This document shows positions 1 through 64,000 of a DNA stretch of 64,000 nucleotides, piece after piece. Every line of letters starts with the position of its first letter. Positions within the stretch are counted from its first letter, which is position 1. A program made the position numbers and the translations under genes. This DNA comes from Thiothrix sp. (GTDB taxonomy: Bacteria > Pseudomonadota > Gammaproteobacteria > Thiotrichales > Thiotrichaceae): positions 1 through 64,000 of the forward strand of contig NZ_JAQTLS010000010.1 in NCBI RefSeq assembly GCF_028714775.1. Reading direction: 5' to 3'. The notes under the pieces are model-generated. The model worked only from the letters and a program-made list of their open reading frames with translations, had not been told where the DNA came from and made no database searches.

Positions 1-78
1 GTGCAGTGGCAGAAAACCTCCGCTTGTGGATGCTGTTTTTATGGCCTCCAAACTTAATCGCTAAGGCAAATGGCAATG

Positions 79-879
79 TCACCTTGCTGCTGAAAACCGC
101 TGATTAGGAAAATTGTCGTGTACAGAGTCATGCGGGTTAGTATCCGTGGTCAGGCGTAACAATGCCATCAGTGCTTCTTCGGCTAGTGAACCGCTTTGCT
201 TGCCGTTGTATTCCACATCCAACAAGCTGGCAGGCCGGATTTCACCCGCGAGATAGGCATGGATACGTTGCATCCGTTCAGTGTGCGCGAATGAACCCGG
301 TTTGAAAGCATTCGGGCCGATCAGCATGGCTACTAGCGAGAGGAACTCTTCATCATTCAGCGCGGCAAACTCCTTACCAAAATACGTGTGGGCAGCATCC
401 GCGAAACCATGTACCGCCTTGCCATCAACATCGCCGAGATAGGAAATGTTCAGGAACAGGCGTAATTGTTCATCCTTGGAAACCAATGCATCCAGCGCGT
501 ATTGGGCGATCAGGGTCTGGCGGATTTTTGCGATGCCGGGGCGGAAACCTTCTGGGAAATAAAGCTGTTTTACTAACCCCTGCGTAATCGTGGTCATGCC
601 TGCGCCGGGTGTCGCCAGATCGACGCCATGATGGTACAGGAAGGTTGGGTCTTCAATGGTCAACAGCATGGCCTTGCGTTCGGGCGACAAATCGGCAGGC
701 CGCAAGGATGCACCATAACGCTTGAAAGCAGCTTGTACCAGTTCTGGTGTTTGCTGGCGTGCGGTACGTATGTCGTGGTCGTACCACGCGGTTGCCGCAA
801 TCAGGCCAAACAACATGACCGCGATAGTCGCCAGCAGCAACCGCCTGATTCCCCGTTTTCCTATACCGTCCCCATTCAT
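79..879 (-). CDS. Membrane-anchored GT51 peptidoglycan transglycosylase-like protein
   Basis: 266 aa. A membrane segment lies at about residues 13-32, followed by a glycosyltransferase 51 fold like that of class A penicillin-binding proteins and MtgA. The visible family motifs are EDPTFLYHHGVD, which holds the catalytic-type Glu, then TITQGLVKQLYF, then KIRQTLIAQYALD followed by NISYLG. These enzymes polymerise lipid II into glycan strands at the outer face of the inner membrane. There is no transpeptidase domain, so it is monofunctional. Compared with MtgA the motif TTQQ reads TITQG, so its activity is not certain. The ATG at 879 has AGGA directly upstream. Confidence 0.8.
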   Translation of the reverse strand: MNGDGIGKRGIRRLLLATIAVMLFGLIAATAWYDHDIRTARQQTPELVQAAFKRYGASLRPADLSPERKAMLLTIEDPTFLYHHGVDLATPGAGMTTITQGLVKQLYFPEGFRPGIAKIRQTLIAQYALDALVSKDEQLRLFLNISYLGDVDGKAVHGFADAAHTYFGKEFAALNDEEFLSLVAMLIGPNAFKPGSFAHTERMQRIHAYLAGEIRPASLLDVEYNGKQSGSLAEEALMALLRLTTDTNPHDSVHDNFPNQRFSAAR

Positions 880-970
880 TCCTGTTCCCCGGTTTTGGTT
901 CGTATTTCAGACAGGATTATTCACCTGAGGTTTGCAGGAAATATGCAGGCTTGCCGTAACTTTTGTGGAT

Positions 971-1651
971 TTAGAAAGACATCTGATGTTTGACTAGCGT
1001 TGCACACGCCGCAGGTTGACTTTGCAGCAGAAAATGTCCCGATTGCTTGATGCGTGTCACCTTCACCGTCGTAAAATACTGCCGCAATGCTTCCGCACAA
1101 CGCTCCGGCACTGCCCAATCATCCGCCGCTCGCAGGTAGCGACAAGGTATTTCCCACCGCTGTTCCTGCGGCTGATGCTGTGCCGCCGCAATCAGGCGCA
1201 ATCGGTACGCAAACACCGCAGGCGAAACCTGTTCCCGCACTTGCCGAATTAGCCCAATCAACCGCGCATTCAACCCCAGCCAACGCAGCAGGAAATCCGG
1301 CAACGGCAATTGAAACAATAGTTCCAACGGCAAAATCGTGGCAAGTTTCAGTAACCAAGGGCGCGGCGTACTGGCAAATGAGGCACAGAAAATGATGCTG
1401 TGCAGTGGGATATTTTGCCGCAGCAATTCCATCGCTACCAAGCCAGAAAACGATTCTGCCAGCAACACGGTATCGCTATCGAATACCACCTGTTCTCTCA
1501 CTTGCGCCGCCAAAGTTTGCACCGACTGACATTGATCAGGAGGGTAGCGGATGATTTGTACGGAAAAGTCACTACCCAACTGTTCCAACAATGGCTGGAA
1601 TAACAAACCCGTGCCATCAAGACCGGGGAGCAGTACCAGTTTTTTTATCAT
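971..1651 (-). CDS. Alpha/beta hydrolase
   Basis: 226 aa with a short alpha/beta hydrolase fold. An oxyanion-type LPGLDGTG lies near the N-terminus. The nucleophile elbow is AESFSG (Ser near residue 68), the acid is in RAADDWAVP, and the histidine is in SGHFLLQ close to the C-terminus. There is no signal peptide, so it is cytoplasmic. The substrate cannot be told from sequence. It resembles small carboxylesterase or BioH-like hydrolases but is not next to biotin genes. Confidence 0.8.
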   Translation of the reverse strand: MIKKLVLLPGLDGTGLLFQPLLEQLGSDFSVQIIRYPPDQCQSVQTLAAQVREQVVFDSDTVLLAESFSGLVAMELLRQNIPLHSIIFCASFASTPRPWLLKLATILPLELLFQLPLPDFLLRWLGLNARLIGLIRQVREQVSPAVFAYRLRLIAAAQHQPQEQRWEIPCRYLRAADDWAVPERCAEALRQYFTTVKVTRIKQSGHFLLQSQPAACATLVKHQMSF

Positions 1652-1696
1652 GCTTGCGTCTTTGTTTTTACAGTTGAAATATTGCTGGCAGGCGAT

Positions 1697-1822
1697 TTAA
1701 CGGCTACGCCAGAGCCGGGTTTTCAAGTCATGTACCAGCGGGAACAGTAGCAATAACACACCGCCCGGCAAGGCCAGTGCTAAGATGAACAGCATGATTT
1801 TCGGTGAACGCGGGATATTCAT
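1697..1822 (-). CDS. Small single-pass membrane protein (41 aa)
   Basis: It starts MNIPRSPKIM, then has one hydrophobic span (about residues 9-29) and a basic tail ending LKTRLWRSR. The ATG at 1822 was chosen because GGAGG stands about 9 bases upstream; an in-frame extension to 1882 lacks such a site. I do not recognise a family. The clear ribosome-binding site and one-pass topology support a real gene. Confidence 0.5.
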   Translation of the reverse strand: MNIPRSPKIMLFILALALPGGVLLLLFPLVHDLKTRLWRSR

Positions 1823-1947
1823 GTGGGGTTCGCCTCCGTCACGATCCGCAACAGGATAGTCGTTAGGCGCAGCATACAACAATCCTTTGCAGGAATCGTG
1901 CAGGCCGCAGAGAAAGATGGTGGAGCGTTTTCATGTGCATTCCGGCT

Positions 1948-1953
1948 TATAAT
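1948..1953 (+). promoter_or_regulatory. Candidate -10 box of the tatD-like gene
   Basis: A perfect TATAAT sits 28 bases before the ATG at 1981. No good -35 is visible at 16-18 bases, so it is a partial promoter call. Its position argues against the longer start at 1933. Confidence 0.4.
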
Positions 1954-1980
1954 AGCGCTTTGCCATCCGATGAAACCACC

Positions 1981-2742
1981 ATGAGGCTGATTGACACCCA
2001 CTGCCACTTCGACGAACCCGATTTTGCGGCTGACCGCATTGATCTGACCCAGCAAATACAAGCTGTTGGCGTCAGCGATTTGATTTTCCCCGCCGTCAGT
2101 GCCGCCCACTGGGCACGTTTGCGTGACGTATGCGCCACCTCGCCCGCTTTCCACGCCAGTTACGGCCTGCACCCAATCTATTTGGCAGAACACCGCCCCG
2201 AACATGTAAAGGAACTGCGCGGCTGGCTGGAACGCGAGAACCCTGTTGCGATCGGTGAGTGCGGGCTGGATTTCTTCCTCCCCGAACTGGATGTGACGCA
2301 GCAGGAAGCCTTATTTGTCGAACACCTGAAACTGGCGCGGGAGTTCAACCTGCCCCTGATCATCCACGCCCGCCGCTCGGTCGATGCCATCATCAAATAC
2401 CTGCGCCGTTTTCCCGGTCTCTGTGGCGTCATCCATAGCTTTGCCGGAAGTCAGCAGCAAGCCAACACCCTCATCCGGCTCGGCTTCTATCTGGGGGTCG
2501 GTGGAACTTGCACCTATCCACGCGCCCAACGTTTACGCACGGTACTAGCCAACGTCCCGCTGGAAGCCCTATTGCTGGAAACCGATGCCCCCGACCAACC
2601 CGATAGTGCATGGCGCGGAAAACGCAATGACCCCACCCGCTTGTCGGTGATTGCCACTACCCTTGCCGCGTTGCGTGGTGATACTATCGCGCACATTGCC
2701 AAGGCCACTACCCACAACGCAACACGACTATTCAAGCTATGA
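1981..2742 (+). CDS. TatD family metal-dependent hydrolase (DNase)
   Basis: 253 aa. The TatD metal-binding motifs are in order: IDTHCHFD at the N-terminus, GECGLDFF, HARRS, HSFAGS, and LLLETDAPDQ near the C-terminus. TatD family proteins are cytoplasmic metal-dependent nucleases or phosphoesterases with a TIM barrel; this one is closest in form to the YjjV/TatD group. The start at 1981 places the first metal motif at residues 4-10, as usual for the family. Its last codons overlap the next gene by 4 bases (ATGA), implying translational coupling. Confidence 0.9.
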   Translation: MRLIDTHCHFDEPDFAADRIDLTQQIQAVGVSDLIFPAVSAAHWARLRDVCATSPAFHASYGLHPIYLAEHRPEHVKELRGWLERENPVAIGECGLDFFLPELDVTQQEALFVEHLKLAREFNLPLIIHARRSVDAIIKYLRRFPGLCGVIHSFAGSQQQANTLIRLGFYLGVGGTCTYPRAQRLRTVLANVPLEALLLETDAPDQPDSAWRGKRNDPTRLSVIATTLAALRGDTIAHIAKATTHNATRLFKL

Positions 2743-3233
2743 AATATTTCTTTCCCGTTTTGATGTCTGCCATCCTGCTCTCCGTTGCTGCCGTCGTCGC
2801 AACACCCTATATCGCTGAAATGCTCCTGCCCTTACCGGAAACCCGCTACCAAACCGCGAACCCCGTTGATGTAAAACAAGCCTTGGCAGACTGGTCTGGC
2901 GCGACATCTGACGCTTTCAGCGAGGTCAACGGCATCAAGCGGCTCTCGCCACAAGGGAGCACCTCATGGTTTGCTTTCACCGTCGCCCGCCAACCGATTG
3001 AAAACTTTATCCGTAAACATCACCTGCAACAGCACGCACTCACCCCCGAATACTTGCAGACCGCGTTTAACGGAAAAAACCCTCCCGCAAGCTGGTGGCA
3101 ACCGGCATCACTGGAACGCCAAACCTGCTTTATCGGCACGCAAGACGGGAATGAATTGGGGCTGATCTATGATGCCGAACGGCAACGTGGTTTTCTGATT
3201 GTGCGGACGAGCCAGCAAGCCAACAAATTCTAA
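2739..3233 (+). CDS. Uncharacterised periplasmic or membrane-anchored protein
   Basis: 164 aa. One N-terminal hydrophobic stretch (residues 4-30) acts as a signal or anchor, followed by a soluble domain of about 130 residues with WFAFTV and CFIGTQDGNELGLIYD segments. I do not recognise a family. It is translationally coupled to the upstream TatD-like gene (4-base overlap), so the two are probably co-transcribed. A convergent gene ends 6 bases further on. Confidence 0.7.
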   Translation: MKYFFPVLMSAILLSVAAVVATPYIAEMLLPLPETRYQTANPVDVKQALADWSGATSDAFSEVNGIKRLSPQGSTSWFAFTVARQPIENFIRKHHLQQHALTPEYLQTAFNGKNPPASWWQPASLERQTCFIGTQDGNELGLIYDAERQRGFLIVRTSQQANKF

Positions 3234-3239
3234 GCACGA

Positions 3240-3932
3240 TTACAGTTGCGGCTGGCTGCATTTTTGCTGGAAAAGTGAATGGGCATTCTGAATCCATTCA
3301 TCAACCGGCAACTTGCTTTCCACCCCGATAATGCGTTGGACGCTGTTGATGTCATCACGGGTAAACTCCGCAATCTGACGGTAGCTGATGATACCCAAGG
3401 CACGTAACTTACTCGCCAGTGACTGGTTAACACCTTGAATACAGGTCAGGTCGTCACTGGCAACCAGCTCTGGCTCTGAAGCTTTACCCAAGGAAGCAAG
3501 CGGTGTGCTGGCATCTTTAGCGGGTACGGTGATTGACTGCTTGAGTTCATCCAGTTCTGCTTTGCGGCTTTGTAACTGGGTACGAAACTGATTCAGCGAC
3601 TTTTCCTGCTGATGCAACTTCTCCAGCAATGCCTCGTATTGGCGGCGGGTCGTTTCCAGCGCTTTGCGCGTTTCCAGAAACTCACCGTAATCGGCATTAG
3701 ACGAGGTAGTGCCCACTTTGCGCAATGCACCTTCCATCTGCCGCAACTGGGTACGCAAAAGCAGGTTGTCTTTGATGGCATCTTCATAGTTGCGGCGCAA
3801 GCCTGCCAGCTCATTCTGGCAATTGGCGGTAAGGTTGGCATGGACAAGCCGCGCACCCCACCAGCCTAAAGCTATTCCCGCAACAGCGGCCAACAATAAA
3901 AAAATTGCAGTCTGAATCACAAAATACTCCAT
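3240..3932 (-). CDS. Membrane-anchored coiled-coil protein with C-terminal HhH-like domain
   Basis: 230 aa. It has an N-terminal membrane helix (about 8-27), a long heptad-rich coiled coil (about 35-140), and a C-terminal module with LTCIQGVNQSLASKLRALGI then YRQIAEF then IIGVESKLPVDEWI. The last part resembles the helix-hairpin-helix domain seen at the end of many uncharacterised proteobacterial proteins (DUF4332 or 'flap endonuclease-like' annotations). No nuclease residues are visible. It lies 3 bases after the OmpA-like gene on the same strand, pointing to an envelope or scaffold role. Confidence 0.7.
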   Translation of the reverse strand: MEYFVIQTAIFLLLAAVAGIALGWWGARLVHANLTANCQNELAGLRRNYEDAIKDNLLLRTQLRQMEGALRKVGTTSSNADYGEFLETRKALETTRRQYEALLEKLHQQEKSLNQFRTQLQSRKAELDELKQSITVPAKDASTPLASLGKASEPELVASDDLTCIQGVNQSLASKLRALGIISYRQIAEFTRDDINSVQRIIGVESKLPVDEWIQNAHSLFQQKCSQPQL

Positions 3933-3935
3933 CTA

Positions 3936-4676
3936 CTACTCCCTAAGGACGGTGATTTCGATGCGCCGGTTTTGCTTCCTGCCCGCATCGGTGTCATTCC
4001 CTGCAACAGGGAGTGCTGAACCATAGCCTTGCGCTTTGACTTGGGCGGCATTGATCCCTTGGGACAACAAGTAATTCCGCACAACATCAGCACGCGCCTG
4101 AGTGACCGCCATATTCCCTAAAGCCGTACCATTACTGTCGGTATGGGCAGAAACCTCAATCACTGTACCGACGGGTTCCTTGTATAACTGGGCGACCACT
4201 TTATCCAATACTTCCATCGCATCCGTATCGAGTTCCGCCTTGGAATACGCAAACTGGATCTCACTCAAGTCAATTTGTTCAACCGCATGTTGTCTGGCGG
4301 GAACATGCCAGCCTTTACTAAGCTGCGCGGGTATCTCCAGCATCCCCACCTGCCCATACGCTGCTGTACTTGCCACGATAAGCTGGTTATCGACATCCCG
4401 CACACCATAAACCTGACTGGCGATCTCAACTAAGCGGCTAGCCTCAGCTTCACTTGCCACAGTCCCACTCAGGACACCATCGCGCCCGCTAAAGTGGAGG
4501 CCACTGGGCGGCAAACCCGCTTCCGTTAGCGTTTGACGCGCACGTTGCAACAAATCTGTTTCAATAACGGGCTGCTTGAACCACAAGGTAAGCAGGGTAA
4601 GTGTCGCAACCACCAGCAGTGTTAACAGCGCCATGAGCGGAAATAATTGCTGGGTGCTTCGTGTTGAGTCAGGCAT
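3936..4676 (-). CDS. OmpA-family protein with BON-like domain
   Basis: 246 aa. It has an N-terminal membrane helix (about 11-33), a BON-like segment (about 50-100, with LSGTVASEAEASRL and GVRDVDNQL), and a C-terminal OmpA-like peptidoglycan-binding domain (AHTDSNGTALGN, then ARADVVRNYLLSQGI, then GRKQNRRIEI). The OmpA domain is expected to bind peptidoglycan in the periplasm from an inner-membrane anchor. The ATG at 4676 is preferred to 4688 because GGAG lies 6 bases before it. It forms a pair with the coiled-coil HhH gene downstream. Confidence 0.8.
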   Translation of the reverse strand: MPDSTRSTQQLFPLMALLTLLVVATLTLLTLWFKQPVIETDLLQRARQTLTEAGLPPSGLHFSGRDGVLSGTVASEAEASRLVEIASQVYGVRDVDNQLIVASTAAYGQVGMLEIPAQLSKGWHVPARQHAVEQIDLSEIQFAYSKAELDTDAMEVLDKVVAQLYKEPVGTVIEVSAHTDSNGTALGNMAVTQARADVVRNYLLSQGINAAQVKAQGYGSALPVAGNDTDAGRKQNRRIEITVLRE

Positions 4677-4848
4677 CTGAAACTCCATCTATCGTTACAA
4701 GAACCATAGAATATAGACCAATGGTTTGACTTATAGGTTAGAGCTTGACGTTGATTACCGGCTACTGATAAGTAGATAGAGGGAAAGAATAAGGGGATAA
4801 GCAGGATAACTTGCTGCTTTTAGGGAATAAATGGGATGTATTGAAACA

Positions 4849-4876
4849 GGTACGGGCTATCTGTATAGCCCGTACC
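4849..4876 (-). terminator. Strong hairpin after the FimV-like gene
   Basis: A perfect 12-bp stem (GGTACGGGCTAT with its complement) closes a CTGT loop, 12 bases past the stop of the FimV-like gene on the minus strand. The following bases are only weakly T-rich, so termination may be partial and read-through to the OmpA gene is possible. Confidence 0.6.
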
Positions 4877-4888
4877 CGCAGTGATTTA

Positions 4889-6073
4889 TTAGGCAATGAA
4901 TGACAAAATTTCGCGGGCTTCTTGCTTCTGGCGCTCGCCGCCTTCGGCAATGACTTCCTTCAGAATATCAGCCGCTGCTGTCGAATCACGCAAATCCAAA
5001 TAAGCACGGGCAATATCCAGCTTGAGTTCGGTATCGGGGTCTTCCAGCGCACGTTCGCCCGTATCAGCCACGACGGGCATCACTGGCATTGGCGGCGGTG
5101 TATTGTCGGAATAGGTTTCAGCGGTTGTGCTAACAGGTGCAACCACTTTTGCAAGGGGTTCTGCCTTGGGTGGTGCTGCAACTGTTGTTACCAACGTCTC
5201 TTCGCGGTTACGTTTGAGCAACCACAACAACGGCAACATCAGTAATGCCATCAAACCCAACAGCGCCCAAGGCCACCAATTGCCACTGGAAGCCTTGCTC
5301 TCCGCCACGCTGGCCGCAGCATGTGCCTGTTGTAGGTCATTACTCAGCGTTTCATTCTGGCGTTTCAAGTCAGCCAGTTGAGTTTTCAGCTCTTCCGTAA
5401 CGCGCTGGTTGTCAGCCAACTCTTTCTTGCTGTTCTCTAATTGGCTTTTAAGGTCGGTATTTTCAGCCTGTAAACTGTCAACACTGCCTTTTAATGTAGC
5501 CAGATCACCGCCACCCTCTGTAACGGCGGCAGTCGTAGGTGCAGGCTTACCTCCAGAAGCAGCCAGCGACGCCTCCAGCTCTTTCACCTTATCATTCAGC
5601 TTGGCAAGCTCAGCATCTTTGGATTGCTTAGCTTCTTCGTAATTTTTCACCATCTCCTGCAAGGAAGCGTTCTCTTCTTCCAGCAGTTTCAGGGTCTCCT
5701 CCATCTCCGCACGGTCTGCTTCAAGCGTTTTCAAGCGCTCCAGCGTCGCCTTATCCGCCGTACCACCCGCCGCTACAGGTGGCTTGAGATCAGGGATCGT
5801 GCTGGCATCCGGCAAATTCAAAACCTTGCCGACAATCAGACGGTTAAGGTTGTTGCCAATAAAGGCATCCGGGTTGGCCTTGAGGATTGCCTGCATAATG
5901 GCAGGCCGGTTGGCGTAACCCGAATATTGCTTGGCAACAACGACACCCAAGGTGTCATTCGGTTTGATTTCCCACGTCTTGCCTTCAGCCATTGCCATGC
6001 CAGAGGAGCAGAGCGCAATGACCAAGGTAGAGGCTAGCACCGACAGCCGGATTGTTTGGAAGGTGTTTTTCAT
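4889..6073 (-). CDS. FimV-like LysM/coiled-coil polarity protein
   Basis: 394 aa. In order: a signal peptide (cleavage after AMAEG), a LysM-like domain at about 33-90 (WEIKPNDTLGVVV, then LNRLIVGKVLNLP), a long coiled coil at about 105-250, one membrane helix at about 263-287 (WPWALLGLMALLMLPLLWLL), a Pro-rich cytoplasmic linker, and a C-terminal FimV-type helical repeat (LKLDIARAYLDLRDSTAAADILKEVI, quoted in part: LDIARAYLDL). FimV and HubP proteins are polar organisers that bind peptidoglycan outside and recruit pilus and motility factors inside. It is shorter than Pseudomonas FimV (about 900 aa). Confidence 0.85.
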   Translation of the reverse strand: MKNTFQTIRLSVLASTLVIALCSSGMAMAEGKTWEIKPNDTLGVVVAKQYSGYANRPAIMQAILKANPDAFIGNNLNRLIVGKVLNLPDASTIPDLKPPVAAGGTADKATLERLKTLEADRAEMEETLKLLEEENASLQEMVKNYEEAKQSKDAELAKLNDKVKELEASLAASGGKPAPTTAAVTEGGGDLATLKGSVDSLQAENTDLKSQLENSKKELADNQRVTEELKTQLADLKRQNETLSNDLQQAHAAASVAESKASSGNWWPWALLGLMALLMLPLLWLLKRNREETLVTTVAAPPKAEPLAKVVAPVSTTAETYSDNTPPPMPVMPVVADTGERALEDPDTELKLDIARAYLDLRDSTAAADILKEVIAEGGERQKQEAREILSFIA

Positions 6074-6075
6074 GG

Positions 6076-6822
6076 CTAGTTAACCAGTGTGTCCATCAGG
6101 TCAATCATAAATTCAGTGTCTTCTTGGGTCTGCATTTCCCAGCCTTGCAAGCCCAAATTTTTAAGCGCATCCCTTCCTTTGTCGTTCTCTCCCATTTCAG
6201 ACAAAAGGTTCCATAAATCACCGTGCCGCTCCCGCAAGCGGGGGCCTACCAGCAAAACATGCCGGATAACATGAATTTCGCTGCGTACTAACACCCGCAA
6301 TTGCCGTTGGATCATGCCAGAAAGCCCGGCGAAAGCATCTTTCAGGAAGAAACCGACATCCGCCTTGCCTTGCAACACTTGTTTAGCAACTAGGATATAA
6401 GTCCCCACCGTTTGTGTCTGGGTATTCTGCGCAGACAAGTCCGCTGGCTCCAACATGATCATGGAAATCAAGTTGACATCCGGGTCATCCGTAGCGGCAA
6501 TCCGGGTTCCCGGTTTTAAATCCGCCACCTGCTGTATTGGGGAATCAACCGCTACCGCAATCACCGCCTCATCGGGTTTGCTCAATGGCGCAGCAATAGC
6601 AGTAAAGCCTTCTTCACGCACCAGCATCGCCGCATCAAACGGATTAGCGTAGATCAGGTCAATCTGACCTTCCCGAATAGCTTTACGCTGAGCTTCAAAA
6701 TCAGAATAAAGCTCCACATGGATATGCTCCCCCAACTGGCGTTGCAACCATGTGTTAAAAATATACCAACCTGCAATCTGACCGGGGGGGAAATCAGGGC
6801 TGACCGTCATAACGTAACGCAT
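6076..6822 (-). CDS. PhnD-like phosphate/phosphonate-binding protein without signal peptide
   Basis: 248 aa. It matches the periplasmic-binding fold of the PhnD/SsuA type: SPDFPPGQIAGWY, YSDFEAQRKAIREGQIDLIYANPFDA, VADLKPGTRIAATDDPD, and GKADVGFFLKDAF (segments read separately). It starts directly with the first beta strand (MRYVMTVSPD), so no signal peptide is present and it should be cytoplasmic. Together with its PAS and Roadblock neighbours this suggests a ligand-sensing rather than transport role. No transporter genes adjoin it. Confidence 0.75.
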   Translation of the reverse strand: MRYVMTVSPDFPPGQIAGWYIFNTWLQRQLGEHIHVELYSDFEAQRKAIREGQIDLIYANPFDAAMLVREEGFTAIAAPLSKPDEAVIAVAVDSPIQQVADLKPGTRIAATDDPDVNLISMIMLEPADLSAQNTQTQTVGTYILVAKQVLQGKADVGFFLKDAFAGLSGMIQRQLRVLVRSEIHVIRHVLLVGPRLRERHGDLWNLLSEMGENDKGRDALKNLGLQGWEMQTQEDTEFMIDLMDTLVN

Positions 6823-6826
6823 ACCT

Positions 6827-7315
6827 TTACTCCTCTTCCGCCTGTCTTAATTTAGCATATAGCGCCGTACATGCATCAACCTGAGTACGTGATGGTTTAC
6901 GCCGCACAGATGTGCAACTGACGGGCTTTCCGTCACGTATATTGAGAATGATCGTTGCGTAAACCCAGTAGTAGCGTCCATCTTTGCGCAAGTTTTTGAC
7001 GTAGCCATGCCATTTGACACCACTACCCACCGTATCCCACGCATCTTTGAAAGCAACCTTCGGCATATCAGGATGCCTAAGGATGTAATGTGGCTGCCCA
7101 ATCAGCTCTTCTTCCGTATAGCCTGACATCTCTATAAATGCCTGATTACAATGGGTAATTATTCCTTGCAAATCTGTGCGGGAAACAATTAACTTGCCCT
7201 CAGGAAAAGGCACTTCCTCATCTTTGATGAGGACGTACCGCGAAGTGCCATCGAAGTAATGCAACAGGTGCTTGGTATAAGGCTCCTGCACATCCTTTGT
7301 TGTCATGTCGTCCAT
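6827..7315 (-). CDS. Stand-alone PAS-domain sensor (Aer-type PAS)
   Basis: 162 aa. A single PAS fold spans about residues 35-140: VSRTDLQGIITHCNQAF, MSGYTEEELIGQPHYILRHP, MPKVAFKDAW, GVKWHGYVKNLRKDGRYYWV. This is the redox-sensing PAS type found at the N-terminus of Aer and related chemoreceptors, where it binds FAD. No HAMP, kinase or methyl-accepting domain follows, so it must signal through a partner. The start at 7315 has AGAGAG about 7 bases upstream. Confidence 0.85.
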   Translation of the reverse strand: MDDMTTKDVQEPYTKHLLHYFDGTSRYVLIKDEEVPFPEGKLIVSRTDLQGIITHCNQAFIEMSGYTEEELIGQPHYILRHPDMPKVAFKDAWDTVGSGVKWHGYVKNLRKDGRYYWVYATIILNIRDGKPVSCTSVRRKPSRTQVDACTALYAKLRQAEEE

Positions 7316-7416
7316 CGTACATCTCTCTTGATTCTGCATCCGGTAAGCAGCGGATACCGAACCGCCTTTTATTGTTTAGGCTACATGCGTTAACCCTTCT
7401 AAAGGGGCAACCTCAA

Positions 7417-7779
7417 TCAGATGATTTTTCCGATATTCTCTGCCGCACGTTTCACGTCAAGGAAAATCAAGCCAAGACGTGCATTAGGCTTTGCCAATAC
7501 CGTCACAACAGCTTCTTTACCCGCATGGGTCATCAAAATATAACCCTTGTCGCCTTTGATCAGTACTTGCTCCAGTGCGCCGCGAGCCAGTTCTTCAGCA
7601 GTACGGTCGCCGAGTGACAACATCGCGGCACTCATTGCGCCTACGCGGTCTTCATCCATGCTGCCCGGCAGCAGGGAGGCCATCATCAGGCCGTCAGTTG
7701 ATAACACCGCAGAAGCTTCAATGTCCGCAGAAGAACCATTCAGGTCACTCAGGATAGAGTTAAGCATTTCAGAGCGCAT
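7417..7779 (-). CDS. Roadblock/LC7-domain protein (MglB-like)
   Basis: 120 aa, consisting of one Roadblock/LC7 fold: LNSILSDLNGSSADIEASAVLSTDG (in part), DRVGAMSAAMLSLGDRTAEEL, YILMTHAGKEAVVTVLAKP, and a final helix. Bacterial Roadblock proteins such as MglB act as regulators of small Ras-like GTPases. A COG2229-type GTPase lies two genes upstream in the same run, which makes a GTPase-regulator pair likely. The biochemical role is inference. Confidence 0.9.
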   Translation of the reverse strand: MRSEMLNSILSDLNGSSADIEASAVLSTDGLMMASLLPGSMDEDRVGAMSAAMLSLGDRTAEELARGALEQVLIKGDKGYILMTHAGKEAVVTVLAKPNARLGLIFLDVKRAAENIGKII

Positions 7780-7808
7780 GTAATTTTCTCTCCTTGGTTG
7801 TGTTTATA

Positions 7809-8456
7809 TCAGACAGGTATTTCAGTTTTGCCGTAACGCATTTCTAACGCCCAAACCAAGCGTTTGAAGCCGGGCTGGTTGAACTGGGGAATACCGCCGA
7901 TAATTAGCGTAAAACGGTTTTGACCAATGTATAGCGGCCAGAAACCAACCTCACTATTGCCACTGGCATCCACCAGACCCCACGCACGCTGGCGATAGCC
8001 GAGGTTGCCCTGCAACAGTTCCTTATGACGGGCGTAAACAGCCGTCAAGTTGGCACTGAGTGCAGCAAGCTCTTCCGCCGCTTCATGGGTATAACCAGCA
8101 CTGCCGAGGTAAAGGCCACGGCTTTCCGCGAGGATCGCCTTACCTTCATCCGACATGGTGCGTAGCAATTGTGGCAGCAAGCGTTCCAGTGTTTCCTGTG
8201 GGGCAGACTCACTCTGCTCTAGGCCAAGTACCAAACCCGCTTCCTGTAGCCAATGGACAAACTCCAAGGCCCGTTTCTTTTTATAGCCGCTAAGCTCACA
8301 GGCGACACCCACGTTAAATACTGGGGTTTCCGCCTCCTGCATAAGACGGTGCAGGAATTCGCGGCCTGGTTCGTCAGATTTATCCTGTACGGCGTAATAC
8401 GTGCCACCCGGCGTAATGCCTAAGTACAGGTTTTCTGTGAGTATGTACTCGCTCAT
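7809..8456 (-). CDS. Uncharacterised protein, possible second Roadblock-like domain
   Basis: 215 aa, soluble. The N-terminal half (about 1-90) has a helix-turn-helix-like segment (FNVGVACELSGYKKKRALEFV). The C-terminal half (about 105-213) has the strand/helix order of a Roadblock-like fold: SRGLYLGSAGYTHEAAEEL, then RAWGLVDASGN, then FTLIIGGIPQ. The stop overlaps the upstream GTPase start region by one base (8456), so it is coupled with the GTPase. The Roadblock reading is by eye and moderate. Confidence 0.7.
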   Translation of the reverse strand: MSEYILTENLYLGITPGGTYYAVQDKSDEPGREFLHRLMQEAETPVFNVGVACELSGYKKKRALEFVHWLQEAGLVLGLEQSESAPQETLERLLPQLLRTMSDEGKAILAESRGLYLGSAGYTHEAAEELAALSANLTAVYARHKELLQGNLGYRQRAWGLVDASGNSEVGFWPLYIGQNRFTLIIGGIPQFNQPGFKRLVWALEMRYGKTEIPV

Positions 8457-8998
8457 CAGTTTGTCACTCCCGGATCCAGTGAAAACAGCAGAGCCTGAAT
8501 CAACATGGTGACATCCTTGTGACTGCGTGCGTCGATCTCAAATATCGGCGATGGCAGGGAAAGTGATTCTAAGCACTGCCGATAGTCAGCCAAGCCCGGT
8601 TTGTGTTGCAAATCCATCCGGGTGACACCAACTACCATTTGTTGCTTTTCGATAAAATCACGGAATGCGTTGGTGTAAAAACGCATATCCTGAAAAGGGT
8701 CTTTACGGGTATTGTCCAACAGCAGGACGAGTCCTATCCCACCCTTGGTCAAAATATCCCACATGAAATCAAAGCGTTCTTGTCCCGGCGTGCCATATAA
8801 ATGCACCCGTTCCTTATCGCTCAAGCGGATCAGCCCATAGTCCATCGCCACCGTAGTTTGCGGCTTACGGCTTTTGGTCATGTCTGAGGCGTATTCGTCT
8901 GTGGTTATCGGCTTTATATCGCTGATAGCGGCAATGGCAGTGGTCTTGCCTGCACCAACAGGCCCAGTAAAAATGATTTTGCGGTTGATCATGCTCAT
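8456..8998 (-). CDS. Small Ras/Arf-like GTPase (COG2229/MglA-like)
   Basis: 180 aa. The P-loop is GPVGAGKTT (residues 12-20), a switch-like TTVAMDYG follows, and the G3 motif is GTPGQERF where the usual Asp is Gly. The G4 motif reads TRMD rather than NKxD, and G5-like DARSH is near the end. These features match the bacterial GTPases that partner with Roadblock proteins. MglA-type GTPases set the leading pole for gliding and pili in Myxococcus. Here it lies between a degenerate receiver protein and a Roadblock-like gene. Confidence 0.88.
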   Translation of the reverse strand: MSMINRKIIFTGPVGAGKTTAIAAISDIKPITTDEYASDMTKSRKPQTTVAMDYGLIRLSDKERVHLYGTPGQERFDFMWDILTKGGIGLVLLLDNTRKDPFQDMRFYTNAFRDFIEKQQMVVGVTRMDLQHKPGLADYRQCLESLSLPSPIFEIDARSHKDVTMLIQALLFSLDPGVTN

Positions 8999-9001
8999 AA
9001 A

Positions 9002-10396
9002 CTACTTTTTGCCTCCTCCCAGCAGACGCTTCAACAGACGCGCGAACAGCCCACGGCTTTCCTGTGGCTTCTCTTTTTCCCGGCTCTTGAGTTTAGTCTG
9101 ATCCAGTTCAAACAGATTAAGTGTGCTGGCTGCTGTGTAAAATGAAAACACGTAGCGCTGCGGTATATCTAGGGCTTTGGCAATCTCGAACAGAGTGCCC
9201 GGACGCTGGCTCCACAAGGCAGCAATACGCATAACTTGTGGAAACTGTTCAAGGCGTGTCATGTTCGGCCAGTGTTTCAAGGCAATCCGCTTATTGACAT
9301 CCACATTGCGGCTCAAACGCCCTTGTGCTGTCAACAGGCTAACCACCCAGATAAAGGCTTCGAGGTCAAGAATCCCCCCCGCATGGTCGCGGGCTTCTTC
9401 TTCCAATTGTAAAAGCTCGGTACTACTGGGTATATGTAGTGCAACTTGTCCTGTTTGCACAGGGTTATTGCATAGCATGGCAAATTCATCCGCACGGGTA
9501 TCGAGCGTACAGTAAGCTTGGCTCATGTCCGGCATCAGCAAGGCGTAACCACCACCCGGCAGCTTAAGTTGCACACTTTGGTTGGACTGTCGCGCCAGCC
9601 TGACGGCCTCCAACACATTGCTCAACAGGTAGTTTTCCGGCGTAAAGAAAATCGCATCCATGCGCCGATCGGAAGGGTCATCAATATCCTCGCGATCACC
9701 ACACAACTCACGCCAGCGCTGCTCAGCAACTTCGGGTGGAACCTCTGGTTCAACCGTGCGGGCCACTTCCTCCATGGAAATGTTGGCTTCTGCCGGGTCA
9801 AACACCTTTTCTACTTCTGCCGCTACTTCAGGGGCTACAGGTTTAGCTACCAGCGAGCTGTCGTCCTCATCATCCTCATCGGATAAATCAATGACCAGCG
9901 AGCGCAACTTACGGGCAGGTTTGGCGGAAACGCCAAATGGTTGCGGAAAAGATCCACCGCCAAATAATTGCTGCGGCGCTGATGACGACACCACCGGCTC
10001 TTCCCGTACAACTTCCCGCTTGGGTGGCGGTTCCGCTGCTACGGGCGCAGGTGCTGCCGCCGCTTCGGCTGCGCTAGCCAGCGCATACACACGCCCGACC
10101 GCCTCCGTCAACGCCTTGGAAGTCAGTGGCTTAGGAAGCCAGATGGTATTGGATAACTCCACGGGATGCACAGAAAGCACAATACCCGGCTTGTGGGTGT
10201 TGGACTGTTGCTCCCATTCATCCTTAGCGCCCACATGATCGTAATCAACGATCAATGCCTCCGCCTCCGGTATGGAAACCGTTTTAAATAAGCTACGGCC
10301 TGCACCAGCAAAGAAAAACTCTAGGATCGCCCGGTTATGCGGGCCAACACTCAGAAGTGCAACTTTCAGTGGGCCAGTTTTGGAATGTTTCAGCAT
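9002..10396 (-). CDS. Degenerate receiver-domain protein with acidic linker and C-terminal helical domain
   Basis: 464 aa. The N-terminal 110 residues have a receiver-like order (KVALLSVGPHNRAILEFFF, ALIVDYDHVG, IVLSVHPVEL, WLPKPLTSKALTEAV), ending in the Lys-Pro typical of receivers. The phospho-acceptor region is DYDH, so phosphorylation is unsure. A Pro/Glu/Ala linker with an acidic stretch (DLSDEDDEDD) follows. The C-terminal part (about 380-440) looks like a winged helix (TLFEIAKALDIPQRYVFSFY). It probably serves as a signalling scaffold for the adjacent GTPase. Confidence 0.7.
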   Translation of the reverse strand: MLKHSKTGPLKVALLSVGPHNRAILEFFFAGAGRSLFKTVSIPEAEALIVDYDHVGAKDEWEQQSNTHKPGIVLSVHPVELSNTIWLPKPLTSKALTEAVGRVYALASAAEAAAAPAPVAAEPPPKREVVREEPVVSSSAPQQLFGGGSFPQPFGVSAKPARKLRSLVIDLSDEDDEDDSSLVAKPVAPEVAAEVEKVFDPAEANISMEEVARTVEPEVPPEVAEQRWRELCGDREDIDDPSDRRMDAIFFTPENYLLSNVLEAVRLARQSNQSVQLKLPGGGYALLMPDMSQAYCTLDTRADEFAMLCNNPVQTGQVALHIPSSTELLQLEEEARDHAGGILDLEAFIWVVSLLTAQGRLSRNVDVNKRIALKHWPNMTRLEQFPQVMRIAALWSQRPGTLFEIAKALDIPQRYVFSFYTAASTLNLFELDQTKLKSREKEKPQESRGLFARLLKRLLGGGKK

Positions 10397-10420
10397 AGAT
10401 CCAGCCTGTTTATCGCTTTT

Positions 10421-11140
10421 CTACCAATTTTCGGATTCTTGCTGTTTCTCCTTCCATAAGGCGGAGATATTGCGCCCGGCGTCCTGTAAATGCATGATCA
10501 TGGCATCCAGCCTCTCCCTGTCGCGTGTGTATTGGTAAATATTCACAAGTTCTTGTTCCATGGCTTCATCTGCCCTGCCAGCAAACATTTCTGCTTCCAG
10601 CAATTCCCTCGCAGTATCAACTTGCCCATATTCAAGGCAGGCGATCACCTCTTCCATAACATCCGTATACTGTGCCGTTTCTTGGCTGCGCTCAACGTGC
10701 AGCAAGCTGGCAGCGGCAGCATCTTGCCCTGTCGCAAGCAACGAGCCTCTGCGCCACTGAGCCACCCCACTGAGTGAATCGCCACCGCCTTCCAGCCATT
10801 TCGTGAAAAACGCCCGGTCAGCATCGTCAAGGTCATCCTTGACAAGCTCCAGCAAACGACCACGCAACTGTTGACCCGAAGACCCCAAGGCAAGAAATAT
10901 GTCTTGCAGGCTCCCAGCCAAGCGGTCACGCAGAGGCTCAGCCTGCGCCAATAAAATGCGCTGGGTATGACCTCTTAAGTCGTGAGGGTAACGACGTATG
11001 TGATGTGACAGGAAACGCCAAGCGTTTACTGGTGAATAATCTTGTTGAACCCGCAGCCGTCTTTCTCCCTCAAGGCTAAAAGCCAGCGGCAGTTCTGGAG
11101 GAACTTGCGTGCTCCCCCCGCGTAGCAACTTTCCAAGCAT
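10421..11140 (-). CDS. Uncharacterised TPR-like helical protein
   Basis: 239 aa from MLGKLLRGG. It is mostly alpha-helical; the last 120 residues show TPR-like helix pairs (LSGVAQWRRGSLLATGQDAA, VIACLEYGQVDTARELLEAE), similar in style to FimV-type C-terminal repeats. There is no signal peptide. An upstream in-frame start at 11191 is possible, but that extension looks non-coding. Neither start has a strong ribosome-binding site. It heads the minus-strand run that includes the GTPase. Confidence 0.65.
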   Translation of the reverse strand: MLGKLLRGGSTQVPPELPLAFSLEGERRLRVQQDYSPVNAWRFLSHHIRRYPHDLRGHTQRILLAQAEPLRDRLAGSLQDIFLALGSSGQQLRGRLLELVKDDLDDADRAFFTKWLEGGGDSLSGVAQWRRGSLLATGQDAAAASLLHVERSQETAQYTDVMEEVIACLEYGQVDTARELLEAEMFAGRADEAMEQELVNIYQYTRDRERLDAMIMHLQDAGRNISALWKEKQQESENW

Positions 11141-11279
11141 AAGTTCGGAACCGTAAAAAGTACTTATCCTATATAGCCGAATTCTTCGCATGTAGCAGAA
11201 GTTTTTTTGATCATAGTCTATAAATTGGAGCAGAAAATCTTTTTCGGATAAAAGGTGTCACACCCTAGTTGCCTGATAC

Positions 11280-11288
11280 TGCTAGAAT
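11280..11288 (+). promoter_or_regulatory. Candidate extended -10 promoter
   Basis: TGCTAGAAT matches an extended -10 (TGn plus a TATAAT-like hexamer) 33 bases before the ATG at 11321. No good -35 is seen, as expected for the extended class. Confidence 0.4.
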
Positions 11289-11320
11289 GTTGGGTTATAA
11301 GGATGTGCAGGGAGTTGCCG

Positions 11321-11704
11321 ATGTTATACCTGATAACACAAATTGTACTAATTTTAATCATTGCCGTGCTCGCAGGGCTGTGGATAGGCTGGTGGACACG
11401 TGGAAAGTTACCCGATGCTAGCTTCCCAGCCTCCAAAGAGCTGCCCGACAACCCCTTTGAGTCACGCTTCCGCTTGGAACAGTGCCACCGGGACAATGCT
11501 GCCTTACGCCGTGACCTGAAAGAAGCCGAAGACCAAGTAGAAAAACTTCGGGCGCGGATGGAAAATACGGAAAGCACCGATGGCGACGTGCTGGAAAAAT
11601 TGGAAACCGCAGAGATACGGGTTCAGGCGCTGATGGAAGACCTGCAACTGCGTGATGACACGATTGCCGCGCTGGAACATGAACTTGAGTCCCTTCGCTC
11701 GTAA
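11321..11704 (+). CDS. Membrane-anchored coiled-coil protein
   Basis: 127 aa. One N-terminal membrane helix (about 4-25, ending GWWTRG) is followed by heptad-rich coiled coil with FRLEQCHRDNAALRRDL and AEIRVQALMEDLQLRDD. The ATG at 11321 has AGGGAG 6 bases upstream; a longer frame to 11255 does not. It resembles in layout the coiled-coil HhH gene at 3240 but lacks the C-terminal domain. It lies just upstream of a bactofilin gene on the same strand. Confidence 0.75.
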   Translation: MLYLITQIVLILIIAVLAGLWIGWWTRGKLPDASFPASKELPDNPFESRFRLEQCHRDNAALRRDLKEAEDQVEKLRARMENTESTDGDVLEKLETAEIRVQALMEDLQLRDDTIAALEHELESLRS

Positions 11705-11777
11705 GGAATGATGTTTTGCTGGAGTACTGCTACTATCGGCAAAACGCGCTCCTTTGAATTGACCTAGAAGGCATGAC

Positions 11778-12137
11778 ATGACCACCAGAAATTCTTCCTC
11801 TGCTTCCCTGCTTGAGCAGAACGTCGAGATCGTTGGCGACATCTCGTTTAATGGCAACCTGTACATCCAAGGCCGGGTTAATGGCAACATCGTTGCCCCT
11901 ATTGATTCGTCTGCTGCCCTTTACATCCAGAGCGGGAGCGAGGTCATCGGGGAACTCCGTGCCCCCACCGTGATTGTCGCAGGCAAAATTGCGGGTGATG
12001 TCTTTGCTTCCCGCCGCATTTCCTTGAAGGCAGGTGCGGAAGTTATCGGTAATATCCATTACGCAGAGTTACAGATCGACGAAGGTGCGAGTGTTAATGG
12101 CATTCTGACTTACCTCAATGGGTCGACCACGGGGTAG
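11778..12137 (+). CDS. Bactofilin
   Basis: 119 aa, single bactofilin (DUF583) domain. Repeated short strands with glycines every 5-6 residues form the beta-helix: VEIVGDISFNGNLYIQG, VNGNIVAPI, SGSEVIGELRA, VIVAGKIAGDVFA, ISLKAGAEVIGNI, QIDEGASVNG. Bactofilins self-assemble into membrane-associated filaments that organise cell shape, stalks or poles. It carries the short disordered N-terminus usual for the family. Its place next to the GTPase/FimV-type block suggests a spatial-organisation role. Confidence 0.93.
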   Translation: MTTRNSSSASLLEQNVEIVGDISFNGNLYIQGRVNGNIVAPIDSSAALYIQSGSEVIGELRAPTVIVAGKIAGDVFASRRISLKAGAEVIGNIHYAELQIDEGASVNGILTYLNGSTTG

Positions 12138-12256
12138 CACTCTGTATCTTGGTCAAGAGATGCCAAAAAACTTATACAAAAGGTTGAAAAGGATGCTAGC
12201 ATTACCAGCGTAGTGACCCTAGTCGGAAACCCGGCGGGATTGCTCGTGCAAATACA

Positions 12257-12279
12257 GTCTACAGTGTGGAATTGTAGAC
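12257..12279. promoter_or_regulatory. Inverted repeat upstream of the small lipoprotein gene
   Basis: Perfect 7-base arms GTCTACA and TGTAGAC are separated by 9 bases, about 80 bases before the lipoprotein start. This could be an operator. The left arm lies in a 12-mer (ATACAGTCTACA) that recurs at 44177-44188. Confidence 0.4.
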
Positions 12280-12357
12280 AGTTGCTCAGGCAGATGTCCA
12301 AAACGGATGCTGCTCACTGTTTATACATTTTATTAATGTTTTGTGGAGATTAAGAAA

Positions 12358-12573
12358 ATGACTCAATATCGTCTGCTGATTGCTGCACTGCTGGCTGCTT
12401 TCGCTCTGACTGCTTGTGGCGAAAAGAAAGAAGGCGCAGAAGCTCCTAAAGCTGAAGCTCCTGCTGCCGCTGCACCTGCCGCTCCTGCTGCACCTGCCCA
12501 ACAAGGCATGGGTGGCATGTCTGGTATGGAAGGTCAAGCTGCCCCTGCTGCTGCTCCTGCTGCACCAAAATAA
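12358..12573 (+). CDS. Small Ala/Pro-rich lipoprotein
   Basis: 71 aa. It has a lipoprotein signal with lipobox LTAC (Cys near residue 19), then GEKKEGAEAPKAEAP, a run of Ala-Pro repeats and a Gly/Met segment (GMGGMSGMEG). It has no enzymatic domain. The start is taken at 12358, with GGAGAT about 9 bases upstream. A strong terminator follows, so this is a monocistronic and probably abundant small lipoprotein of unknown role. Confidence 0.75.
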   Translation: MTQYRLLIAALLAAFALTACGEKKEGAEAPKAEAPAAAAPAAPAAPAQQGMGGMSGMEGQAAPAAAPAAPK

Positions 12574-12599
12574 TCAACCGGCCGTTGGCTGATTGATCG

Positions 12600-12630
12600 A
12601 AACAGGGCGGATTTCCGCCCTGTTTTGTTT
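12600..12630 (+). terminator. Rho-independent terminator after the lipoprotein gene
   Basis: An AACAGGGCGG arm pairs with CCGCCCTGTT around an ATTT loop and runs into a T-rich tail (TTTTGTTTTG). It lies about 27 bases after the stop. Confidence 0.9.
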
Positions 12631-12689
12631 TGTGGGTATCCTCCTCTCTGGCATAATCAGCCTATGTTCCCCAAGGCAAGCCACTACCC

Positions 12690-13007
12690 ATGAGTTTCTA
12701 CCAATACCACGTCTTTTTCTGCACCAACCAGCGCGAAAACGGGGAAGCCTGTTGCGCCAACTTTGATTCCCAAGCCATGCGTGACTACGCCAAACAGCGC
12801 ACCAAGGAACTGGGTTTACACAAAGACGGCAAATCCCGCATCAATTCCGCCAGTTGCCTGAACCGCTGCGCCGAAGGCCCGGTGGTAGTCGTTTACCCAG
12901 AAGCCATTTGGTACACGTGGGTGGACAAAGAAGACATCGACGAAATCATCGAAAGCCATCTGCAAAACGGCAACCCCGTCAAACGTTTGATGCTCGACCC
13001 ACAATGA
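12690..13007 (+). CDS. [2Fe-2S] thioredoxin-like ferredoxin
   Basis: 105 aa. The thioredoxin-like [2Fe-2S] ferredoxin fold shows [30 protein letters not shown] and [22 protein letters not shown]. The conserved cysteines (C11, the pair near 20-21 and the CLNRC pair) can ligate the cluster. These proteins carry single electrons in the cytoplasm; the partner is unknown. Its stop overlaps the ubiA start by 3 bases (ATGA), so the two are coupled. Confidence 0.88.
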
Positions 13008-13864
13008 GGGAAAAGCTGCATCATTACATCCGCTTGGTGCGGCTTGACCGGCCTATCGGCATTTATTTGTTACTCTGGCCTACGCTGTGGGCGCTGTGGA
13101 TTGCAGCACAAGGTGTACCGGATTTCGGTATCCTATTTGTGTTTGTTGCAGGTGTGGTGCTGATGCGCTCGGCAGGGTGTGCCATTAACGATTACGCTGA
13201 CCGTGATTTTGACCCACACGTACAACGCACCAAAACCCGCCCGTTAGCGGCTGGGTATATCACCTCACGGGAAGCTGTGGGCGTATTCGCCGTATTGGCC
13301 TTGCTGTCCTTCCTATTGGAACTGTACCTGAATACCCTGACCATCGCCCTGTCGCTGGTGGCGGTGCTGTTGGCAGTCACTTACCCGTTTATGAAACGCT
13401 TCCATCACTTGCCACAAGTGCATCTGGGCGCGGCATTTTCGTGGGCAATCCCGATGGCCTTCACTGCCGTCAGTGGGGAAATGCCGCCGTTGGTGGCGTG
13501 GCTGCTGTTTATTGCGGCAGTATTGTGGACGACCGCTTACGATACCCTCTATGCCATGTGTGACCGCGAAGATGACCTGAAAATCGGCATCAAGTCGACC
13601 GCCATCCTGTTTGGGCAGCATGACCGTTTGATCGTAGGCATTTTGCAGGTGGCGACCTTGCTATTACTGGCACTGGTTGGTGTCCTTGTCGGACGGGGTA
13701 TTTGGTACTGGCTGGGTTTATTGGTAGCCAGTGGTTTCGCTGTTTACCAGCAATGGTTGATCCGTAACCGTGAGCCTTTGCCAAGCCTGCGAGCGTTCCT
13801 CAACAACCACTGGCTGGGGATGGCAGTGTTTGTGGGCTTGGCAACCGACTATGCGCTGGCGTAA
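13004..13864 (+). CDS. ubiA: 4-hydroxybenzoate polyprenyltransferase
   Basis: 286 aa integral membrane prenyltransferase. Both Asp-rich motifs are present: [20 protein letters not shown], and [20 protein letters not shown]. It has eight to nine hydrophobic helices. UbiA attaches the polyprenyl chain to 4-hydroxybenzoate in ubiquinone synthesis at the inner membrane. The start at 13004 begins [19 protein letters not shown], as in other UbiA proteins. The chorismate lyase gene (ubiC) is not beside it. Confidence 0.93.
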
Positions 13865-13880
13865 GACGGTTACAAGTCCG

Positions 13881-13909
13881 TTCCTGCGCTGTCATATTTC
13901 CGTTACAAT
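13881..13909 (+). promoter_or_regulatory. Candidate fabA promoter
   Basis: TTCCTG and TACAAT are separated by 17 bases, ending 34 bases before the fabA ATG. The -35 is a weak match. Confidence 0.35.
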
Positions 13910-13943
13910 CCGTGCTTTATATTTTTTACCCTGAGCTTGCTTT

Positions 13944-14459
13944 ATGTCCAGACAATCCAGTTTTACCCGTGAAGAACTCCTGCAATGCGGTCGTGGCGAA
14001 ATGTTCGGCCCCGGTAATGCGCAATTGCCCACGCCAAACATGCTGATGATGGATCGCGTCCTCGAAATCAGCGCCGACGGCGGCACGCATGGCAAAGGCC
14101 ACATTTTGGCAGAACTGGACATCACCCCTGACCTGTGGTTCTTTGATTGCCACTTCCCCGGCGACCCGGTAATGCCCGGTTGCTTGGGTCTAGATGCTAT
14201 GTGGCAAATCATCGGTTTCTACCTTGCATGGCTGGGCAATCCGGGGCATGGGCGGGCACTCGGGGTTGGCGAAGTCAAATTCTTTGGGCAAGTACTGCCG
14301 AAAGCGAAAAAAGTTACCTACAAAGTCAACCTTACCCGCGTCATCACCCGCAAACTGGTGATGGGTATTGGTGACGCCAGCATGGAAGTGGATGGGCGCG
14401 AAATTTACACAGCCAAAGACCTGCGCGTTGGTCTGTTTACTTCTACGGAGAACTTCTGA
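13944..14459 (+). CDS. fabA: 3-hydroxydecanoyl-ACP dehydratase/isomerase
   Basis: 171 aa, the normal FabA length. The hot-dog fold active-site region reads [19 protein letters not shown], holding the catalytic His, followed by [12 protein letters not shown]. FabA dehydrates 3-hydroxydecanoyl-ACP and isomerises the trans-2 to the cis-3 product, the entry point to unsaturated fatty acids in gammaproteobacteria. The usual partner fabB is not adjacent here and must lie elsewhere. Confidence 0.95.
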
Positions 14460-14556
14460 TCCGCCTACACTCCTGAATAGGGAACATGAACTTCTTGCCC
14501 GCTGGTTGTCCAATCGGGCAGGAAGTTTACCGCCACACTTGATCAGGAGAAGTACC

Positions 14557-15249
14557 ATGAAAAAACAATTCGCAGCCTTGCTGCTGGGGCTATCAGCCTT
14601 GAGCGCTGCCCATGCCGAAGACAAACCCGTTTACGACCGCATTGCCTTCACCGTCAGTGCTGAAAAAGAAGTGCCCAATGATGTGCTGACCGCCGTCCTG
14701 TACGCCGAACAACAGGGGCAAGATACCGTGGCAATGGCGGATACAGTTAACCAAGCCATTACGTGGGCCATGGGGGTCGCCAAACAGGAAAGCGCCGTCG
14801 AAGCCCGCACGCTGGATTACACCACCAACCCGCTGTACACCGACGGGCGCGTGACCGGCTGGCAGGTACGCCAAAGCCTCCAACTCAAAAGCAAGGACAG
14901 CAAAACACTGAGCGGCCTGCTGGGCAAGTTGCAGGAAAAGCTGCGCATCGAAGGCATCAATTACAGCGTTTCGCCGGAAGTGCAAACCAGCACCGAAGAC
15001 GAACTGATCAGTATCGCACTCGCCAATTTCAAAAAACGCGCAGACCAAGTTAAGACCAATATGGGGCGCGGGGAATACCGGGTGGTGCGCTTGGATGTGC
15101 AAGCCGCCAATGACTTCCAACCGCCCATGATGCGCATGGCAGCAATGGATGCAGCCGCTGCCGCCGCACCCGCCCCACCATCACTGGAAGCGGGCAAACA
15201 AAAACTCAAGGTGAACGTGCAAGCCGAGATTGAACTTTCAATCAATTAG
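14557..15249 (+). CDS. SIMPL-domain (DUF541) periplasmic protein
   Basis: 230 aa. The signal peptide is MKKQFAALLLGLSALSAAHA, followed by a SIMPL/DUF541 domain with FTVSAEKEVPNDVLTAVLYA, LDYTTNPLYTDGRVTGW and a C-terminal LKVNVQAEIELSI strand. SIMPL proteins such as BP26/YggE are exported and often linked to oxidative stress; their chemistry is unknown. AGGAGA lies just before the ATG at 14557. Confidence 0.85.
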   Translation: MKKQFAALLLGLSALSAAHAEDKPVYDRIAFTVSAEKEVPNDVLTAVLYAEQQGQDTVAMADTVNQAITWAMGVAKQESAVEARTLDYTTNPLYTDGRVTGWQVRQSLQLKSKDSKTLSGLLGKLQEKLRIEGINYSVSPEVQTSTEDELISIALANFKKRADQVKTNMGRGEYRVVRLDVQAANDFQPPMMRMAAMDAAAAAAPAPPSLEAGKQKLKVNVQAEIELSIN

Positions 15250-15258
15250 CGGTATGAT
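15230..15258 (+). promoter_or_regulatory. Promoter of the L31 type B gene
   Basis: TTGAAC and TATGAT are separated by exactly 17 bases, ending 44 bases before the L31 start. The -35 overlaps the last codons of the SIMPL gene. It gives the L31 gene its own transcript. Confidence 0.6.
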
Positions 15259-15302
15259 GCCGCCCTTTTCGCACGTACCGAATAATTTGAGGATTTCACA
15301 AC

Positions 15303-15551
15303 ATGAAGCCCGGCATTCATCCCAATTACAGAGAAGTCGTCTTTCAAGATATGACTAGCGGCTTCGCGTTCCTGACCCGCTCTACCATCAACACCAAAGA
15401 AAATATCGCGTGGGAAGACGGTAAAGAATACCCACTGGTTAAGGTGGAAATTTCCAGCCAGTCACACCCGTTCTACACTGGTAAGCAAGCAGTTAACACG
15501 ACTGCGGGTCGCGTAGAAAAATTCAAAAACCGTTATGCGCGTGGCAAGTAA
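15303..15551 (+). CDS. rpmE2: 50S ribosomal protein L31 type B (zinc-free form)
   Basis: 82 aa. It begins [20 protein letters not shown] and ends in the type B tail [17 protein letters not shown]. It has no cysteines, so it lacks the zinc ribbon of type A L31. In many bacteria the cysteine-free paralogue replaces the zinc form when zinc is scarce and is controlled by Zur. Whether a type A copy exists in this genome cannot be seen here. It has its own promoter and terminator. Confidence 0.95.
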
Positions 15552-15584
15552 GCCCTAGCAGACTGTTTTGGAATCATGCATATT

Positions 15585-15613
15585 AAAGGCGTCCTTCATG
15601 GACGCCTTTTTTA
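15585..15613 (+). terminator. Rho-independent terminator after rpmE2
   Basis: A 10-bp stem (AAAGGCGTCC with GGACGCCTTT), TTCAT loop and a following T run. Confidence 0.9.
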
Positions 15614-15638
15614 TTTGTTCGCCAGAGGAGATATGGAA

Positions 15639-16622
15639 ATGCGCTATGCGGCGGTGTTGATAGGTATCGTATTGGCAATTCCGACCTTACTGGCGGGGTG
15701 CGCACCTAACCCGGTATCTGGGGAAAACCAGTTATCGCTCATGTCGGAATATGATGAAGTTGCTGCTGGGCAGCAAGCCGATCAAGAGGTGATGGCACAA
15801 AATACCGCGTACCGTGATGCCAGTTTGCAGGCGTATGTCAGCCGCATCGGGCAAATGATCGCAGCACAAAGCGACCGCCGTAACTTACCCTACCGTTTCA
15901 CGGTGTTGGATGATCCTGCGGTCAATGCCTTTGCTTTACCGGGTGGGTATATTTACGTTACCACCGGGCTGATGGCTTACTTAAATTCTGAAGCGGAACT
16001 CGCCGGAGTATTGGGGCATGAAATTGGGCACGTTTGCGCCCGCCATAACGTCAGCCAAGCCTCGTGGGGCGCAGTCGGCGATATTGCCACCAAAGTGCTG
16101 GGCGAGAAACTGGGGAACCCGGAACTGATCAGCACCCTGACTGAACTGACCTTACGCAAATACGGGCGTGACCAAGAATTACAGGCCGATGGGCTGGGGG
16201 CAGAATACCTTGCCCGCGCGGGTTACGACCCCGCTTACATGGTCAATGTGATTGCCACTTTGCAAGCTTACGAACAGTTTACCGGCGGCGCGAGCGACCC
16301 GTACCGCGACCTGTATTCCACCCACCCCAGCAACGACATGCGCTTACAACAACTGATTGCGCAAGCCCGCCAATACGGCCCTGGCAGCCGCGATCCGGGG
16401 CATGATGCCTATCTCCACCGATTGGAAGGCTTACGGATGCCGTTGGGCAATGGGCAAACGGTACAAATGCACTTGATCACTGCCCGCCCCGGCGAAAGCT
16501 TCGAGACACTGGCGCAATCCAGCCGTTTACGTAACAATGCTGCGATGCATTTACGCCTATTAAATGGCCTGTTCCCGAACGGTGAACCGCGCCCCGGCCA
16601 ATTGCTAAAAACAATCCAATAA
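15639..16622 (+). CDS. M48 family metalloprotease, lipoprotein
   Basis: 327 aa. The lipobox is LLAGC; the mature part begins APNPVSGENQLSLMSEYDE, typical of the M48B/LoiP-BepA group. The zinc site is HEIGH in LGHEIGHVCARHN, and the third ligand region is QELQADGLGAEYL. A C-terminal segment (ITARPGESFETLAQSS to NGEPRPGQLL) resembles a LysM-like cell-wall module. It is expected to be a periplasmic outer-membrane-linked quality-control protease. The ATG at 15639 has AGAGGAG 8 bases upstream; 15633 is too close. Confidence 0.88.
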   Translation: MRYAAVLIGIVLAIPTLLAGCAPNPVSGENQLSLMSEYDEVAAGQQADQEVMAQNTAYRDASLQAYVSRIGQMIAAQSDRRNLPYRFTVLDDPAVNAFALPGGYIYVTTGLMAYLNSEAELAGVLGHEIGHVCARHNVSQASWGAVGDIATKVLGEKLGNPELISTLTELTLRKYGRDQELQADGLGAEYLARAGYDPAYMVNVIATLQAYEQFTGGASDPYRDLYSTHPSNDMRLQQLIAQARQYGPGSRDPGHDAYLHRLEGLRMPLGNGQTVQMHLITARPGESFETLAQSSRLRNNAAMHLRLLNGLFPNGEPRPGQLLKTIQ

Positions 16623-16638
16623 TACCCAAGGAGAAGTC

Positions 16639-17862
16639 ATGTCCACATTGAAAGAAGATGCGTTGAAGTATCACGCCGAGCCACGCCCCGGCAAAATTGC
16701 CACGGAAATCACCAAACCCACTGCCACCCAACGCGACCTGTCATTAGCTTACACACCGGGTGTTGCTGAACCCGTGCGCGAAATCCACAAAGACCCCGAA
16801 GCCGCTTACAAATACACTGGCAAAGGCAATCTGGTCGCAGTCATTTCTGACGGTTCCGCCGTCTTGGGCTTGGGCAATGTTGGCGCATTGGCAGGCAAGC
16901 CAGTCATGGAAGGCAAGGGCGTACTGTTCAAACGCTTTGCAGATGTGGATGTGTTCGACATCGAAGTAGAAACCCAAGATGTGGAAGAATTCATTACCGT
17001 GGTAAAAAATATCGCGGGCACTTTCGGCGGCATCAATCTGGAAGACATTTCCGCCCCACGCTGTTTCGAGATCGAACGGCGCTTGCAGGAAATGCTCGAC
17101 ATTCCGGTATTCCATGACGACCAGCACGGTACGGCAACCATCATTGCTGCCGGGCTGATGAATGCGCTGGAAATCCAAGGCAAGCAACTCAACGATGTGA
17201 ACATTGTGTGTGTTGGCGCAGGCGCTGCCGGGGTTGCTTCCATGAACCTGCTGACCGCACTGGGCGCAAGCAAACAAAAGCTGCTGATGGTGGATAGCAA
17301 AGGTGTGCTGCACACCGGGCGCACCGACCTGAATGCTTTTAAACGCCAATACGCCGTGGAAACTGACAAACACACATTGGCAGACGCTTGCCGGGATGCG
17401 GACGTATTTATCGGTGTTTCCGGGCCAAATGTCATGACGGTGGAAATGCTCAACAGCATGGCTGACAAACCGATTGTGTTTGCACTTTCCAACCCTGACC
17501 CGGAAATTTCCCCAGCATTGGCGCTGGCGGCGCGTGATGACCTGATCATGGCAACCGGGCGCAGTGACTACCCGAACCAGATCAATAATGTACTGGGCTT
17601 CCCATTCCTGTTCCGTGGGGCCTTGGATGTGCGGGCGCGTTGCATCAATACGGAAATGCTGAAGGCGGCGGTCAATGCATTGGCGGCACTGGCACGGGAA
17701 CCTGTTCCGCAAAACGTGCTGGATGCTTACGGCTTGGATAAGCTGGAGTTCGGCAAGGATTACATCATTCCTAAGCCATTCGACCTGCGTTTGCGTGAGC
17801 GCGTACCGACAGCCGTTGCCCAAGCTGCTGTCGATACGGGTGTGGCAAGACTGCCCTTATAA
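16639..17862 (+). CDS. NAD(P)-dependent malic enzyme (oxaloacetate-decarboxylating)
   Basis: 407 aa. The malic enzyme core is complete: YTPGVAEPVREI, AVISDGSAVLGLGNVGALAG, FGGINLEDISAPRCFEIE, DDQHGTATI, the NAD(P)-binding VCVGAGAAGVASMNLL, and FALSNPDPEI. It converts malate to pyruvate, CO2 and NAD(P)H. It is the short form: the phosphotransacetylase-like tail of MaeB (about 350 aa) is absent. AAGGAG precedes the start. It converges with hemY, overlapping by 6 bases. Confidence 0.92.
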   Translation: MSTLKEDALKYHAEPRPGKIATEITKPTATQRDLSLAYTPGVAEPVREIHKDPEAAYKYTGKGNLVAVISDGSAVLGLGNVGALAGKPVMEGKGVLFKRFADVDVFDIEVETQDVEEFITVVKNIAGTFGGINLEDISAPRCFEIERRLQEMLDIPVFHDDQHGTATIIAAGLMNALEIQGKQLNDVNIVCVGAGAAGVASMNLLTALGASKQKLLMVDSKGVLHTGRTDLNAFKRQYAVETDKHTLADACRDADVFIGVSGPNVMTVEMLNSMADKPIVFALSNPDPEISPALALAARDDLIMATGRSDYPNQINNVLGFPFLFRGALDVRARCINTEMLKAAVNALAALAREPVPQNVLDAYGLDKLEFGKDYIIPKPFDLRLRERVPTAVAQAAVDTGVARLPL

Positions 17863-19140
17863 GCCGTTGTAAGGCGTTAAGGGCACTGCGCTATGCGCCT
17901 GTGGGTTAGCCTGCGGGCGCTGCGTTACAGTCAGCGTGAGTTTTTCACCTTCACCCCGGATGCAGTAGCGTAAGCCGAGACGGTAGCAACGCTGGGCATT
18001 CTCCGGCTCTTTCATGGTATCCAGCAATTCCGCCAGCTCCAGATAGGCTTTGGTGTTCGGCGCTTGGTTGAGGCTGGACTCGTAATAGCTTTTCGCCATC
18101 CCCCACAATTTTTGCTGGTTGTACAGGCGAGCCAACAGCAGCAGCAAGGCTGGGTTATTGTCTGGGCGGCTGAGTTGCCATTTTTCCGCTTGCTGGATGG
18201 CATTACCCAAGCTGTGGTGCTGGATGCGCCCGTACAGGTCAGCAAGGCCATCATCCCAACGCTTACCCAAGTTATTGCTGATCAGACTAGCACAGCTAAG
18301 CTCGTCCCCCGCCGTGTGCAAAGCGCGGGCGTACAATAAGATGGCTTCGGGATTTTCGCGGATCACGCTGGGCAGCTTTTTCCACAAGCCCTGTAACTTG
18401 TCAGTTTGTTTGTTTTTGGCGTATTGCTGGAACATGGCTTGCAAAGTTGCGCCTTGCACCTTAGCCATTTCATCATTCTTCAGCAGGTTCTGTTTGATCA
18501 GTTCGGGCAACAACTCCAGCAGGCTATCCCAGTATTCCTGCCGGTACAGGACTTTTGCCAACAGCTTAAGCACATAAGGGTGTTTGGGGGAAAGCTCACG
18601 CAGGCGCGTCAGGGTTGCGTGCGCCTGCTCCAATTGCCCACTGATAATTTGCATATCAGCTTGGGAAACACCCACGGCAATATTGGCCTTGCTGTCACTT
18701 TCAATCGCCAATTTGAGCAATTCATCACGGCGCGAATAGGCTTCCCGCATGTGTGCGGCGCGTGCTGCCGCCAAGTAGTTGAGCACTGGCGTTTCGCTGT
18801 GGGGAGCGTGTTCCAGCAATACTTTCTCGGCCTTTTCCCAATGCCCTTCGGTCAACAGGATTAAGCCTTGGCTGAGCGCACGGTTAGCCTTGCTGCCCAG
18901 CCGCGCTTCCCGGTAACGGCTGAAGTTTTTACGCAAGCCGAAGACGTAACGCAACAGGGCAATCGAGAGGTAGAAAGCCAAACACGCCAGTAGCACAGCG
19001 GCAACCAGCGTGGCGGTTTTCATTTCCAAGCTCCACACGCCCCACGTAATGCTGGCAGTACCGGGATTGGAAAGCACCAATTGCCCCAGCCAGAACGCGC
19101 CTGCAACCAGCAACAGCAGTACGATGAGGTAAAAAATCAT
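17857..19140 (-). CDS. hemY: HemY-type heme biosynthesis TPR membrane protein
   Basis: 427 aa. It has two N-terminal membrane helices (about 3-22 and 40-66), then the HemY domain with SRYREARLGSKANRALSQGL, AAARAAHMREAYSRRDELL and a TPR-like array to the C-terminus. In gammaproteobacteria hemY closes the hemCDXY operon and has a supporting, non-catalytic role near protoporphyrin synthesis; it differs from the Gram-positive oxidase of the same name. Its start overlaps the hemX stop by 4 bases. Confidence 0.93.
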   Translation of the reverse strand: MIFYLIVLLLLVAGAFWLGQLVLSNPGTASITWGVWSLEMKTATLVAAVLLACLAFYLSIALLRYVFGLRKNFSRYREARLGSKANRALSQGLILLTEGHWEKAEKVLLEHAPHSETPVLNYLAAARAAHMREAYSRRDELLKLAIESDSKANIAVGVSQADMQIISGQLEQAHATLTRLRELSPKHPYVLKLLAKVLYRQEYWDSLLELLPELIKQNLLKNDEMAKVQGATLQAMFQQYAKNKQTDKLQGLWKKLPSVIRENPEAILLYARALHTAGDELSCASLISNNLGKRWDDGLADLYGRIQHHSLGNAIQQAEKWQLSRPDNNPALLLLLARLYNQQKLWGMAKSYYESSLNQAPNTKAYLELAELLDTMKEPENAQRCYRLGLRYCIRGEGEKLTLTVTQRPQANPQAHSAVPLTPYNGL

Positions 19141-20366
19141 TCGCCCTTACCCCCTTTCGCGCTGGCTTTCGCAGGGTCTTTCTCGCTTGGCTTGGTTTTG
19201 CCTTCAGCCGCTGGTTGCTGTTTGGTGGTTTCTGTCTGGCGGGCACTTTCCAATTGCTTGAGGCTGGCAGAAATGTCCGGCATCACAGGTTTCAAATCCA
19301 GTTTGTCGAATTCACCCAGCTCTTTCAGCAGTGGCTCTGCCTGATCTTTGGGGTAGTAAGTGCTGGTGGTATCTTTCAGCAAACCAAGCTGGGCATGGAA
19401 TCCAGCATTGTCACGTTGCAGCAGCAACAAGCGCAGGGTTTCCATGCGTAAATACAGCAACTGGTACAGGTTTTGGCGGGCATCGCCATCCAGCGCGGTT
19501 TGCAAGGGGCCATCGGCGCGGCGGATCACGATGGCATCGCTGAGCTTACGTTTATATTCTGCCCAGAGGGAATTGCCTTCCCCAAATTCCGGCTTCGGTT
19601 CTTCAACCGCTGGCTTATCCGGTGCAGGGGCAGCGGCAGGTAAGGGTTTAAGCGCCAGCATCATGGCACTGATGTGTTGCGAAGTAGCAGCAATGTCGGG
19701 CACGGCAGCCGCTTCCAGTGCGGCAATGTCGCGGGCAATCTGCTGGCGTACCGGCAAATAATTAACTGAACCCAATTTCGCCAACGCAGCATCGGCTTCT
19801 TTCAGGCTGTCTTTGGCTGTCTGGACATTGTTTGCCAGATGCAATTCGCGGTTCGCCACTTGCAAAAGGAACTCGACTTCCGCCACTTGCCACTCATCAG
19901 CCGTGGTAGGAGCAGCCGTTTGCTGCGCCCGCGCTTGCAGGAATGTTACTTGCTCAACTTGGGAGGCAACCGTGTCGGCAAACTGGCGGGTTTGCTCTTG
20001 CATCCGCGCCACTTCCTTGACGGCATCGGCACTGACGGTTTGGGATTGCGCGGTTTTATCCGCCAATTCCTTACGCAGGGCATCCATCGCATCATTGCGC
20101 GGGGTTTGCTGCAACTGCTCACGCAACGCCGCAATTTCAGCCAAACCTTTATTGGCCTTATCATTCATGCGTTGCCAGTGTTTATAACCCGCCGCAATAC
20201 CGATCACCGAAAAAGACAGCGCCAAAATGGCAAGGAACAGGGCAAAACGCGCCCCACCCGCACGGGCGGCGTGCCCAGACTTTAGGTCACTGCTGTGTAC
20301 GTCCAGCGTATCAACAGCGGTATCGGCGTTATTGTTATCAGCTTCGTGTGCTGTTTTGTCGATCAT
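19137..20366 (-). CDS. hemX: HemX-like protein (uroporphyrinogen-III C-methyltransferase family annotation)
   Basis: 409 aa. A cytoplasmic acidic N-terminus is followed by one membrane helix (ARFALFLAILALSFSVIGIA), a coiled coil and the HemX domain (VAEVEFLLQVANRELHLANN, LLYLRMETLRLLLLQRDNAG). No methyltransferase motifs are present, despite the common database name. The start at 20366 has AGGAA 7 bases upstream and lies inside the end of hemD (29-base overlap). It is part of hemCDXY. Confidence 0.9.
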   Translation of the reverse strand: MIDKTAHEADNNNADTAVDTLDVHSSDLKSGHAARAGGARFALFLAILALSFSVIGIAAGYKHWQRMNDKANKGLAEIAALREQLQQTPRNDAMDALRKELADKTAQSQTVSADAVKEVARMQEQTRQFADTVASQVEQVTFLQARAQQTAAPTTADEWQVAEVEFLLQVANRELHLANNVQTAKDSLKEADAALAKLGSVNYLPVRQQIARDIAALEAAAVPDIAATSQHISAMMLALKPLPAAAPAPDKPAVEEPKPEFGEGNSLWAEYKRKLSDAIVIRRADGPLQTALDGDARQNLYQLLYLRMETLRLLLLQRDNAGFHAQLGLLKDTTSTYYPKDQAEPLLKELGEFDKLDLKPVMPDISASLKQLESARQTETTKQQPAAEGKTKPSEKDPAKASAKGGKGE

Positions 20367-21141
20367 CGTGGGATTCCTGTGCCCATTGATTGAGTGCCTG
20401 CAACATGGCCTCATCGCCGGGATTGTCTGCAATGACAATAAGTCCTGTAAAACCGGCTTGCCGGGCTGTTACCAACATTCGCTGGCTACCCACAAGCAGG
20501 GGAACCGTTTTTATCCAGTCAGGATTATCCAGCAACGTGAGCAGGTTCAAAAGCCCTTCGCTGCTGGTGATGGCAATTATATCAAGCTGCTGGCGTTCGT
20601 GGTGTTGTTTCAGTTGTCCGGCATCATGTTTTGGACAAATACGTTGATAAACATCCACATAATCCACCACCGCACCGCGCTGGCGTAAGCCATCTGCCAA
20701 TAACTCACGCCCTCCCTCACCCCGAAAAATCAGGATACGCTTGCCCGCAAGCTGTTGTACTTCCGGCATCGCCAGAAAATCTTCGCTGGTAAACCCTTGC
20801 GCCGGAACCCATTGGGGGTTGAAACCGCGTTCTTGCAAGGCTTTTGCTGTCTTTTTACCAATTGCACCTAAAGTCAGGCGCTGTAAAACTTGTTGCTGCA
20901 CGTCATCCAGTGCTGCAAGGCCAAAGGTAACAGCATTGGCACTGATGAACAGCGCCGCATCGTAAGACGCCAAACTTGCCAATATTGCCTGCGCCGCCTG
21001 CGGTTGGTCGCTTGCCCTGACTTCAATGACAGGGATACACAAGGCTTGCGCTCCGGCTTGTTCCAGTTGTTGCCGAAAAGCTTCCGACTGGTGTGCAGGG
21101 CGGGTAACAACCACCTGCAAGCCGTGCAAGGTTTTAGGCAT
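20338..21141 (-). CDS. hemD: Uroporphyrinogen-III synthase
   Basis: 267 aa. HemD fold: [66 protein letters not shown] and [15 protein letters not shown]. It closes and inverts hydroxymethylbilane to uroporphyrinogen III. The start MPKTLHGLQ at 21141 overlaps the end of hemC by 8 bases, giving tight coupling. Confidence 0.93.
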
Positions 21142-22063
21142 GAATGCCCAGCGACGCCAATACCTTGTCACCGCCTTGCGCCAACAAATCTTCCGCAACC
21201 ATAACCCCCAGCGATTCGGGGTCTACCGAGCAACCGCGCAATTCACAAGTATAGACCGCAGAACCATCGGGGAAGCCGATCAAACCGCGCATCCGCAATG
21301 CCCCATCATCCAACTCGGCAAAACCCGCTACCGGAATTTGGCAACCACCATTGAGGCGCTTGTTCATGGCGCGTTCGACACGCACACAAACTGTCGTTTC
21401 CGCATGACGCAAAGGAGCCAGCAGGCTTTCCACCCGAGGGTCATTACGGCGGCATTCAATCCCCACCGCACCTTGACCAATCGCAGGCAAGCTCTGTTCG
21501 GTCGACAAGTAAGCCGTGATACGTGATTGGAATTCCAAACGGATCAAACCCGCCGCTGCCAAAATGATGGCATCGTATTCGCCATTATCCAATTTCGACA
21601 GGCGCGTATTGACGTTGCCACGCAAATCTTTGATCTGTAAATGCGGGTAACGCGCCCGGATTTGGGTTTGGCGGCGCAAGCTGGACGTGCCCACAATAGC
21701 GCCTTGCGGCAAATCATCCAAGGTGGCATAGCGGTTAGAAACGAAAGCATCACGCGGGTCTTCGCGCTCAAGGATAACCGGCAGGTGCAAACCTTCGGGG
21801 AAATCCATCGGCACGTCTTTCATGGAATGCACCGCAATATCAGCCGTACCTTCCAGCATCCCCATTTCCAATTCCTTAACGAACAAACCTTTGCCACCGA
21901 TTTTGGATAGCGGGCTGTCGAGGATTTTGTCACCGCGTGTGACCATGCCAACCATTTCGATTTGCAGGCCGGGGTGGGCTTCTTGTAAGCGGCGGGCGAC
22001 GTGTTCGGCCTGCCACATGGCGAGGGGACTGGTGCGGGTTGCGATGCGGATCGTGTCAGCCAT
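21134..22063 (-). CDS. hemC: Porphobilinogen deaminase (hydroxymethylbilane synthase)
   Basis: 309 aa. It begins [20 protein letters not shown]. Domain landmarks include [49 protein letters not shown], and the cofactor cysteine in [11 protein letters not shown], to which the dipyrromethane cofactor is attached. It polymerises four porphobilinogens. The start at 22063 (AGGAATT just upstream) matches homologues; an in-frame ATG at 22087 is possible. It is the first gene of hemCDXY. Confidence 0.95.
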
Positions 22064-22466
22064 AATTCCTACGTGTGCCTGATTCATAGAATTTCTGCAC
22101 TTTACGGCAAAGTGGGCAAGACTTCCATCCCTTGCACCGGGAAGTCGCGCATACCCCGATTACCTTAACGTAATGTAACGTTGCAACGAAATACTGCATT
22201 GTTCCTTGCTTTTTCCGCCATTCAGACTACATTAAGGTTTCAATCAATGGAATGATGAAAATAACATGGAAGTTACCCCCTAATTCTTCCCTTTATATTT
22301 GATTGAGAGGGAACTCAGGCGACATTTCCGTTGCCTGAAACACAGTGCGCCGAGGTTCAAGCCCAAGCCTCGACGCACTTATCCCGCTTGTAGCCGGGTT
22401 CCTTATCGTGCCACACTTCTGCTACCGTAAAACCTGACAACCCCTGTTGCAAGAAGACATACTAAC
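22064..22466. other. 403-base divergent intergenic region
   Basis: This lies between hemC (minus) and the COG0523 gene (plus). No ORF of note. It contains an imperfect 12-base dyad (TGTAACGTTGCA, 22174-22185, 5 of 6 pairs), a TATATT-like box near 22293, and three consecutive hairpins (22315-22398), the middle one very strong. Promoters for both genes must lie here, but no consensus pair stands out. Confidence 0.6.
22315..22398. ncRNA. Candidate structured leader (three hairpins)
   Basis: Hairpin 1: TCAGGC with GCCTGA (22315-22338). Hairpin 2: AGTGCGcCGAGG with CCTCGaCGCACT (22344-22379), 11 pairs with one C-A mismatch plus two inner pairs. Hairpin 3: CCCG-C around a TTGTA loop (22383-22398). 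It lies 70-150 bases before the GTG of the COG0523 gene, so it could be a 5' leader. Orientation is not certain, and no known riboswitch consensus is recognised. Confidence 0.35.
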
Positions 22467-23552
22467 GTGCAAGCAAGCGCTGACCGCATCCCAATTACCC
22501 TGCTAACTGGCTTTCTCGGCAGTGGAAAAACCACCCTGTTGAATAACCTGCTCAGACCGTCGTTCTGGGAACGGCTATTGCGTGCGCCGCCGCTGACCGC
22601 CGTCATCATGAATGAGTTCGGCAGTGTAGGGCTGGATCACCAATTAGTGGGAAACACGAACGGCCCGATGGCACTGCTTTCCGGCGGTTGCGTGTGTTGC
22701 GAAATCCAAGGCTCACTCGTCCCCACCCTGAAAAACTTGTGGATGGGACGGCGCGATGGGGTGATTCCCCCGTATGAGCGCATCATTATTGAAACCACAG
22801 GTATCGCCGACCCGATGCCGATCATGGAAACCTTGCTGCGTTCCGACTGGGTAGCCAAACGCCATTATCTGGATGGGGTTGTGACCACGGTGGACGCGGT
22901 ATTTGGCAACAGCCAGCTTGACCAACATTTTGAAGCCGTAAGGCAAGTCGCCGGGGCAGACCGTTTGCTGCTGACCAAAACCGACCTTGCCGATGCTGAC
23001 ACCATCCGGCAATTGGAAGCCCGCCTCGCCAGCACCAACCCTGCCGCCCCCATTGCGCATGTGCGTAATGGTGATGTTAACCCAGACACTATTTTCAAAC
23101 TCCGCGCTTACCACCAGTCGGAACCCGCCAAAGCCAAGCAATGGCTGGCGGCAGACAATTTCCGTATTGTCGCGGCAAATCCCGTGACGCAAGCGGCTAT
23201 CCGTAACCCTGCCGCACCTAGCCCTAAGGGCACGGATGGGCGCATCCGCAGTTTTTCCCTGACCTTCGACCAACCCTTGCGCTGGGCTGATGTGTCGGCA
23301 GCATTGGAAACACTGGCGGAATTCTGCCACCAGCGCCTGTTACGCATGAAAGCCATCGTCAATGTCCAAGAACATCAAGGCCCGGTGGTGTTGCACGCTG
23401 TCCAACACCTGTTCTACCCGTCGGTGGAATTGCCCGCATGGCCTGATAACGATCATCGCAGCCGCTTCGTCTTTATCACTGCCGATCTCGACGAAGCCTA
23501 TGTCAGCAACTTGCTGAACGCTTTTACCCAAACTGTTAATACTTCCACCTAG
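22467..23552 (+). CDS. COG0523-family GTPase metallochaperone (CobW/YeiR type)
   Basis: 361 aa with a GTG start. The P-loop is GFLGSGKTT, the metal-binding CxCC motif is in GGCVCCEIQGSL, the G3-like segment is EFGSVGLDH with ETTGIADP, and the G4 motif is TKTDLAD. The C-terminal CobW_C domain contains a beta-rich region (IRSFSLTFDQPLRW). COG0523 proteins insert or deliver metals, and zinc-linked members are common. It is 15 bases from a ZrgA-like gene, so zinc is the likely metal. Confidence 0.88.
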   Translation: MQASADRIPITLLTGFLGSGKTTLLNNLLRPSFWERLLRAPPLTAVIMNEFGSVGLDHQLVGNTNGPMALLSGGCVCCEIQGSLVPTLKNLWMGRRDGVIPPYERIIIETTGIADPMPIMETLLRSDWVAKRHYLDGVVTTVDAVFGNSQLDQHFEAVRQVAGADRLLLTKTDLADADTIRQLEARLASTNPAAPIAHVRNGDVNPDTIFKLRAYHQSEPAKAKQWLAADNFRIVAANPVTQAAIRNPAAPSPKGTDGRIRSFSLTFDQPLRWADVSAALETLAEFCHQRLLRMKAIVNVQEHQGPVVLHAVQHLFYPSVELPAWPDNDHRSRFVFITADLDEAYVSNLLNAFTQTVNTST

Positions 23553-23567
23553 CGAAAGGAGATGCAC

Positions 23568-24188
23568 ATGAAACTCCCCACTATCCTGATCAGTACCCTC
23601 AGCCTGCTGTTTACCTTCTCGGCGGGGCAGCTCTACGCCGACGATCAAACCCAAGCTGCCGCCGCCCCTGTCGAACACGAAGAACATGGCGCACACGAAC
23701 ACGGCACAGCAAAACTTTCCCTGTCTGTCGGGGAAACGGGGCTAGAAATCATGCTCGACTCCCCCGCCGTTAACCTCGTCGGTTTTGAGCACATGCCTGA
23801 CACTGACGAAGACAAGCAAAAACTGGACGACTTGGTGGAAAAATTGGAAGGTGGCGATGAACTGTTCAACGTCAACCCCGAAGCCGAATGCGAACTGAAA
23901 GACACCGAAGTACTTTCCGGGCTACTGGGTGATGACATCGGTAACGCGGAAGCTGGCACAGAAACCGCACCCACCACCGCAGAACCCCAAAATAGCGATG
24001 CCCACAATGATGTGGACGTTACGTGGGCATACGCCTGCAACAAACCCGCCGAGTTGAAAGAAGTCGCGGTCAAACTGTTTAGCGCGTTCCCGGAAGGTTT
24101 CCAGCGCATCAACGCCGAATGGGTAACAGACAAAGGCGCGTCAGCCGTGGAACTGGGACAAGACGACACCATCAAACTGACCCCATGA
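23568..24188 (+). CDS. ZrgA-like periplasmic metal-binding protein (DUF2796)
   Basis: 206 aa. The signal peptide (MKLPTILISTLSLLFTFSAG...) is followed by a His/Glu-rich segment HEEHGAHEHG, then the DUF2796 core: LSVGETGLEIMLDSPAVNLVGFEH (in parts), ECELKDTEVLSG, NDVDVTWAYACNKP, GFQRINAEWVTDKGASAVEL. DUF2796/ZrgA proteins belong to zinc uptake loci described in Vibrio. AAGGAG is 6 bases before the ATG at 23568. The stop overlaps the ABC ATPase start (ATGA). Confidence 0.85.
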   Translation: MKLPTILISTLSLLFTFSAGQLYADDQTQAAAAPVEHEEHGAHEHGTAKLSLSVGETGLEIMLDSPAVNLVGFEHMPDTDEDKQKLDDLVEKLEGGDELFNVNPEAECELKDTEVLSGLLGDDIGNAEAGTETAPTTAEPQNSDAHNDVDVTWAYACNKPAELKEVAVKLFSAFPEGFQRINAEWVTDKGASAVELGQDDTIKLTP

Positions 24189-24859
24189 ACGTGATCGAAC
24201 TGCAAAACTTGCACTACCGTTGGCACAGTCAAATCCGCGACACGCTGGCAATTGCGAACCTGCATGTGGCGCAAGGCGAACACCTGTTCATCAAAGGCGC
24301 AAGCGGCAGCGGCAAAACCACCTTGCTCAATCTGCTGGCGGGCATCCTCACTCCCACCAGCGGCAGCCTTAGTATTCTGGGGCAAGCGCTGCATAGTATG
24401 GGCAGTTCCGCCCGCGACCGCTTCCGTGCTGACCACATGGGGGTGATCTTCCAGCAGTTCAATTTGTTGCCTTACCTGTCAGTACTGGAAAACGTGCAAT
24501 TGCCCTGCCACTTTTCCACCCGCCGTAAGCAACAAGCAGGGAATACCTTGGTGGAAGCCAACCGCCTGTTGGATCATCTGGGGCTGGATGCCGACTTGCG
24601 TAACCGTTCCGTCACCGACTTGAGTGTGGGGCAACAGCAACGGGTAGCAGTAGCTCGAGCACTGATTGGCAACCCGGAATTGATCATTGCGGATGAACCG
24701 ACTTCCGCACTCGACACTGACACCCGCGACGGTTTCCTCGACTTGTTATTCCGGGAAGCTGAAGCACAGGGCAGCACCATCCTCTTTGTCAGCCATGACC
24801 CGCACATCGCCAGCCATTTCCCGCGCGTGGTGGATTTACGCGAGGTAAACCAACCATGA
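24185..24859 (+). CDS. ABC transporter ATP-binding protein (ZrgB-like)
   Basis: 224 aa. Walker A is GASGSGKTT, the Q-loop is FQQFNLLPYLS, the signature reads LSVGQQQRVAVARAL, and Walker B is LIIADEPTSALD. It is the LolD/MacB type of ATPase, which works with FtsX-like permeases. It overlaps both neighbours by 4 bases, so the complex is probably made stoichiometrically with the ZrgA-like and permease proteins. Confidence 0.92.
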   Translation: MNVIELQNLHYRWHSQIRDTLAIANLHVAQGEHLFIKGASGSGKTTLLNLLAGILTPTSGSLSILGQALHSMGSSARDRFRADHMGVIFQQFNLLPYLSVLENVQLPCHFSTRRKQQAGNTLVEANRLLDHLGLDADLRNRSVTDLSVGQQQRVAVARALIGNPELIIADEPTSALDTDTRDGFLDLLFREAEAQGSTILFVSHDPHIASHFPRVVDLREVNQP

Positions 24860-26115
24860 TCCTGCTCAAACTTACCCTCCGCAGCCTGTGGAACCGCCGC
24901 GCCAGCCTATTGCTTACCGTGTTTTCCATCGCCATCAGCATTGCGCTGCTACTCGGGGTTGAATACATCCGCAAGGAAGCCAAGGCCAGTTTCCTCAGCA
25001 CCATTTCCGGCACGGATTTGGTGGTGGGCGCACGCAGCGGCCCGGTGCAATTGCTACTTTACAGCGTATTCCGCATCGGCAATGCCACCAATAACATCAG
25101 TTGGCAGTCGTATCAGGAAATCATCGGCAATCCGCTGGTGGAATGGTCAGTGCCGTTGAGCTTAGGTGATTCCCACAAGGGCTACCGGGTGTTGGGGACG
25201 AATCAGGACTATTTCCGTTACTACCGTTACGGAGACAAGCAGTTGCTGGATTTCTCCGCAGGCCAGCCGTTTGCAGGCGTGTATGACGCCGTGTTGGGCG
25301 CAGAAGTCGCCCGCAAGTTGGGGTATAAACTGGGGGATAACATCGTGCTGGCGCATGGAACCGCGTCGGCAAGTTTCGCCTTACATGCCGATAAGCCCTT
25401 CCATGTGGTGGGCATCCTCAAGCCGACTGGCACGCCCATCGACCGCACGGTGCATGTCACGCTGGAGGGCATTGAAGCCATCCACGTCGACTGGGTAAGC
25501 GGTGTGCAAGTGCCGGGCTACCACATCAGCGCGGAAGAGGCTGTACAAAAAAACTTACGCCCCAAACTGATCACTGCGTTTTTGGTGGGTTTGAAAAACC
25601 GCGCCGCCGCTTTCCGAGTGCAACGCGAGATCAATGAATACCAACGCGAGCCGCTGCTAGCAGCCTTGCCGGGCGTGGCACTGGCTGATTTGTGGCAAGC
25701 CATCGGGATGTTTGAAACCGTGTTGCGCATCATCAGCGGTTTCGTGGTGGTAGCAGGTTTGCTGGGAATGCTGACCATACTACTTTCCACCCTCAATGAA
25801 CGGCGGCGGGAAATGGCGATCTTGCGGGCAGTCGGCGCACATCCACGGCAGGTGTTTTTGCTGTTCGTGCTGGAAGCGCTGGTGCTGGTAGTACTGGGCT
25901 GTCTGGCTGGGGTAACACTGGTCTATGCGGCACTGTTCGCTGCCCGCCCGTGGGTGGTGGCTGAATATGGCTTTTACTTGCGTACTTGGATACCGGATAT
26001 GCCCAATGTGCTGATGCTTGCGGTGGTGGCGGGGCTTGCGCTACTGTTCAGCCTGATTCCGGGGGCAATTGCTTACCGCCGTTCCCTGCAAGATGGTTTG
26101 ACCGTAAGGGTATGA
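24856..26115 (+). CDS. FtsX-family ABC permease (ZrgC-like)
   Basis: 419 aa. An N-terminal membrane helix (about 16-37) and a large periplasmic domain (about 40-280) precede three C-terminal helices in an FtsX domain containing LSTLNERRREMAILRAVGAHP. This is the MacB/LolC permease architecture with the extracytoplasmic domain, not the classical ZnuB fold. In the ZrgABCDE-type locus it is thought to support zinc acquisition; the mechanism is unknown. Confidence 0.9.
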   Translation: MILLKLTLRSLWNRRASLLLTVFSIAISIALLLGVEYIRKEAKASFLSTISGTDLVVGARSGPVQLLLYSVFRIGNATNNISWQSYQEIIGNPLVEWSVPLSLGDSHKGYRVLGTNQDYFRYYRYGDKQLLDFSAGQPFAGVYDAVLGAEVARKLGYKLGDNIVLAHGTASASFALHADKPFHVVGILKPTGTPIDRTVHVTLEGIEAIHVDWVSGVQVPGYHISAEEAVQKNLRPKLITAFLVGLKNRAAAFRVQREINEYQREPLLAALPGVALADLWQAIGMFETVLRIISGFVVVAGLLGMLTILLSTLNERRREMAILRAVGAHPRQVFLLFVLEALVLVVLGCLAGVTLVYAALFAARPWVVAEYGFYLRTWIPDMPNVLMLAVVAGLALLFSLIPGAIAYRRSLQDGLTVRV

Positions 26116-26843
26116 TGATGAAAACAACGATTCTGTTGGCAATCGTACTTGCCAGTTTGCTCGCAGCCTGTGGCGACAAGGAAACAACCACAGCAACCCC
26201 AGCCAGCACCGCCCAACCCGCCACGATGGGGACTCCCAATACGGCATTGCCTGCTGATGCCCCTGTTGTTGGCACACTGATCAACAGCCTAATCAAACCA
26301 CCGGATACCGAACTGGCGAAGCTCAAGGCGCAAAACGCCGAATATAAAGAACTGGCGTGGGAAGACCTCGAACTGCCGGGGCAGGGCTTGGCAGACATCA
26401 TGAAAAAGTACCAGCCGCAAATCGACGCCATTCCCGAAGGCGATCCGAAAGAAAATGCAGTCCTAGAAAAGATGCAGGCCGAACTTAATAATGCCCCCGT
26501 TAACCCCGCGCTAAATGGCAAAAAGGTCAAACTTCCCGGCTTCGTTTCCCCGCTGGAAGTGGACGAAAAAACCGATACGGTGAAGGAATTCCTGCTCGTA
26601 CCTTTCTTTGGCGCGTGCATCCATGTCCCGCCGCCCCCCGTCAACCAGACCATTTTGGTCACACCACAATCAGGCAAGTCCATCAGTATGGGCGATATGT
26701 ATTCCCCCATCTGGGTTTACGGCACGCTCAGCACCACCGGAAAACACACAGACCTAGCCGATGCGGGCTACCAGATCAATGATGCACGGGTGGAAATCTA
26801 CGAAGAGACGGAACCCACCACGCCTGCAAAAACCGGCAACTAA
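26115..26843 (+). CDS. DUF3299 lipoprotein of the zinc locus
   Basis: 242 aa from MMKTTILL. The lipobox is LLAAC, followed by a Thr/Pro/Ala-rich linker and a DUF3299 domain: KKVKLPGFVSPLEVDEKTD, FLLVPFFGACIHVPPPPVNQ, DMYSPIWVYGTLSTTGKHTD. A Cys-His pair (GACIHVPPPP) is a possible metal site. Three ATG codons in a row (26112, 26115, 26118) make the start ambiguous. It is co-transcribed with the zinc ABC genes and overlaps a convergent gene by 4 bases. Confidence 0.82.
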   Translation: MMKTTILLAIVLASLLAACGDKETTTATPASTAQPATMGTPNTALPADAPVVGTLINSLIKPPDTELAKLKAQNAEYKELAWEDLELPGQGLADIMKKYQPQIDAIPEGDPKENAVLEKMQAELNNAPVNPALNGKKVKLPGFVSPLEVDEKTDTVKEFLLVPFFGACIHVPPPPVNQTILVTPQSGKSISMGDMYSPIWVYGTLSTTGKHTDLADAGYQINDARVEIYEETEPTTPAKTGN

Positions 26844-27235
26844 GGCTTATCCGCAGCAGTGGCGTAGTGCGTTAAGCCGCGCCACACCAACCAGTAAAGC
26901 AGGATACCCAACGCATCCGCAGCCCAATCCGCCACGGAAAATGAGCGCCACGGCGTGAACGCTTGCAATATCTCAATGACCGCGCCGTAAGAAAGCAGTA
27001 AAGGTGCTTTCCAGTACCAAAAGCTGCGTAACGTTGCCAAATCTAACAGGAAAGCAAAGCCGAAAAAGGCGGCAGCGTGAGCCAGCTTGTCGCGGTTGTT
27101 GAATTCCAGCCCCATACCGTCCATCGGCAGTAAGGCAAGCACCAACCCGATAGCCATCAGGCACAGAAATACTATTTTTACGACCCGCCGGGTGGGTGGC
27201 TGAATCGCCAATAAGCGTGAGAGAATGGCTTGCAT
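26840..27235 (-). CDS. VanZ-like membrane protein
   Basis: 131 aa with four hydrophobic helices. The VanZ-family signature is visible as NNRDKLAHAAAFFGFAFLLD, then AVIEILQAFTPWRSFSVADWAADALGIL (read in parts). The family is widespread and mostly of unknown function. The ATG at 27235 has AGG about 8 bases upstream. It shares the CATG tetramer at 27233-27236 with the start of the divergent gene. A TTG at 27259 is an alternative. Confidence 0.82.
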   Translation of the reverse strand: MQAILSRLLAIQPPTRRVVKIVFLCLMAIGLVLALLPMDGMGLEFNNRDKLAHAAAFFGFAFLLDLATLRSFWYWKAPLLLSYGAVIEILQAFTPWRSFSVADWAADALGILLYWLVWRGLTHYATAADKP

Positions 27236-27890
27236 GGATATACCTGCTAATGTGTTCAATCAAGACTGGTTGTTAGTAACGGGCTTCGTCCTGTTCCTAC
27301 TGCTGGTGCAAGCATTCCGCCACGCGCCGTGGGGCTATGTGCGCGAGCACACCCATGTTTACCTTGGCGCTATCGTGTTTGCAAGCACCTTCTGGCTGTT
27401 GCGGGCGGGGATTGGCAGTAACCTCAATTTCCACTTCTTGGGTTTCACGCTCATGACGTTGCTGTTCGGTTGGCGCTTGGCCTTGATTGCCGCCACCGCT
27501 ATCGTGGGCATTACTTTTTGGCGCTTGGATGCTGGCCTGCTTGCTGTCCCCAGCAATACCTTGGTCATGGGCGGCATCCCGATCCTGATCACCCATTGGC
27601 TATTGCGTTGGAGCCAGCGGCGCTTGCCGACCAACATTTTTATTTTCGTGTTCGTCAATGCGTTTTTAGCCGCGATACTCAGTATTGTTGCGGTCATTGC
27701 GGTGGGCAGCTTGCTGCTGTGGTGGACGGAAACGTTTTCGGCGTATTACCTGCAAACCAATTACCTGCCCTATATCCCGCTACTGATGCTGCCGGAAGGG
27801 CTGCTCAATGGCATGTTGACGGTGATTGCGGTGGTGTATGTACCTCAGTGGATACCCGCTTTCGACGATACCCGTTACCTGCGCAAATGA
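27234..27890 (+). CDS. CbiM/ECF-like ABC transporter permease family membrane protein
   Basis: 218 aa with six or so hydrophobic helices: WLLVTGFVLFLLLVQAF, FHFLGFTLMTLLFGWRLALI, then MGGIPILITHWLLRW, IFIFVFVNAFLAAILSIVAV and MLPEGLLNGMLTVIAVVYVP. The pattern is that of the 'energy-coupling factor ABC transporter permease' family found in gammaproteobacteria, related to CbiM. The substrate is unknown; no ATPase adjoins it. The ATG at 27234 overlaps the divergent VanZ start codon; ATG 27225 is an alternative. Confidence 0.72.
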   Translation: MDIPANVFNQDWLLVTGFVLFLLLVQAFRHAPWGYVREHTHVYLGAIVFASTFWLLRAGIGSNLNFHFLGFTLMTLLFGWRLALIAATAIVGITFWRLDAGLLAVPSNTLVMGGIPILITHWLLRWSQRRLPTNIFIFVFVNAFLAAILSIVAVIAVGSLLLWWTETFSAYYLQTNYLPYIPLLMLPEGLLNGMLTVIAVVYVPQWIPAFDDTRYLRK

Positions 27891-27993
27891 GGGGGATGAC
27901 CCATCAAACAGGATAAAGTTCCCGCATTGATGCAAAATAACCGCTTGATTTGCAAACCGTTGATAACTAAATAGATGGAGCCAACGGAATATT

Positions 27994-28010
27994 TGCCCCA
28001 TTAAGGGGCA
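27994..28010. other. Hairpin in the leader of the lytic transglycosylase gene
   Basis: TGCCCC and GGGGCA around ATTAA, 52 bases before the ATG at 28062, followed by a CCGG...CCGG repeat. It may be a leader structure or the terminator of the upstream gene without a T run. Confidence 0.3.
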
Positions 28011-28061
28011 TCCGGTATGGTTGCCGGTTTGTGTCAATTGAATGGATTAAGAAGAAAACTT

Positions 28062-28955
28062 ATGGAAAAGATCATATCTATCGCGCTTGGCGTAGCGCTA
28101 GTGATTGCTTTGTCAATCGCATCGACTCCGCTCAACTTCGCTGATGCGGCTTCCCACAAAGCCCACCGTGCCAAATCGCATCATGTCGGCGGCGGCGGTG
28201 GTTGCCAAACCTTAAGCCCCAGCAGCTTGGAACAGAAAGCCAGCCAGTATGGGCAACCGATTGCCAGTGCCTCTTCCAAATACGGGGTAAGCAAAGACCT
28301 GATCAAAGCCGTGATTACCATCGAAAGTTGTTTCAAATCCACCGCACGTGGCTCTTCCGGTGAAAAAGGTTTGATGCAACTCATGCCGGGGACAGCCCGC
28401 CGTTTCAATATCAACAATGGCTACAATGCGTGGCAAAACATCCACGGCGGTGCGCGTTACTTGAGTTTCTTGCTGGGGCATTACGACGGTAACGCCAGAC
28501 GTGCTATAGCTGCTTACAATGCGGGCGAGGGTAATGTCAGTAAAGGTGGGCGGATTCCGAACAGCGGCTATGTCAGCAAAGTCATGCACGCCTATGGCAA
28601 ATTCTCCGATGGTCAAGACCGTATTTATAAAGCAAGTGTTGCCGAAACGTATGCCGATACCTCAGTGGAACCTCGCGCCAAACCCATCAAAGCGGTGTTG
28701 CGCCAAGCATCATCATCCAGCAAAGCCAACCAAGCGGTGTTGCGGGCTAAGGTGGAAACCAACCAAGTTTTCCCGTGGGATGATTTGCATGTGGGGTCTG
28801 CCAGAGGAGGCTCAAACACTTATGCCGTAAAAGCGGGCGACACCGTGTATGAAGTCATGCGTCAAACCCGCGTGCCAGTACGCCAGCTTATCAGCCTGAA
28901 TAGCCTGCCCGCACCTTATGGGATCAAGGCGGGGCAGGTATTGCGCCTACAATAA
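28062..28955 (+). CDS. Lytic transglycosylase (SLT) with C-terminal LysM
   Basis: 297 aa. The signal peptide ends around NFADAAS. The SLT domain (about 75-185) holds the catalytic Glu in VITIESCFKSTARGSSGEKG, then LMQLMPGTARRF and AIAAYNAGEGNV. A LysM domain at the C-terminus (YAVKAGDTVYEVMRQTRVPV to IKAGQVLRLQ) binds glycan. It cleaves peptidoglycan to anhydro-muropeptides in the periplasm. The start at 28062 is chosen because the signal peptide begins there. Confidence 0.92.
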   Translation: MEKIISIALGVALVIALSIASTPLNFADAASHKAHRAKSHHVGGGGGCQTLSPSSLEQKASQYGQPIASASSKYGVSKDLIKAVITIESCFKSTARGSSGEKGLMQLMPGTARRFNINNGYNAWQNIHGGARYLSFLLGHYDGNARRAIAAYNAGEGNVSKGGRIPNSGYVSKVMHAYGKFSDGQDRIYKASVAETYADTSVEPRAKPIKAVLRQASSSSKANQAVLRAKVETNQVFPWDDLHVGSARGGSNTYAVKAGDTVYEVMRQTRVPVRQLISLNSLPAPYGIKAGQVLRLQ

Positions 28956-28959
28956 GCGT

Positions 28960-30048
28960 TTAGCTGTTGTTATTGCCCCCAAAGTTGGCCCGCCCGACAA
29001 TCAGCGGGTCAGCTTGGCTGAGGTTACGCAGGTCTTTGCCTTTGTAATCCAGCTTGTTGAGCACGTAACGCATCGCATTGAGGCGGGCGCGTTTCTTGCA
29101 GTCTGATTTGACGATGATCCACGGGCATTCGGAAGTGTCGGTGTGGTAGAACATCGCCTCTTTCGCCTTGCCGTATTCGTCCCATTTTTCGAGGGATGCC
29201 AAGTCAATCGGGCTGAGCTTCCACTGCTTGAGCGGGTGAATTTCACGCTCTTTGAAACGGCGGCGCTGTTCTTTGCGGCTGACCGAGAACCAGAACTTGA
29301 TGATATGGATGCCGCTATTGACCAGATTACGCTCCAATTCCGGCGCTTGGCGCATGAACGCGAGGTATTGGTTTTCGTTACAAAAACCCATGACACGCTC
29401 GACGCCTGCACGGTTGTACCAAGAACGGTCAAACAGCACGATTTCACCCGCTGACGGCAGGTGTTGGATGTAACGCTGGAAATACCATTGCCCCTGCTCC
29501 ATTTCAGTGGGCTTTTCCAAGGCGACGACACGCGCACCACGCGGATTAAGGTGTTCCATGAAACGCTTGATTGCGCCACCTTTTCCCGCCGCATCACGTC
29601 CCTCAAAGAAAATCACGACACGCTGCCCGGTTTCACGTACCCACGCTTGCAGTTTGAGCAGTTCCACTTGCAGGTGGTATTTTTGCTTCTCATAATTCTT
29701 GCGTGACAGGCGGTTTTTGTAGGGGTAAACCGCATTGCGCCAGTCATCCACCAATTCATCATCGGGGCTAACCGGCATCCGCGCTTCGTATTTCTGCCAG
29801 CGTAACAACGCCGCCTTCAGTGCCGCTGCGTCATCTGGGGATGCGCCTTCGAGGATAGATTCGAGTGCTTTCATCGCCTCGGCGCTGTTCGCAGGGCGCG
29901 GCTCGGTATGTTCCAGAATGTCTTCTACCGCACTGAACTGCGCATCTTGCGCTTCCGCGCTGGACTGGAGGACAGCAAATTCTTCCACACCGGCGGCTGT
30001 CACTGCTGCGTCCACTGCTGGGGGGTTATTGGTTTTTTCTTGATCCAT
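28960..30048 (-). CDS. ppk2: Polyphosphate kinase 2 (PPK2)
   Basis: 362 aa. An acidic N-terminal extension (about 1-110) precedes one PPK2 domain: Walker A FFEGRDAAGKGGAI, then LEKPTEMEQGQWYFQRY, and Walker B-like VLFDRSWYNRAGVERVMGFC. PPK2 enzymes transfer phosphate between polyphosphate and nucleotides (usually making GTP or ATP from polyP). GGAG precedes the ATG at 30048 by 7 bases, better than 30063. Confidence 0.92.
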   Translation of the reverse strand: MDQEKTNNPPAVDAAVTAAGVEEFAVLQSSAEAQDAQFSAVEDILEHTEPRPANSAEAMKALESILEGASPDDAAALKAALLRWQKYEARMPVSPDDELVDDWRNAVYPYKNRLSRKNYEKQKYHLQVELLKLQAWVRETGQRVVIFFEGRDAAGKGGAIKRFMEHLNPRGARVVALEKPTEMEQGQWYFQRYIQHLPSAGEIVLFDRSWYNRAGVERVMGFCNENQYLAFMRQAPELERNLVNSGIHIIKFWFSVSRKEQRRRFKEREIHPLKQWKLSPIDLASLEKWDEYGKAKEAMFYHTDTSECPWIIVKSDCKKRARLNAMRYVLNKLDYKGKDLRNLSQADPLIVGRANFGGNNNS

Positions 30049-30126
30049 CGTTTTGCTCCACATTGCTCATTAATATAAACACCTAAACCGTTCATGTTAC
30101 CTAAGTACAAGATAGCGCATGGTGAC

Positions 30127-30144
30127 AAATGTCAGCAGACATTT
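30127..30144 (-). terminator. Weak terminator-like hairpin after fic
   Basis: Perfect 7-base arms AAATGTC and GACATTT around AGCA, 7 bases past the fic stop on the minus strand. The U run is short. Confidence 0.35.
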
Positions 30145-30150
30145 TGCCCA

Positions 30151-31233
30151 TTACGCAGTTTCAATCTTCGGGATGTTAAACAACAAATCGACGAGGGCTT
30201 TATTGAGGTAATAATTTTCCCGCCCCAGCCTATGCTTTTCCAAAACGCCATCAACCGCTAACGCATCCAGATAACGGGTGGCTGTCGCCCTCGACACGTT
30301 CAGGTCATGCTCCAAAAACTGCACTTTCGTGTAGGGATGACGAAAAATATTGTTAATCAAATCTTGGCTGTAAAAACGGTGATTGTCCCTGATGTGGTGC
30401 TTTTGTTGCTGCAACAAGCGCCTGATGCCTTCGATCAACGTAATGGTGTGTTTTGCCGTCAAACCAACGCCGCGCACTATGTAAATGACCCAGTTTTCCC
30501 AATTCCCCGTATCACGCACCTCTTGTAACAAGCGGTAATAATCTGTTTTGGTGTGGTTGATGTAACGGCTCAAATACAAGACAGGCGCATCCAACAACCC
30601 TTCTTTCACCAAGTACAGAATGTTAATGATCCTGCCCGTTCGACCATTACCGTCATAGAAGGGATGAATGGTTTCAAACTGGTGGTGGATAATCGCCATC
30701 CTGACCAATGGGTCAAGTTGGACGCAACCATCATGCAGTATCTGCTCCAGATTACCCATCAGCGACGGTATTTGTTCCGGGGAAGGCGGTTCATAGACGA
30801 CTTGCCCAGTTTTATCGTTCCTGAGAACCGTTCCCGGCACTTTCCTGAAACCTGCCCGATTGCTTTCCAACGTTTCCTGTATCGCCAAGATGCTGTTCAA
30901 GGTCAACAAACCATGCTCACGCACCCGCTGATAACCAACCGATAAGCCATCGGCATAATTGGAGACTTCTTTCGCTGCCACATCATGCACATCAGCCTGT
31001 AACCTGTACTTGAACAGCGCATCTTGCGTGGTGATGATATTTTCGATTTCAGAACTGTCTTGGGCTTCCTGCAAACTGAGCGTTGACAATAGAATTGCCT
31101 GATTAGGCATGGTCTTCGCGATACCCTTTAATTCTGCAAGGTAGCGGTGGGCTACAATCAGTGCCTTGAGGATACCGGAAGTTTCCAGTTGGGGAAGCAA
31201 CGCTGCCAGTGAGATAGTTTGCATGTTATCCAT
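30151..31233 (-). CDS. Fic/DOC family protein with wHTH tail
   Basis: 360 aa. The Fic motif is intact: HPFYDGNGRTGR at residues 190-201, with the His needed for AMP transfer. An N-terminal inhibitory motif of the (S/T)xxxE(G/N) kind is present as SSEIEN (60-65), so this is a class II, self-inhibited Fic. A C-terminal winged helix (about 290-345) has VQFLEHDLNVSRATATRYLD. It AMPylates unknown targets. The start is 31233 or the ATG at 31224. Neighbouring toxin-type genes suggest an accessory region. Confidence 0.9.
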   Translation of the reverse strand: MDNMQTISLAALLPQLETSGILKALIVAHRYLAELKGIAKTMPNQAILLSTLSLQEAQDSSEIENIITTQDALFKYRLQADVHDVAAKEVSNYADGLSVGYQRVREHGLLTLNSILAIQETLESNRAGFRKVPGTVLRNDKTGQVVYEPPSPEQIPSLMGNLEQILHDGCVQLDPLVRMAIIHHQFETIHPFYDGNGRTGRIINILYLVKEGLLDAPVLYLSRYINHTKTDYYRLLQEVRDTGNWENWVIYIVRGVGLTAKHTITLIEGIRRLLQQQKHHIRDNHRFYSQDLINNIFRHPYTKVQFLEHDLNVSRATATRYLDALAVDGVLEKHRLGRENYYLNKALVDLLFNIPKIETA

Positions 31234-31234
31234 C

Positions 31235-31301
31235 TTCTCAGAAATGCGGAAATTTGGTATACATCCTCCTCCACCTTCTCAAAAAACGCAATATTTGAGA
31301 A
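31235..31301. promoter_or_regulatory. Repeated operator-like sites between fic and alkD
   Basis: TTCTCAAA and TTTGAGAA form a perfect 8-base dyad with a 10-base spacer (31276-31301). A second, related copy begins TTCTCAGAAATGCGG at 31235, 41 bases away and touching the fic start. Spacing near four helical turns is typical of cooperative operators. Confidence 0.45.
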
Positions 31302-31386
31302 CAAAACGGAATATTCGAGGGTACTCCTTCCCTGACAAGTGGATGTCTTGATAGATTCCCCCCGACAAGACCAATGAGATTGAACT

Positions 31387-32088
31387 GTGAATCCAACTCT
31401 CCAACACCACCTAACCCGACTCGCCAACCCCGTTGACGCTGCCAACCTCCAGCGTTTCTTCAAAACCGCCCACGGCGAATACGGCGCGGGCGACCAGTTC
31501 CGTGGCATCCGCGTCCCCGCGCTGCGGCAACTGGTGAAGCAATACCCGAACCTCAGCCTGCCGGAAGTGGAAACCCTGCTGCATTCGCCGTGGCACGAAG
31601 ACCGTCTGCTGGCACTGCTGATGCTGGTGCGCCAATACCCCAAAGCGGACGCGCCCAAACAGGCGGACATTTTCGCGCTCTACCTGCGCAACCTGCCGCG
31701 CATCAACAACTGGGATTTGGTCGACACCTCCGCCGAACACATCATCGGTGCACACCTGCTGGCGCAAGACCGGGCATTGCTCACCCAACTGGTCGCTTCC
31801 ACCAACCTGTGGGAACGGCGGATCGCGGTGATGGCAACCTTCCACTTCATCAAGCGCGGCGACTTTGCTGACACCCTCACGCTGGCAGCGCGGCTGCTCA
31901 CTGACCGCGAAGACCTGATCCACAAAGCCGTCGGCTGGATGCTGCGCGAAATCGGCAAGCGCGACCTGTCGGCGGAAGAAACCTTCTTGCAAACGCATTA
32001 CCGCCAGATGCCGCGCACGATGCTGCGTTATGCGATTGAGAAACTCCCCGAAGAGCGCCGCCAGCAGTATTTGAGCGGCACAGTGTAG
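31387..32088 (+). CDS. DNA alkylation repair protein (AlkD family)
   Basis: 233 aa with a GTG start. HEAT-like repeats of the AlkC/AlkD glycosylase family: FRGIRVPALRQLVKQYPNL, PWHEDRLLALLMLVRQYPK, NNWDLVDTSAEHIIGAHLL, NLWERRIAVMATFHFIKRGD, HKAVGWMLREIGKRDL. The Trp/Asp-containing NNWDLVD segment is the family active region for removal of N3/N7-alkyl purines. It lies between fic and hipBA-type genes. Confidence 0.9.
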   Translation: MNPTLQHHLTRLANPVDAANLQRFFKTAHGEYGAGDQFRGIRVPALRQLVKQYPNLSLPEVETLLHSPWHEDRLLALLMLVRQYPKADAPKQADIFALYLRNLPRINNWDLVDTSAEHIIGAHLLAQDRALLTQLVASTNLWERRIAVMATFHFIKRGDFADTLTLAARLLTDREDLIHKAVGWMLREIGKRDLSAEETFLQTHYRQMPRTMLRYAIEKLPEERRQQYLSGTV

Positions 32089-32166
32089 ATTTAGCGCAAA
32101 CACTTGTTCCCCGTTTACCAGCAAACCTATACTCCAAATGTGTATATAAACAAGGAGGTGGGACTT

Positions 32167-32460
32167 ATGGTAAATCTCGAACTCGACGATGACCTGATCG
32201 AAGCAGTAACCAAACTCAGTGGTTTAAAAACCAAACAGGAGGCTGTTACCCAAGCTTTGCAGGAATACATCCAACGCCATAAACGAGCCTCAATCCTGCA
32301 ACTGTTCGGCACAATCGACTACGACGCAGGCGATGATCACCGTCCAGAGCGTGCGCTTCACAGTCTGACCCCAGCCGAAAGGCAAGCATGGCATGATGAC
32401 CAGAAAATAATTGCAGAAGCCGCCGTATTACCTGAATCACCTTGGGAAAAACAGGCTTGA
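32167..32460 (+). CDS. VapB-like (DUF2191) antitoxin, orphan
   Basis: 97 aa. An N-terminal ribbon-helix-helix part reads VNLELDDDLIEAVTKLSGLK followed by TKQEAVTQALQEYI, then the LFGTIDYD element seen in VapB/DUF2191 antitoxins. A C-terminal extension of about 35 residues is longer than usual. No VapC PIN toxin follows; the next gene is HipB-like. AAGGAGG stands before the ATG. A small TATAC...GTATA dyad (32128-32146) precedes it and may be its autoregulatory site. Confidence 0.78.
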   Translation: MVNLELDDDLIEAVTKLSGLKTKQEAVTQALQEYIQRHKRASILQLFGTIDYDAGDDHRPERALHSLTPAERQAWHDDQKIIAEAAVLPESPWEKQA

Positions 32461-32470
32461 AATGATGACC

Positions 32471-32512
32471 ATATTCATCAATACTGCCAAATATCCCCAT
32501 TTTGATGAATAT
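32471..32512. promoter_or_regulatory. Large inverted repeat, candidate HipB operator
   Basis: Perfect 11-base arms ATATTCATCAA (32471-32481) and TTGATGAATAT (32502-32512) with a 20-base spacer, directly in front of and partly overlapping possible starts of the HipB-like gene. HipB proteins repress their own operon by binding such dyads. Confidence 0.6.
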
Positions 32513-32519
32513 AAACATC

Positions 32520-32759
32520 ATGCTAGCAACTATCGGTGAAACCATCCGCTCCGCCCGCAAAACGCGCGGCTGGAGTCAACAATACCTTGCCGACCTGTGC
32601 AATCTTGACCGTACCACCATCGGCGCACTCGAACGCAACGATTACAACGACATCGGCATCCGCAAAGTGGAGCGTGTTCTTGGAATGCTGGGCAAAACCC
32701 TCACCACTAAAGATGTCGGCCTGCCCACGCTGGATGAGTTGAAGGTGCAATATGGCTGA
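32520..32759 (+). CDS. HipB-like XRE-family antitoxin/repressor
   Basis: 79 aa from MLATIGETI. The helix-turn-helix reads IRSARKTRGWSQQYLADLCN then LDRTTIGALERNDYNDIGIR; the C-terminal part is short. It forms a pair with the HipA-like kinase, whose start overlaps its last codons by 8 bases. An ATG at 32505 is an alternative start. No Shine-Dalgarno is seen for either, and the dyad operator covers this area, so expression may be leaderless or tightly autoregulated. Confidence 0.85.
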   Translation: MLATIGETIRSARKTRGWSQQYLADLCNLDRTTIGALERNDYNDIGIRKVERVLGMLGKTLTTKDVGLPTLDELKVQYG

Positions 32760-33954
32760 AGTCGACGTTTACACCGGACACGGAACCCAGCCTGCCCCCG
32801 CAGGGCGCTTAAGTGCCAGCCAGCAGCAACACGTTTTCAGCTACCGCCATGATGCCTGCGAGGCTTTGTCGCTGACCATGCCGTTGCGCCACGAAAGTTA
32901 CAATTACGGGCAATTGCACCCCATTTTCGAGATGAACTTGCCCGAAGGTGCGTTGCGCGAAGCCTTAGAGCGCATGACCGCCAAGCAATACGGCAGTGAT
33001 GACCTGACCCTGTTGACCATTCTAGGCACACACCAAATCGGGCGCATTGCCTACGCATTGGCAGACCAACCCTTGCGCCTCCCCAGTGACAACCCCTTAA
33101 CCTTGCAAGATTTACTGAACAACCCCGATGCCAACTTGTTCAGTGAATTGCTGCAACGTTACGCCCAACAATCCGGGGTAGCGGGCGTACAACCCAAAGT
33201 CCTGCTCGACCTGCAAGGGCATCTGACGTTCCCGGTTGAGCATTACATCGTCAAAAGCTGGGGGGCAGATTACCCCCATCTAGGCTGCAATGAATACCTG
33301 TGCATGAGCATTGCCAAAGACGCAGGTTTGAATGTCCCAATCTTTTACCTCAGCGATAACGCCAAGCTGTTGGTCAGCCAGCGTTTCGACATTGGCAGCG
33401 ACGGCGAAGCACTGGGCTTTGAGGATTTTTGCGTGCTGCAAGCCAAAGGCACGAAACAGAAATACGACAGTTCTTTGGAAAGCTGCACCAACACCATCCG
33501 CCAATTTGTTTCACCGGAACATCAGGGCAAAGCGCTGTATGACCTATTCAAACTGACCTACCTCAACATCAGGATCAGGAATGGCGATGCGCACCTGAAA
33601 AATCTGGGCGTGTTATACCCCAACCTGCAAGGCTTGCGCAGTGGTGAAACCCCAAGCATCAGCCGCACGCTTGCCCCCGTGTTTGATCTGGTCAGCACCG
33701 TCCCTTACCTGCCGCATGACACGATGGCGTTGACCCTGACAGGCTCGAAACGCTGGCCTAAACGTAAGGTGCTGCACACCTTTGCGAAACAGCATTGCCA
33801 ACTGGATACGCAAAAAATAGCGGAGATTGAAGCGGCGGTAGAGCAAGCAATTCAGCAGAATTTGGCATTATTGGGGCAATTACAGCAGCAATACGCTGAC
33901 TTTACACTTGTGTCAGAACAGCTTTACACCGTACTGACACAGCCAATGCTATAG
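32752..33954 (+). CDS. HipA-like serine/threonine kinase toxin
   Basis: 400 aa. The N-terminal HipA domain is followed by the kinase core: SGVAGVQPK (141-149, the Gly-rich loop), HYIVKSW with the ATP-binding Lys, catalytic NIRIRNGDAHLKN (Asp279), and APVFDLV (Asp312, metal binding). E. coli HipA phosphorylates GltX and thereby halts translation. The residue aligning with the E. coli autophosphorylated Ser150 appears to be Gly142 here, with a Ser immediately before. GAAGG precedes the start by 6 bases. Confidence 0.88.
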   Translation: MAEVDVYTGHGTQPAPAGRLSASQQQHVFSYRHDACEALSLTMPLRHESYNYGQLHPIFEMNLPEGALREALERMTAKQYGSDDLTLLTILGTHQIGRIAYALADQPLRLPSDNPLTLQDLLNNPDANLFSELLQRYAQQSGVAGVQPKVLLDLQGHLTFPVEHYIVKSWGADYPHLGCNEYLCMSIAKDAGLNVPIFYLSDNAKLLVSQRFDIGSDGEALGFEDFCVLQAKGTKQKYDSSLESCTNTIRQFVSPEHQGKALYDLFKLTYLNIRIRNGDAHLKNLGVLYPNLQGLRSGETPSISRTLAPVFDLVSTVPYLPHDTMALTLTGSKRWPKRKVLHTFAKQHCQLDTQKIAEIEAAVEQAIQQNLALLGQLQQQYADFTLVSEQLYTVLTQPML

Positions 33955-33958
33955 GGGA

Positions 33959-35353
33959 TTATTCCGTCGTAGGCGCAGGGCTTGCCAATTTCTCGCCCGC
34001 ATTTCCCGCTGTCAGTGCATACCAGTCGAAGTGCCGGGTCGCGAGCATCAGCACCGCTAACACTACGAAGATCAGCACACTGCCCATCAGCAGCGCGTTT
34101 TCTTCCGCCTGCAAAATCATGTAGAGCAGCGCATACAAGCCCGCCAAACCCGCGCCGAGCAATAATCCCAGTTTGCGGCTGTGCAAGATCGCACCAAAAT
34201 ACAGCGTCAGCAACCCAGTACTCGCCAAGCCTGCCGTGCTGTATGCAGTGAGGAAGGCAAGGTGTTCCGACAGCGAAATCAGCAGCAGGTAGAACACCAG
34301 CAGCGCAAACCCAACCAGCGTGTATTGCACCGGATGGATGCGCAATTTCTTGAGCAATTCAAACAAAATTAGCGTGACAAACGTCAGCACGATGAACAGC
34401 AGCGCATATTTGATGCTGCGTTCCGACTGCTGGTAGACATCCACTGGCTGGATCAGGCCGAATCCAACCGCACGGCTCAACAAGTTGGTGCAATCCCCTT
34501 TACGGCATTCTTCCATCGCGCCCGTGACATTGAAGGAAAACGACGATGCCCGCCATTGCGCACTAAAACCCGTTTCCGTGATGTCGCGCCTAACTGGCAG
34601 CAATTCACCCGTGAAGCTGGGGTTTGCCCAGTTGGAAGCCAATTGCACGCTGGTGTCTTCCGAGAGCAAGGCAAAATTCATCGCCCGCATCCCGTTCAAT
34701 TCCAGATCGAAAGCAAACGGCAGACGGGTTTCGGCATCTAACGCCAGTGCGGGCAGTTTGGCGTACATCCCTGCGCTTGCGCCCGCCCCCGGCAAGTTGC
34801 TGCCCGGTTGGAAGGCTAGTTTACTGCCTGCCCATGTCAGGCTCGGTGGGGCAACGATGCCGCGCTGGTCACGCACCAGCACCGACAGGTAGGGTTTATC
34901 CCAACGGAATTGCTTATCTTTGTTTTCCGCGAGTAAATCCAACAGCGCTTGGTTGCTGAATTCGCCTTTGACCTGCAAGCCGCTGGTGTAAACCGGCACG
35001 CCGTAAATCCCCCGGTAACGCACGCTGCTATCCAGTTTACTTTGGATGTTCAATTGCTTGGGCAGCAGGTAAAGCGTATCGCTGAGGGTTTCTTCGCGGG
35101 TGATTTCGCGTTCACGTCCGCCATCGTCTTTCACCTTTTCCTTGCGGTTAAAGGTCAACTGGTAAGGGATTGCCAGCACCGGGCCTGCTAATGTTTGTTC
35201 GCCGGGCCAGCTTTGCCCGATACTTTGGTACGCCTGTTCGCGCCACCCCGCACGTTCCCCCACCAAGCCGAGGATGAACGATTGCGGGATCAGCAAAAAC
35301 ACCATCAGGCCGATGATGGTGGCGAGTTTGAAGTAAAAAGCGCGGCTGTGCAT
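33959..35353 (-). CDS. creD: CreD family inner membrane protein
   Basis: 464 aa. It has an N-terminal membrane helix (about 10-30), a large periplasmic beta-rich domain (about 45-300), and four to five C-terminal helices starting at YALLFIVLTFVTLILFELLKK (in part). The family hallmark region RSIKYALLFI then FELLKKLRIHPVQYTLVG is present. CreD is part of the CreBC regulon in enterics and affects envelope integrity; no creBC genes are nearby. AAGGAG precedes the ATG. Confidence 0.92.
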   Translation of the reverse strand: MHSRAFYFKLATIIGLMVFLLIPQSFILGLVGERAGWREQAYQSIGQSWPGEQTLAGPVLAIPYQLTFNRKEKVKDDGGREREITREETLSDTLYLLPKQLNIQSKLDSSVRYRGIYGVPVYTSGLQVKGEFSNQALLDLLAENKDKQFRWDKPYLSVLVRDQRGIVAPPSLTWAGSKLAFQPGSNLPGAGASAGMYAKLPALALDAETRLPFAFDLELNGMRAMNFALLSEDTSVQLASNWANPSFTGELLPVRRDITETGFSAQWRASSFSFNVTGAMEECRKGDCTNLLSRAVGFGLIQPVDVYQQSERSIKYALLFIVLTFVTLILFELLKKLRIHPVQYTLVGFALLVFYLLLISLSEHLAFLTAYSTAGLASTGLLTLYFGAILHSRKLGLLLGAGLAGLYALLYMILQAEENALLMGSVLIFVVLAVLMLATRHFDWYALTAGNAGEKLASPAPTTE

Positions 35354-35549
35354 GGGGTAACTCCTTGTTGTTGGTGATAGGTCAAGGATAAGCAGCCACC
35401 GTGGAGATTTACCTTGGGCGGATGTGGAAATATGGCGGATACTGATGCAGATTTGGTGCAGTTTAGCCGCGCCCGCCGCCCGTCTGAATTCATGCGCCGA
35501 TGGCGGCAGTCTTATAAGATTTGGCTATTTATTACAGGAAATACCCATC

Positions 35550-35879
35550 ATGAAACACTATCTGTTGGCTTTGACCCTGATGCTGTCTGGCGCGGCGCAC
35601 GCTGCGGAAGATGCGTGGACAGGCAGCGACAAAACCATGCACTTTGCCCTTTCTGCCGGTACAGGTTTGGCAGCTTACGCTTACACCCATAGCAAACCCA
35701 AGGCGTTTGGCTTGGCGATGGTTCCAGGCATTGTCAAAGAAATTGCCGACAGCCAAGAACAAGACAACCATTTCAGCGGTAAAGATTTGGTATGGGATGC
35801 GGTAGGCGCGGTTGCCGGAATACAGTTGGGCGACTGGAGCATCAACAACAAGGGCGTGTCGTGGGGGAAAAGTTTCTAA
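35550..35879 (+). CDS. YfiM-like small exported protein
   Basis: 109 aa. A signal peptide (MKHYLLALTLMLSGAAHA) is followed by SDKTMHFALSAGTGLAAYAY, then VPGIVKEIADSQEQ and KDLVWDAVGAVAGIQLGDW. This DKxxHF...KE...D...DAxGA pattern is that of the YfiM/DUF2279 group, related in shape to VanZ proteins. The function is not known. The ATG at 35550 has AGGAA about 9 bases upstream. Confidence 0.75.
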   Translation: MKHYLLALTLMLSGAAHAAEDAWTGSDKTMHFALSAGTGLAAYAYTHSKPKAFGLAMVPGIVKEIADSQEQDNHFSGKDLVWDAVGAVAGIQLGDWSINNKGVSWGKSF

Positions 35880-35897
35880 CATTCCCCCCACGGTAGC

Positions 35898-36692
35898 TCA
35901 GGCATTCAGGTGATAAGTTGTCCGAAAGGCTTGGGTAACATTGCGTAACGGTTCATCCAGCAACGCCAAACACGGCGCGGCAATGTGCGCTGGCACACCG
36001 CCGTAAAACGCTTCCGCCATGCTGCCCGCAATACATGCCAAGGTATCACTGTCGCCACCCAAGGAAATCGCGTTACGGATAGTGTCCTCGAAATCGTTGG
36101 CTTCCAGAAACGCGGTGATCGCTTCCGGCACGGTTTGTTGGCAAGATTCGTTGAAGGCGTAATCCGGGCGGATGTCATCCAGCGTGCGTGACAGGTCGTA
36201 GCCGAATTCGCGTTCCACGAAACGTTTCAGTTCGGCTTTATCCGCACCTTTTCGCGCCAGATAAATCACGCTCGCCACCGCTTGCGCCCCCTTGACGCCT
36301 TCCGGGTGGTTGTGGGTCGGCTCGCTGTAACGGCGGGCATTCACCAAGACCGCTTCCAAGGAATCAAAGGCATACCCCACCGGGCTGATACGCATTGCCG
36401 AACCATTGCCCCAACTGTTGTAAGCGGGTGCATCCGGCGTGGCTCCCCACACACGGAACGCTTTCCCAAACCCGACCTTGGTGTAACGCTGGTAATATTC
36501 GCGCATGACTTCTGCGTAATCGCGCTGGTGCAAGATCGCATCCGCCAGCGCAATGGTCAGCACGCTGTCATCCGTGAACTTGCTTTTGGGGTCGAACAAG
36601 GGAAAATCCTTGCTCTTGTGCGGCGCTTCATTGCGCCAGTTCCGCGCCTCAAACACCGAACCGATGATGTCGCCTGCAATTGCTCCTAACAT
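35898..36692 (-). CDS. ADP-ribosylglycohydrolase family protein
   Basis: 264 aa. Motifs of the dinuclear-Mg DraG/ARH fold: GAIAGDIIGSVFE, FTDDSVLTIALADAIL, NSWGNGSAMRISPVGY and GGDSDTLACIAGSMAEAFYG. Such enzymes hydrolyse ADP-ribose from proteins or other acceptors. It lies 13 bases after nadV on the same strand, suggesting that ADP-ribose handling and NAD rebuilding are co-expressed. GGAGG precedes the start at 36692; the upstream frame extension is antisense or shadow coding. Confidence 0.92.
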   Translation of the reverse strand: MLGAIAGDIIGSVFEARNWRNEAPHKSKDFPLFDPKSKFTDDSVLTIALADAILHQRDYAEVMREYYQRYTKVGFGKAFRVWGATPDAPAYNSWGNGSAMRISPVGYAFDSLEAVLVNARRYSEPTHNHPEGVKGAQAVASVIYLARKGADKAELKRFVEREFGYDLSRTLDDIRPDYAFNESCQQTVPEAITAFLEANDFEDTIRNAISLGGDSDTLACIAGSMAEAFYGGVPAHIAAPCLALLDEPLRNVTQAFRTTYHLNA

Positions 36693-36705
36693 GGTGAACC
36701 TCCTT

Positions 36706-38091
36706 TTATAGCTGACCGTTGGAACGGGCACGCACGGTTTCAAAACTGTCATCCACCAGCAATTCGCCATTACGGAACACCGGACGCAAGCAGTTGGTTT
36801 CCCACGACAGCGCATCTTCGCGGATGGTTTTGATACCACCAGCATCCTTGATCACCGCCAACCGTCCGCGCTTGGAATTTTTGCCGGAATCGGTAATGGG
36901 CTGCTTATACACATCGCGCCACGCGCCATTGATTTGAATCGCGGAAGCCTTCATCGCAAAACTCAAGGTATCGCGGTTAACCTTCTGCAACAGCCCGCCG
37001 CCCATGCCGAACGCCACATTTTCGGTGGAAAACCCCGCTTGCTGGATACGTTGCAAAATCACGCCGATGGAATCCACATCCACCCCATCACCTTGGATCA
37101 CCCGCACGCAATCGCTCAACACCTTGAAACCCTTGCTGTTCACGCGCCCGCCGAATTCGGCATACAAGCGTTTCAGCACTTCCGGCACAATTTCTTCTGG
37201 CACGCCAGAATCGGGGCGGATCACCACGGTTGCACCGCTGCTTTCGACTTCCGCCCGCAATTGCTTGCCCCAAATCTCGGAAACTGCATGGTAGATGTCG
37301 TAAGAGTCAGAGACTACCGCCAGCAATTTCCCCGGCTGGGCGAACTGTTTGAGCATATTCGCGTAAGCATCTGCCTCGCCGTCGCGTCCCCACGCAGTGA
37401 TGGTGGAGTGTTCGGTCGCGGGAATTGAGAAACCCGCCATCTCAGCACCGTAATATTTACGCGCCGCCAACAATGCGACTACCGTATCCGTGCCCATGAA
37501 GTTGACCAAGTGCGCCATGCCGCCGAGGGCTGCCGATTCGTGGGAAGACACCCCGCGCGCGCCGAAGTCGTGCAGCTTGAACAGCAACTCAGCTTCCGGG
37601 TTTTCGCAGGTGGTTTCGAGTGACTGGCGGATCGCTTGCTTCACCTGCCATGACAACGTGGCGACAGTAGTGGGATACCAAATCGCCCGCAGTAACGCGG
37701 TTTCCAGATACGAAGTCAGCCAGTAGGCTTGCGGGTCAGTATTGCGTACCTGTACCAGCGCATTGCCGGTGGGGACAACCATGCCTTCCGGCAACGCTTC
37801 GATTTCGATGGGCAGGAAACCGCCGCGCTGCTGCACGATCTGTTCCCAACCTTGGCGGTAAAATGGCACACCGTGCGCGGCAAATAGCGCGTCTGCTTCG
37901 TCAATATCCGCCATAGTAACAGGCTTGAGTAGGTATTCCTTGATGAATGCCTGCAAGCCAAAGAACAGCGACTGTTTAAACTGCCCGCCGCGTGACTCAA
38001 TATAAGATGACACCACTTCCGCCCCGGCAGGGTATTGCAGAAAGTGACTGGCTTTGTAGCTGTCCGTGTTGAGAATCAAGTTAGTGAACAT
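36706..38091 (-). CDS. nadV: Nicotinamide phosphoribosyltransferase
   Basis: 461 aa. It is of NAMPT type: begins MFTNLILNTDSYKASHFLQY, with SYIESRGGQFKQSLFFGLQA, HDFGARGVSSHESAALGG, IPATEHSTITAWGRDGEADA and VIRPDSGVPEEIV. It converts nicotinamide and PRPP to NMN, bypassing deamidation. It works with the downstream-acting NMN adenylyltransferase encoded one gene upstream. The presence of SHESA and ATEHST motifs favours NAMPT over nicotinate phosphoribosyltransferase. Confidence 0.95.
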   Translation of the reverse strand: MFTNLILNTDSYKASHFLQYPAGAEVVSSYIESRGGQFKQSLFFGLQAFIKEYLLKPVTMADIDEADALFAAHGVPFYRQGWEQIVQQRGGFLPIEIEALPEGMVVPTGNALVQVRNTDPQAYWLTSYLETALLRAIWYPTTVATLSWQVKQAIRQSLETTCENPEAELLFKLHDFGARGVSSHESAALGGMAHLVNFMGTDTVVALLAARKYYGAEMAGFSIPATEHSTITAWGRDGEADAYANMLKQFAQPGKLLAVVSDSYDIYHAVSEIWGKQLRAEVESSGATVVIRPDSGVPEEIVPEVLKRLYAEFGGRVNSKGFKVLSDCVRVIQGDGVDVDSIGVILQRIQQAGFSTENVAFGMGGGLLQKVNRDTLSFAMKASAIQINGAWRDVYKQPITDSGKNSKRGRLAVIKDAGGIKTIREDALSWETNCLRPVFRNGELLVDDSFETVRARSNGQL

Positions 38092-38122
38092 AGGAAATCC
38101 TCCTGTGTTGAGTTAAACGCCA

Positions 38123-38131
38123 GTCTATCCA
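38123..38131 (-). promoter_or_regulatory. Nad-cluster motif copy 1 (upstream of nadV)
   Basis: TGGATAGAC on the coding strand, 32-40 bases before the nadV start. An identical 9-mer occurs at 39219-39227 at nearly the same distance from nadM. It may be a shared regulator site or promoter element. Confidence 0.4.
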
Positions 38132-38151
38132 GCGTGGAAAAGAGAGAATGT

Positions 38152-39183
38152 TTACCCAATCATTGTCTTAATAATCTGGAAATGGTCTTCAAACAGCTTT
38201 TCGGGATCAAGGTCGCCCAATGGAACCCAAAAAGCATGTTGCGCATCGTCACCGCCTTTCACTTTCGGCAAGCCGTGCGCATCGGGTTTGAGTTCGATCA
38301 GAAATGCATGGGTAATGGTGCGCCCACGAGCAGAGCGGTGCGGGTCGTCAAATACCTGTTCCTTCTCAATCGAGCCAGCCAATACCGGAGCGGGAACTTT
38401 GATGCGGGTTTCTTCACGCAATTCACGGATTACCGCATCCCGCAGTTTTTCGCGTGGATCAAGGAAACCACCGGGCAACGCCCATTGGCCTTTACCGGGA
38501 CGGGCTTTGCGCTCGATCAGCAGGATGTGTCCGGCTTGCACCACCACCGCATCGACAGTAACGAAGGTCGGGGCGTAGGGCGCGGCTTCCCAGCCCTTGC
38601 GGTACTGGTTAACGAATTCCCACTCGCCTGCAATGTGTTGGAAGGTGTCAGATTCACGGAAACTTTCCATCCACGTTTTTACCGCAGGCGGCACATCATC
38701 GCTGGTCGTGCCGTGTTGGAAATACTGTTCGCGCACCGGGGTAGATGACAGCCCACGCACGTTTTCCACCGCCACCGAATGCCATTGCGGGAACATCGAC
38801 AGGTAATAGGAACTGTGGTCTTTGCTGTGCCCAATCAGGCCAATGCGCGGGGTGGCACTGCCCACTTTCGGTGGAAAACGGCAAGTGATGCCATGCACGG
38901 ATTGTTGCACGCGGGTGATCCATCCCTGCTCGTTGTAGGTTTCATCCAGCAACGGGGAGACGATCAAGCGTTCGCCTGCATCAGGAAATACGGCACGGAT
39001 AACAGATTCGCGTTCGGCAAATGTCCACGGGTTACGCAAAGTACGCGGCTGGCAACTGGAACCGACCAGCACAATCACGCGCTCGGCACGTTGCAATGCG
39101 GCTTCCACCACACTTTGGTGGCCTGCATGAAACGGTTGGAAACGGCCTATAAAGACCAGAAAGTCAAAACTGGTTTTTTGCAT
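38152..39183 (-). CDS. nadM: Bifunctional NMN adenylyltransferase / Nudix hydrolase
   Basis: 343 aa. The N-terminal NadM-type nucleotidyltransferase has GRFQPFHAGHQSVVEAAL and the SSTPVREQYF substrate motif. The C-terminal Nudix domain carries the full box GGFLDPREKLRDAVIRELRE followed by ETRI. It makes NAD from NMN and ATP; the Nudix part probably hydrolyses ADP-ribose, as in Synechocystis and Francisella relatives. AAGGAG lies 9 bases before the ATG at 39183. Confidence 0.94.
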   Translation of the reverse strand: MQKTSFDFLVFIGRFQPFHAGHQSVVEAALQRAERVIVLVGSSCQPRTLRNPWTFAERESVIRAVFPDAGERLIVSPLLDETYNEQGWITRVQQSVHGITCRFPPKVGSATPRIGLIGHSKDHSSYYLSMFPQWHSVAVENVRGLSSTPVREQYFQHGTTSDDVPPAVKTWMESFRESDTFQHIAGEWEFVNQYRKGWEAAPYAPTFVTVDAVVVQAGHILLIERKARPGKGQWALPGGFLDPREKLRDAVIRELREETRIKVPAPVLAGSIEKEQVFDDPHRSARGRTITHAFLIELKPDAHGLPKVKGGDDAQHAFWVPLGDLDPEKLFEDHFQIIKTMIG

Positions 39184-39212
39184 GTCAGTAAGCTCCTTAC
39201 TGAGAATGGTTA

Positions 39213-39231
39213 ATCTTGGTCTATCCAAGAT
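39213..39231. promoter_or_regulatory. Dyad upstream of nadM containing nad motif copy 2
   Basis: Perfect 7-base arms ATCTTGG and CCAAGAT with a 5-base spacer (TCTAT), about 30-48 bases upstream of nadM. It includes the 9-mer shared with the nadV leader. Candidate operator for an NAD-responsive repressor. Confidence 0.5.
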
Positions 39232-39263
39232 GCGTATAAGTAAACGCTGATTTGCGTGTTGTG

Positions 39264-39656
39264 TCAATGACCGAATGTCACCACTTTCCACCCTGCTGGC
39301 TGGATGCTGCCATCCGACAACAGGATTTTTTCTACCGCCGGAGTTTCTTCGTAACGCTTCAGGTTATCCGCACTCATGCGCCCAAAAGCAGAACGGAAAA
39401 TGACAGATTTGGAGGGAATGCTTTGCAAATCCCCCAGCAATGCCTTATCCGTCCCCACCACGATGCGCTTGTAACGGGTACTGGCTTGCAGGTAGTTAAT
39501 CCACGCTTCCATTGCCCCGAAATGCGGTTTCAGGGAGTAGGACGTATCCACCACCACCAACACATCCGGCTGGTGTTTGCTCAGGTAGGTATGCGTGCCC
39601 GCCCATGCCGCGATATGCAACACGATGAACAGGGCGAAAACTTTCAACAGTTTCAA
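39264..39656 (-). CDS. Minimal VWA-like anchored protein
   Basis: 130 aa with a TTG start supported by AGGAG 7 bases upstream. One N-terminal membrane helix is followed by DVLVVVDTSYSLKPHF, whose DTSYS resembles a MIDAS DxSxS, then YKRIVVGTDKALLGDL and EKILLSDGSI. It looks like a truncated von Willebrand A core, about 70% of normal length. It lies just downstream of a full VWA lipoprotein gene and probably belongs with it. Confidence 0.65.
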   Translation of the reverse strand: MKLLKVFALFIVLHIAAWAGTHTYLSKHQPDVLVVVDTSYSLKPHFGAMEAWINYLQASTRYKRIVVGTDKALLGDLQSIPSKSVIFRSAFGRMSADNLKRYEETPAVEKILLSDGSIQPAGWKVVTFGH

Positions 39657-39677
39657 ACGATAGCTCCTGTGCCGTGG

Positions 39678-41357
39678 TTACATTTCTGCATTCAGCAAGT
39701 TACCGATGCGGAACGAGGCCGACCCAGTGCTGGATTCGGTGTAAGCGCCTTCCGCCCAGCCAGCCATTTCCTTGAGCGCCGGGGAGGTCAGCTCGTAGGC
39801 AATGGTGTGGATGGGGATGCCGACCGATTCCATCAATGCTTTAGTATCCTCAAAGCTCACCCCACTATTGGTCTCGCCATCAGACAGCACGAAAATCACC
39901 GTCTTGTAATCCGGGTGGGTCTTTTTGAATTCCAGCAGCAAATCCGCCGCGACCAGTGTGGCGCTGTAAGTAGCCGTTTTGCCACCGACTGCCAGTTGCT
40001 CGACCGCACCATTAAACAGCGATTTTTGTTGGACGTTGAACGGGTTAATCGCCAAATCCACGTTCACGATGTCGCTGTAAGACACCAAGCCGATGGCGTT
40101 ATTGGCGCTGATCAGGTCAGATGATTCGATCAGGGCTTTTTTCAGGTTTTTGATGCGTTCGCCTTCCATCGAGCCGGAAATGTCGGTGACGAATACCGCT
40201 GCAATCGGTTTGCCGCCGGACTTTTTCTGTTTCCACAGCTTTTGTGCCTGCGCGATGACACCGCCATCGGGCAGTTTATAAGCGTCCTTGTAATCCAAAC
40301 TGGTTCCGAAATGGAATTTTTCCAGTACTGGCTTTTGGGTGTTGATGAACTGGGCAAAGCGTTTCAACACTTCCTGTTCTGCCGGGTCAGCCGCGCTGGT
40401 GGCGTACAGCGGGTTGTCGTGGCGTACCCCGAAGGCGACGAATTGGTAATCATCCATCCCGGTCATGCCCAACCACGTTTGTTCGCTGCCGACAAAGGCA
40501 TCCAGTACGCCGCTGCCCATTGCCGCATCACGCATTTGCAAGGTGTTTTGGGCAACGAATGGCACGCCCACTTGGAAGGCTTCAAACGCGCTGGCAACAT
40601 CGGGGGAAAGCATCTGCGTCTGGTCGCCTTTGGCAAACGCATCCAACACCGTCAGCAGGAAATTCAAGCCCGTAGCGGATTGGTAAGGGTTGGTGTAGCC
40701 CATTGCAAACGAGCCATTACTGACATTGGTCAGCAGCTTGGCAATATCCAGCTTTCCAGCGGTGGTGATCTGGTCGACTTTGGCCTTTTTGACAATGATC
40801 CCGGCAACACTGGAAGCAGTCACGTCCGCAACGGTGGTCAGTTTGCTGCCACTGGCATTGACCAAATTGCCCCACAGCCCATTGGCGGGGGAATAACCTT
40901 CCGCGACGTATTGCCCAGTCATGATGAATTGCGCCCCCAAGCCGGAATCGAGCTTGCGGATGGCAATCGCGGCTTTTTTGCCGTTACTGAGGGTTTGGTG
41001 CTGCTGGTTGAATTGTTCCGCCAATTCCAGATACACCCCATCCATGCCTTTGCCTGCTTTGTCGGCGGAGGTGAAAATTTCTGCCGCTTCGGTGTCGGCA
41101 CTATCCGCCGCATCGTTCAGCAGTGGGTATTCCGCCAAATCGGGCAGCATCGACAGCAAGTTAGTGCGGGTAAGCTGGATGTTGGCGCGGTACTGGTTTT
41201 CGTTGTGGCTAGGTTGCACATCCGACTGCACGAGATTGTGGATTTGGGTTTCGGCATTTACTTTGTTATCCACCGTTGCCTCATCGCAAGCGGTCAGTAA
41301 CGCTGCCGCCAGCAGGGTGATGGATGCCAGTGCGATACGTTGGGTTGAGGTTTTCAT
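39678..41357 (-). CDS. VWA lipoprotein with substrate-binding-like N-terminal domain
   Basis: 559 aa. The lipobox is ALLTAC. Residues about 90-380 look like a periplasmic solute-binding fold (GAQFIMTGQYVAEGYSP, KLTTVADVTASSVAGIIVKK, in parts). The C-terminal VWA domain (about 385-559) has MIDAS residues DISGSMEGERI, GGKTATYSATLVAADLLLEF and VLSDGETNSGV. VWA proteins mediate metal-dependent protein contacts. It is a fusion of ligand-binding and adhesion-like modules in the periplasm; the partner is unknown. Confidence 0.8.
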   Translation of the reverse strand: MKTSTQRIALASITLLAAALLTACDEATVDNKVNAETQIHNLVQSDVQPSHNENQYRANIQLTRTNLLSMLPDLAEYPLLNDAADSADTEAAEIFTSADKAGKGMDGVYLELAEQFNQQHQTLSNGKKAAIAIRKLDSGLGAQFIMTGQYVAEGYSPANGLWGNLVNASGSKLTTVADVTASSVAGIIVKKAKVDQITTAGKLDIAKLLTNVSNGSFAMGYTNPYQSATGLNFLLTVLDAFAKGDQTQMLSPDVASAFEAFQVGVPFVAQNTLQMRDAAMGSGVLDAFVGSEQTWLGMTGMDDYQFVAFGVRHDNPLYATSAADPAEQEVLKRFAQFINTQKPVLEKFHFGTSLDYKDAYKLPDGGVIAQAQKLWKQKKSGGKPIAAVFVTDISGSMEGERIKNLKKALIESSDLISANNAIGLVSYSDIVNVDLAINPFNVQQKSLFNGAVEQLAVGGKTATYSATLVAADLLLEFKKTHPDYKTVIFVLSDGETNSGVSFEDTKALMESVGIPIHTIAYELTSPALKEMAGWAEGAYTESSTGSASFRIGNLLNAEM

Positions 41358-41362
41358 GCCTA

Positions 41363-42067
41363 TTATTTTCCTGTCTGGTTGGCGGTTTGGGCAAGGCTGA
41401 CTAAGCGTGCCAGCGTATCCAGCCGTTCAAACTGGCTGGTGGAACGGATATTGGCGACTTCCACCGCCGTTTCGGTCAGGGCGGTAAAGAGTTTGTCGTT
41501 TTCTGCCAGCAGCCCCGTAAGACGTTGTTGCTGCTCTTGGTACAAGTCGGTTTGGCCTTGCTGGCGGCTGATCCCGGAAAGGCTATGACCGACGGCTACC
41601 ATATCGGTAAGGTTTTGCACCACGTGTTCCTGCACACTGCGGGCGGCATTCAGGTAGGTGACGGGAGCAAAGGCTTTACCCACGAAACGAGTTTCCACCA
41701 CCGAGCGGTAATCGTCGAGGATGTCGGTCAGAACGTCGGCTTGCTTGACGCCCTCGCTGATGTCTAATTCCGCAAGGCTGGCACGGGCGCTTTGCAGGCG
41801 TTCCAGCAAGGCGGTGTGTTCGCGCACATTGCGTTCGTGCAGCCACAGGGCTTCGTCGTAGTCTTTATAGCCGAGCAGGCGGTACATCAAGGGCACGGTG
41901 ACAGCGATAAGGGCGGCGACTAGCGCGTAAATGCCAAGCATCCACCACGGGGTTTGGAACCACCATGCAAACAGGCCGACCAACACCACTGATAACAAGG
42001 CTGCCATGAGGGTGTAATTCTTGATGGTATTGTAGGGGGTTGCGACAGAAATAAGTGCTCTCCTCAC
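41363..42067 (-). CDS. Membrane-anchored coiled-coil protein of the VWA cluster
   Basis: Up to 234 aa. Two close hydrophobic helices (about 20-60) precede a long helical cytoplasmic or periplasmic domain with heptads (LWLHERNVREHTALLERLQS, LYQEQQQRLTGLLAENDKL). No family recognised. The GTG at 42067 lacks a ribosome-binding site, whereas AGGAGAG inside the frame points to a start about 8 bases further on, where only an ATT codon (42052) is available; ATG 42007 is the next choice. It ends 5 bases before the VWA gene. Confidence 0.7.
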   Translation of the reverse strand: MRRALISVATPYNTIKNYTLMAALLSVVLVGLFAWWFQTPWWMLGIYALVAALIAVTVPLMYRLLGYKDYDEALWLHERNVREHTALLERLQSARASLAELDISEGVKQADVLTDILDDYRSVVETRFVGKAFAPVTYLNAARSVQEHVVQNLTDMVAVGHSLSGISRQQGQTDLYQEQQQRLTGLLAENDKLFTALTETAVEVANIRSTSQFERLDTLARLVSLAQTANQTGK

Positions 42068-42173
42068 AAGGTCTTATATAAAGGATACTGTAGCAAGATT
42101 GCTGACGTATTGCTTCGCCGAAAAGCATATACCTTCGGTTTCATCAGCATACGATAAACCGTTACCGATAGGG

Positions 42174-42833
42174 TTAAATACCCGACGACGGAATCACATA
42201 CACCGCAATCGCCACACAATGGCAGGCAGCACCGCCCAACACAAACAGATGCCAAATGGCATGGGTGTAGTGGTAATTTTTCGCAGCGTAAAAAATAGCC
42301 CCGATGCTATAGGCAAGCCCGCCTGCCACCAACAGTGCAAAACCGGGCGTAGGCAAGGCGACGTACAGTTCGTACACCACCAGCAGCGACAGCCACCCCA
42401 TCAGCAGGTAAATCGCCAAGGATGCGCGTTTCAGCCGGTGAATAAAAAACACCTTGAACAATACCCCCGCGACCGCCATTCCCCAGATCACGAATAGCAA
42501 CACATGCGCCAGCGGGGATTGCAGGGTAATCAGCAAAAACGGGGTATAGGTCCCGGCAATCAGCACAAAGATCGCACTGTGGTCTAGGCGCTTCAGCACC
42601 GCCTTTACCGTGGGGTTGCCAAAACTGTGATACAGGGTGGAACACAGGAACAGGATGATTAAGCTCGCGCCATAGACGGCGACCCCAGCGATGTTGGCAG
42701 CACCCAGCGCCCCTGCCGATTTCACCATCATCAAGGTCAGCGCGACGATTGCCGCCGCCGTCCCCAGCCCATGTGTGACAGCGTTGGCAATTTCTTCACC
42801 TAAGCTGTAAGGGGTAATCTCGTTAGCTTGCAT
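42174..42833 (-). CDS. Hemolysin III family (PAQR/TrhA) membrane protein
   Basis: 219 aa with seven helices. Family marks are EEIANAVTHGLGTAAAIVAL, then STLYHSF, LDHSAIFVLIAGTYTPFLL, and FYAAKNYHYTHAIWHLFVLGG with the conserved metal-binding histidines. Bacterial members (YqfA/TrhA) affect membrane lipid homeostasis. GGGAGG lies 6 bases before the ATG at 42833, which is preferred to 42839. Confidence 0.92.
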   Translation of the reverse strand: MQANEITPYSLGEEIANAVTHGLGTAAAIVALTLMMVKSAGALGAANIAGVAVYGASLIILFLCSTLYHSFGNPTVKAVLKRLDHSAIFVLIAGTYTPFLLITLQSPLAHVLLFVIWGMAVAGVLFKVFFIHRLKRASLAIYLLMGWLSLLVVYELYVALPTPGFALLVAGGLAYSIGAIFYAAKNYHYTHAIWHLFVLGGAACHCVAIAVYVIPSSGI

Positions 42834-43046
42834 AGGCATCCTCCCAGTCGGGTTTCAATTCATCTGCGGATGCTGCCATAGTAGCACTGAAGCCTTAGCC
42901 ATAGGCGAGGGCAATACCCGCATAAGGCAAAAAAACCATTTGTCCGATGCCCAAAAACACGCCTAATCGCCTGTTGCACCTGAAAAAAAGAAGGCAGAAA
43001 CTAGAGAAAATAGTCCTACATTTTCCTTGGTGAAGGAGCATATCCC

Positions 43047-44105
43047 ATGAAATACCGACTTGCTGGAGCAACACTTGCCATTGGCCTGTTGCCTGTAACA
43101 CTGTTAGCTGCACCTTACCCAGTACCAGCACCCTTAGCGCTGAACCAGATGGCGACCATTTCTGCCCCGGCGGAAAAAGCCACGCCCGCCAACACCCCCA
43201 AACGTTTGTACCAACGCTATTTAAGCAGCAGCCCCTACCTAACCGTAGCGCGGTTTACGGTAACGCCGGGACAAAAATACACCTTATACGAATGCGTACC
43301 AGCGCCACCGGATTCGGGTACGGGAACCAAAATAGGCGTCTGGATGGATGGCGTAACACCACTCACGGATAACACTAGCAGTTTCGGCGAAACATCGGGG
43401 GTTGTGCGTGGCTTTGCTACCCGTGGGCAAAGCCCGTGGCCGATTACTGCAAACGAAAGTGCCAAATGCGACCTGTATCGCCACAATTTCACCATTGCCC
43501 CAAACAGTGAACACAACTCGCTGTATATCGTGGCAACGTTCAACAAACCTAAGCTTTCCACCCAAGTGATGCTGAAAACACCTGCTGATGCCGATGCCGC
43601 CGTAGAAAAATCATCGGCACGCAGTAAGGGGAGCGTATGGCATTCTCCCTTACTGCTGCTCAATGTTCCGGGCGAAACCCCAACGGCAGGAACAGACACC
43701 CAGCCGACCCAGCCCAATACAACCACTTCACCGCAGGGCAATATCCAGATTCCTGATGCACCGACCACTGCCGACAATACCTCGCCTGCACTGGCTTATC
43801 CCAGTACAGTCAAGGCGTACATCCAACGCGGCGATTACGACACCTTCCGCGTGGAATTCCCCGGCGGTAAGTTCACCGTCAGTTCCCAAGGTGGGCTGGA
43901 TATAGTTGCAGACCTGTGGGATGACAAAGGCAACCGTTTGGCGCGTGCCGGAGATGATGCCAAGGCTGACTTTACCCTGACGCAAGCGGATTTACCTGCG
44001 GGCATTTACTACCTGCAAGTGCGCTACATGTACCACGCAGGGGAAGGCAACTACAGCATGGTGCTCGGTGATGGCGGCAACGCCACGTATCAGGAGCAGA
44101 AATAA
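43047..44105 (+). CDS. Exported protein with pre-peptidase C-terminal-like domain
   Basis: 352 aa. The signal peptide is MKYRLAGATLAIGLLPVTLL followed by AAP. A beta-rich central part (about 70-210) is unrecognised; a Thr/Pro/Gln-rich linker (TDTQPTQPNTTTSPQG) leads to a C-terminal PPC-like beta sandwich (YIQRGDYDTFRVEFPGG, DIVADLWDDKGNRLARAGDD, LPAGIYYLQVRYMYHAGEG). PPC domains often help secretion or binding. GAAGGAG precedes the ATG. Confidence 0.75.
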   Translation: MKYRLAGATLAIGLLPVTLLAAPYPVPAPLALNQMATISAPAEKATPANTPKRLYQRYLSSSPYLTVARFTVTPGQKYTLYECVPAPPDSGTGTKIGVWMDGVTPLTDNTSSFGETSGVVRGFATRGQSPWPITANESAKCDLYRHNFTIAPNSEHNSLYIVATFNKPKLSTQVMLKTPADADAAVEKSSARSKGSVWHSPLLLLNVPGETPTAGTDTQPTQPNTTTSPQGNIQIPDAPTTADNTSPALAYPSTVKAYIQRGDYDTFRVEFPGGKFTVSSQGGLDIVADLWDDKGNRLARAGDDAKADFTLTQADLPAGIYYLQVRYMYHAGEGNYSMVLGDGGNATYQEQK

Positions 44106-44176
44106 ACCGGGACGGGGATCATTCCCCGACGGATGGCAGGTGTTTTTTGCTGTTTAATTGAACCGCAAAGCCTACG

Positions 44177-44188
44177 ATACAGTCTACA
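44177..44188. repeat. 12-mer ATACAGTCTACA, second copy
   Basis: Identical to 12252-12263. Here it lies 34 bases before the start of the gene at 44222. In the other copy it forms half of a dyad. Confidence 0.35.
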
Positions 44189-44221
44189 CTTCTGGGCTGT
44201 ATTAAAAAGGCAACGATCAAG

Positions 44222-44728
44222 ATGAACACACCACAAATAACACCGATGGAAAATCAACACAATGCCACGGGGCTGGAGCAGTATACCTGCACCCCGTGCC
44301 ACGCTAAGCAAGAAAAATACGGGGACACCCCCTACTTGGCGATGAACCTGTGGTTCCAACCCGAAACCACCGACCACGACAGGCATCTGCTGCTGGAGCT
44401 GCGTAACTTGCGCCACGACTGGCAATTGCATCACGTTAAAATCGCTTTCATCACCCCAGACCCCAACCCTTACCTTGAGGATGGCTCGCCTGCTATGGTG
44501 TTTTCGCCGGGGAATGGCATCCCGCTAGCGGATATGGATGGGCAAAATGACGCGCAATGCACCATGCAGAAAATCACTTTCCACAACCGTTTGGCGGAAG
44601 CCAATAATGTCCAGTTTTATGCCGGGGTTTGCTTCGAGGCCAGCCATATCCGCCGCCCGCTAGAGGTGCAAAGTGGCTATGTGCTGTTCAAAAGCGGGCT
44701 GCCGTGTAGCGCAGGGCACTCGGAATAA
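44222..44728 (+). CDS. Uncharacterised soluble protein
   Basis: 168 aa, no signal peptide or membrane segment. It has a CTPCHAKQE pair of cysteines near the N-terminus, an acidic middle and cysteines near the end (GVCFEASH, GLPCSAGHSE). AAGG lies about 10 bases upstream. No family recognised. The next gene begins 9 bases later, so the two are likely co-transcribed. Confidence 0.65.
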   Translation: MNTPQITPMENQHNATGLEQYTCTPCHAKQEKYGDTPYLAMNLWFQPETTDHDRHLLLELRNLRHDWQLHHVKIAFITPDPNPYLEDGSPAMVFSPGNGIPLADMDGQNDAQCTMQKITFHNRLAEANNVQFYAGVCFEASHIRRPLEVQSGYVLFKSGLPCSAGHSE

Positions 44729-44737
44729 CGCCGGGTA

Positions 44738-45430
44738 ATGCAAAAAATAACACGCCAGATTACCCGCTGGGGCATCACCTTCCTGCTGTTGCTGGCGCAA
44801 ACGCCCGCTAACGCCGCAGATACGGCGCAACTCCCACGCCCTGCATGGTGGGCGCAACCCGTAGCCGTGGAAGGTGCGCCTAACCTGTATCGGGTGACGC
44901 CACACCTTTACCGTTCTGCCCAACCTTCCCCGGACGGTTTTCAGGCGTTGGAAAAATCGGGCATCCTGCGGGTGCTCAATTTACGCCAATACCACGATGA
45001 CCAGAGTGCCGCCACGGGTACGCATCTGGCCTTGAACCATGTGTGGGTGAATCCCGGCGATTTTGGCGAACGTGAAATGCTGGCGGCGCTGAACGTGATT
45101 GCCCAATCCCGTGAACCCGTGCTGGTGCATTGCCTGCACGGTGCTGACCGTACCGGCACGGTGGTCGCCTTATACCGCATGGTCTGCCAAGGCTGGGACA
45201 AAACGCAGGCGCTGGATGAACTGATGCAAGGTGGGTATGGCTACCACCCGTTCTTTACGAATGTCCCCGAATTTATCCACCAAGTGGATGTTGGGAAAAT
45301 GCGCCAACAGGTCAGCGGGCCGGGGTGTCCGCTCAATCAGGCAGACCCAACACTTGCGCACTCCGCGCAAACACATCCGGCGGAACTCCCAGTGCCTGTT
45401 TCAGCGCCACGTCCCGATCCCAATGGTTAG
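44738..45430 (+). CDS. Exported dual-specificity/tyrosine phosphatase-like protein
   Basis: 230 aa. The signal peptide ends near TPANAAD. The phosphatase loop is HCLHGADRTGTV (CX5R intact), preceded by a possible general acid in the HVWVNPGDFGE region. It matches periplasmic DSP-like phosphatases of Gram-negative bacteria. The last 32 or so codons (ADPTLAHSAQTHPAELPVPV) are antisense to the end of the convergent amidohydrolase gene (98-base overlap). Confidence 0.82.
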   Translation: MQKITRQITRWGITFLLLLAQTPANAADTAQLPRPAWWAQPVAVEGAPNLYRVTPHLYRSAQPSPDGFQALEKSGILRVLNLRQYHDDQSAATGTHLALNHVWVNPGDFGEREMLAALNVIAQSREPVLVHCLHGADRTGTVVALYRMVCQGWDKTQALDELMQGGYGYHPFFTNVPEFIHQVDVGKMRQQVSGPGCPLNQADPTLAHSAQTHPAELPVPVSAPRPDPNG

Positions 45431-46451
45431 GGATACTGTTAATGCGGTGCATATCGTCTTTGCTCAGGTTGAGTGGGAAATACCACGCGGAACTCAGGAT
45501 CATATTGGACATCGGAAAATCACTTCCATACAGCAATCGCCCCTTAAGCCGGGGTTCCTGTAGTGCCTTACCCATAAAACCCAGTTTGTTAATTTGCGTC
45601 AGGCTGGAAATGTCGGCGTAGAGCGTAGGGTATTGCGCAAACATCGGCAGGATACGCTGGTAATTGTCTTCGCCCGCACTCATCCCGGTGGTGGCAACAT
45701 GCCCGGCAATCACTGTCACCCCCAACGACAACGGTAATGCCAAGCGGCGCGGATCACCGAAAGCATCATTGGCATTACTGAATGCCTGTTCCTGCCCGGT
45801 ATGGCTCAATAGCGGCAAATGCAATTCACGCATTTTCAGGTAAAAGGGCGTCAGTTGCGGATCAGCCGGATCAATCTGCTGGATGTTTGGAATCCACTTC
45901 ACCAACACCGCACCTTGCCGTTTGGCAGTTTCCAAGCGTTGCAACGCATCTTTACGATAAGGGTTGATGCTTGCACCAAAGTAAAACAGCTTGGGGTAAC
46001 GTTGCACTTGCGCCGCCACGTAAGCATTCGGGATGTAAACTTCCGTGCGGGGCAAATCCAGCTCCCCTTTGGCATCCACCACCCCGTCCAGTGCCAGCAA
46101 CACCGCCGCATCGACGCTGCTGGAAGCTTGCAAGCGGGCGGCAATCTTATCCACCACCACTTGGTCGCCGTGCGCTTCCACTTCCTTGCGCGTAACACCA
46201 AATCCGCTGAGGTATTGGTCAAAACGGAAATTGGCACGTAATGCCGGTGACACGTAGCAACCGCTGCCACCATTGCCATAACCGGCAATATGCGCATGCA
46301 TGTCTACAATTTTGCCCGTTGGCAAAGCCGCAGGCGGCACGACTGGGCCGCTAAAAAGGGCTTCGCGTAGCAGCAGCGCCACAACCATCATGCCCAACAG
46401 CAACACCGGCACACCCAGCAATAAACGCCAGACCCAAGAGCGTCGTTTCAC
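45333..46451 (-). CDS. Membrane-anchored amidohydrolase family protein
   Basis: 372 aa with a GTG start. An N-terminal membrane helix (about 8-30) is followed by a TIM barrel of the amidohydrolase 2 type: VDMHAHIAGYG, VKWIPNIQQIDP, LPLLSHTGQEQ, VIAGHVATTG and LLYGSDFPMSN. These hold the expected metal-binding His residues and the Asp. The substrate is unknown; family members include metal-dependent hydrolases and decarboxylases. It begins 3 bases after the upstream lipoprotein gene. Confidence 0.82.
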   Translation of the reverse strand: MKRRSWVWRLLLGVPVLLLGMMVVALLLREALFSGPVVPPAALPTGKIVDMHAHIAGYGNGGSGCYVSPALRANFRFDQYLSGFGVTRKEVEAHGDQVVVDKIAARLQASSSVDAAVLLALDGVVDAKGELDLPRTEVYIPNAYVAAQVQRYPKLFYFGASINPYRKDALQRLETAKRQGAVLVKWIPNIQQIDPADPQLTPFYLKMRELHLPLLSHTGQEQAFSNANDAFGDPRRLALPLSLGVTVIAGHVATTGMSAGEDNYQRILPMFAQYPTLYADISSLTQINKLGFMGKALQEPRLKGRLLYGSDFPMSNMILSSAWYFPLNLSKDDMHRINSIPNHWDRDVALKQALGVPPDVFARSAQVLGLPD

Positions 46452-46454
46452 GTA

Positions 46455-47075
46455 TTAATACCCGCCCGACAGCACCCACAAGCCAAAAAATGGCGCGAGC
46501 ACAATGCCGCCCAACACCGCTGTTACCCCATCCGCCGCCAATGCCAGCGGGGTCAGAGCAATTTTCGCAGCAGTATCTGCGGCATCATCCGGCGCGATAA
46601 TGCTCACGCGATACGGTTGGTGGAAGTAAGCTGTTTGCGGCACTTTCACATCACCCGCCAGATAGCGCGTGCCTTGGATGGTGGCGCTGTATTCCAACAC
46701 GCTGGTATTGTTACCCGCTTTGAAACCGCGTTGGGTAAGGAACCGCTTTTCCGTGGCGCTTAATTGGGCAAGATTGGATTGTAAGGTGTAATTACCCGTC
46801 ACCGTTTGCCCGGCATTGACGCTAAATGTACCGAAAGTTGGGGTGAGCTTGTTACGCCCTTGCCATTGCAGCAGCGATTTCAGCGGTTCACCCAGAGGGA
46901 AAATGAAGTGATGCTCCTCACCCGCCACCACCAAAGTGGCAGCATCTTGGGTGACGAGGAAACTTTTGATCTTTTCGGTGCTGCTACTTTTATTGGAATG
47001 CAACGCTTGGGTAGCGCAGCCAAACAAGGCAATCCCCAGCAAGACGATTAGCAGGATACGGAGTAACAGGCGCAT
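46455..47075 (-). CDS. Uncharacterised lipoprotein
   Basis: 206 aa. The lipobox is ALFGC, followed by a beta-rich domain (GEEHHFIFPLGEPLKSLLQW, VNAGQTVTGNYTLQSN, GTRYLAGDVKVPQ) and a C-terminal hydrophobic segment (about 175-203) that may insert in a membrane. AAGGAAA precedes the ATG at 47075. No family recognised. It is coupled to the amidohydrolase gene. Confidence 0.7.
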   Translation of the reverse strand: MRLLLRILLIVLLGIALFGCATQALHSNKSSSTEKIKSFLVTQDAATLVVAGEEHHFIFPLGEPLKSLLQWQGRNKLTPTFGTFSVNAGQTVTGNYTLQSNLAQLSATEKRFLTQRGFKAGNNTSVLEYSATIQGTRYLAGDVKVPQTAYFHQPYRVSIIAPDDAADTAAKIALTPLALAADGVTAVLGGIVLAPFFGLWVLSGGY

Positions 47076-47259
47076 GGCGGTTTCCTTATTGTGGTTGGTG
47101 AACCAAGGCATCTTGCCCCGCCACGCCACTTGCTGAAAAGCAGCAGACCACCAAGTATCGGATAGCAATACCGAAAGGCGCGAAATACGCATCTTGTCGA
47201 TAAGCCAGCGGAATTATGGAATAGTTACCCCTTTAGCGCCCCACACCGAAGGAACCGCC

Positions 47260-47736
47260 ATGCAAATCTGGGTCGATGCCGATGCCTGCCCCAATGTGAT
47301 CAAGGAAATTCTGTTCCGCGCCGCCGAACGGATGCAAATCCGCACCACGCTGGTGGCAAACCAATTCGTGCGCACCCCGCCATCGCTATACATCAAAAGC
47401 ATCCAAGTCGCCTCAGGGTTTGACGTGGCGGATAACCGCATTGTGCAAGAATTATCGGCAGGCGACTTGGTGATTACCGCCGACATCCCACTCGCAGCGG
47501 AAGTAATTGAAAAGAAAGGTCACGCGCTCAACCCGCGCGGACAATTTTACACCCCCGAAAATATCCGCGAACGTCTGCGCATCCGCAATGCGATGGAAGA
47601 AATGCGCAACAGCGGCGTTATGACCGGCGGGCCACCGACCTTGAACCAAACCGACCGCCAAGCCTTTGCCAACCAGCTTGACCGTTTTCTGGCGCGTTAT
47701 GCGAAAACCGCAGCCAAACCGTCAGGAAATGGCTGA
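47260..47736 (+). CDS. yaiI: YaiI/YqxD family protein (DUF188)
   Basis: 158 aa. It begins [20 protein letters not shown], with [40 protein letters not shown] and [20 protein letters not shown]. This is the UPF0178 family, PIN-like in fold but not biochemically settled. AAGGAA precedes the ATG at 47260. It overlaps the convergent cobU end by 15 bases. Confidence 0.92.
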
Positions 47737-48246
47737 ACCCTTCAACACATGCGGCAAGCCCGCCACCATAAACACCACGCGTTGCATTTGCGCTGCCAAT
47801 TGCTGGTGCAAACGCCCCGCTTCATCGACGTAACGGCGAGTCAGCTCACCCAAGGGAATGACCCCCAACCCCACTTCGTTACTGACAAAAATAATGTCAC
47901 CGGAAAGTTCTGGCAGGCATTGCAGTAATTGCGTGGTTTCCTGCTGCAAGCGGCTGACATCTTCCGCGCACAACAAATTGGTCAGCCACAAGGTCAGGCA
48001 ATCAACCAGCAGCAAACGTCCGGGTGCGGCGTGTTGTTGCAGGCAAGTTGCCAAGGCCAGCGGCTCTTCGATGGTTTGCCAATGGGCGGGACGGTTGGCT
48101 TGATGGTGCGCAATGCGGGACTGCATTTCGGCGTCTTGCGCGGTGGCAGTGGCGATATAAATGACTTCGCGCCCGGACTGTTGCGCCAGCGTTTCGGCAT
48201 AACGGCTTTTGCCCGACCGTGCGCCACCAAGGATGAGACTTTGCAA
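47722..48246 (-). CDS. cobU: Adenosylcobinamide kinase / adenosylcobinamide-phosphate guanylyltransferase
   Basis: 174 aa, TTG start with TAGGA about 9 bases upstream. The P-loop is [12 protein letters not shown]; further motifs are [36 protein letters not shown] and [20 protein letters not shown]. It phosphorylates adenosylcobinamide and forms the GDP derivative, in cobalamin assembly or salvage. No other cob genes are within the window. Confidence 0.93.
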
Positions 48247-48320
48247 GGTGTAATCCTACAAAAATGATGACGATACACTATGCTTAAGGGGAAGATCAAA
48301 ACCAGTGAAGGGGGTTCATT

Positions 48321-49007
48321 ATGAGTACAACCGGCTATTCTTTAGCAACGTCGCCCGTCATCGTTGACGGCATCACTTTGCTAAAATCAATGCCACCAGA
48401 ATGCCAACTGAATTTCCACATCGACGTGGTTGGCTCCGGTCATGTGCTAGAAACATCGCATAGCGTTGAAAACCACCACATCAGCATTTTCCTCACCCAC
48501 ATTACCCCCGAGCGGGTTGAAAGCAAGTTACCGCAACGCCTGAACGAGTCGGTCGATTTGGGTACGCTGGAAGCTGGGCATTATGTGGTAACTTTTTATA
48601 CCCGAGGGGATGATGCGGAAGGCACTGATTTCAGGCCAAGCAAAGCCGTCATCCTGTACGCACACGGGGAAGACGATGCGCAATTGCCACCCGACCATTC
48701 GCACGATTGGCACGCTTGGATCAACGCCATGCCGCCCGGCCCCAGTGCTTTGCATGTCAGCGGCACGGTTACAGTTCCCGATGGCAACAAAGTGGTGAAA
48801 CTGGTGCGGGCAGCGCCGCAGGGTTTCAACCCGCGCATCCTGATCCTTGATCTGGAAATGCACGATGCATCCGCATCAATTTCCAGCGACACCGAAGTGA
48901 AGGTGCATTACAGCGAAGCGGCAGGCGTGGACAGTTTCGACAGCATCCACATCCGCTTCCCCAATGGCGGGGATGTTTTCATCGACAACATCATTGTTGC
49001 CTATTGA
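48321..49007 (+). CDS. Uncharacterised beta-rich protein
   Basis: 228 aa without signal peptide. Segments VILYAHGEDDAQLPPDHSHD, ALHVSGTVTVPDGNKVVKLV and IHIRFPNGGDVFIDNIIVAY suggest beta-sandwich units. No family recognised. It stands alone between cobU and a convergent membrane-protein gene. Confidence 0.65.
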   Translation: MSTTGYSLATSPVIVDGITLLKSMPPECQLNFHIDVVGSGHVLETSHSVENHHISIFLTHITPERVESKLPQRLNESVDLGTLEAGHYVVTFYTRGDDAEGTDFRPSKAVILYAHGEDDAQLPPDHSHDWHAWINAMPPGPSALHVSGTVTVPDGNKVVKLVRAAPQGFNPRILILDLEMHDASASISSDTEVKVHYSEAAGVDSFDSIHIRFPNGGDVFIDNIIVAY

Positions 49008-49019
49008 GTGCGGCAAGCG

Positions 49020-49583
49020 TTAGAACAAGGCGAGCAACAACAACACAATGCTGACCAAAATCAGCAGCAATACGAACAACAGTGACAGTGCACCAAGTAT
49101 CAGGGACAGCGGGTTAGCCAATGTCCCGATGCTGATGTAAGAGCCGACCAGTTCCCGCGCTTCCGTCGCCATTGAGCCGATGCTCCACAAGCTTTTCGCG
49201 GAACTCAAGAAACCCAGCTTTTGGGTCTTACCCTCGCGGATACCTTGCACCGTTTCCTTAATTTCGCCTTTGGCATCGTTCATCATTTCCCCGGCGATGT
49301 TGGGCAAATCCTTGATGTCTTCCAATACCCACCAAAAGCGCAGCAAAATCAGGATCGGCAACAGCAATACACCCGCCACCACCAACGCGCTGGTGAGCGA
49401 AAAGTGTTTGAGGAAATACAGCCACACGAAAATCCACGCATCCAACCCCACACCCAGCAGGGCAGCGAAGCGCACCTTGTCGGAAACGCTATCCACCAGC
49501 GGTAACAGGCGGTTGAAAATTTCCAGCAAGCGTTGCTGGGTGGAAACTTCTGTGGCGGTAGGTGTTTGCGCTACTTCTGACAT
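49020..49583 (-). CDS. Uncharacterised multi-helix membrane protein
   Basis: 187 aa with hydrophobic helices at about 38-58, 62-85 and 152-187 and an amphipathic middle (DIKDLPNIAGEMMNDAKGEI). No recognised family. It overlaps the end of rlmI by 13 bases on the same strand, so the two are probably one transcript. Confidence 0.68.
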   Translation of the reverse strand: MSEVAQTPTATEVSTQQRLLEIFNRLLPLVDSVSDKVRFAALLGVGLDAWIFVWLYFLKHFSLTSALVVAGVLLLPILILLRFWWVLEDIKDLPNIAGEMMNDAKGEIKETVQGIREGKTQKLGFLSSAKSLWSIGSMATEARELVGSYISIGTLANPLSLILGALSLLFVLLLILVSIVLLLLALF

Positions 49584-50758
49584 ACCAAACCTTTCAAATA
49601 ATAACCTTCGGGGAACGCCAAGCGTGTCGGGTGATCAGTAGCCTGATCCAGCTTGCGCAGGATACGTGCATCGCAACCCGCATCCACGGCGGCGTCAGCG
49701 ACAATTTTCTGGAATAAACCGCTTTCCATCAAGCCCGAACACGAGAACGTGAACAACAAACCACCCGGTCGCAGCAATTTGAACCCCAGCAAGTTGATGT
49801 CTTTGTAACCGCGTGCCGCCTTTTCCAATTGGTTACGGTTCTCTGCAAATTTGGGTGGGTCAAGTACCACCATGTCGAATTGGCGGCCTTCGTTGCGGTA
49901 TTCGCGCAGCAGTTTGAATACGTCGCCACAAATATGTTCCATTTTTTCCGGTGCAAAACCGTTCAGCGCTGCGGTATCGGCAGCAATGTCCAGTGCGGGT
50001 TGCGAGGCGTCGATATTGATGGCTTTTTCCGCCCCGCCGTGTAGCGCGGCAATGGAAAATCCGCCGGTGTACGAAAAGCAGTTAAGCACGGTTTTGCCTG
50101 CTGCATACTGTTGTAACACGCTGCGGTTGTCACGCTGGTCGAGGTAAAAGCCGGTTTTGTGCCCGTTGACGACATCCACGCGGTAATGGCGGCCTTCTTC
50201 CACAATGTCGATGTGTGCAGGCTGCGCCTCACCTTTGAGGATGCCGACAGTGGTTTCCAACCCTTCTTTCTTGCGCACATCCACGTCGGAACGCTCGTAG
50301 ATACCCTTGGCAGGAATCACGTCCAGCAGCGCATCGGCGATGGTGTGTTTCCAAAATTCCGCCCCGGTGGTCAAAGCTTGCATCACCAGCCAATCGCCGA
50401 AAACATCCACTACCACACCCGGCAGTCCATCGGATTCGGCATTGATTAAACGGTAGCCGGAATTGCGTTGCGGAATACCCAATTGCTGGCGGTATGCCAA
50501 GGCTTGCTGGATACGGCGCGTAAAGAAATCGCGGTCAATAGGTTCTTCCGTAAAAGCCCACAAGCGCACCTGAATTTGTGAAGCAGGCGACCACGCACCA
50601 ACACCCAGCAAATCCCCGCCCGCAGTGCGGACTTCGACGGTTTCGCCGGATTGTGGTTTACCCTTGACGTGTTGGACTGCGCCGGAAAAAACCCACGGAT
50701 GGTGGGCGCGGACATTTTTATCGCGCCCCTGTTTTAGGATGACCTGACCATTGACCAC
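49571..50758 (-). CDS. rlmI: 23S rRNA m5C methyltransferase RlmI-like
   Basis: 395 aa with a GTG start. The N-terminal PUA domain (VILKQGRDKNVRAHHPWVFS) is followed by a SAM methyltransferase with motif I VLNCFSYTGGFSIAALHGGA and motif IV VLDPPKFAENRNQ. E. coli RlmI makes m5C1962 in 23S rRNA. The length and domain order are typical. Confidence 0.9.
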   Translation of the reverse strand: MVNGQVILKQGRDKNVRAHHPWVFSGAVQHVKGKPQSGETVEVRTAGGDLLGVGAWSPASQIQVRLWAFTEEPIDRDFFTRRIQQALAYRQQLGIPQRNSGYRLINAESDGLPGVVVDVFGDWLVMQALTTGAEFWKHTIADALLDVIPAKGIYERSDVDVRKKEGLETTVGILKGEAQPAHIDIVEEGRHYRVDVVNGHKTGFYLDQRDNRSVLQQYAAGKTVLNCFSYTGGFSIAALHGGAEKAINIDASQPALDIAADTAALNGFAPEKMEHICGDVFKLLREYRNEGRQFDMVVLDPPKFAENRNQLEKAARGYKDINLLGFKLLRPGGLLFTFSCSGLMESGLFQKIVADAAVDAGCDARILRKLDQATDHPTRLAFPEGYYLKGLVCQK

Positions 50759-50914
50759 GGGCTTTGCGCCTATTCCGTTATTCGTGCGCAGGATTATAGC
50801 CGTTGCACATTGATCGACGTACCTTAATCTGCACGTTCCGGCGTAAACGAACCGTTCCTACCTAGCCCTTGTGCTAGAATGGGCGAAATATTGGTAGAAA
50901 AGGATGGAACACCC

Positions 50915-51172
50915 ATGCTGTCAAACTCCATACACGTCGAATACCCCGCCCATTTTCCTGATGCATTGCAAATGACGCCGACGGCGTTTGCGCAGGAAGC
51001 GCGTATGGCAATGGCGGTCAAGTTGTTTGAAATGAAACGCCTATCATCCGGCATGGCAGCTCAACTGGCAGGCATCGAACGGGTAACTTTCTTGCTGAAC
51101 CTGCACCGTTACGGTGTGCCGATGCTGGATTTGCCGATGGATGAGCTTGAGGCAGACTTAGCCAATGCTTGA
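50915..51172 (+). CDS. UPF0175-family antitoxin
   Basis: 85 aa. Core: FAQEARMAMAVKLFEMKRLS, then SGMAAQLAGIERVTFLLNLH and RYGVPMLDLPMDELEADL. UPF0175 proteins are small DNA-binding partners of DUF3368 PIN-like toxins. Its stop overlaps the toxin start by 8 bases. The ATG at 50915 has GGA 6 bases upstream; 50879 is a longer alternative. Confidence 0.85.
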   Translation: MLSNSIHVEYPAHFPDALQMTPTAFAQEARMAMAVKLFEMKRLSSGMAAQLAGIERVTFLLNLHRYGVPMLDLPMDELEADLANA

Positions 51173-51656
51173 ACAGAAAACCATCGTCATTAACACCAGT
51201 CCGCTGATTGCCCTAGTAGCGGAGTGGGGAACATTGGAACCGCTGCGCAGTCTGTATACTGCGGTACATGTCCCGTTTGAAGTGGCAGAAGAAATTTGCC
51301 GGGGTGGTGACAATAACTTCGCCATACCAGAATTCATGGCAGCCAGTTTCCTGCATAAAGCTCAGCAGTCCGTTAAGATTTCACCGTTTTTGGCAAATTC
51401 GCTCGACAGAGGCGAAGCTGCCGTTATCCAACTGGCACTGGACAAAGGTCTTGAAACGGTTTGTATTGATGAAGCCATCGGCAGGCGCGTTGCCCGCCTC
51501 AATGGCTTGACGCTGACAGGTTCAACCGGGGTATTGGTGCGCTACAAACAGGAACACCCAGAGTTTTCACTAGCTCAGGCTATCCAGCGGATGCAGGCAA
51601 GAGGCATACGATTGGGCGTAGATGTCATCGAATTTGCACTAAAACATGATACTTAA
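51165..51656 (+). CDS. DUF3368 PIN-like toxin
   Basis: 163 aa. The PIN-like marks are INTSPLIALVAEW near the N-terminus (Asn in place of the usual first Asp, as in DUF3368), LDRGEAAVIQLALDKGLETV, CIDEAIGRRVARL and LTGSTGVLVRYK. These fit a metal-dependent ribonuclease fold. It pairs with the overlapping UPF0175 antitoxin. A TIR-domain gene begins 9 bases after its stop. Confidence 0.87.
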   Translation: MLEQKTIVINTSPLIALVAEWGTLEPLRSLYTAVHVPFEVAEEICRGGDNNFAIPEFMAASFLHKAQQSVKISPFLANSLDRGEAAVIQLALDKGLETVCIDEAIGRRVARLNGLTLTGSTGVLVRYKQEHPEFSLAQAIQRMQARGIRLGVDVIEFALKHDT

Positions 51657-51665
51657 TGGTCACTG

Positions 51666-52601
51666 ATGAGAGCTTTAGATCGCATTGATTTAATTGACAA
51701 AGTCGGACGTACCTTGCAAAGTCGAATGGGGTATGACGATATTTCAGCATATCTCGAAGCTTCTGGTGTCAATACCAATAAACCCACATCAAACGTTAAC
51801 AGTAAGTGGAAATACACGAAAGATTTGCTTGCAGGTGAACCTGATACGGTTGTGCTGAAAGTTGCCGATGAGCTAGGTATACCTCACACGTATACAGTGG
51901 TAACAGACAAAAATACTGCGGAAGCAACTTTTTGGGAGGCGGGTTACTTTCGTCTTTTTCTTAGCCATATTTCCACATTTAAAGATAGAACAGCCACTTT
52001 ACGAAAAGCTCTCAAGCAATTTGGCATTTCAGCTTTTGTGGCGCATGTTGATATTGAACCTACGAAAAAATGGCAAGATGAAATTGAGGCAGGGCTGTTC
52101 TCTATGGATGCGTTGGCTGCCATCTTGATGCCAGGTTTCAAGGAAAGCAACTGGACAAATCAAGAAGTTGGTATTGCTATTGGTCGGGGTATTCTAGTTA
52201 TTCCCATTGTCCGAGATGTAATCCCCTACGGATTCATCCAGAAATACCAAGGCTTGCAGGCAGATGGTAATAAAACAATATCGCAGGTAGCCAAGGAAAT
52301 TTTTGGAATATTGGTATCTTCACCAAAAACTCGAACAAAAATGCTGACATGCTTCGTTGACACAATCCTGCAAGCTAATGAAGAACAGGAAGCGTTGGTA
52401 AAACTGAGCTATTTGAATGACATAAGTGATTTACCCATAGCTTATCTTGAGAAGCTGAGAGAAGGAGCAGCTTCCACAGCAGTGTTTGCTAAGGGACAAG
52501 CGTTGGAAAAACTGAACCAGCTTTTGATGAAGTATAGTTTGCAAAAGGTTGTTCATAAAGACAACGATGCCTTTGATCTTGAAGATGACATTCCGTTCTG
52601 A
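51666..52601 (+). CDS. TIR-domain protein with N-terminal helical domain
   Basis: 311 aa. The N-terminal module (about 1-80) has LIDKVGRTLQSRMGYDDISA and KWKYTKDLLAGEPDTVVLKV. The TIR domain (about 94-215) has YFRLFLSHISTFKDRTATLR, ISAFVAHVDIEPTKKWQDEI then EAGLFSMDALAAILMPGFKE, and NQEVGIAIGRGILVIPIV. Glu139 or Glu141 after Trp136 is a candidate NADase residue. A C-terminal helical tail follows. Base composition is clearly lower in GC than neighbours (21 of 60 in 51961-52020). Bacterial TIR proteins often deplete NAD in anti-phage defence; that role here is inference. Confidence 0.85.
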   Translation: MRALDRIDLIDKVGRTLQSRMGYDDISAYLEASGVNTNKPTSNVNSKWKYTKDLLAGEPDTVVLKVADELGIPHTYTVVTDKNTAEATFWEAGYFRLFLSHISTFKDRTATLRKALKQFGISAFVAHVDIEPTKKWQDEIEAGLFSMDALAAILMPGFKESNWTNQEVGIAIGRGILVIPIVRDVIPYGFIQKYQGLQADGNKTISQVAKEIFGILVSSPKTRTKMLTCFVDTILQANEEQEALVKLSYLNDISDLPIAYLEKLREGAASTAVFAKGQALEKLNQLLMKYSLQKVVHKDNDAFDLEDDIPF

Positions 52602-52657
52602 CTTTTTTGGACTTTTTAATGACAGTTTGTATTCGCTGGGATAAGGACAAGGGCATT

Positions 52658-53770
52658 ATGCAAGACATCGCCAAATTTAAATTCATGATTCCCGCCCTGC
52701 TGTTGGGAACAGCCCTGCTCAGTGCTTGCGGCAAAAGCAACGACGCAGGCAAACCGCCGCAAAAAGAAGCCGAAGTTGGGGTCATCACCCTAAAACCCGA
52801 AACCGTCACGCTGACCAGCGAATTGCCGGGGCGGGTAACACCGTTGCAAGTTGCGGAAGTGCGCCCGCAAGTCACAGGCATCATCCAAGAACGCCTGTTC
52901 CAAGAAGGCTCGCAAGTCAAAAAGGGAACGCCGCTCTACCAGATTGACAGCGCCACTTACCAAGCCGCCGCTGATACTGCCGCTGCCCAGCTTGCCAAAG
53001 CCGAAGCTGCATTGGAATCCGCCCGCAGCAAAGCCCAGCGCGGACAAGGCTTAGCAGACCGTGGCCTGATCAGCCGCGATGTCCACGACGACCAGTTGAC
53101 GGAGCAAAAGCAAGCCGAAGCCGATGTCGCCGTTGCCCAAGCCGCACTGAAAAATGCCCGCGTCAACCTCGCCTACACCCATGTGAAAGCCCCGATTGAC
53201 GGTTTCATTGGCAAATCCGCTGTCACTGCCGGAGCCTTAGTCACCGCAAACCAAGCCAACGCCTTAGCTACCATCCAGCCGCTTGACCCGATCTTGGTGG
53301 ACATTACCCAAGCCAGCACCGAATTGCTGCGCCTGAAACGTGAGCAAGCCGCCGCCGTGAACCTGTTGTTGCCGGATGGCAGCGCTTACCCCCATGCAGG
53401 CAAACTGGCTTTCACCGACCTGACCGTGGATGCAGCGAGCGGCTCGGTGACAGTCCGCGCTGAATTCCCCAACCCCGAACAGCAGTTATTGCCGGGGATG
53501 TTCGTGCGGGCGAAACTCGGCGCAGGCGGGCGCAAAGATGCACTGCTAGTCCCGCAGCCCAGCGTCAGCCGTAAAGCCAATGGTGCAGCAAGCGTGTGGG
53601 TGGTGAAAGCCGACAGCACGTTGGAACAACGCACCATCCAAGCCACCCAAGCGGTAGGCGACAAATGGGTGGTGGAAAGCGGGCTGACTGCCGGTGAACA
53701 AGTAGTGGTGGATGGCCTGCAAAAAGCCAAACCGGGTGCGAAAGTCAAACCAGTACCAGTAAAGGGGTAA
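52658..53770 (+). CDS. RND efflux periplasmic adaptor (AcrA/MexA type)
   Basis: 370 aa lipoprotein (lipobox ALLSAC). It has the membrane-fusion architecture: beta barrel and lipoyl halves ([34 protein letters not shown]), a coiled-coil hairpin ([20 protein letters not shown]), the second lipoyl half ([20 protein letters not shown]), and a C-terminal barrel. It links the inner-membrane pump to an outer-membrane channel. The start at 52658 gives the lipoprotein signal. No TolC-like gene is present beside it. Confidence 0.93.
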
Positions 53771-53775
53771 GTTTT

Positions 53776-56700
53776 ATGTCCCGTTACTTCATTGACCGCC
53801 CAATTTTTGCGTGGGTTATCGCCATTATCATCATGCTGGCGGGGGTACTTGCGATCCCCAACCTGCCGATTTCGCAATACCCTGACATTGCCCCGCCGAC
53901 CATTTCAGTTAGCGCCAGCTACCCCGGTGCTTCCGCCAAAACCGTGGAGGATTCCGTTACCCAGATCATTGAACAGAAAATGACGGGGCTGGATGGTTTG
54001 CAATACATTTCATCTTCCAGCAGTGCTGCCGGGGCGGCGAAAGTTGACTTGAGCTTCGAGGCAGGCATCAACCCCGATATTGCCCAAGTGCAAGTACAAA
54101 ACAAGCTGCAACTGGCCTTACCGCAATTGCCGCAGGCGGTGCAGGCGCAAGGCGTGAAAGTGGCGAAAAGTTCCACGGGTTTTCTGCTGGTGCTGGGCTT
54201 CATTTCCGAAGACGCCAGCATGAACCAGACCGACATTGCTGACTACATCGCCACGGTCATCCAAGACCCAATCAGCCGGGTGGAAGGCGTGGGCAGCACC
54301 CAGATTTTTGGTGCTGCATATGCGATGCGCATCTGGCTCGACCCCTTCAAACTCAACAATTACAAGCTGACCACGGCGGAAGTGAAAAGCGCCATCCAAG
54401 CGCAGAACACCCAAGTATCCGCTGGGCAATTGGGTGGCACACCGTCTGTCCCCGACCAGCAATTGAACGCCACCGTAACCGCGCAATCGCGCTTGCAAAC
54501 CCCCGAACAGTTCCGCGCCATTGTCCTCAAAACCACGGCGGAAGGTGCAGTGGTGCGCTTGGGCGATGTGGCAAAAGTGGAAATGGGCAGCGAAAACTAC
54601 GAGGTGATTTCGCGCTTCAAGGGCAACCCGTCTTCCGGGCTGGCGGTAACGCTGGCGAGTGGGGCAAACGCGCTGGATACGGCGGAAGCAGTCAAGGCCA
54701 AGCTCAAAGATTTGCAGGAATATTTCCCCCCCGGCTTGAAAGCGGTGATCCCCTATGATGCTTCGCCGTTCATCAAGATTTCCATCGAAGGGGTGGTGTA
54801 TACCCTGTTGGAAGCGGTAGCGCTGGTATTCGTGGTGATGTTCGTGTTCCTGCAAAACTTCCGAGCCACCTTGATCCCGACGATTACCGTGCCAGTGGTG
54901 CTGCTGGGGACGTTTGCAATCCTAGAAATTGCGGGGTATTCCATCAATACCCTGACCATGTTCGGCATGGTGCTGGCAATCGGGCTGCTGGTCGACGATG
55001 CCATCGTGGTGGTGGAAAACGTCGAGCGCCTGATGCACGAAGAGAAATTGCCACCGCGTGAGGCTACCCGCAAGTCGATGGGGCAGATTACCGGGGCGCT
55101 AGTGGGGATTGCGCTGGTGCTGTCGGCGGTATTCGTACCGATGGCGTTTTTCGGTGGCTCCACCGGGGTAATTTACCGCCAGTTTTCCATCACGCTGGTA
55201 TCGTCAATGGTGCTGTCGGTGGTGGTAGCGCTGGTGCTGACGCCCGCCTTGTGCGCTTCCTTGCTTAAACCGCCATCGGAGGGGCATGGGGAACACGGGG
55301 TGTTGGGGGTGTTCAACCGGGGCTTTATCCGCAGTACGCTGGCGTATCAAGCCAAGGTCGGGAAAATCGTGGGCAACACCGGGCGTTACCTGCTGGTGTA
55401 CGGGCTGATCGTGGCGCTGATGGGCTTCCTGTTCACGCGCTTGCCTACCTCATTTTTGCCGGATGAAGACCAAGGCATTTTGTTCGTGCAAATCCAGTTA
55501 CCGCCGGGCGCAACCCAGCAACGTACCCTGAAAGTCATCCAGCAAGTTGAAAAGCATTTCTTGGAACAGGAAAAGGATGTGCTGGAAACCCTGTTTGCAG
55601 TGGCAGGTTCAGGCTCCGCCGGGAACGGGCAAAACGTGGCGCGGGTATTCGTGCGCCTCACCGACTGGTCACAGCGCCCTAGCGCGGATAAAACCGCACA
55701 GGCGATTGCCGCACGGGCAATGGCGAAACTCGGGCGTATCCGCGATGCCAAAGTGGTGGCAACCGCACCTCCGGCAGTACGCGGCTTGGGCAATGCTTCC
55801 GGTTTCGACGTGGAATTGCAGGATCGCGCCGGGTTGGGGCATGAAGCCCTGCTGGCAGCACGTGACGATTTCCTGAAAAAAGCCACGCAGGAGCCGCGCC
55901 TGACCGGGGTGCGTGCCAATGGGCAGGAAGATACCGCGCAGTACCAGATTGACCTCGACATCCCGCAGGCTGGGGCGTTGGGCGTATCCGTCACCAGCAT
56001 CAATGACACGCTGTCGACCGCATGGGGCGGCTCGTATGTGGGCGATTTCATCGACAAGGGGCGGGTGAAAAAGGTTTATGTGCAAGGTGAAGCCTCCAGC
56101 CGCATGTTGCCTGACGACCTGAACCTGTGGTTCGTGCGCAATGCTGCGGGCGACATGGTGCCGTTTTCAGCCTTCGCCAAAGGCAAATGGGTGTACGGTT
56201 CGCCGATGTTGGAACGTTTCAATGGCATGGCAGCAGTGCAAGTCACGGGTGCGCCAGTCGCGGGGGTGAGTTCCGGCACGGCAATGGACATTGTGGAAGG
56301 TTTCATCAAGGAACTGCCGCCCGGTATCGGTTACGAATGGACGGGCATGTCACATCAGGAACAGGCATCCGGGGCACAAGCGCCGCTGTTGTACGCCATT
56401 TCCATTCTGGTGGTGTTCCTCGCGTTGGCGGCTTTGTATGAAAGCTGGTCGATCCCATTTGCGGTCATTCTGGTCGTGCCACTCGGGGTGATCGGGGCGT
56501 TGCTGGCAACTTATGGGCGCGGTTTGAACAATGACGTGTATTTTCAGGTCGGGTTGCTGACCACCATTGGGCTGTCGGCGAAAAATGCCATCCTGATCGT
56601 CGAGTTCGCCAAGGAACTGATGGCGCACGGCTACGGCCTGATCGAAGCCACGCTAGAAGCAGTGCGGATACGCTTGCGCCCGATCCTGATGACTTCGTTC

Positions 56701-56880
56701 GCCTTCATCCTTGGGGTACTGCCGCTGGTCATCAGTAACGGGGCAGGGTCAGGCAGCCAACATTCGGTAGGCACGGGTGTTATGGGCGGAATGATCGCTG
56801 CGACACTGCTGGGGATATTCTTTGTGCCTGTATTTTTTGTGGCAGTAAGAAAAGTGTTTCCCGCTAAAAATCCAGAGTGA
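53776..56880 (+). CDS. RND multidrug efflux transporter (AcrB/MexB, HAE1 family)
   Basis: 1034 aa, the full length for HAE1 pumps. It begins [20 protein letters not shown], with [20 protein letters not shown], then central [23 protein letters not shown] (in part), which carries the proton-relay Asp pair, and a C-terminal [19 protein letters not shown] with the relay Lys. It expels drugs, detergents or metabolites using the proton gradient. It follows its adaptor by 5 bases. Confidence 0.95.
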
Positions 56881-56888
56881 CAGGACAA

Positions 56889-56916
56889 AAAAATCCCCGC
56901 CGTAGCGGGGATTTTT
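56889..56916. terminator. Bidirectional Rho-independent terminator
   Basis: AAAAATCCCCGC and GCGGGGATTTTT around CGTA. It is A-rich on one side and T-rich on the other, serving both the RND operon and the convergent EF-G gene. Confidence 0.92.
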
Positions 56917-56938
56917 ATAACGACTGGTAAGGAGGTAA

Positions 56939-59035
56939 TTACTTCTCTGCTTCGATCGCTTTCTTACGTTCTTGCGCTTCTTTGATGACCTGATCAGAAA
57001 CCGATCTAGGGCAAGCAGCGTAATGGGAGAATTCCATCGAGAACTGACCACGACCGGAAGTCATGGTACGCAGTGAACCGATGTAACCAAACATTTCAGA
57101 CAATGGCGCTTCTGCCTTGATACGTGCACCGATAGGTGCGGTATCTTGGGATTTGATCATCGCACGGCGACGGTTCAAGTCACCGATAACGTCACCCACG
57201 TGGGAATCCGGTGCAAACACGTCCACTTTCATGATCGGTTCGAGGATTTGTGGGCCAGCTTTCGGCATGGTTTGACGGAAGCCGCCTTTCGCCGCAATTT
57301 CAAACGCGATGGCAGAGGAGTCAACCGCGTGGAAACCACCTTCGCGCAACGTGAATTTCACGTCAACGACAGGGTAGCCCGCCAATGGGCCTTTGCCCAT
57401 GCTTTCTTTGAAGCCTTTGTCAATCGCAGGCCAGTATTCGCGCGGAACAGAACCACCGACAACCACGGATTCAAAGACATAACCCGTGCCCGGTTCGCCC
57501 GGTTCGATGGTGTAGTCGATTTTACCGTATTGACCAGAACCACCCGACTGCTTCTTGTGGGTGTAGCTGTCTTCGATGCGGTTGGTGATGGATTCGCGGT
57601 AAGCAACCTGTGGTTTACCGACGTTAACTTCTACACCGTGGGTACGCAGCAAGATGTCGACCTTGATGTCCAAGTGCAGTTCGCCCATGCCTTTGAGGAT
57701 GGTTTCACCCGTTTCTTGGTCAGTTTCAATACGGAAAGACGGGTCTTCTTTCGCCATTTTGTTCAGCGCGATACCCATTTTTTCTGCACCGGCTTTGTTC
57801 TTCGGTGAGATGGCGAGGGAGATGACCGGATCAGGGAAGACCATCGGTTCAAGTGTCGCTGGGTTTTTCGGATCACACAGGGTATGACCAGTTTGCACGT
57901 TTTTCAGGCCAACCAGTGCAATGATGTCACCCGCTTGTGCGGATTCGATGGAGTTTGCGTCATCCGCGTGCATTTCCACCATACGGCCAACCCGTTCGGT
58001 TTTGCCGGTGAAAGTGTTGAGGATGGTGTCGCCCGTTTTCAGTGTACCGGAGTAGATACGGGTAAACGTCAATGCGCCGTATTTGTCGTCCATGATTTTG
58101 AACGCCAAAGCACGCAGTGGGCGGGCAGCATCAACGATAGCAAATTCGCCAGTCGGTACGCCTTCCAAGTCAGTTTCAGGCTGTGGCTTAACTTCCATTG
58201 GGTTAGGCAGGTAGTCAATAACCCCGTCCAACACCAACTGGATGCCTTTGTTTTTGAAGGCAGAGCCTGCAAACGTTGGGAAGAAGTCCAGACCGATAGT
58301 ACCTTTACGGATGCAACGCTTGATAACGTCCATTGGCGGCTCTTCACCACCGAGGTACATTTCCATCGCGTCGTCATCTTGCTCGACTGCCATTTCGATC
58401 AGCTTTTCGCGCCACGTTTCGACCAGATCAGCCATGTCGGCTGGTGGGTCTTGGATCACGTAGTTCATCGGGTCGCTGGAGTTATCCCAGACCCATGCTT
58501 TACGGGTCAGCAGGTCGACCACGCCGGAGAAGTTGTCTTCTGTACCGATTGGCAGCACCATCACCATTGGGCGTGCGCCGAGTACATCTTCGACTTGCTT
58601 AACAACACGGTAGAAATCGGCACCCAAACGGTCGAGTTTGTTGACCAAAATGACACGGGCAACGCCGGAGTCATTGGCATAACGCCAGTTGGTTTCAGAC
58701 TGGGGTTCAACACCGCCGGAACCGCAGAATACGCCAACGCCGCCATCCAACACTTTCAGTGAACGGTAAACTTCGATAGTGAAGTCAACGTGCCCAGGGG
58801 TGTCGATGATGTTGAAGCGGTGGTCTTTCCAGAAACAGGTGGTAGCAGCGGACTGGATGGTGATCCCGCGTTCACGCTCTTGCACCATGAAGTCAGTGGT
58901 GGTCGCGCCGTCATGCACTTCACCAATTTTATGGATTTTGCCCGTCAGTTTCAGGATACGTTCGGTGGTGGTGGTTTTGCCCGCGTCAACGTGGGCGAAA
59001 ATGCCGATATTCCGGTAAAGTGTTAAGTCAGTCAT
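56939..59035 (-). CDS. Elongation factor G, second-type paralogue
   Basis: 698 aa. GTPase motifs are [19 protein letters not shown] and NKLDR; domains II to V follow to a C-terminal KAIEAEK. It catalyses ribosomal translocation or recycling. It begins [20 protein letters not shown], unlike the usual MAR...ERYRNIGISAH, and it does not adjoin rpsL, rpsG or tufA, so it looks like the additional EF-G (fusA2-like) seen in many proteobacteria. The canonical copy cannot be checked here. Confidence 0.9.
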
Positions 59036-59089
59036 TTGTCCAAATCTCAAAGAAAAACGCAGGAACTGCGGATAAGGGGGCGATTGTAA

Positions 59090-59103
59090 TGCATCTTGAT
59101 GCA
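59090..59103. promoter_or_regulatory. Palindrome upstream of the EF-G gene
   Basis: TGCATC TT GATGCA, perfect 6-base arms, about 55 bases upstream of the EF-G ATG on the minus strand. Candidate operator. Confidence 0.4.
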
Positions 59104-59131
59104 CGGAGTAAGAGGAAATTCAAGGACAAAG

Positions 59132-59176
59132 ATGCCCATTCAGCGATTTTTCAGGTATCAGTAAGCTGATGGGCAT
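59132..59176. repeat. Long inverted repeat (hairpin-forming)
   Basis: ATGCCCATTCAGC (59132-59144) pairs with GCTGATGGGCAT (59165-59176): 12 pairs with one bulged T and a 20-base loop. Neither side is followed by a T run, so a simple terminator is unlikely. Confidence 0.55.
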
Positions 59177-59198
59177 GAACTGACACTCTGCCCACACT

Positions 59199-59235
59199 TG
59201 TCACCCTCTGACGCCACACCTGTCGCTTTCTGACA
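59199..59235. promoter_or_regulatory. Paired enhancer-type dyads TGTC-N7-GAC(A/G)
   Basis: Site 1: TGTC..GACG at 59199-59213. Site 2: TGTC..GACA at 59221-59235. Centres are 22 bases apart (two helical turns) and lie about 90-120 bases before the -24 box, the usual position for a sigma-54 enhancer-binding protein. The flanking bases CCACAC are repeated in front of both. Confidence 0.6.
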
Positions 59236-59320
59236 GTTTTCCACCTGACACGCTCGGATTTATTTTTACCTGCCCCAAGCTACTTGTTAAATATCAATAG
59301 CTTGAAAATAAGTTGATGAG

Positions 59321-59337
59321 TTGGCACAGGGGTTGCA
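59321..59337 (+). promoter_or_regulatory. Sigma-54 (RpoN) promoter
   Basis: TTGGCACAGGGGTTGCA: GG at 59323-59324 and GC at 59335-59336 with exactly ten bases between, matching TGGCAC-N5-TTGCA. The predicted transcript starts near 59348 on the plus strand. No protein gene on the plus strand lies between here and speA at 60707. Confidence 0.8.
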
Positions 59338-59347
59338 ATAGGTTTCC

Positions 59348-59495
59348 TGTCAGAACAACGAACAGCCTAACAATAAGAATTTATCAGCAAGCCCCAAGAG
59401 GCGTAAGAGCAGGCATAAACATTAATAACAATAAAGCGCCTGACCGCCTCGACTCCTCATCCCCCTGCCGGTAACACGGTGGGGGTATTTATTTT
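59348..59495 (+). ncRNA. Predicted sigma-54-dependent small RNA
   Basis: It has a sigma-54 promoter at its 5' side and a hairpin with a T-rich run at its 3' side. There is no ATG in about 150 bases. A nested stem is visible: GAGGCG (59398-59403) with CGCCTC (59445-59450), and inside it CAGGC (59410-59414) with GCCTG (59438-59442), closing an A/U-rich loop of 23 bases (59415-59437) that could offer an Hfq site. Sequence does not recall GlmY/GlmZ or another known RNA. Confidence 0.6.
59461..59495 (+). terminator. Terminator of the predicted small RNA
   Basis: CCCCC (59461-59465) with GGGGG (59481-59485) and CCG with CGG inside, a six-base loop, then TATTTATTTT. The T run lies on the plus strand and overlaps the stop codon of the convergent DUF1176 gene. 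Confidence 0.65.
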
Positions 59496-60571
59496 GCCGT
59501 CCACAGGTTTAGATAGTCCAGTGAGCCACGGCATTCAGGCATTTCATCATAACGGATCGCCTCAAACTGCGCCCCTGTCCACACCCATTCCACCGACGTG
59601 CCACAATCACCAATGCCACGGCCTTTGTTGTACTCCGCCAAATGCCCGGTTTTAGGATCAAACGAAGCATTAACCAATTCCGATTGATCCCCCGAATGCA
59701 CATCTAACTTGGCAGGCGTCACTTTCGGTTGGGCGAAACTGGCGGAATCAGCCGCTACCACAAACATTTCATAGCCTTCGTTGTAAGCTGCCCGGAAGCA
59801 CATGACCCCGACCAGATAATGCTTGGCATCCAGCACTTCCACAAAATCACTGTCACTTATTTTGTTGTCCGTCTCATCCGCATCGCACTCCTTGAGGCTG
59901 TCAGCCATGACCGTGCGTACCTTGCCTGCCAAACCTGCCGGGGCTTTCATGCCTTTCGGTGCTAATACCGCAGTCCGCACGGGAGTAACGGGCGGCACGG
60001 CGGTCATCGGTTTGCTGCCTTTGCGTGCAAGGGCAGTGGTGGTATCCACACGCTGTTGCTGGGAATCCATGTACAACAAACTCGCGGATAAACCGCTGAG
60101 TGAAGCTTTGAAGGTTTTCCCACCGATACTGATAGTCAGTTGCGCTGGTTTGGCAACCAATTCCAGAAATGCAGCATTTTGGGCGGGAGGAATATCAATC
60201 GCGGCATTTTTCTGCTGACTTTTGCTCAAGTTACCGAGTTGCACGCTTTTGCCGCCGCCTTGTAAGGTCACGGGTTTGCCACGCAAATTTGCTGCCAGTG
60301 GCTCGAAACCCAAGGTCAGGCTGAAATGCGGCGCGTCTTGCGCCTGTCCACCGCGTTGCAGTTGTAACGTGGCATCCATTTCGTCGGAACCATCTTCCTT
60401 GAACAAAAAGGAAGTCGCCTCACACGCCCGGATATTGTTGCAGGCCACTGCCCAATCATTAAACACCTTGACCTCACCTATCGTGGGCGCAGCAGACAGC
60501 GATGCAGGCAAGAGGGCGCTGCCACACAAGATCAAGTGCGGAAGGTAACGGTGGAGAGCTAATGTTTTCAT
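59489..60571 (-). CDS. DUF1176 exported protein
   Basis: 360 aa. The signal peptide (HLILCGSALLPASLSAA) is followed by TIGEVKVFNDWAVACNNIRA, an invasion-associated-locus-B-like first part, then MDATLQLQRGGQAQDAPHFS and a C-terminal region with GIGDCGTSVEWVWTGAQFEA. DUF1176 proteins are periplasmic and of unknown function. AAGGA lies 8 bases before the ATG at 60571; the longer frame to 60814 runs antisense to the speA leader. Confidence 0.85.
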   Translation of the reverse strand: MKTLALHRYLPHLILCGSALLPASLSAAPTIGEVKVFNDWAVACNNIRACEATSFLFKEDGSDEMDATLQLQRGGQAQDAPHFSLTLGFEPLAANLRGKPVTLQGGGKSVQLGNLSKSQQKNAAIDIPPAQNAAFLELVAKPAQLTISIGGKTFKASLSGLSASLLYMDSQQQRVDTTTALARKGSKPMTAVPPVTPVRTAVLAPKGMKAPAGLAGKVRTVMADSLKECDADETDNKISDSDFVEVLDAKHYLVGVMCFRAAYNEGYEMFVVAADSASFAQPKVTPAKLDVHSGDQSELVNASFDPKTGHLAEYNKGRGIGDCGTSVEWVWTGAQFEAIRYDEMPECRGSLDYLNLWTAK

Positions 60572-60706
60572 GGTGTTGTCCTTGCCGGTCGTGTAAGCAT
60601 AGAGTCTAGCCGTGCGGAATGGTTCCTGCTTGGGATAGCCTGCCAAGCGCTTTGCTAGTATCCTGCACACCTTGAAACCGTGCCACCCCTGCGTAACAGG
60701 AACATC

Positions 60707-62602
60707 ATGCCCAACAAAAACTGGAACCTTGACGCCGCCCGCCGCCTGTATAGCATCCAGCACTGGGGCGATGGCTATTTCGACATTAATAATGCGGGGA
60801 ATGTTGCCATGCAACTACCCGGTAAAACAGGCCAAATCGACCTGCACGCCCTTGCCATGCGCGTGCATAACGAAGACGGGATGCGCTTCCCGCTATTGGT
60901 GCGTTTCGTCAATGTCCTGCATGACCGCGTGCAGCGCTTGCAAACCGCTTTCAACCACGCGATTGCCGACTGCGGGCAAAACAGCCGTTACACCGCGATT
61001 TACCCCATCAAAGTCAACCAGCAACGCAGTGTCGTGCAACAAATTCTCGCGGGTGGCGGCGAACAGGTAGGGCTGGAAGCAGGCAGCAAACCCGAACTCA
61101 TGGCAGTGCTGGGTTCCGCCCCGGCAGGCAGTACCATCATTTGCAACGGTTACAAAGACCGTGAGTACCTGCGCCTCGCCTTGATCGGGCGGCAGATGGG
61201 ACACCGCATTTTCATCGTGGTGGAAAAGCCTTCCGAATTGCTGGAAACCTTGGAAGAAGCCGCCAAGCTGGGCATTGAACCGCTGCTGGGCATCCGCGTG
61301 CGCCTGTATTCGCTCGGCAAAGGCAAATGGCAGAATACTGGCGGGGAAAAATCCAAGTTTGGCCTTTCTGCTGCGCAAGCCCTGCATTTGCTGGAAACCT
61401 TGGATGCAGCGGGCAAACTCGATTGCTTGCAACTGCTGCATTTCCACATGGGTTCGCAGATTGCCAATATCCAAGACATTCAGCGCGGGATGCGCGAAGC
61501 CAGCCGCTATTTCGCCGAATTGCACCGCTTAGGCGCAAACATCCGCGTGGTGGACGTGGGCGGCGGCTTAGGCGTGGATTACGACGGTTCGCGCTCGCGC
61601 AATGACTGTTCCATCAATTACAGCTTGCAGGAATACGCCAACACCATCGTGCGCAGCGTGCTGGATGTGTGCGAGGAATACGAACTGCCATTCCCCGACT
61701 TCATCACCGAATCTGGGCGCGGCATGACGGCGCATCACGCGGTGCTGATTACCAACGTCATCGACACTGACCCGGAACAGCCGGAAAAAGTGCCCGAATT
61801 GCGCGAACCGGACGATGCGGAGCCGATGATCTTGCACAACCTGTTCCGCCTTTACCAAAACCGCCGTCAGTTGCCGCCCTCGGAAATCTACCACGACGCG
61901 GCGTATTGGCTGGGGGAAGCGCACGGCATGTACGCGCACGGTTCCATCAACCTCAGTCAACGTGCCCACGCGGAAGAATTCCACCGCGCCATCTGCCAAA
62001 AGCTGCTGACCCAAGAAGAACTGTTCGGCGCACTCGACCCAGAAATCCAAACGGGTTTGCAGGAAAAATTGGCAGACAAGTATTTCTGTAACTTCTCCTT
62101 GTTCCAGTCGATGCCGGACGTATGGGCAATCGAGCAAATTTTCCCCATTATGCCGTTGCACCGTTTGGATGAATGCCCCGACCGGCGGGCAACTTTGCAA
62201 GACATGACCTGCGATTCCGACGGCACGGTTTCGCATTACGTCGATAGCGGGCGGCTGGAAAGCACCTTGCCGCTGCATTCGCTGCAAAGCGGCAAACAAT
62301 ACTTGCTGGGCATTTTCCTGATTGGCGCGTATCAGGAAATCCTTGGCGATTTGCACAACCTGTTCGGCGACACCGATTCGATCAATGTGGAATTGCTCGC
62401 CGATGGCAGCTACCAACTTTCCGAACCGGAACGTGGCGATACCATTGACGAATTGCTACGCTATATCCACTTTGAGCCAAAAGACCTGCTGGCGCAGTGC
62501 CGCAAAAAACTGGCGGCAGCCGTGGACGATACCGAGCGGCAAAAAATGTTGCTGCGTGAAATTGAAGCTGGTTTGATCGGTTACACTTATCTGGAAGATT
62601 AA
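60707..62602 (+). CDS. speA: Biosynthetic arginine decarboxylase
   Basis: 631 aa. Fold-III PLP decarboxylase: the PLP lysine is in YPIKVNQQRSVVQQIL, followed by GLEAGSKPELMAVLG, HFHMGSQIANIQDIQRGMRE, VDVGGGLGVDYDGSRS and TESGRGMTAHHAVLI, with a C-terminal domain holding TCDSDGTVSHYVDSG. It makes agmatine from arginine, the first step to putrescine. AGGAA precedes the ATG at 60707. No speB lies beside it. Confidence 0.95.
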   Translation: MPNKNWNLDAARRLYSIQHWGDGYFDINNAGNVAMQLPGKTGQIDLHALAMRVHNEDGMRFPLLVRFVNVLHDRVQRLQTAFNHAIADCGQNSRYTAIYPIKVNQQRSVVQQILAGGGEQVGLEAGSKPELMAVLGSAPAGSTIICNGYKDREYLRLALIGRQMGHRIFIVVEKPSELLETLEEAAKLGIEPLLGIRVRLYSLGKGKWQNTGGEKSKFGLSAAQALHLLETLDAAGKLDCLQLLHFHMGSQIANIQDIQRGMREASRYFAELHRLGANIRVVDVGGGLGVDYDGSRSRNDCSINYSLQEYANTIVRSVLDVCEEYELPFPDFITESGRGMTAHHAVLITNVIDTDPEQPEKVPELREPDDAEPMILHNLFRLYQNRRQLPPSEIYHDAAYWLGEAHGMYAHGSINLSQRAHAEEFHRAICQKLLTQEELFGALDPEIQTGLQEKLADKYFCNFSLFQSMPDVWAIEQIFPIMPLHRLDECPDRRATLQDMTCDSDGTVSHYVDSGRLESTLPLHSLQSGKQYLLGIFLIGAYQEILGDLHNLFGDTDSINVELLADGSYQLSEPERGDTIDELLRYIHFEPKDLLAQCRKKLAAAVDDTERQKMLLREIEAGLIGYTYLED

Positions 62603-62623
62603 CTCGGGAATAGAGGGGAAAAC

Positions 62624-63427
62624 ATGGAATACGTACTGTTGGGCGCGTTGTTTTTAGGCATTTTACTGTTTGCCATTGGTTGGCTGATGGTGGTGGTGGC
62701 AGGTTTCCAACGCCACCCGGTTACGGGGCTGTTTGCCATGATTCCGGTCTTAAACATCATTACCTTGCCATCCTTGTGGCATCGGGTTTCGGCTTGGACG
62801 ATCATTGGCTTTGTTGGCGCTTTGCTGGCTACCGGCGCTTGGTTGGGCGGCGCAAAAAACAATTTGTACCAGCAAGCGCAAGTCTTGGGCGCAAATATCG
62901 CCGTGGTTGCACCTGTTACCAATACATCGCAGCCAGCACCCGCAGCAACGCCTGCAACAGCCGCCAAACCGGCAGCACCAGCACCCACAGTTACTACTAC
63001 CCCCTTAGCGCTGCCATCCGCGACCGCTAGCCAAACAGCGACACCGCCCGTTGCAGCGGCGGCGACGGCTGCGCCTAGCGCCCCAGTACAGGCTGCTCCC
63101 GTTCCCGCCGCACCTGCCCCAACGGTGGCGGCAGCACCAGCCCCCGCACCCGCACCCGCATTGCCCCCCACCGAAGACTTGCCACACAGTGCTTTGTACC
63201 AAATCACTTTTGAAGACTTGCCCGTCGCCAAACTGACAACAAGTGATAGCAAATACGTGCGCCTCGTGCAGAAAGACGGGCGGCGGCGCGAAGGCAAAAT
63301 ACACATTGGCGCGGCGGGGGAAATTTCCTTGGAAGAGCGTGAGGAAAGCGGACTGGTGACACACCCCATCAAGGTCAGCGACATCCGCACTGTATCCATC
63401 ATGACCAATAAAAAGGACAGCGACTAA
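62624..63427 (+). CDS. Two-helix membrane protein with Ala/Pro-rich linker
   Basis: 267 aa. Hydrophobic helices at about 4-28 and 55-75, then a low-complexity Ala/Pro/Thr linker (about 95-180), then a compact C-terminal domain (LYQITFEDLPVAKLTTSDSK, RLVQKDGRRREGKIH, LVTHPIKVSDIRTVSIM). No family recognised. It follows speA by 21 bases and is one base before a YcgL-type gene. Confidence 0.7.
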   Translation: MEYVLLGALFLGILLFAIGWLMVVVAGFQRHPVTGLFAMIPVLNIITLPSLWHRVSAWTIIGFVGALLATGAWLGGAKNNLYQQAQVLGANIAVVAPVTNTSQPAPAATPATAAKPAAPAPTVTTTPLALPSATASQTATPPVAAAATAAPSAPVQAAPVPAAPAPTVAAAPAPAPAPALPPTEDLPHSALYQITFEDLPVAKLTTSDSKYVRLVQKDGRRREGKIHIGAAGEISLEEREESGLVTHPIKVSDIRTVSIMTNKKDSD

Positions 63428-63428
63428 G

Positions 63429-63677
63429 ATGCAATGCTACGTTTACCGCAGCCGCCGCAAACCCGGCTCTTTCCTGTTTCTGCCGGAAAAAGATAACTTC
63501 ACCCAAGTGCCTGAAGTCTTGTTGAAAATCTTTGGCGAACCGGAGTTTTCCTTCGACTTCGACCTATCGGTTGACCGCACACTCATGATCAAGGCGGAAA
63601 CACCTGAAGTCCGCCGGGTCATCCGCGAAAACGGTTTCTTCCTGCAACTGCCTCCCAATGAAGAACTGGCCTGCTAG
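63429..63677 (+). CDS. YcgL-domain protein
   Basis: 82 aa. It begins MQCYVYRSRRKPGSFLFLPE, with KDNFTQVPEVLLKIFGEPEF and a C-terminal GFFLQLPPNEE. This is the YcgL family of small gammaproteobacterial proteins, whose function is not established. It sits between the preceding membrane-protein gene and a carbonic anhydrase-like gene. Confidence 0.9.
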   Translation: MQCYVYRSRRKPGSFLFLPEKDNFTQVPEVLLKIFGEPEFSFDFDLSVDRTLMIKAETPEVRRVIRENGFFLQLPPNEELAC

Positions 63678-63687
63678 AAAATCCCCA

Positions 63688-64000
63688 TGACCGTAAAATG
63701 CTTTGAAAACTACACACCCGACATCCACCCAAACGCTTACGTTGACCCGGCAGCGTATGTCAGCGGGCAAACCAAGCTGGAAGAGGGGGCTTCGGTATGG
63801 CCGATGGCAGTAGTGCGTGGTGACATCAACCTCATCCACATCGGGCGGCTGAGCAATGTGCAGGATGGCGCGGTATTGCATGTCACGCACGGCGGCGAAT
63901 ACACCCGCCCCGGTGGTTTGCCACTCATCATTGGTGCGGAAGTCACCATCGGGCATCGCGCTGTGTTACACGCCTGCACCATCGGCAACCGTTGCTTGGT
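63688..64000 (+). CDS. Gamma carbonic anhydrase-like hexapeptide protein (5' part)
   Basis: 104 codons before the window ends, open at the 3' side. Reading from ATG 63688: PDIHPNAYVDPAAYVSGQTK, VWPMAVVRGDINLIHIGRLS, NVQDGAVLHVTHGGEYTRPG, and IGAEVTIGHRAVLHACTIGN. The left-handed beta-helix and the histidines in VLHVTH and IGHRAVLHAC match gamma carbonic anhydrase/YrdA proteins. It starts 10 bases after the YcgL gene, on the same strand. Confidence 0.88.

Follow-up and report, generated by a model that had tools for sequence, protein, structure and literature searches.

A conserved family of putative sigma-54-controlled small RNAs in Thiotrichaceae carries A-rich tracts of the type bound by Hfq

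In the genome of a Thiothrix sp., a sulfur-oxidising bacterium, a gene-free stretch separates an EF-G-like gene (minus strand, start at 59035) from a DUF1176 gene (minus strand, end at 59489), and the question raised by this locus is whether it encodes a regulatory RNA and, if so, what such an RNA would do. The locus lies in a stretch of DNA of 64,000 nucleotides, here called the window, for which the initial annotation had proposed an enhancer-activated sigma-54 small RNA in a gene-free region; the latter part of this proposal holds, as the predicted RNA sits between the two minus-strand genes. A near-consensus sigma-54 -24/-12 promoter, TTGGCACAGGGGTTGCA, is present on the plus strand at 59321-59337, with the GG and GC elements 10 bases apart as had been stated. 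Upstream of it lie the two TGTC-N7-GAC dyads already pointed out, with starts 22 bases apart and neither assigned to a strand: a distal TGTC-N7-GACG (TGTCACCCTCTGACG, 59199-59213), 124 bases upstream of the GG, and a proximal TGTC-N7-GACA (TGTCGCTTTCTGACA, 59221-59235), 102 bases upstream, the latter being a probable site for a bacterial enhancer-binding protein. The IHF consensus WATCAANNNNTTR is matched in every letter between enhancer and promoter, at 59292-59304 on the plus strand, a position that is conserved. In the 64-kb window TTGGCAYNNNNNTTGCA is found a single time, where shuffles predict 0.09 occurrences, and a loose sigma-54 scan allowing 3 mismatches is uninformative (390 matches versus 416 expected). 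The exact dyad TGTC-N7-GACA is by itself not rare (2 in the window versus about 0.95 expected), and its significance rests on its conservation, since TGTC-N7-GAC is found close to the expected place, about 100 bp upstream, in 43 of 53 RNA copies, against a mean of 0.44 in shuffled upstream regions. The original observation is confirmed as real, yet it was understated, the exact IHF-consensus site, the A-rich tracts as such and the sister copies being additions to it.

The promoter unit is likewise retained in the other copies of the RNA. In the first 47 regions, a sigma-54 site with at least 11 of the 13 consensus letters accompanies 53 of 54 RNA copies. The sole copy in which no sigma-54 site was found, an RNA module at L048:5977-6100 (plus strand), also has a disrupted linker and is probably decaying. 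Two further sigma-54 sites in a Leucothrix region (L074, positions 834 and 2667, minus strand) were excluded from these counts because they lie upstream of protein-coding frames; they are sigma-54 promoters a few kilobases from two RNA copies, and the frames behind them are presumably rtcB and rtcA. A sigma-54-like site also stands beside the RNA in all 20 later regions, being weaker in one. The number of copies with a dyad rises to 47 of 53 once CGTC-N7-GACA is allowed, two dyads are found upstream of 9 of the 53, and the exact IHF consensus lies 26-40 bases upstream of the GG in 21 (mean of 0.39 in shuffles). Upstream DNA was inspected for 13 of the later copies: 10 have a marked dyad and 3 do not. 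When the dyad TGTC-N7-GAC is joined to the sigma-54 pattern, the source genome gives 2 matches, the RNA of the window and its sister, against 1 in the reversed control, and with the full GACA 2 against 0; the search for further TGTC-N7-GACA pairs suggested by the initial annotation, taken in this joined form, thus leads to the RNA and its sister only. Across 20 genomes the GACA enhancer and promoter pattern produced 47 matches, 42 of them at RNA loci, and 1 in the reversed control. The gene rpoN was found in all nine genomes tested, which span 8 genera, so that a -24/-12 element, an upstream activator site and the gene for sigma-54, as expected for a sigma-54-dependent promoter, were all found as predictions from sequence.

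The predicted transcript has a length of about 148 nt (59348-59495, plus strand), its start being placed from the promoter and its end from the terminator, and reading by eye revealed no ATG within 59348-59497, in agreement with the earlier claim of a transcript zone devoid of this codon. All of its elements lie on the plus strand. A 5' ARN-type tract, AACAATAAGAAT (59369-59380), identified from tract counts and a probable site for the distal face of Hfq, is followed by a single-stranded motif conserved in the module alignment, CAGCAAGCCCC (59385-59395), the AGCAAGCCCC element of the module. The 6-bp stem P1, in which 59398-59403 pairs with 59445-59450, encloses the 5-bp stem P2, in which 59410-59414 pairs with 59438-59442, both being derived from folding and covariation; P2 carries a long apical loop with AAUAACAAUAA and an ARN tract, AATAACAATAAA (59424-59435), recognized from tract counts and module conservation. 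Then come an anti-Shine-Dalgarno-like linker, GACTCCTCA (59451-59459), which is common in Thiothrix and not retained in Leucothrix, and an intrinsic terminator predicted by folding (59462-59495), composed of a 9-bp GC hairpin and TATTTATTTT. Of the features in the initial annotation, the nested stem with its A/U-rich loop is recovered as nested stems whose loop is A-rich, and the terminator as the GC hairpin ahead of TATTTATTTT.

The single-sequence fold of the window copy is weakly better than that of shuffles (z -1.36), and RNAalifold returned no structure for a mixed alignment (A1). The two-stem structure was derived from single folds, counted on a second alignment (A2, 40 modules) and then counted on modules outside A2. 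In A2, 9 of the 11 pairs display changes on both sides and 97.5% of the cells are paired; shuffles reach 91.6% and slid controls 21-40%. Among 67 matches fitted to the model 96.0% of cells are paired versus 85.5%, and in 32 further modules, which come from regions outside model building but were fitted to the model, all 11 pairs changed on both sides and 93.8% of cells are paired (72.0% in shuffles, 31-49% in slid controls). Accordingly, the two predicted core stems are supported by covariation. The core of the window copy matches the model R1 with 91.2 bits (E 1.7e-22), this copy having been part of the training alignment.

A search with a covariance model built from 40 modules, an approach that the initial annotation had called for, was positive in the Thiotrichaceae, with matches in 55 of 63 genomes of the family and in all 8 genera. 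Three of the 46 good assemblies were not matched; the eight unmatched genomes, these three included, are not proven absences, since both this search and that of the whole class were run with stricter filters. Most of the 55 matched genomes (41) hold 2-4 matches, 13 hold one and one holds five. By blastn the RNA was detected in 25 of 95 genomes, including the source genome and all 15 others of the genus, and in a class-wide sample only 2 of 274 genomes were matched, both from Thiotrichaceae and one of them the source genome. A pattern scan of named species genomes retrieved 72 stretches, 30 of which score at least 27.9 bits and have a TGGCA-type sigma-54 site upstream in every case, while none of the other 42, which score at most 23.5 bits or fall outside the E 1 list, has such a site; the gap between 23.5 and 27.9 bits is narrow, and many of the 30 come from genomes already in the analysed set. 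Their labels are Thiothrix, Leucothrix, Thiolinea, Thiofilum, Thiotrichaceae or those of metagenome-assembled genomes with vaguer names. A plasmid collection yielded no match to the RNA, and five viral contigs that fit a short pattern reach at most 18.6 bits with the covariance model and were treated as chance. The 64-kb window has no match among 4227 Rfam families, and in the literature, with subscription journals mostly outside the coverage, no description of a small RNA of Thiothrix or Thiotrichaceae was found. As judged from sequence, the RNA is a structured, multi-copy family with no Rfam match that is kept by most of the Thiotrichaceae examined. The promoter, the enhancer dyad and the stems are kept together in these relatives, as the initial annotation would lead one to expect, and its central proposal, a putative enhancer-activated sigma-54 small RNA, passes those of its tests that can be carried out by computer.

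The family comprises two forms. The short form, that of the window, holds one module and two ARN stretches, and the long-form sister of the source genome (C1:105907-106316) has 410 nt, two modules and six (ARN)4+ stretches, as counted by our own pattern, and no T-run follows its first hairpin. The presence of several copies, some of them close together, and the promoterless copy of L048 could suggest a repeated mobile or structural DNA element with no role as a regulatory RNA; we regard this as highly improbable, given the low copy number, the joint conservation of promoter, enhancer and compensatorily changing stems, and the position of the long form, which stays beside ruvA at 17 loci in the three genera Thiothrix, Thiofilum and Thiolinea (in one case ruvA was identified with Pfam). 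An action in cis, as a leader or attenuator for a neighboring gene, is just as hard to sustain. Short copies, that of the window included, are often located upstream of a gene for arginine decarboxylase, at a distance of a few genes at most, but in 33 of 53 cases, the window again among them, the nearest reading frame downstream runs on the other strand, which argues against a leader, and furthermore the neighbors vary and a terminator-like hairpin ends the short RNA.

Of the known systems, the initial annotation had chosen GlmY/GlmZ of enterobacteria for comparison. The promoter logic of this comparison stands, as sigma-54 control, TGTC/GACA enhancer dyads and IHF sites are described for these RNAs (PMC8745638); the Rfam match is missing, and the N7 spacing found here differs from that of the QseF sites, given as TGTC-N10-GACA in the same paper. 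CrcZ is the closer functional analogue. In addition, A-rich tracts dominate the RNA of Thiotrichaceae. We may nevertheless consider that the RNA acts as a GlmY-like decoy, capturing a dedicated RNA-binding protein that is not Hfq, with AGCAAGCCCC and the hairpin as the binding site. The glmY-like set of promoter sites, the several copies per genome and the conservation of hairpin and motif are compatible with this idea, but none of the 4227 Rfam families is matched, the dyad spacing departs from N10, and the A-rich tracts would be left unexplained; we therefore consider it unlikely, though less remote than the leader or the mobile element.

The resemblance to CrcZ, CrcY and CrcX of Pseudomonas and Azotobacter (RF01675) extends further. 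A sigma-54 promoter, enhancer sites and IHF are common to both (PMC6296734), as are paralogous copies and A-rich tracts of the Hfq type; of the features of a CrcZ-type RNA, a sigma-54 promoter and several A-rich (AAnAAnAA) tracts are found in the RNA of Thiotrichaceae. CrcZ is 407 nt long and has six A-rich stretches (PMC4063720), which compares with the 410 nt and six (ARN)4+ stretches of the Thiothrix sister. On the other hand, the CbrB enhancer subsites are TGTTAC/GTAACA (PMC6296734) and the conserved upstream element seen here is TGTC-N7-GAC, and the RNA of Thiotrichaceae has its own AGCAAGCCCC module and P1/P2 hairpin. Above its gathering cut-off (95 bits) RF01675 matched none of five Thiotrichaceae genomes, with a Pseudomonas control giving 2 matches of at least 330 bits, and the model R1 found nothing significant in two CrcZ loci, its best match there (E 0.61, non-significant) being a CrcZ hairpin with an A-rich loop. 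Homology with CrcZ was rejected, being unsupported by the covariance tests in both directions despite subthreshold RF01675 matches near the RNA in two regions (L024, E 0.22; L021, E 1.5) and a look-alike CAGCAAACCC...CGACUC seen by eye in a Pseudomonas copy (L177). The RNA would work like CrcZ if it titrates Hfq, as proposed below, yet it stands outside the CrcZ family, and its resemblance to GlmY is limited to promoter logic.

We hypothesize that this sigma-54- and enhancer-controlled RNA binds the distal face of Hfq and titrates the protein in the manner of CrcZ, an explanation to which, on the sequence evidence, we give an even chance of being correct. An enhancer-binding protein would occupy the TGTC-N7-GAC dyads, IHF would bend the DNA between them and the promoter, and RNA polymerase with sigma-54 would initiate near 59348; the ARN-type A-rich tracts, displayed by the 5' leader and by the apical loop that tops the two-stem hairpin, would then bind the distal face of Hfq and draw it off mRNAs, as is the case for Pseudomonas CrcZ. 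The 410-nt sister, with its two hairpin modules, would be driven from the same type of promoter, and consequently the effect would depend on dose and on the number of modules. When 130 or 300 nt from the predicted start are counted for each of 53 RNAs, AAYAAYAA is found 134 times and (ARN)4+ 130 times, compared with 3.5 and 19.2 in shuffles. The source genome encodes one Hfq, which contains the stretch YLVNGIKLQG, as does E. coli Hfq. The suggestion of the initial annotation that the RNA is possibly bound by Hfq thereby gains support from conserved ARN-type tracts and the presence of the hfq gene. Titration is favored because these tracts are of the kind with which CrcZ titrates Hfq, A-rich and bound by the distal face of the protein (PMC4063720). 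Conservation of sequence establishes the family, its promoter unit, its stems and its tracts; transcription, IHF binding, Hfq binding and titration are inferred.

Two features speak against a sponge, the conserved AGCAAGCCC, which titration does not explain, and the short form, which holds just two ARN stretches. Furthermore, AAYAAYAA is found in only 1 of 342 sampled translation-initiation regions, versus a mean of 2.0 for motifs of the same composition, which argues mildly against a broad CrcZ-like set of targets among the sampled genes. A creD-like gene of the window (33959-35353, minus strand) has AACAACAAGGAG before its start and looks like an Hfq-repressed initiation region; as 1 of 342 represents no enrichment, this case carries no statistical weight.

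The strongest rival to Hfq titration is that the RNA acts by base pairing, with AGCAAGCCCC as the seed, joined in Thiothrix by the anti-Shine-Dalgarno-like GACUCCUC, and with the A-rich tracts serving to dock Hfq. Class II base-pairing sRNAs, Hfq-dependent RNAs such as ChiX, MgrR and CyaR, likewise have ARN tracts and combine them, for contact with the distal face of Hfq, with a terminator. This combination is present in the RNA of Thiotrichaceae as well, which is set apart by the repetition of its modules and by having as many as six (ARN)4+ stretches. Base pairing through AGCAAGCCCC would account for the one feature that a sponge leaves unexplained. Across 53 aligned modules, repeat modules within one RNA included, the A at alignment position 8 and the CAAGCCC at 10-16 never vary. 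The first set has CAAGCCC in 64 of its 67 modules, and the three without it are weak matches (E of at least 0.05); in the second set 28 of 32 have it. CGACUCCUC is common in Thiothrix, and most sequences of the short form, when folded singly, leave it unpaired. However, the full CAGCAAGCCC, present in 61 of the 67 modules, is kept in only 16 of the 32 more distant ones, compared with 67 of 67 and 31 of 32 for the loop AANAANAA; CUCCUC is not kept in Leucothrix, and the A-rich tract of the 410-nt form exceeds what docking would seem to need. We therefore hold base pairing to be a real possibility, but a less probable one than titration of Hfq.

If the RNA is controlled by sigma-54, an activator should be found in the same genomes. 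The source genome encodes 11 strong PF00158 proteins, for which an NCBIfam scan, excluding L088, assigned NifA, NtrC and RtcR above the cut-offs and placed one protein nearest to NtrX, below the cut-off. Two others, L085 and L086 (on contigs C4 and C1), we take to be PilR-type regulators, a name that no protein model assigned to them; the receiver domain of L085 has an altered acidic pocket, with IIDSEP in place of IIDDEP. Of five small genomes, 4 contain best matches to the PilR-type proteins of the source genome and all 5 contain best matches to NtrX. A PilR-type protein is the best remaining candidate for the activator, with one genome, G041, as an awkward exception. The idea that Pseudomonas PilR recognises TGTC was not borne out by look-up, and TGTC-N7-GACA is absent from the stretches of about 3.5 kb around all 11 activator genes of the source genome, three of which have a dyad with a different last base.

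G041 keeps a perfect dyad, a sigma-54 site and rpoN (loci L203 and L190) in an assembly rated 96% complete, and a PF00158 search with a threshold of E 1e-20 found one protein in it, an NtrX with no GAFTGA. NtrX was not adopted as the activator because its GAFTGA loop is missing and its Walker B acid is mostly lost, even though no other PF00158 protein was found in G041. NtrX proteins of this kind, lacking GAFTGA, with the Walker B acid mostly lost and with a strongly conserved HTH, were observed in six genomes (L092, L190, L197, L198, L200 and L202), and in the four loci inspected by eye the gene adjoins a histidine kinase-like reading frame. Another genome, G057 (74% complete), gave a single, low-scoring PF00158 match.

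Taken together, we tentatively suggest, as a conjecture that we consider doubtful as a whole, that filamentous sulfur bacteria own an independently evolved, sigma-54-driven switch for Hfq titration, made of a repeatable hairpin module with a copy number that would set the dose, and that in at least one lineage (G041) the promoter may work in the absence of a GAFTGA activator of the classical kind, a degenerate NtrX perhaps taking its place. If true, a widely kept, multi-copy RNA would be placed under a dedicated enhancer and sigma-54, and this would be a second case, to our knowledge, besides CrcZ, in which sigma-54 controls the overall availability of Hfq. Whether Hfq sponges arise repeatedly would become a testable matter, and the RNA would offer a handle on global regulation in these bacteria, prominent inhabitants of bulking sludge and sulfidic springs.
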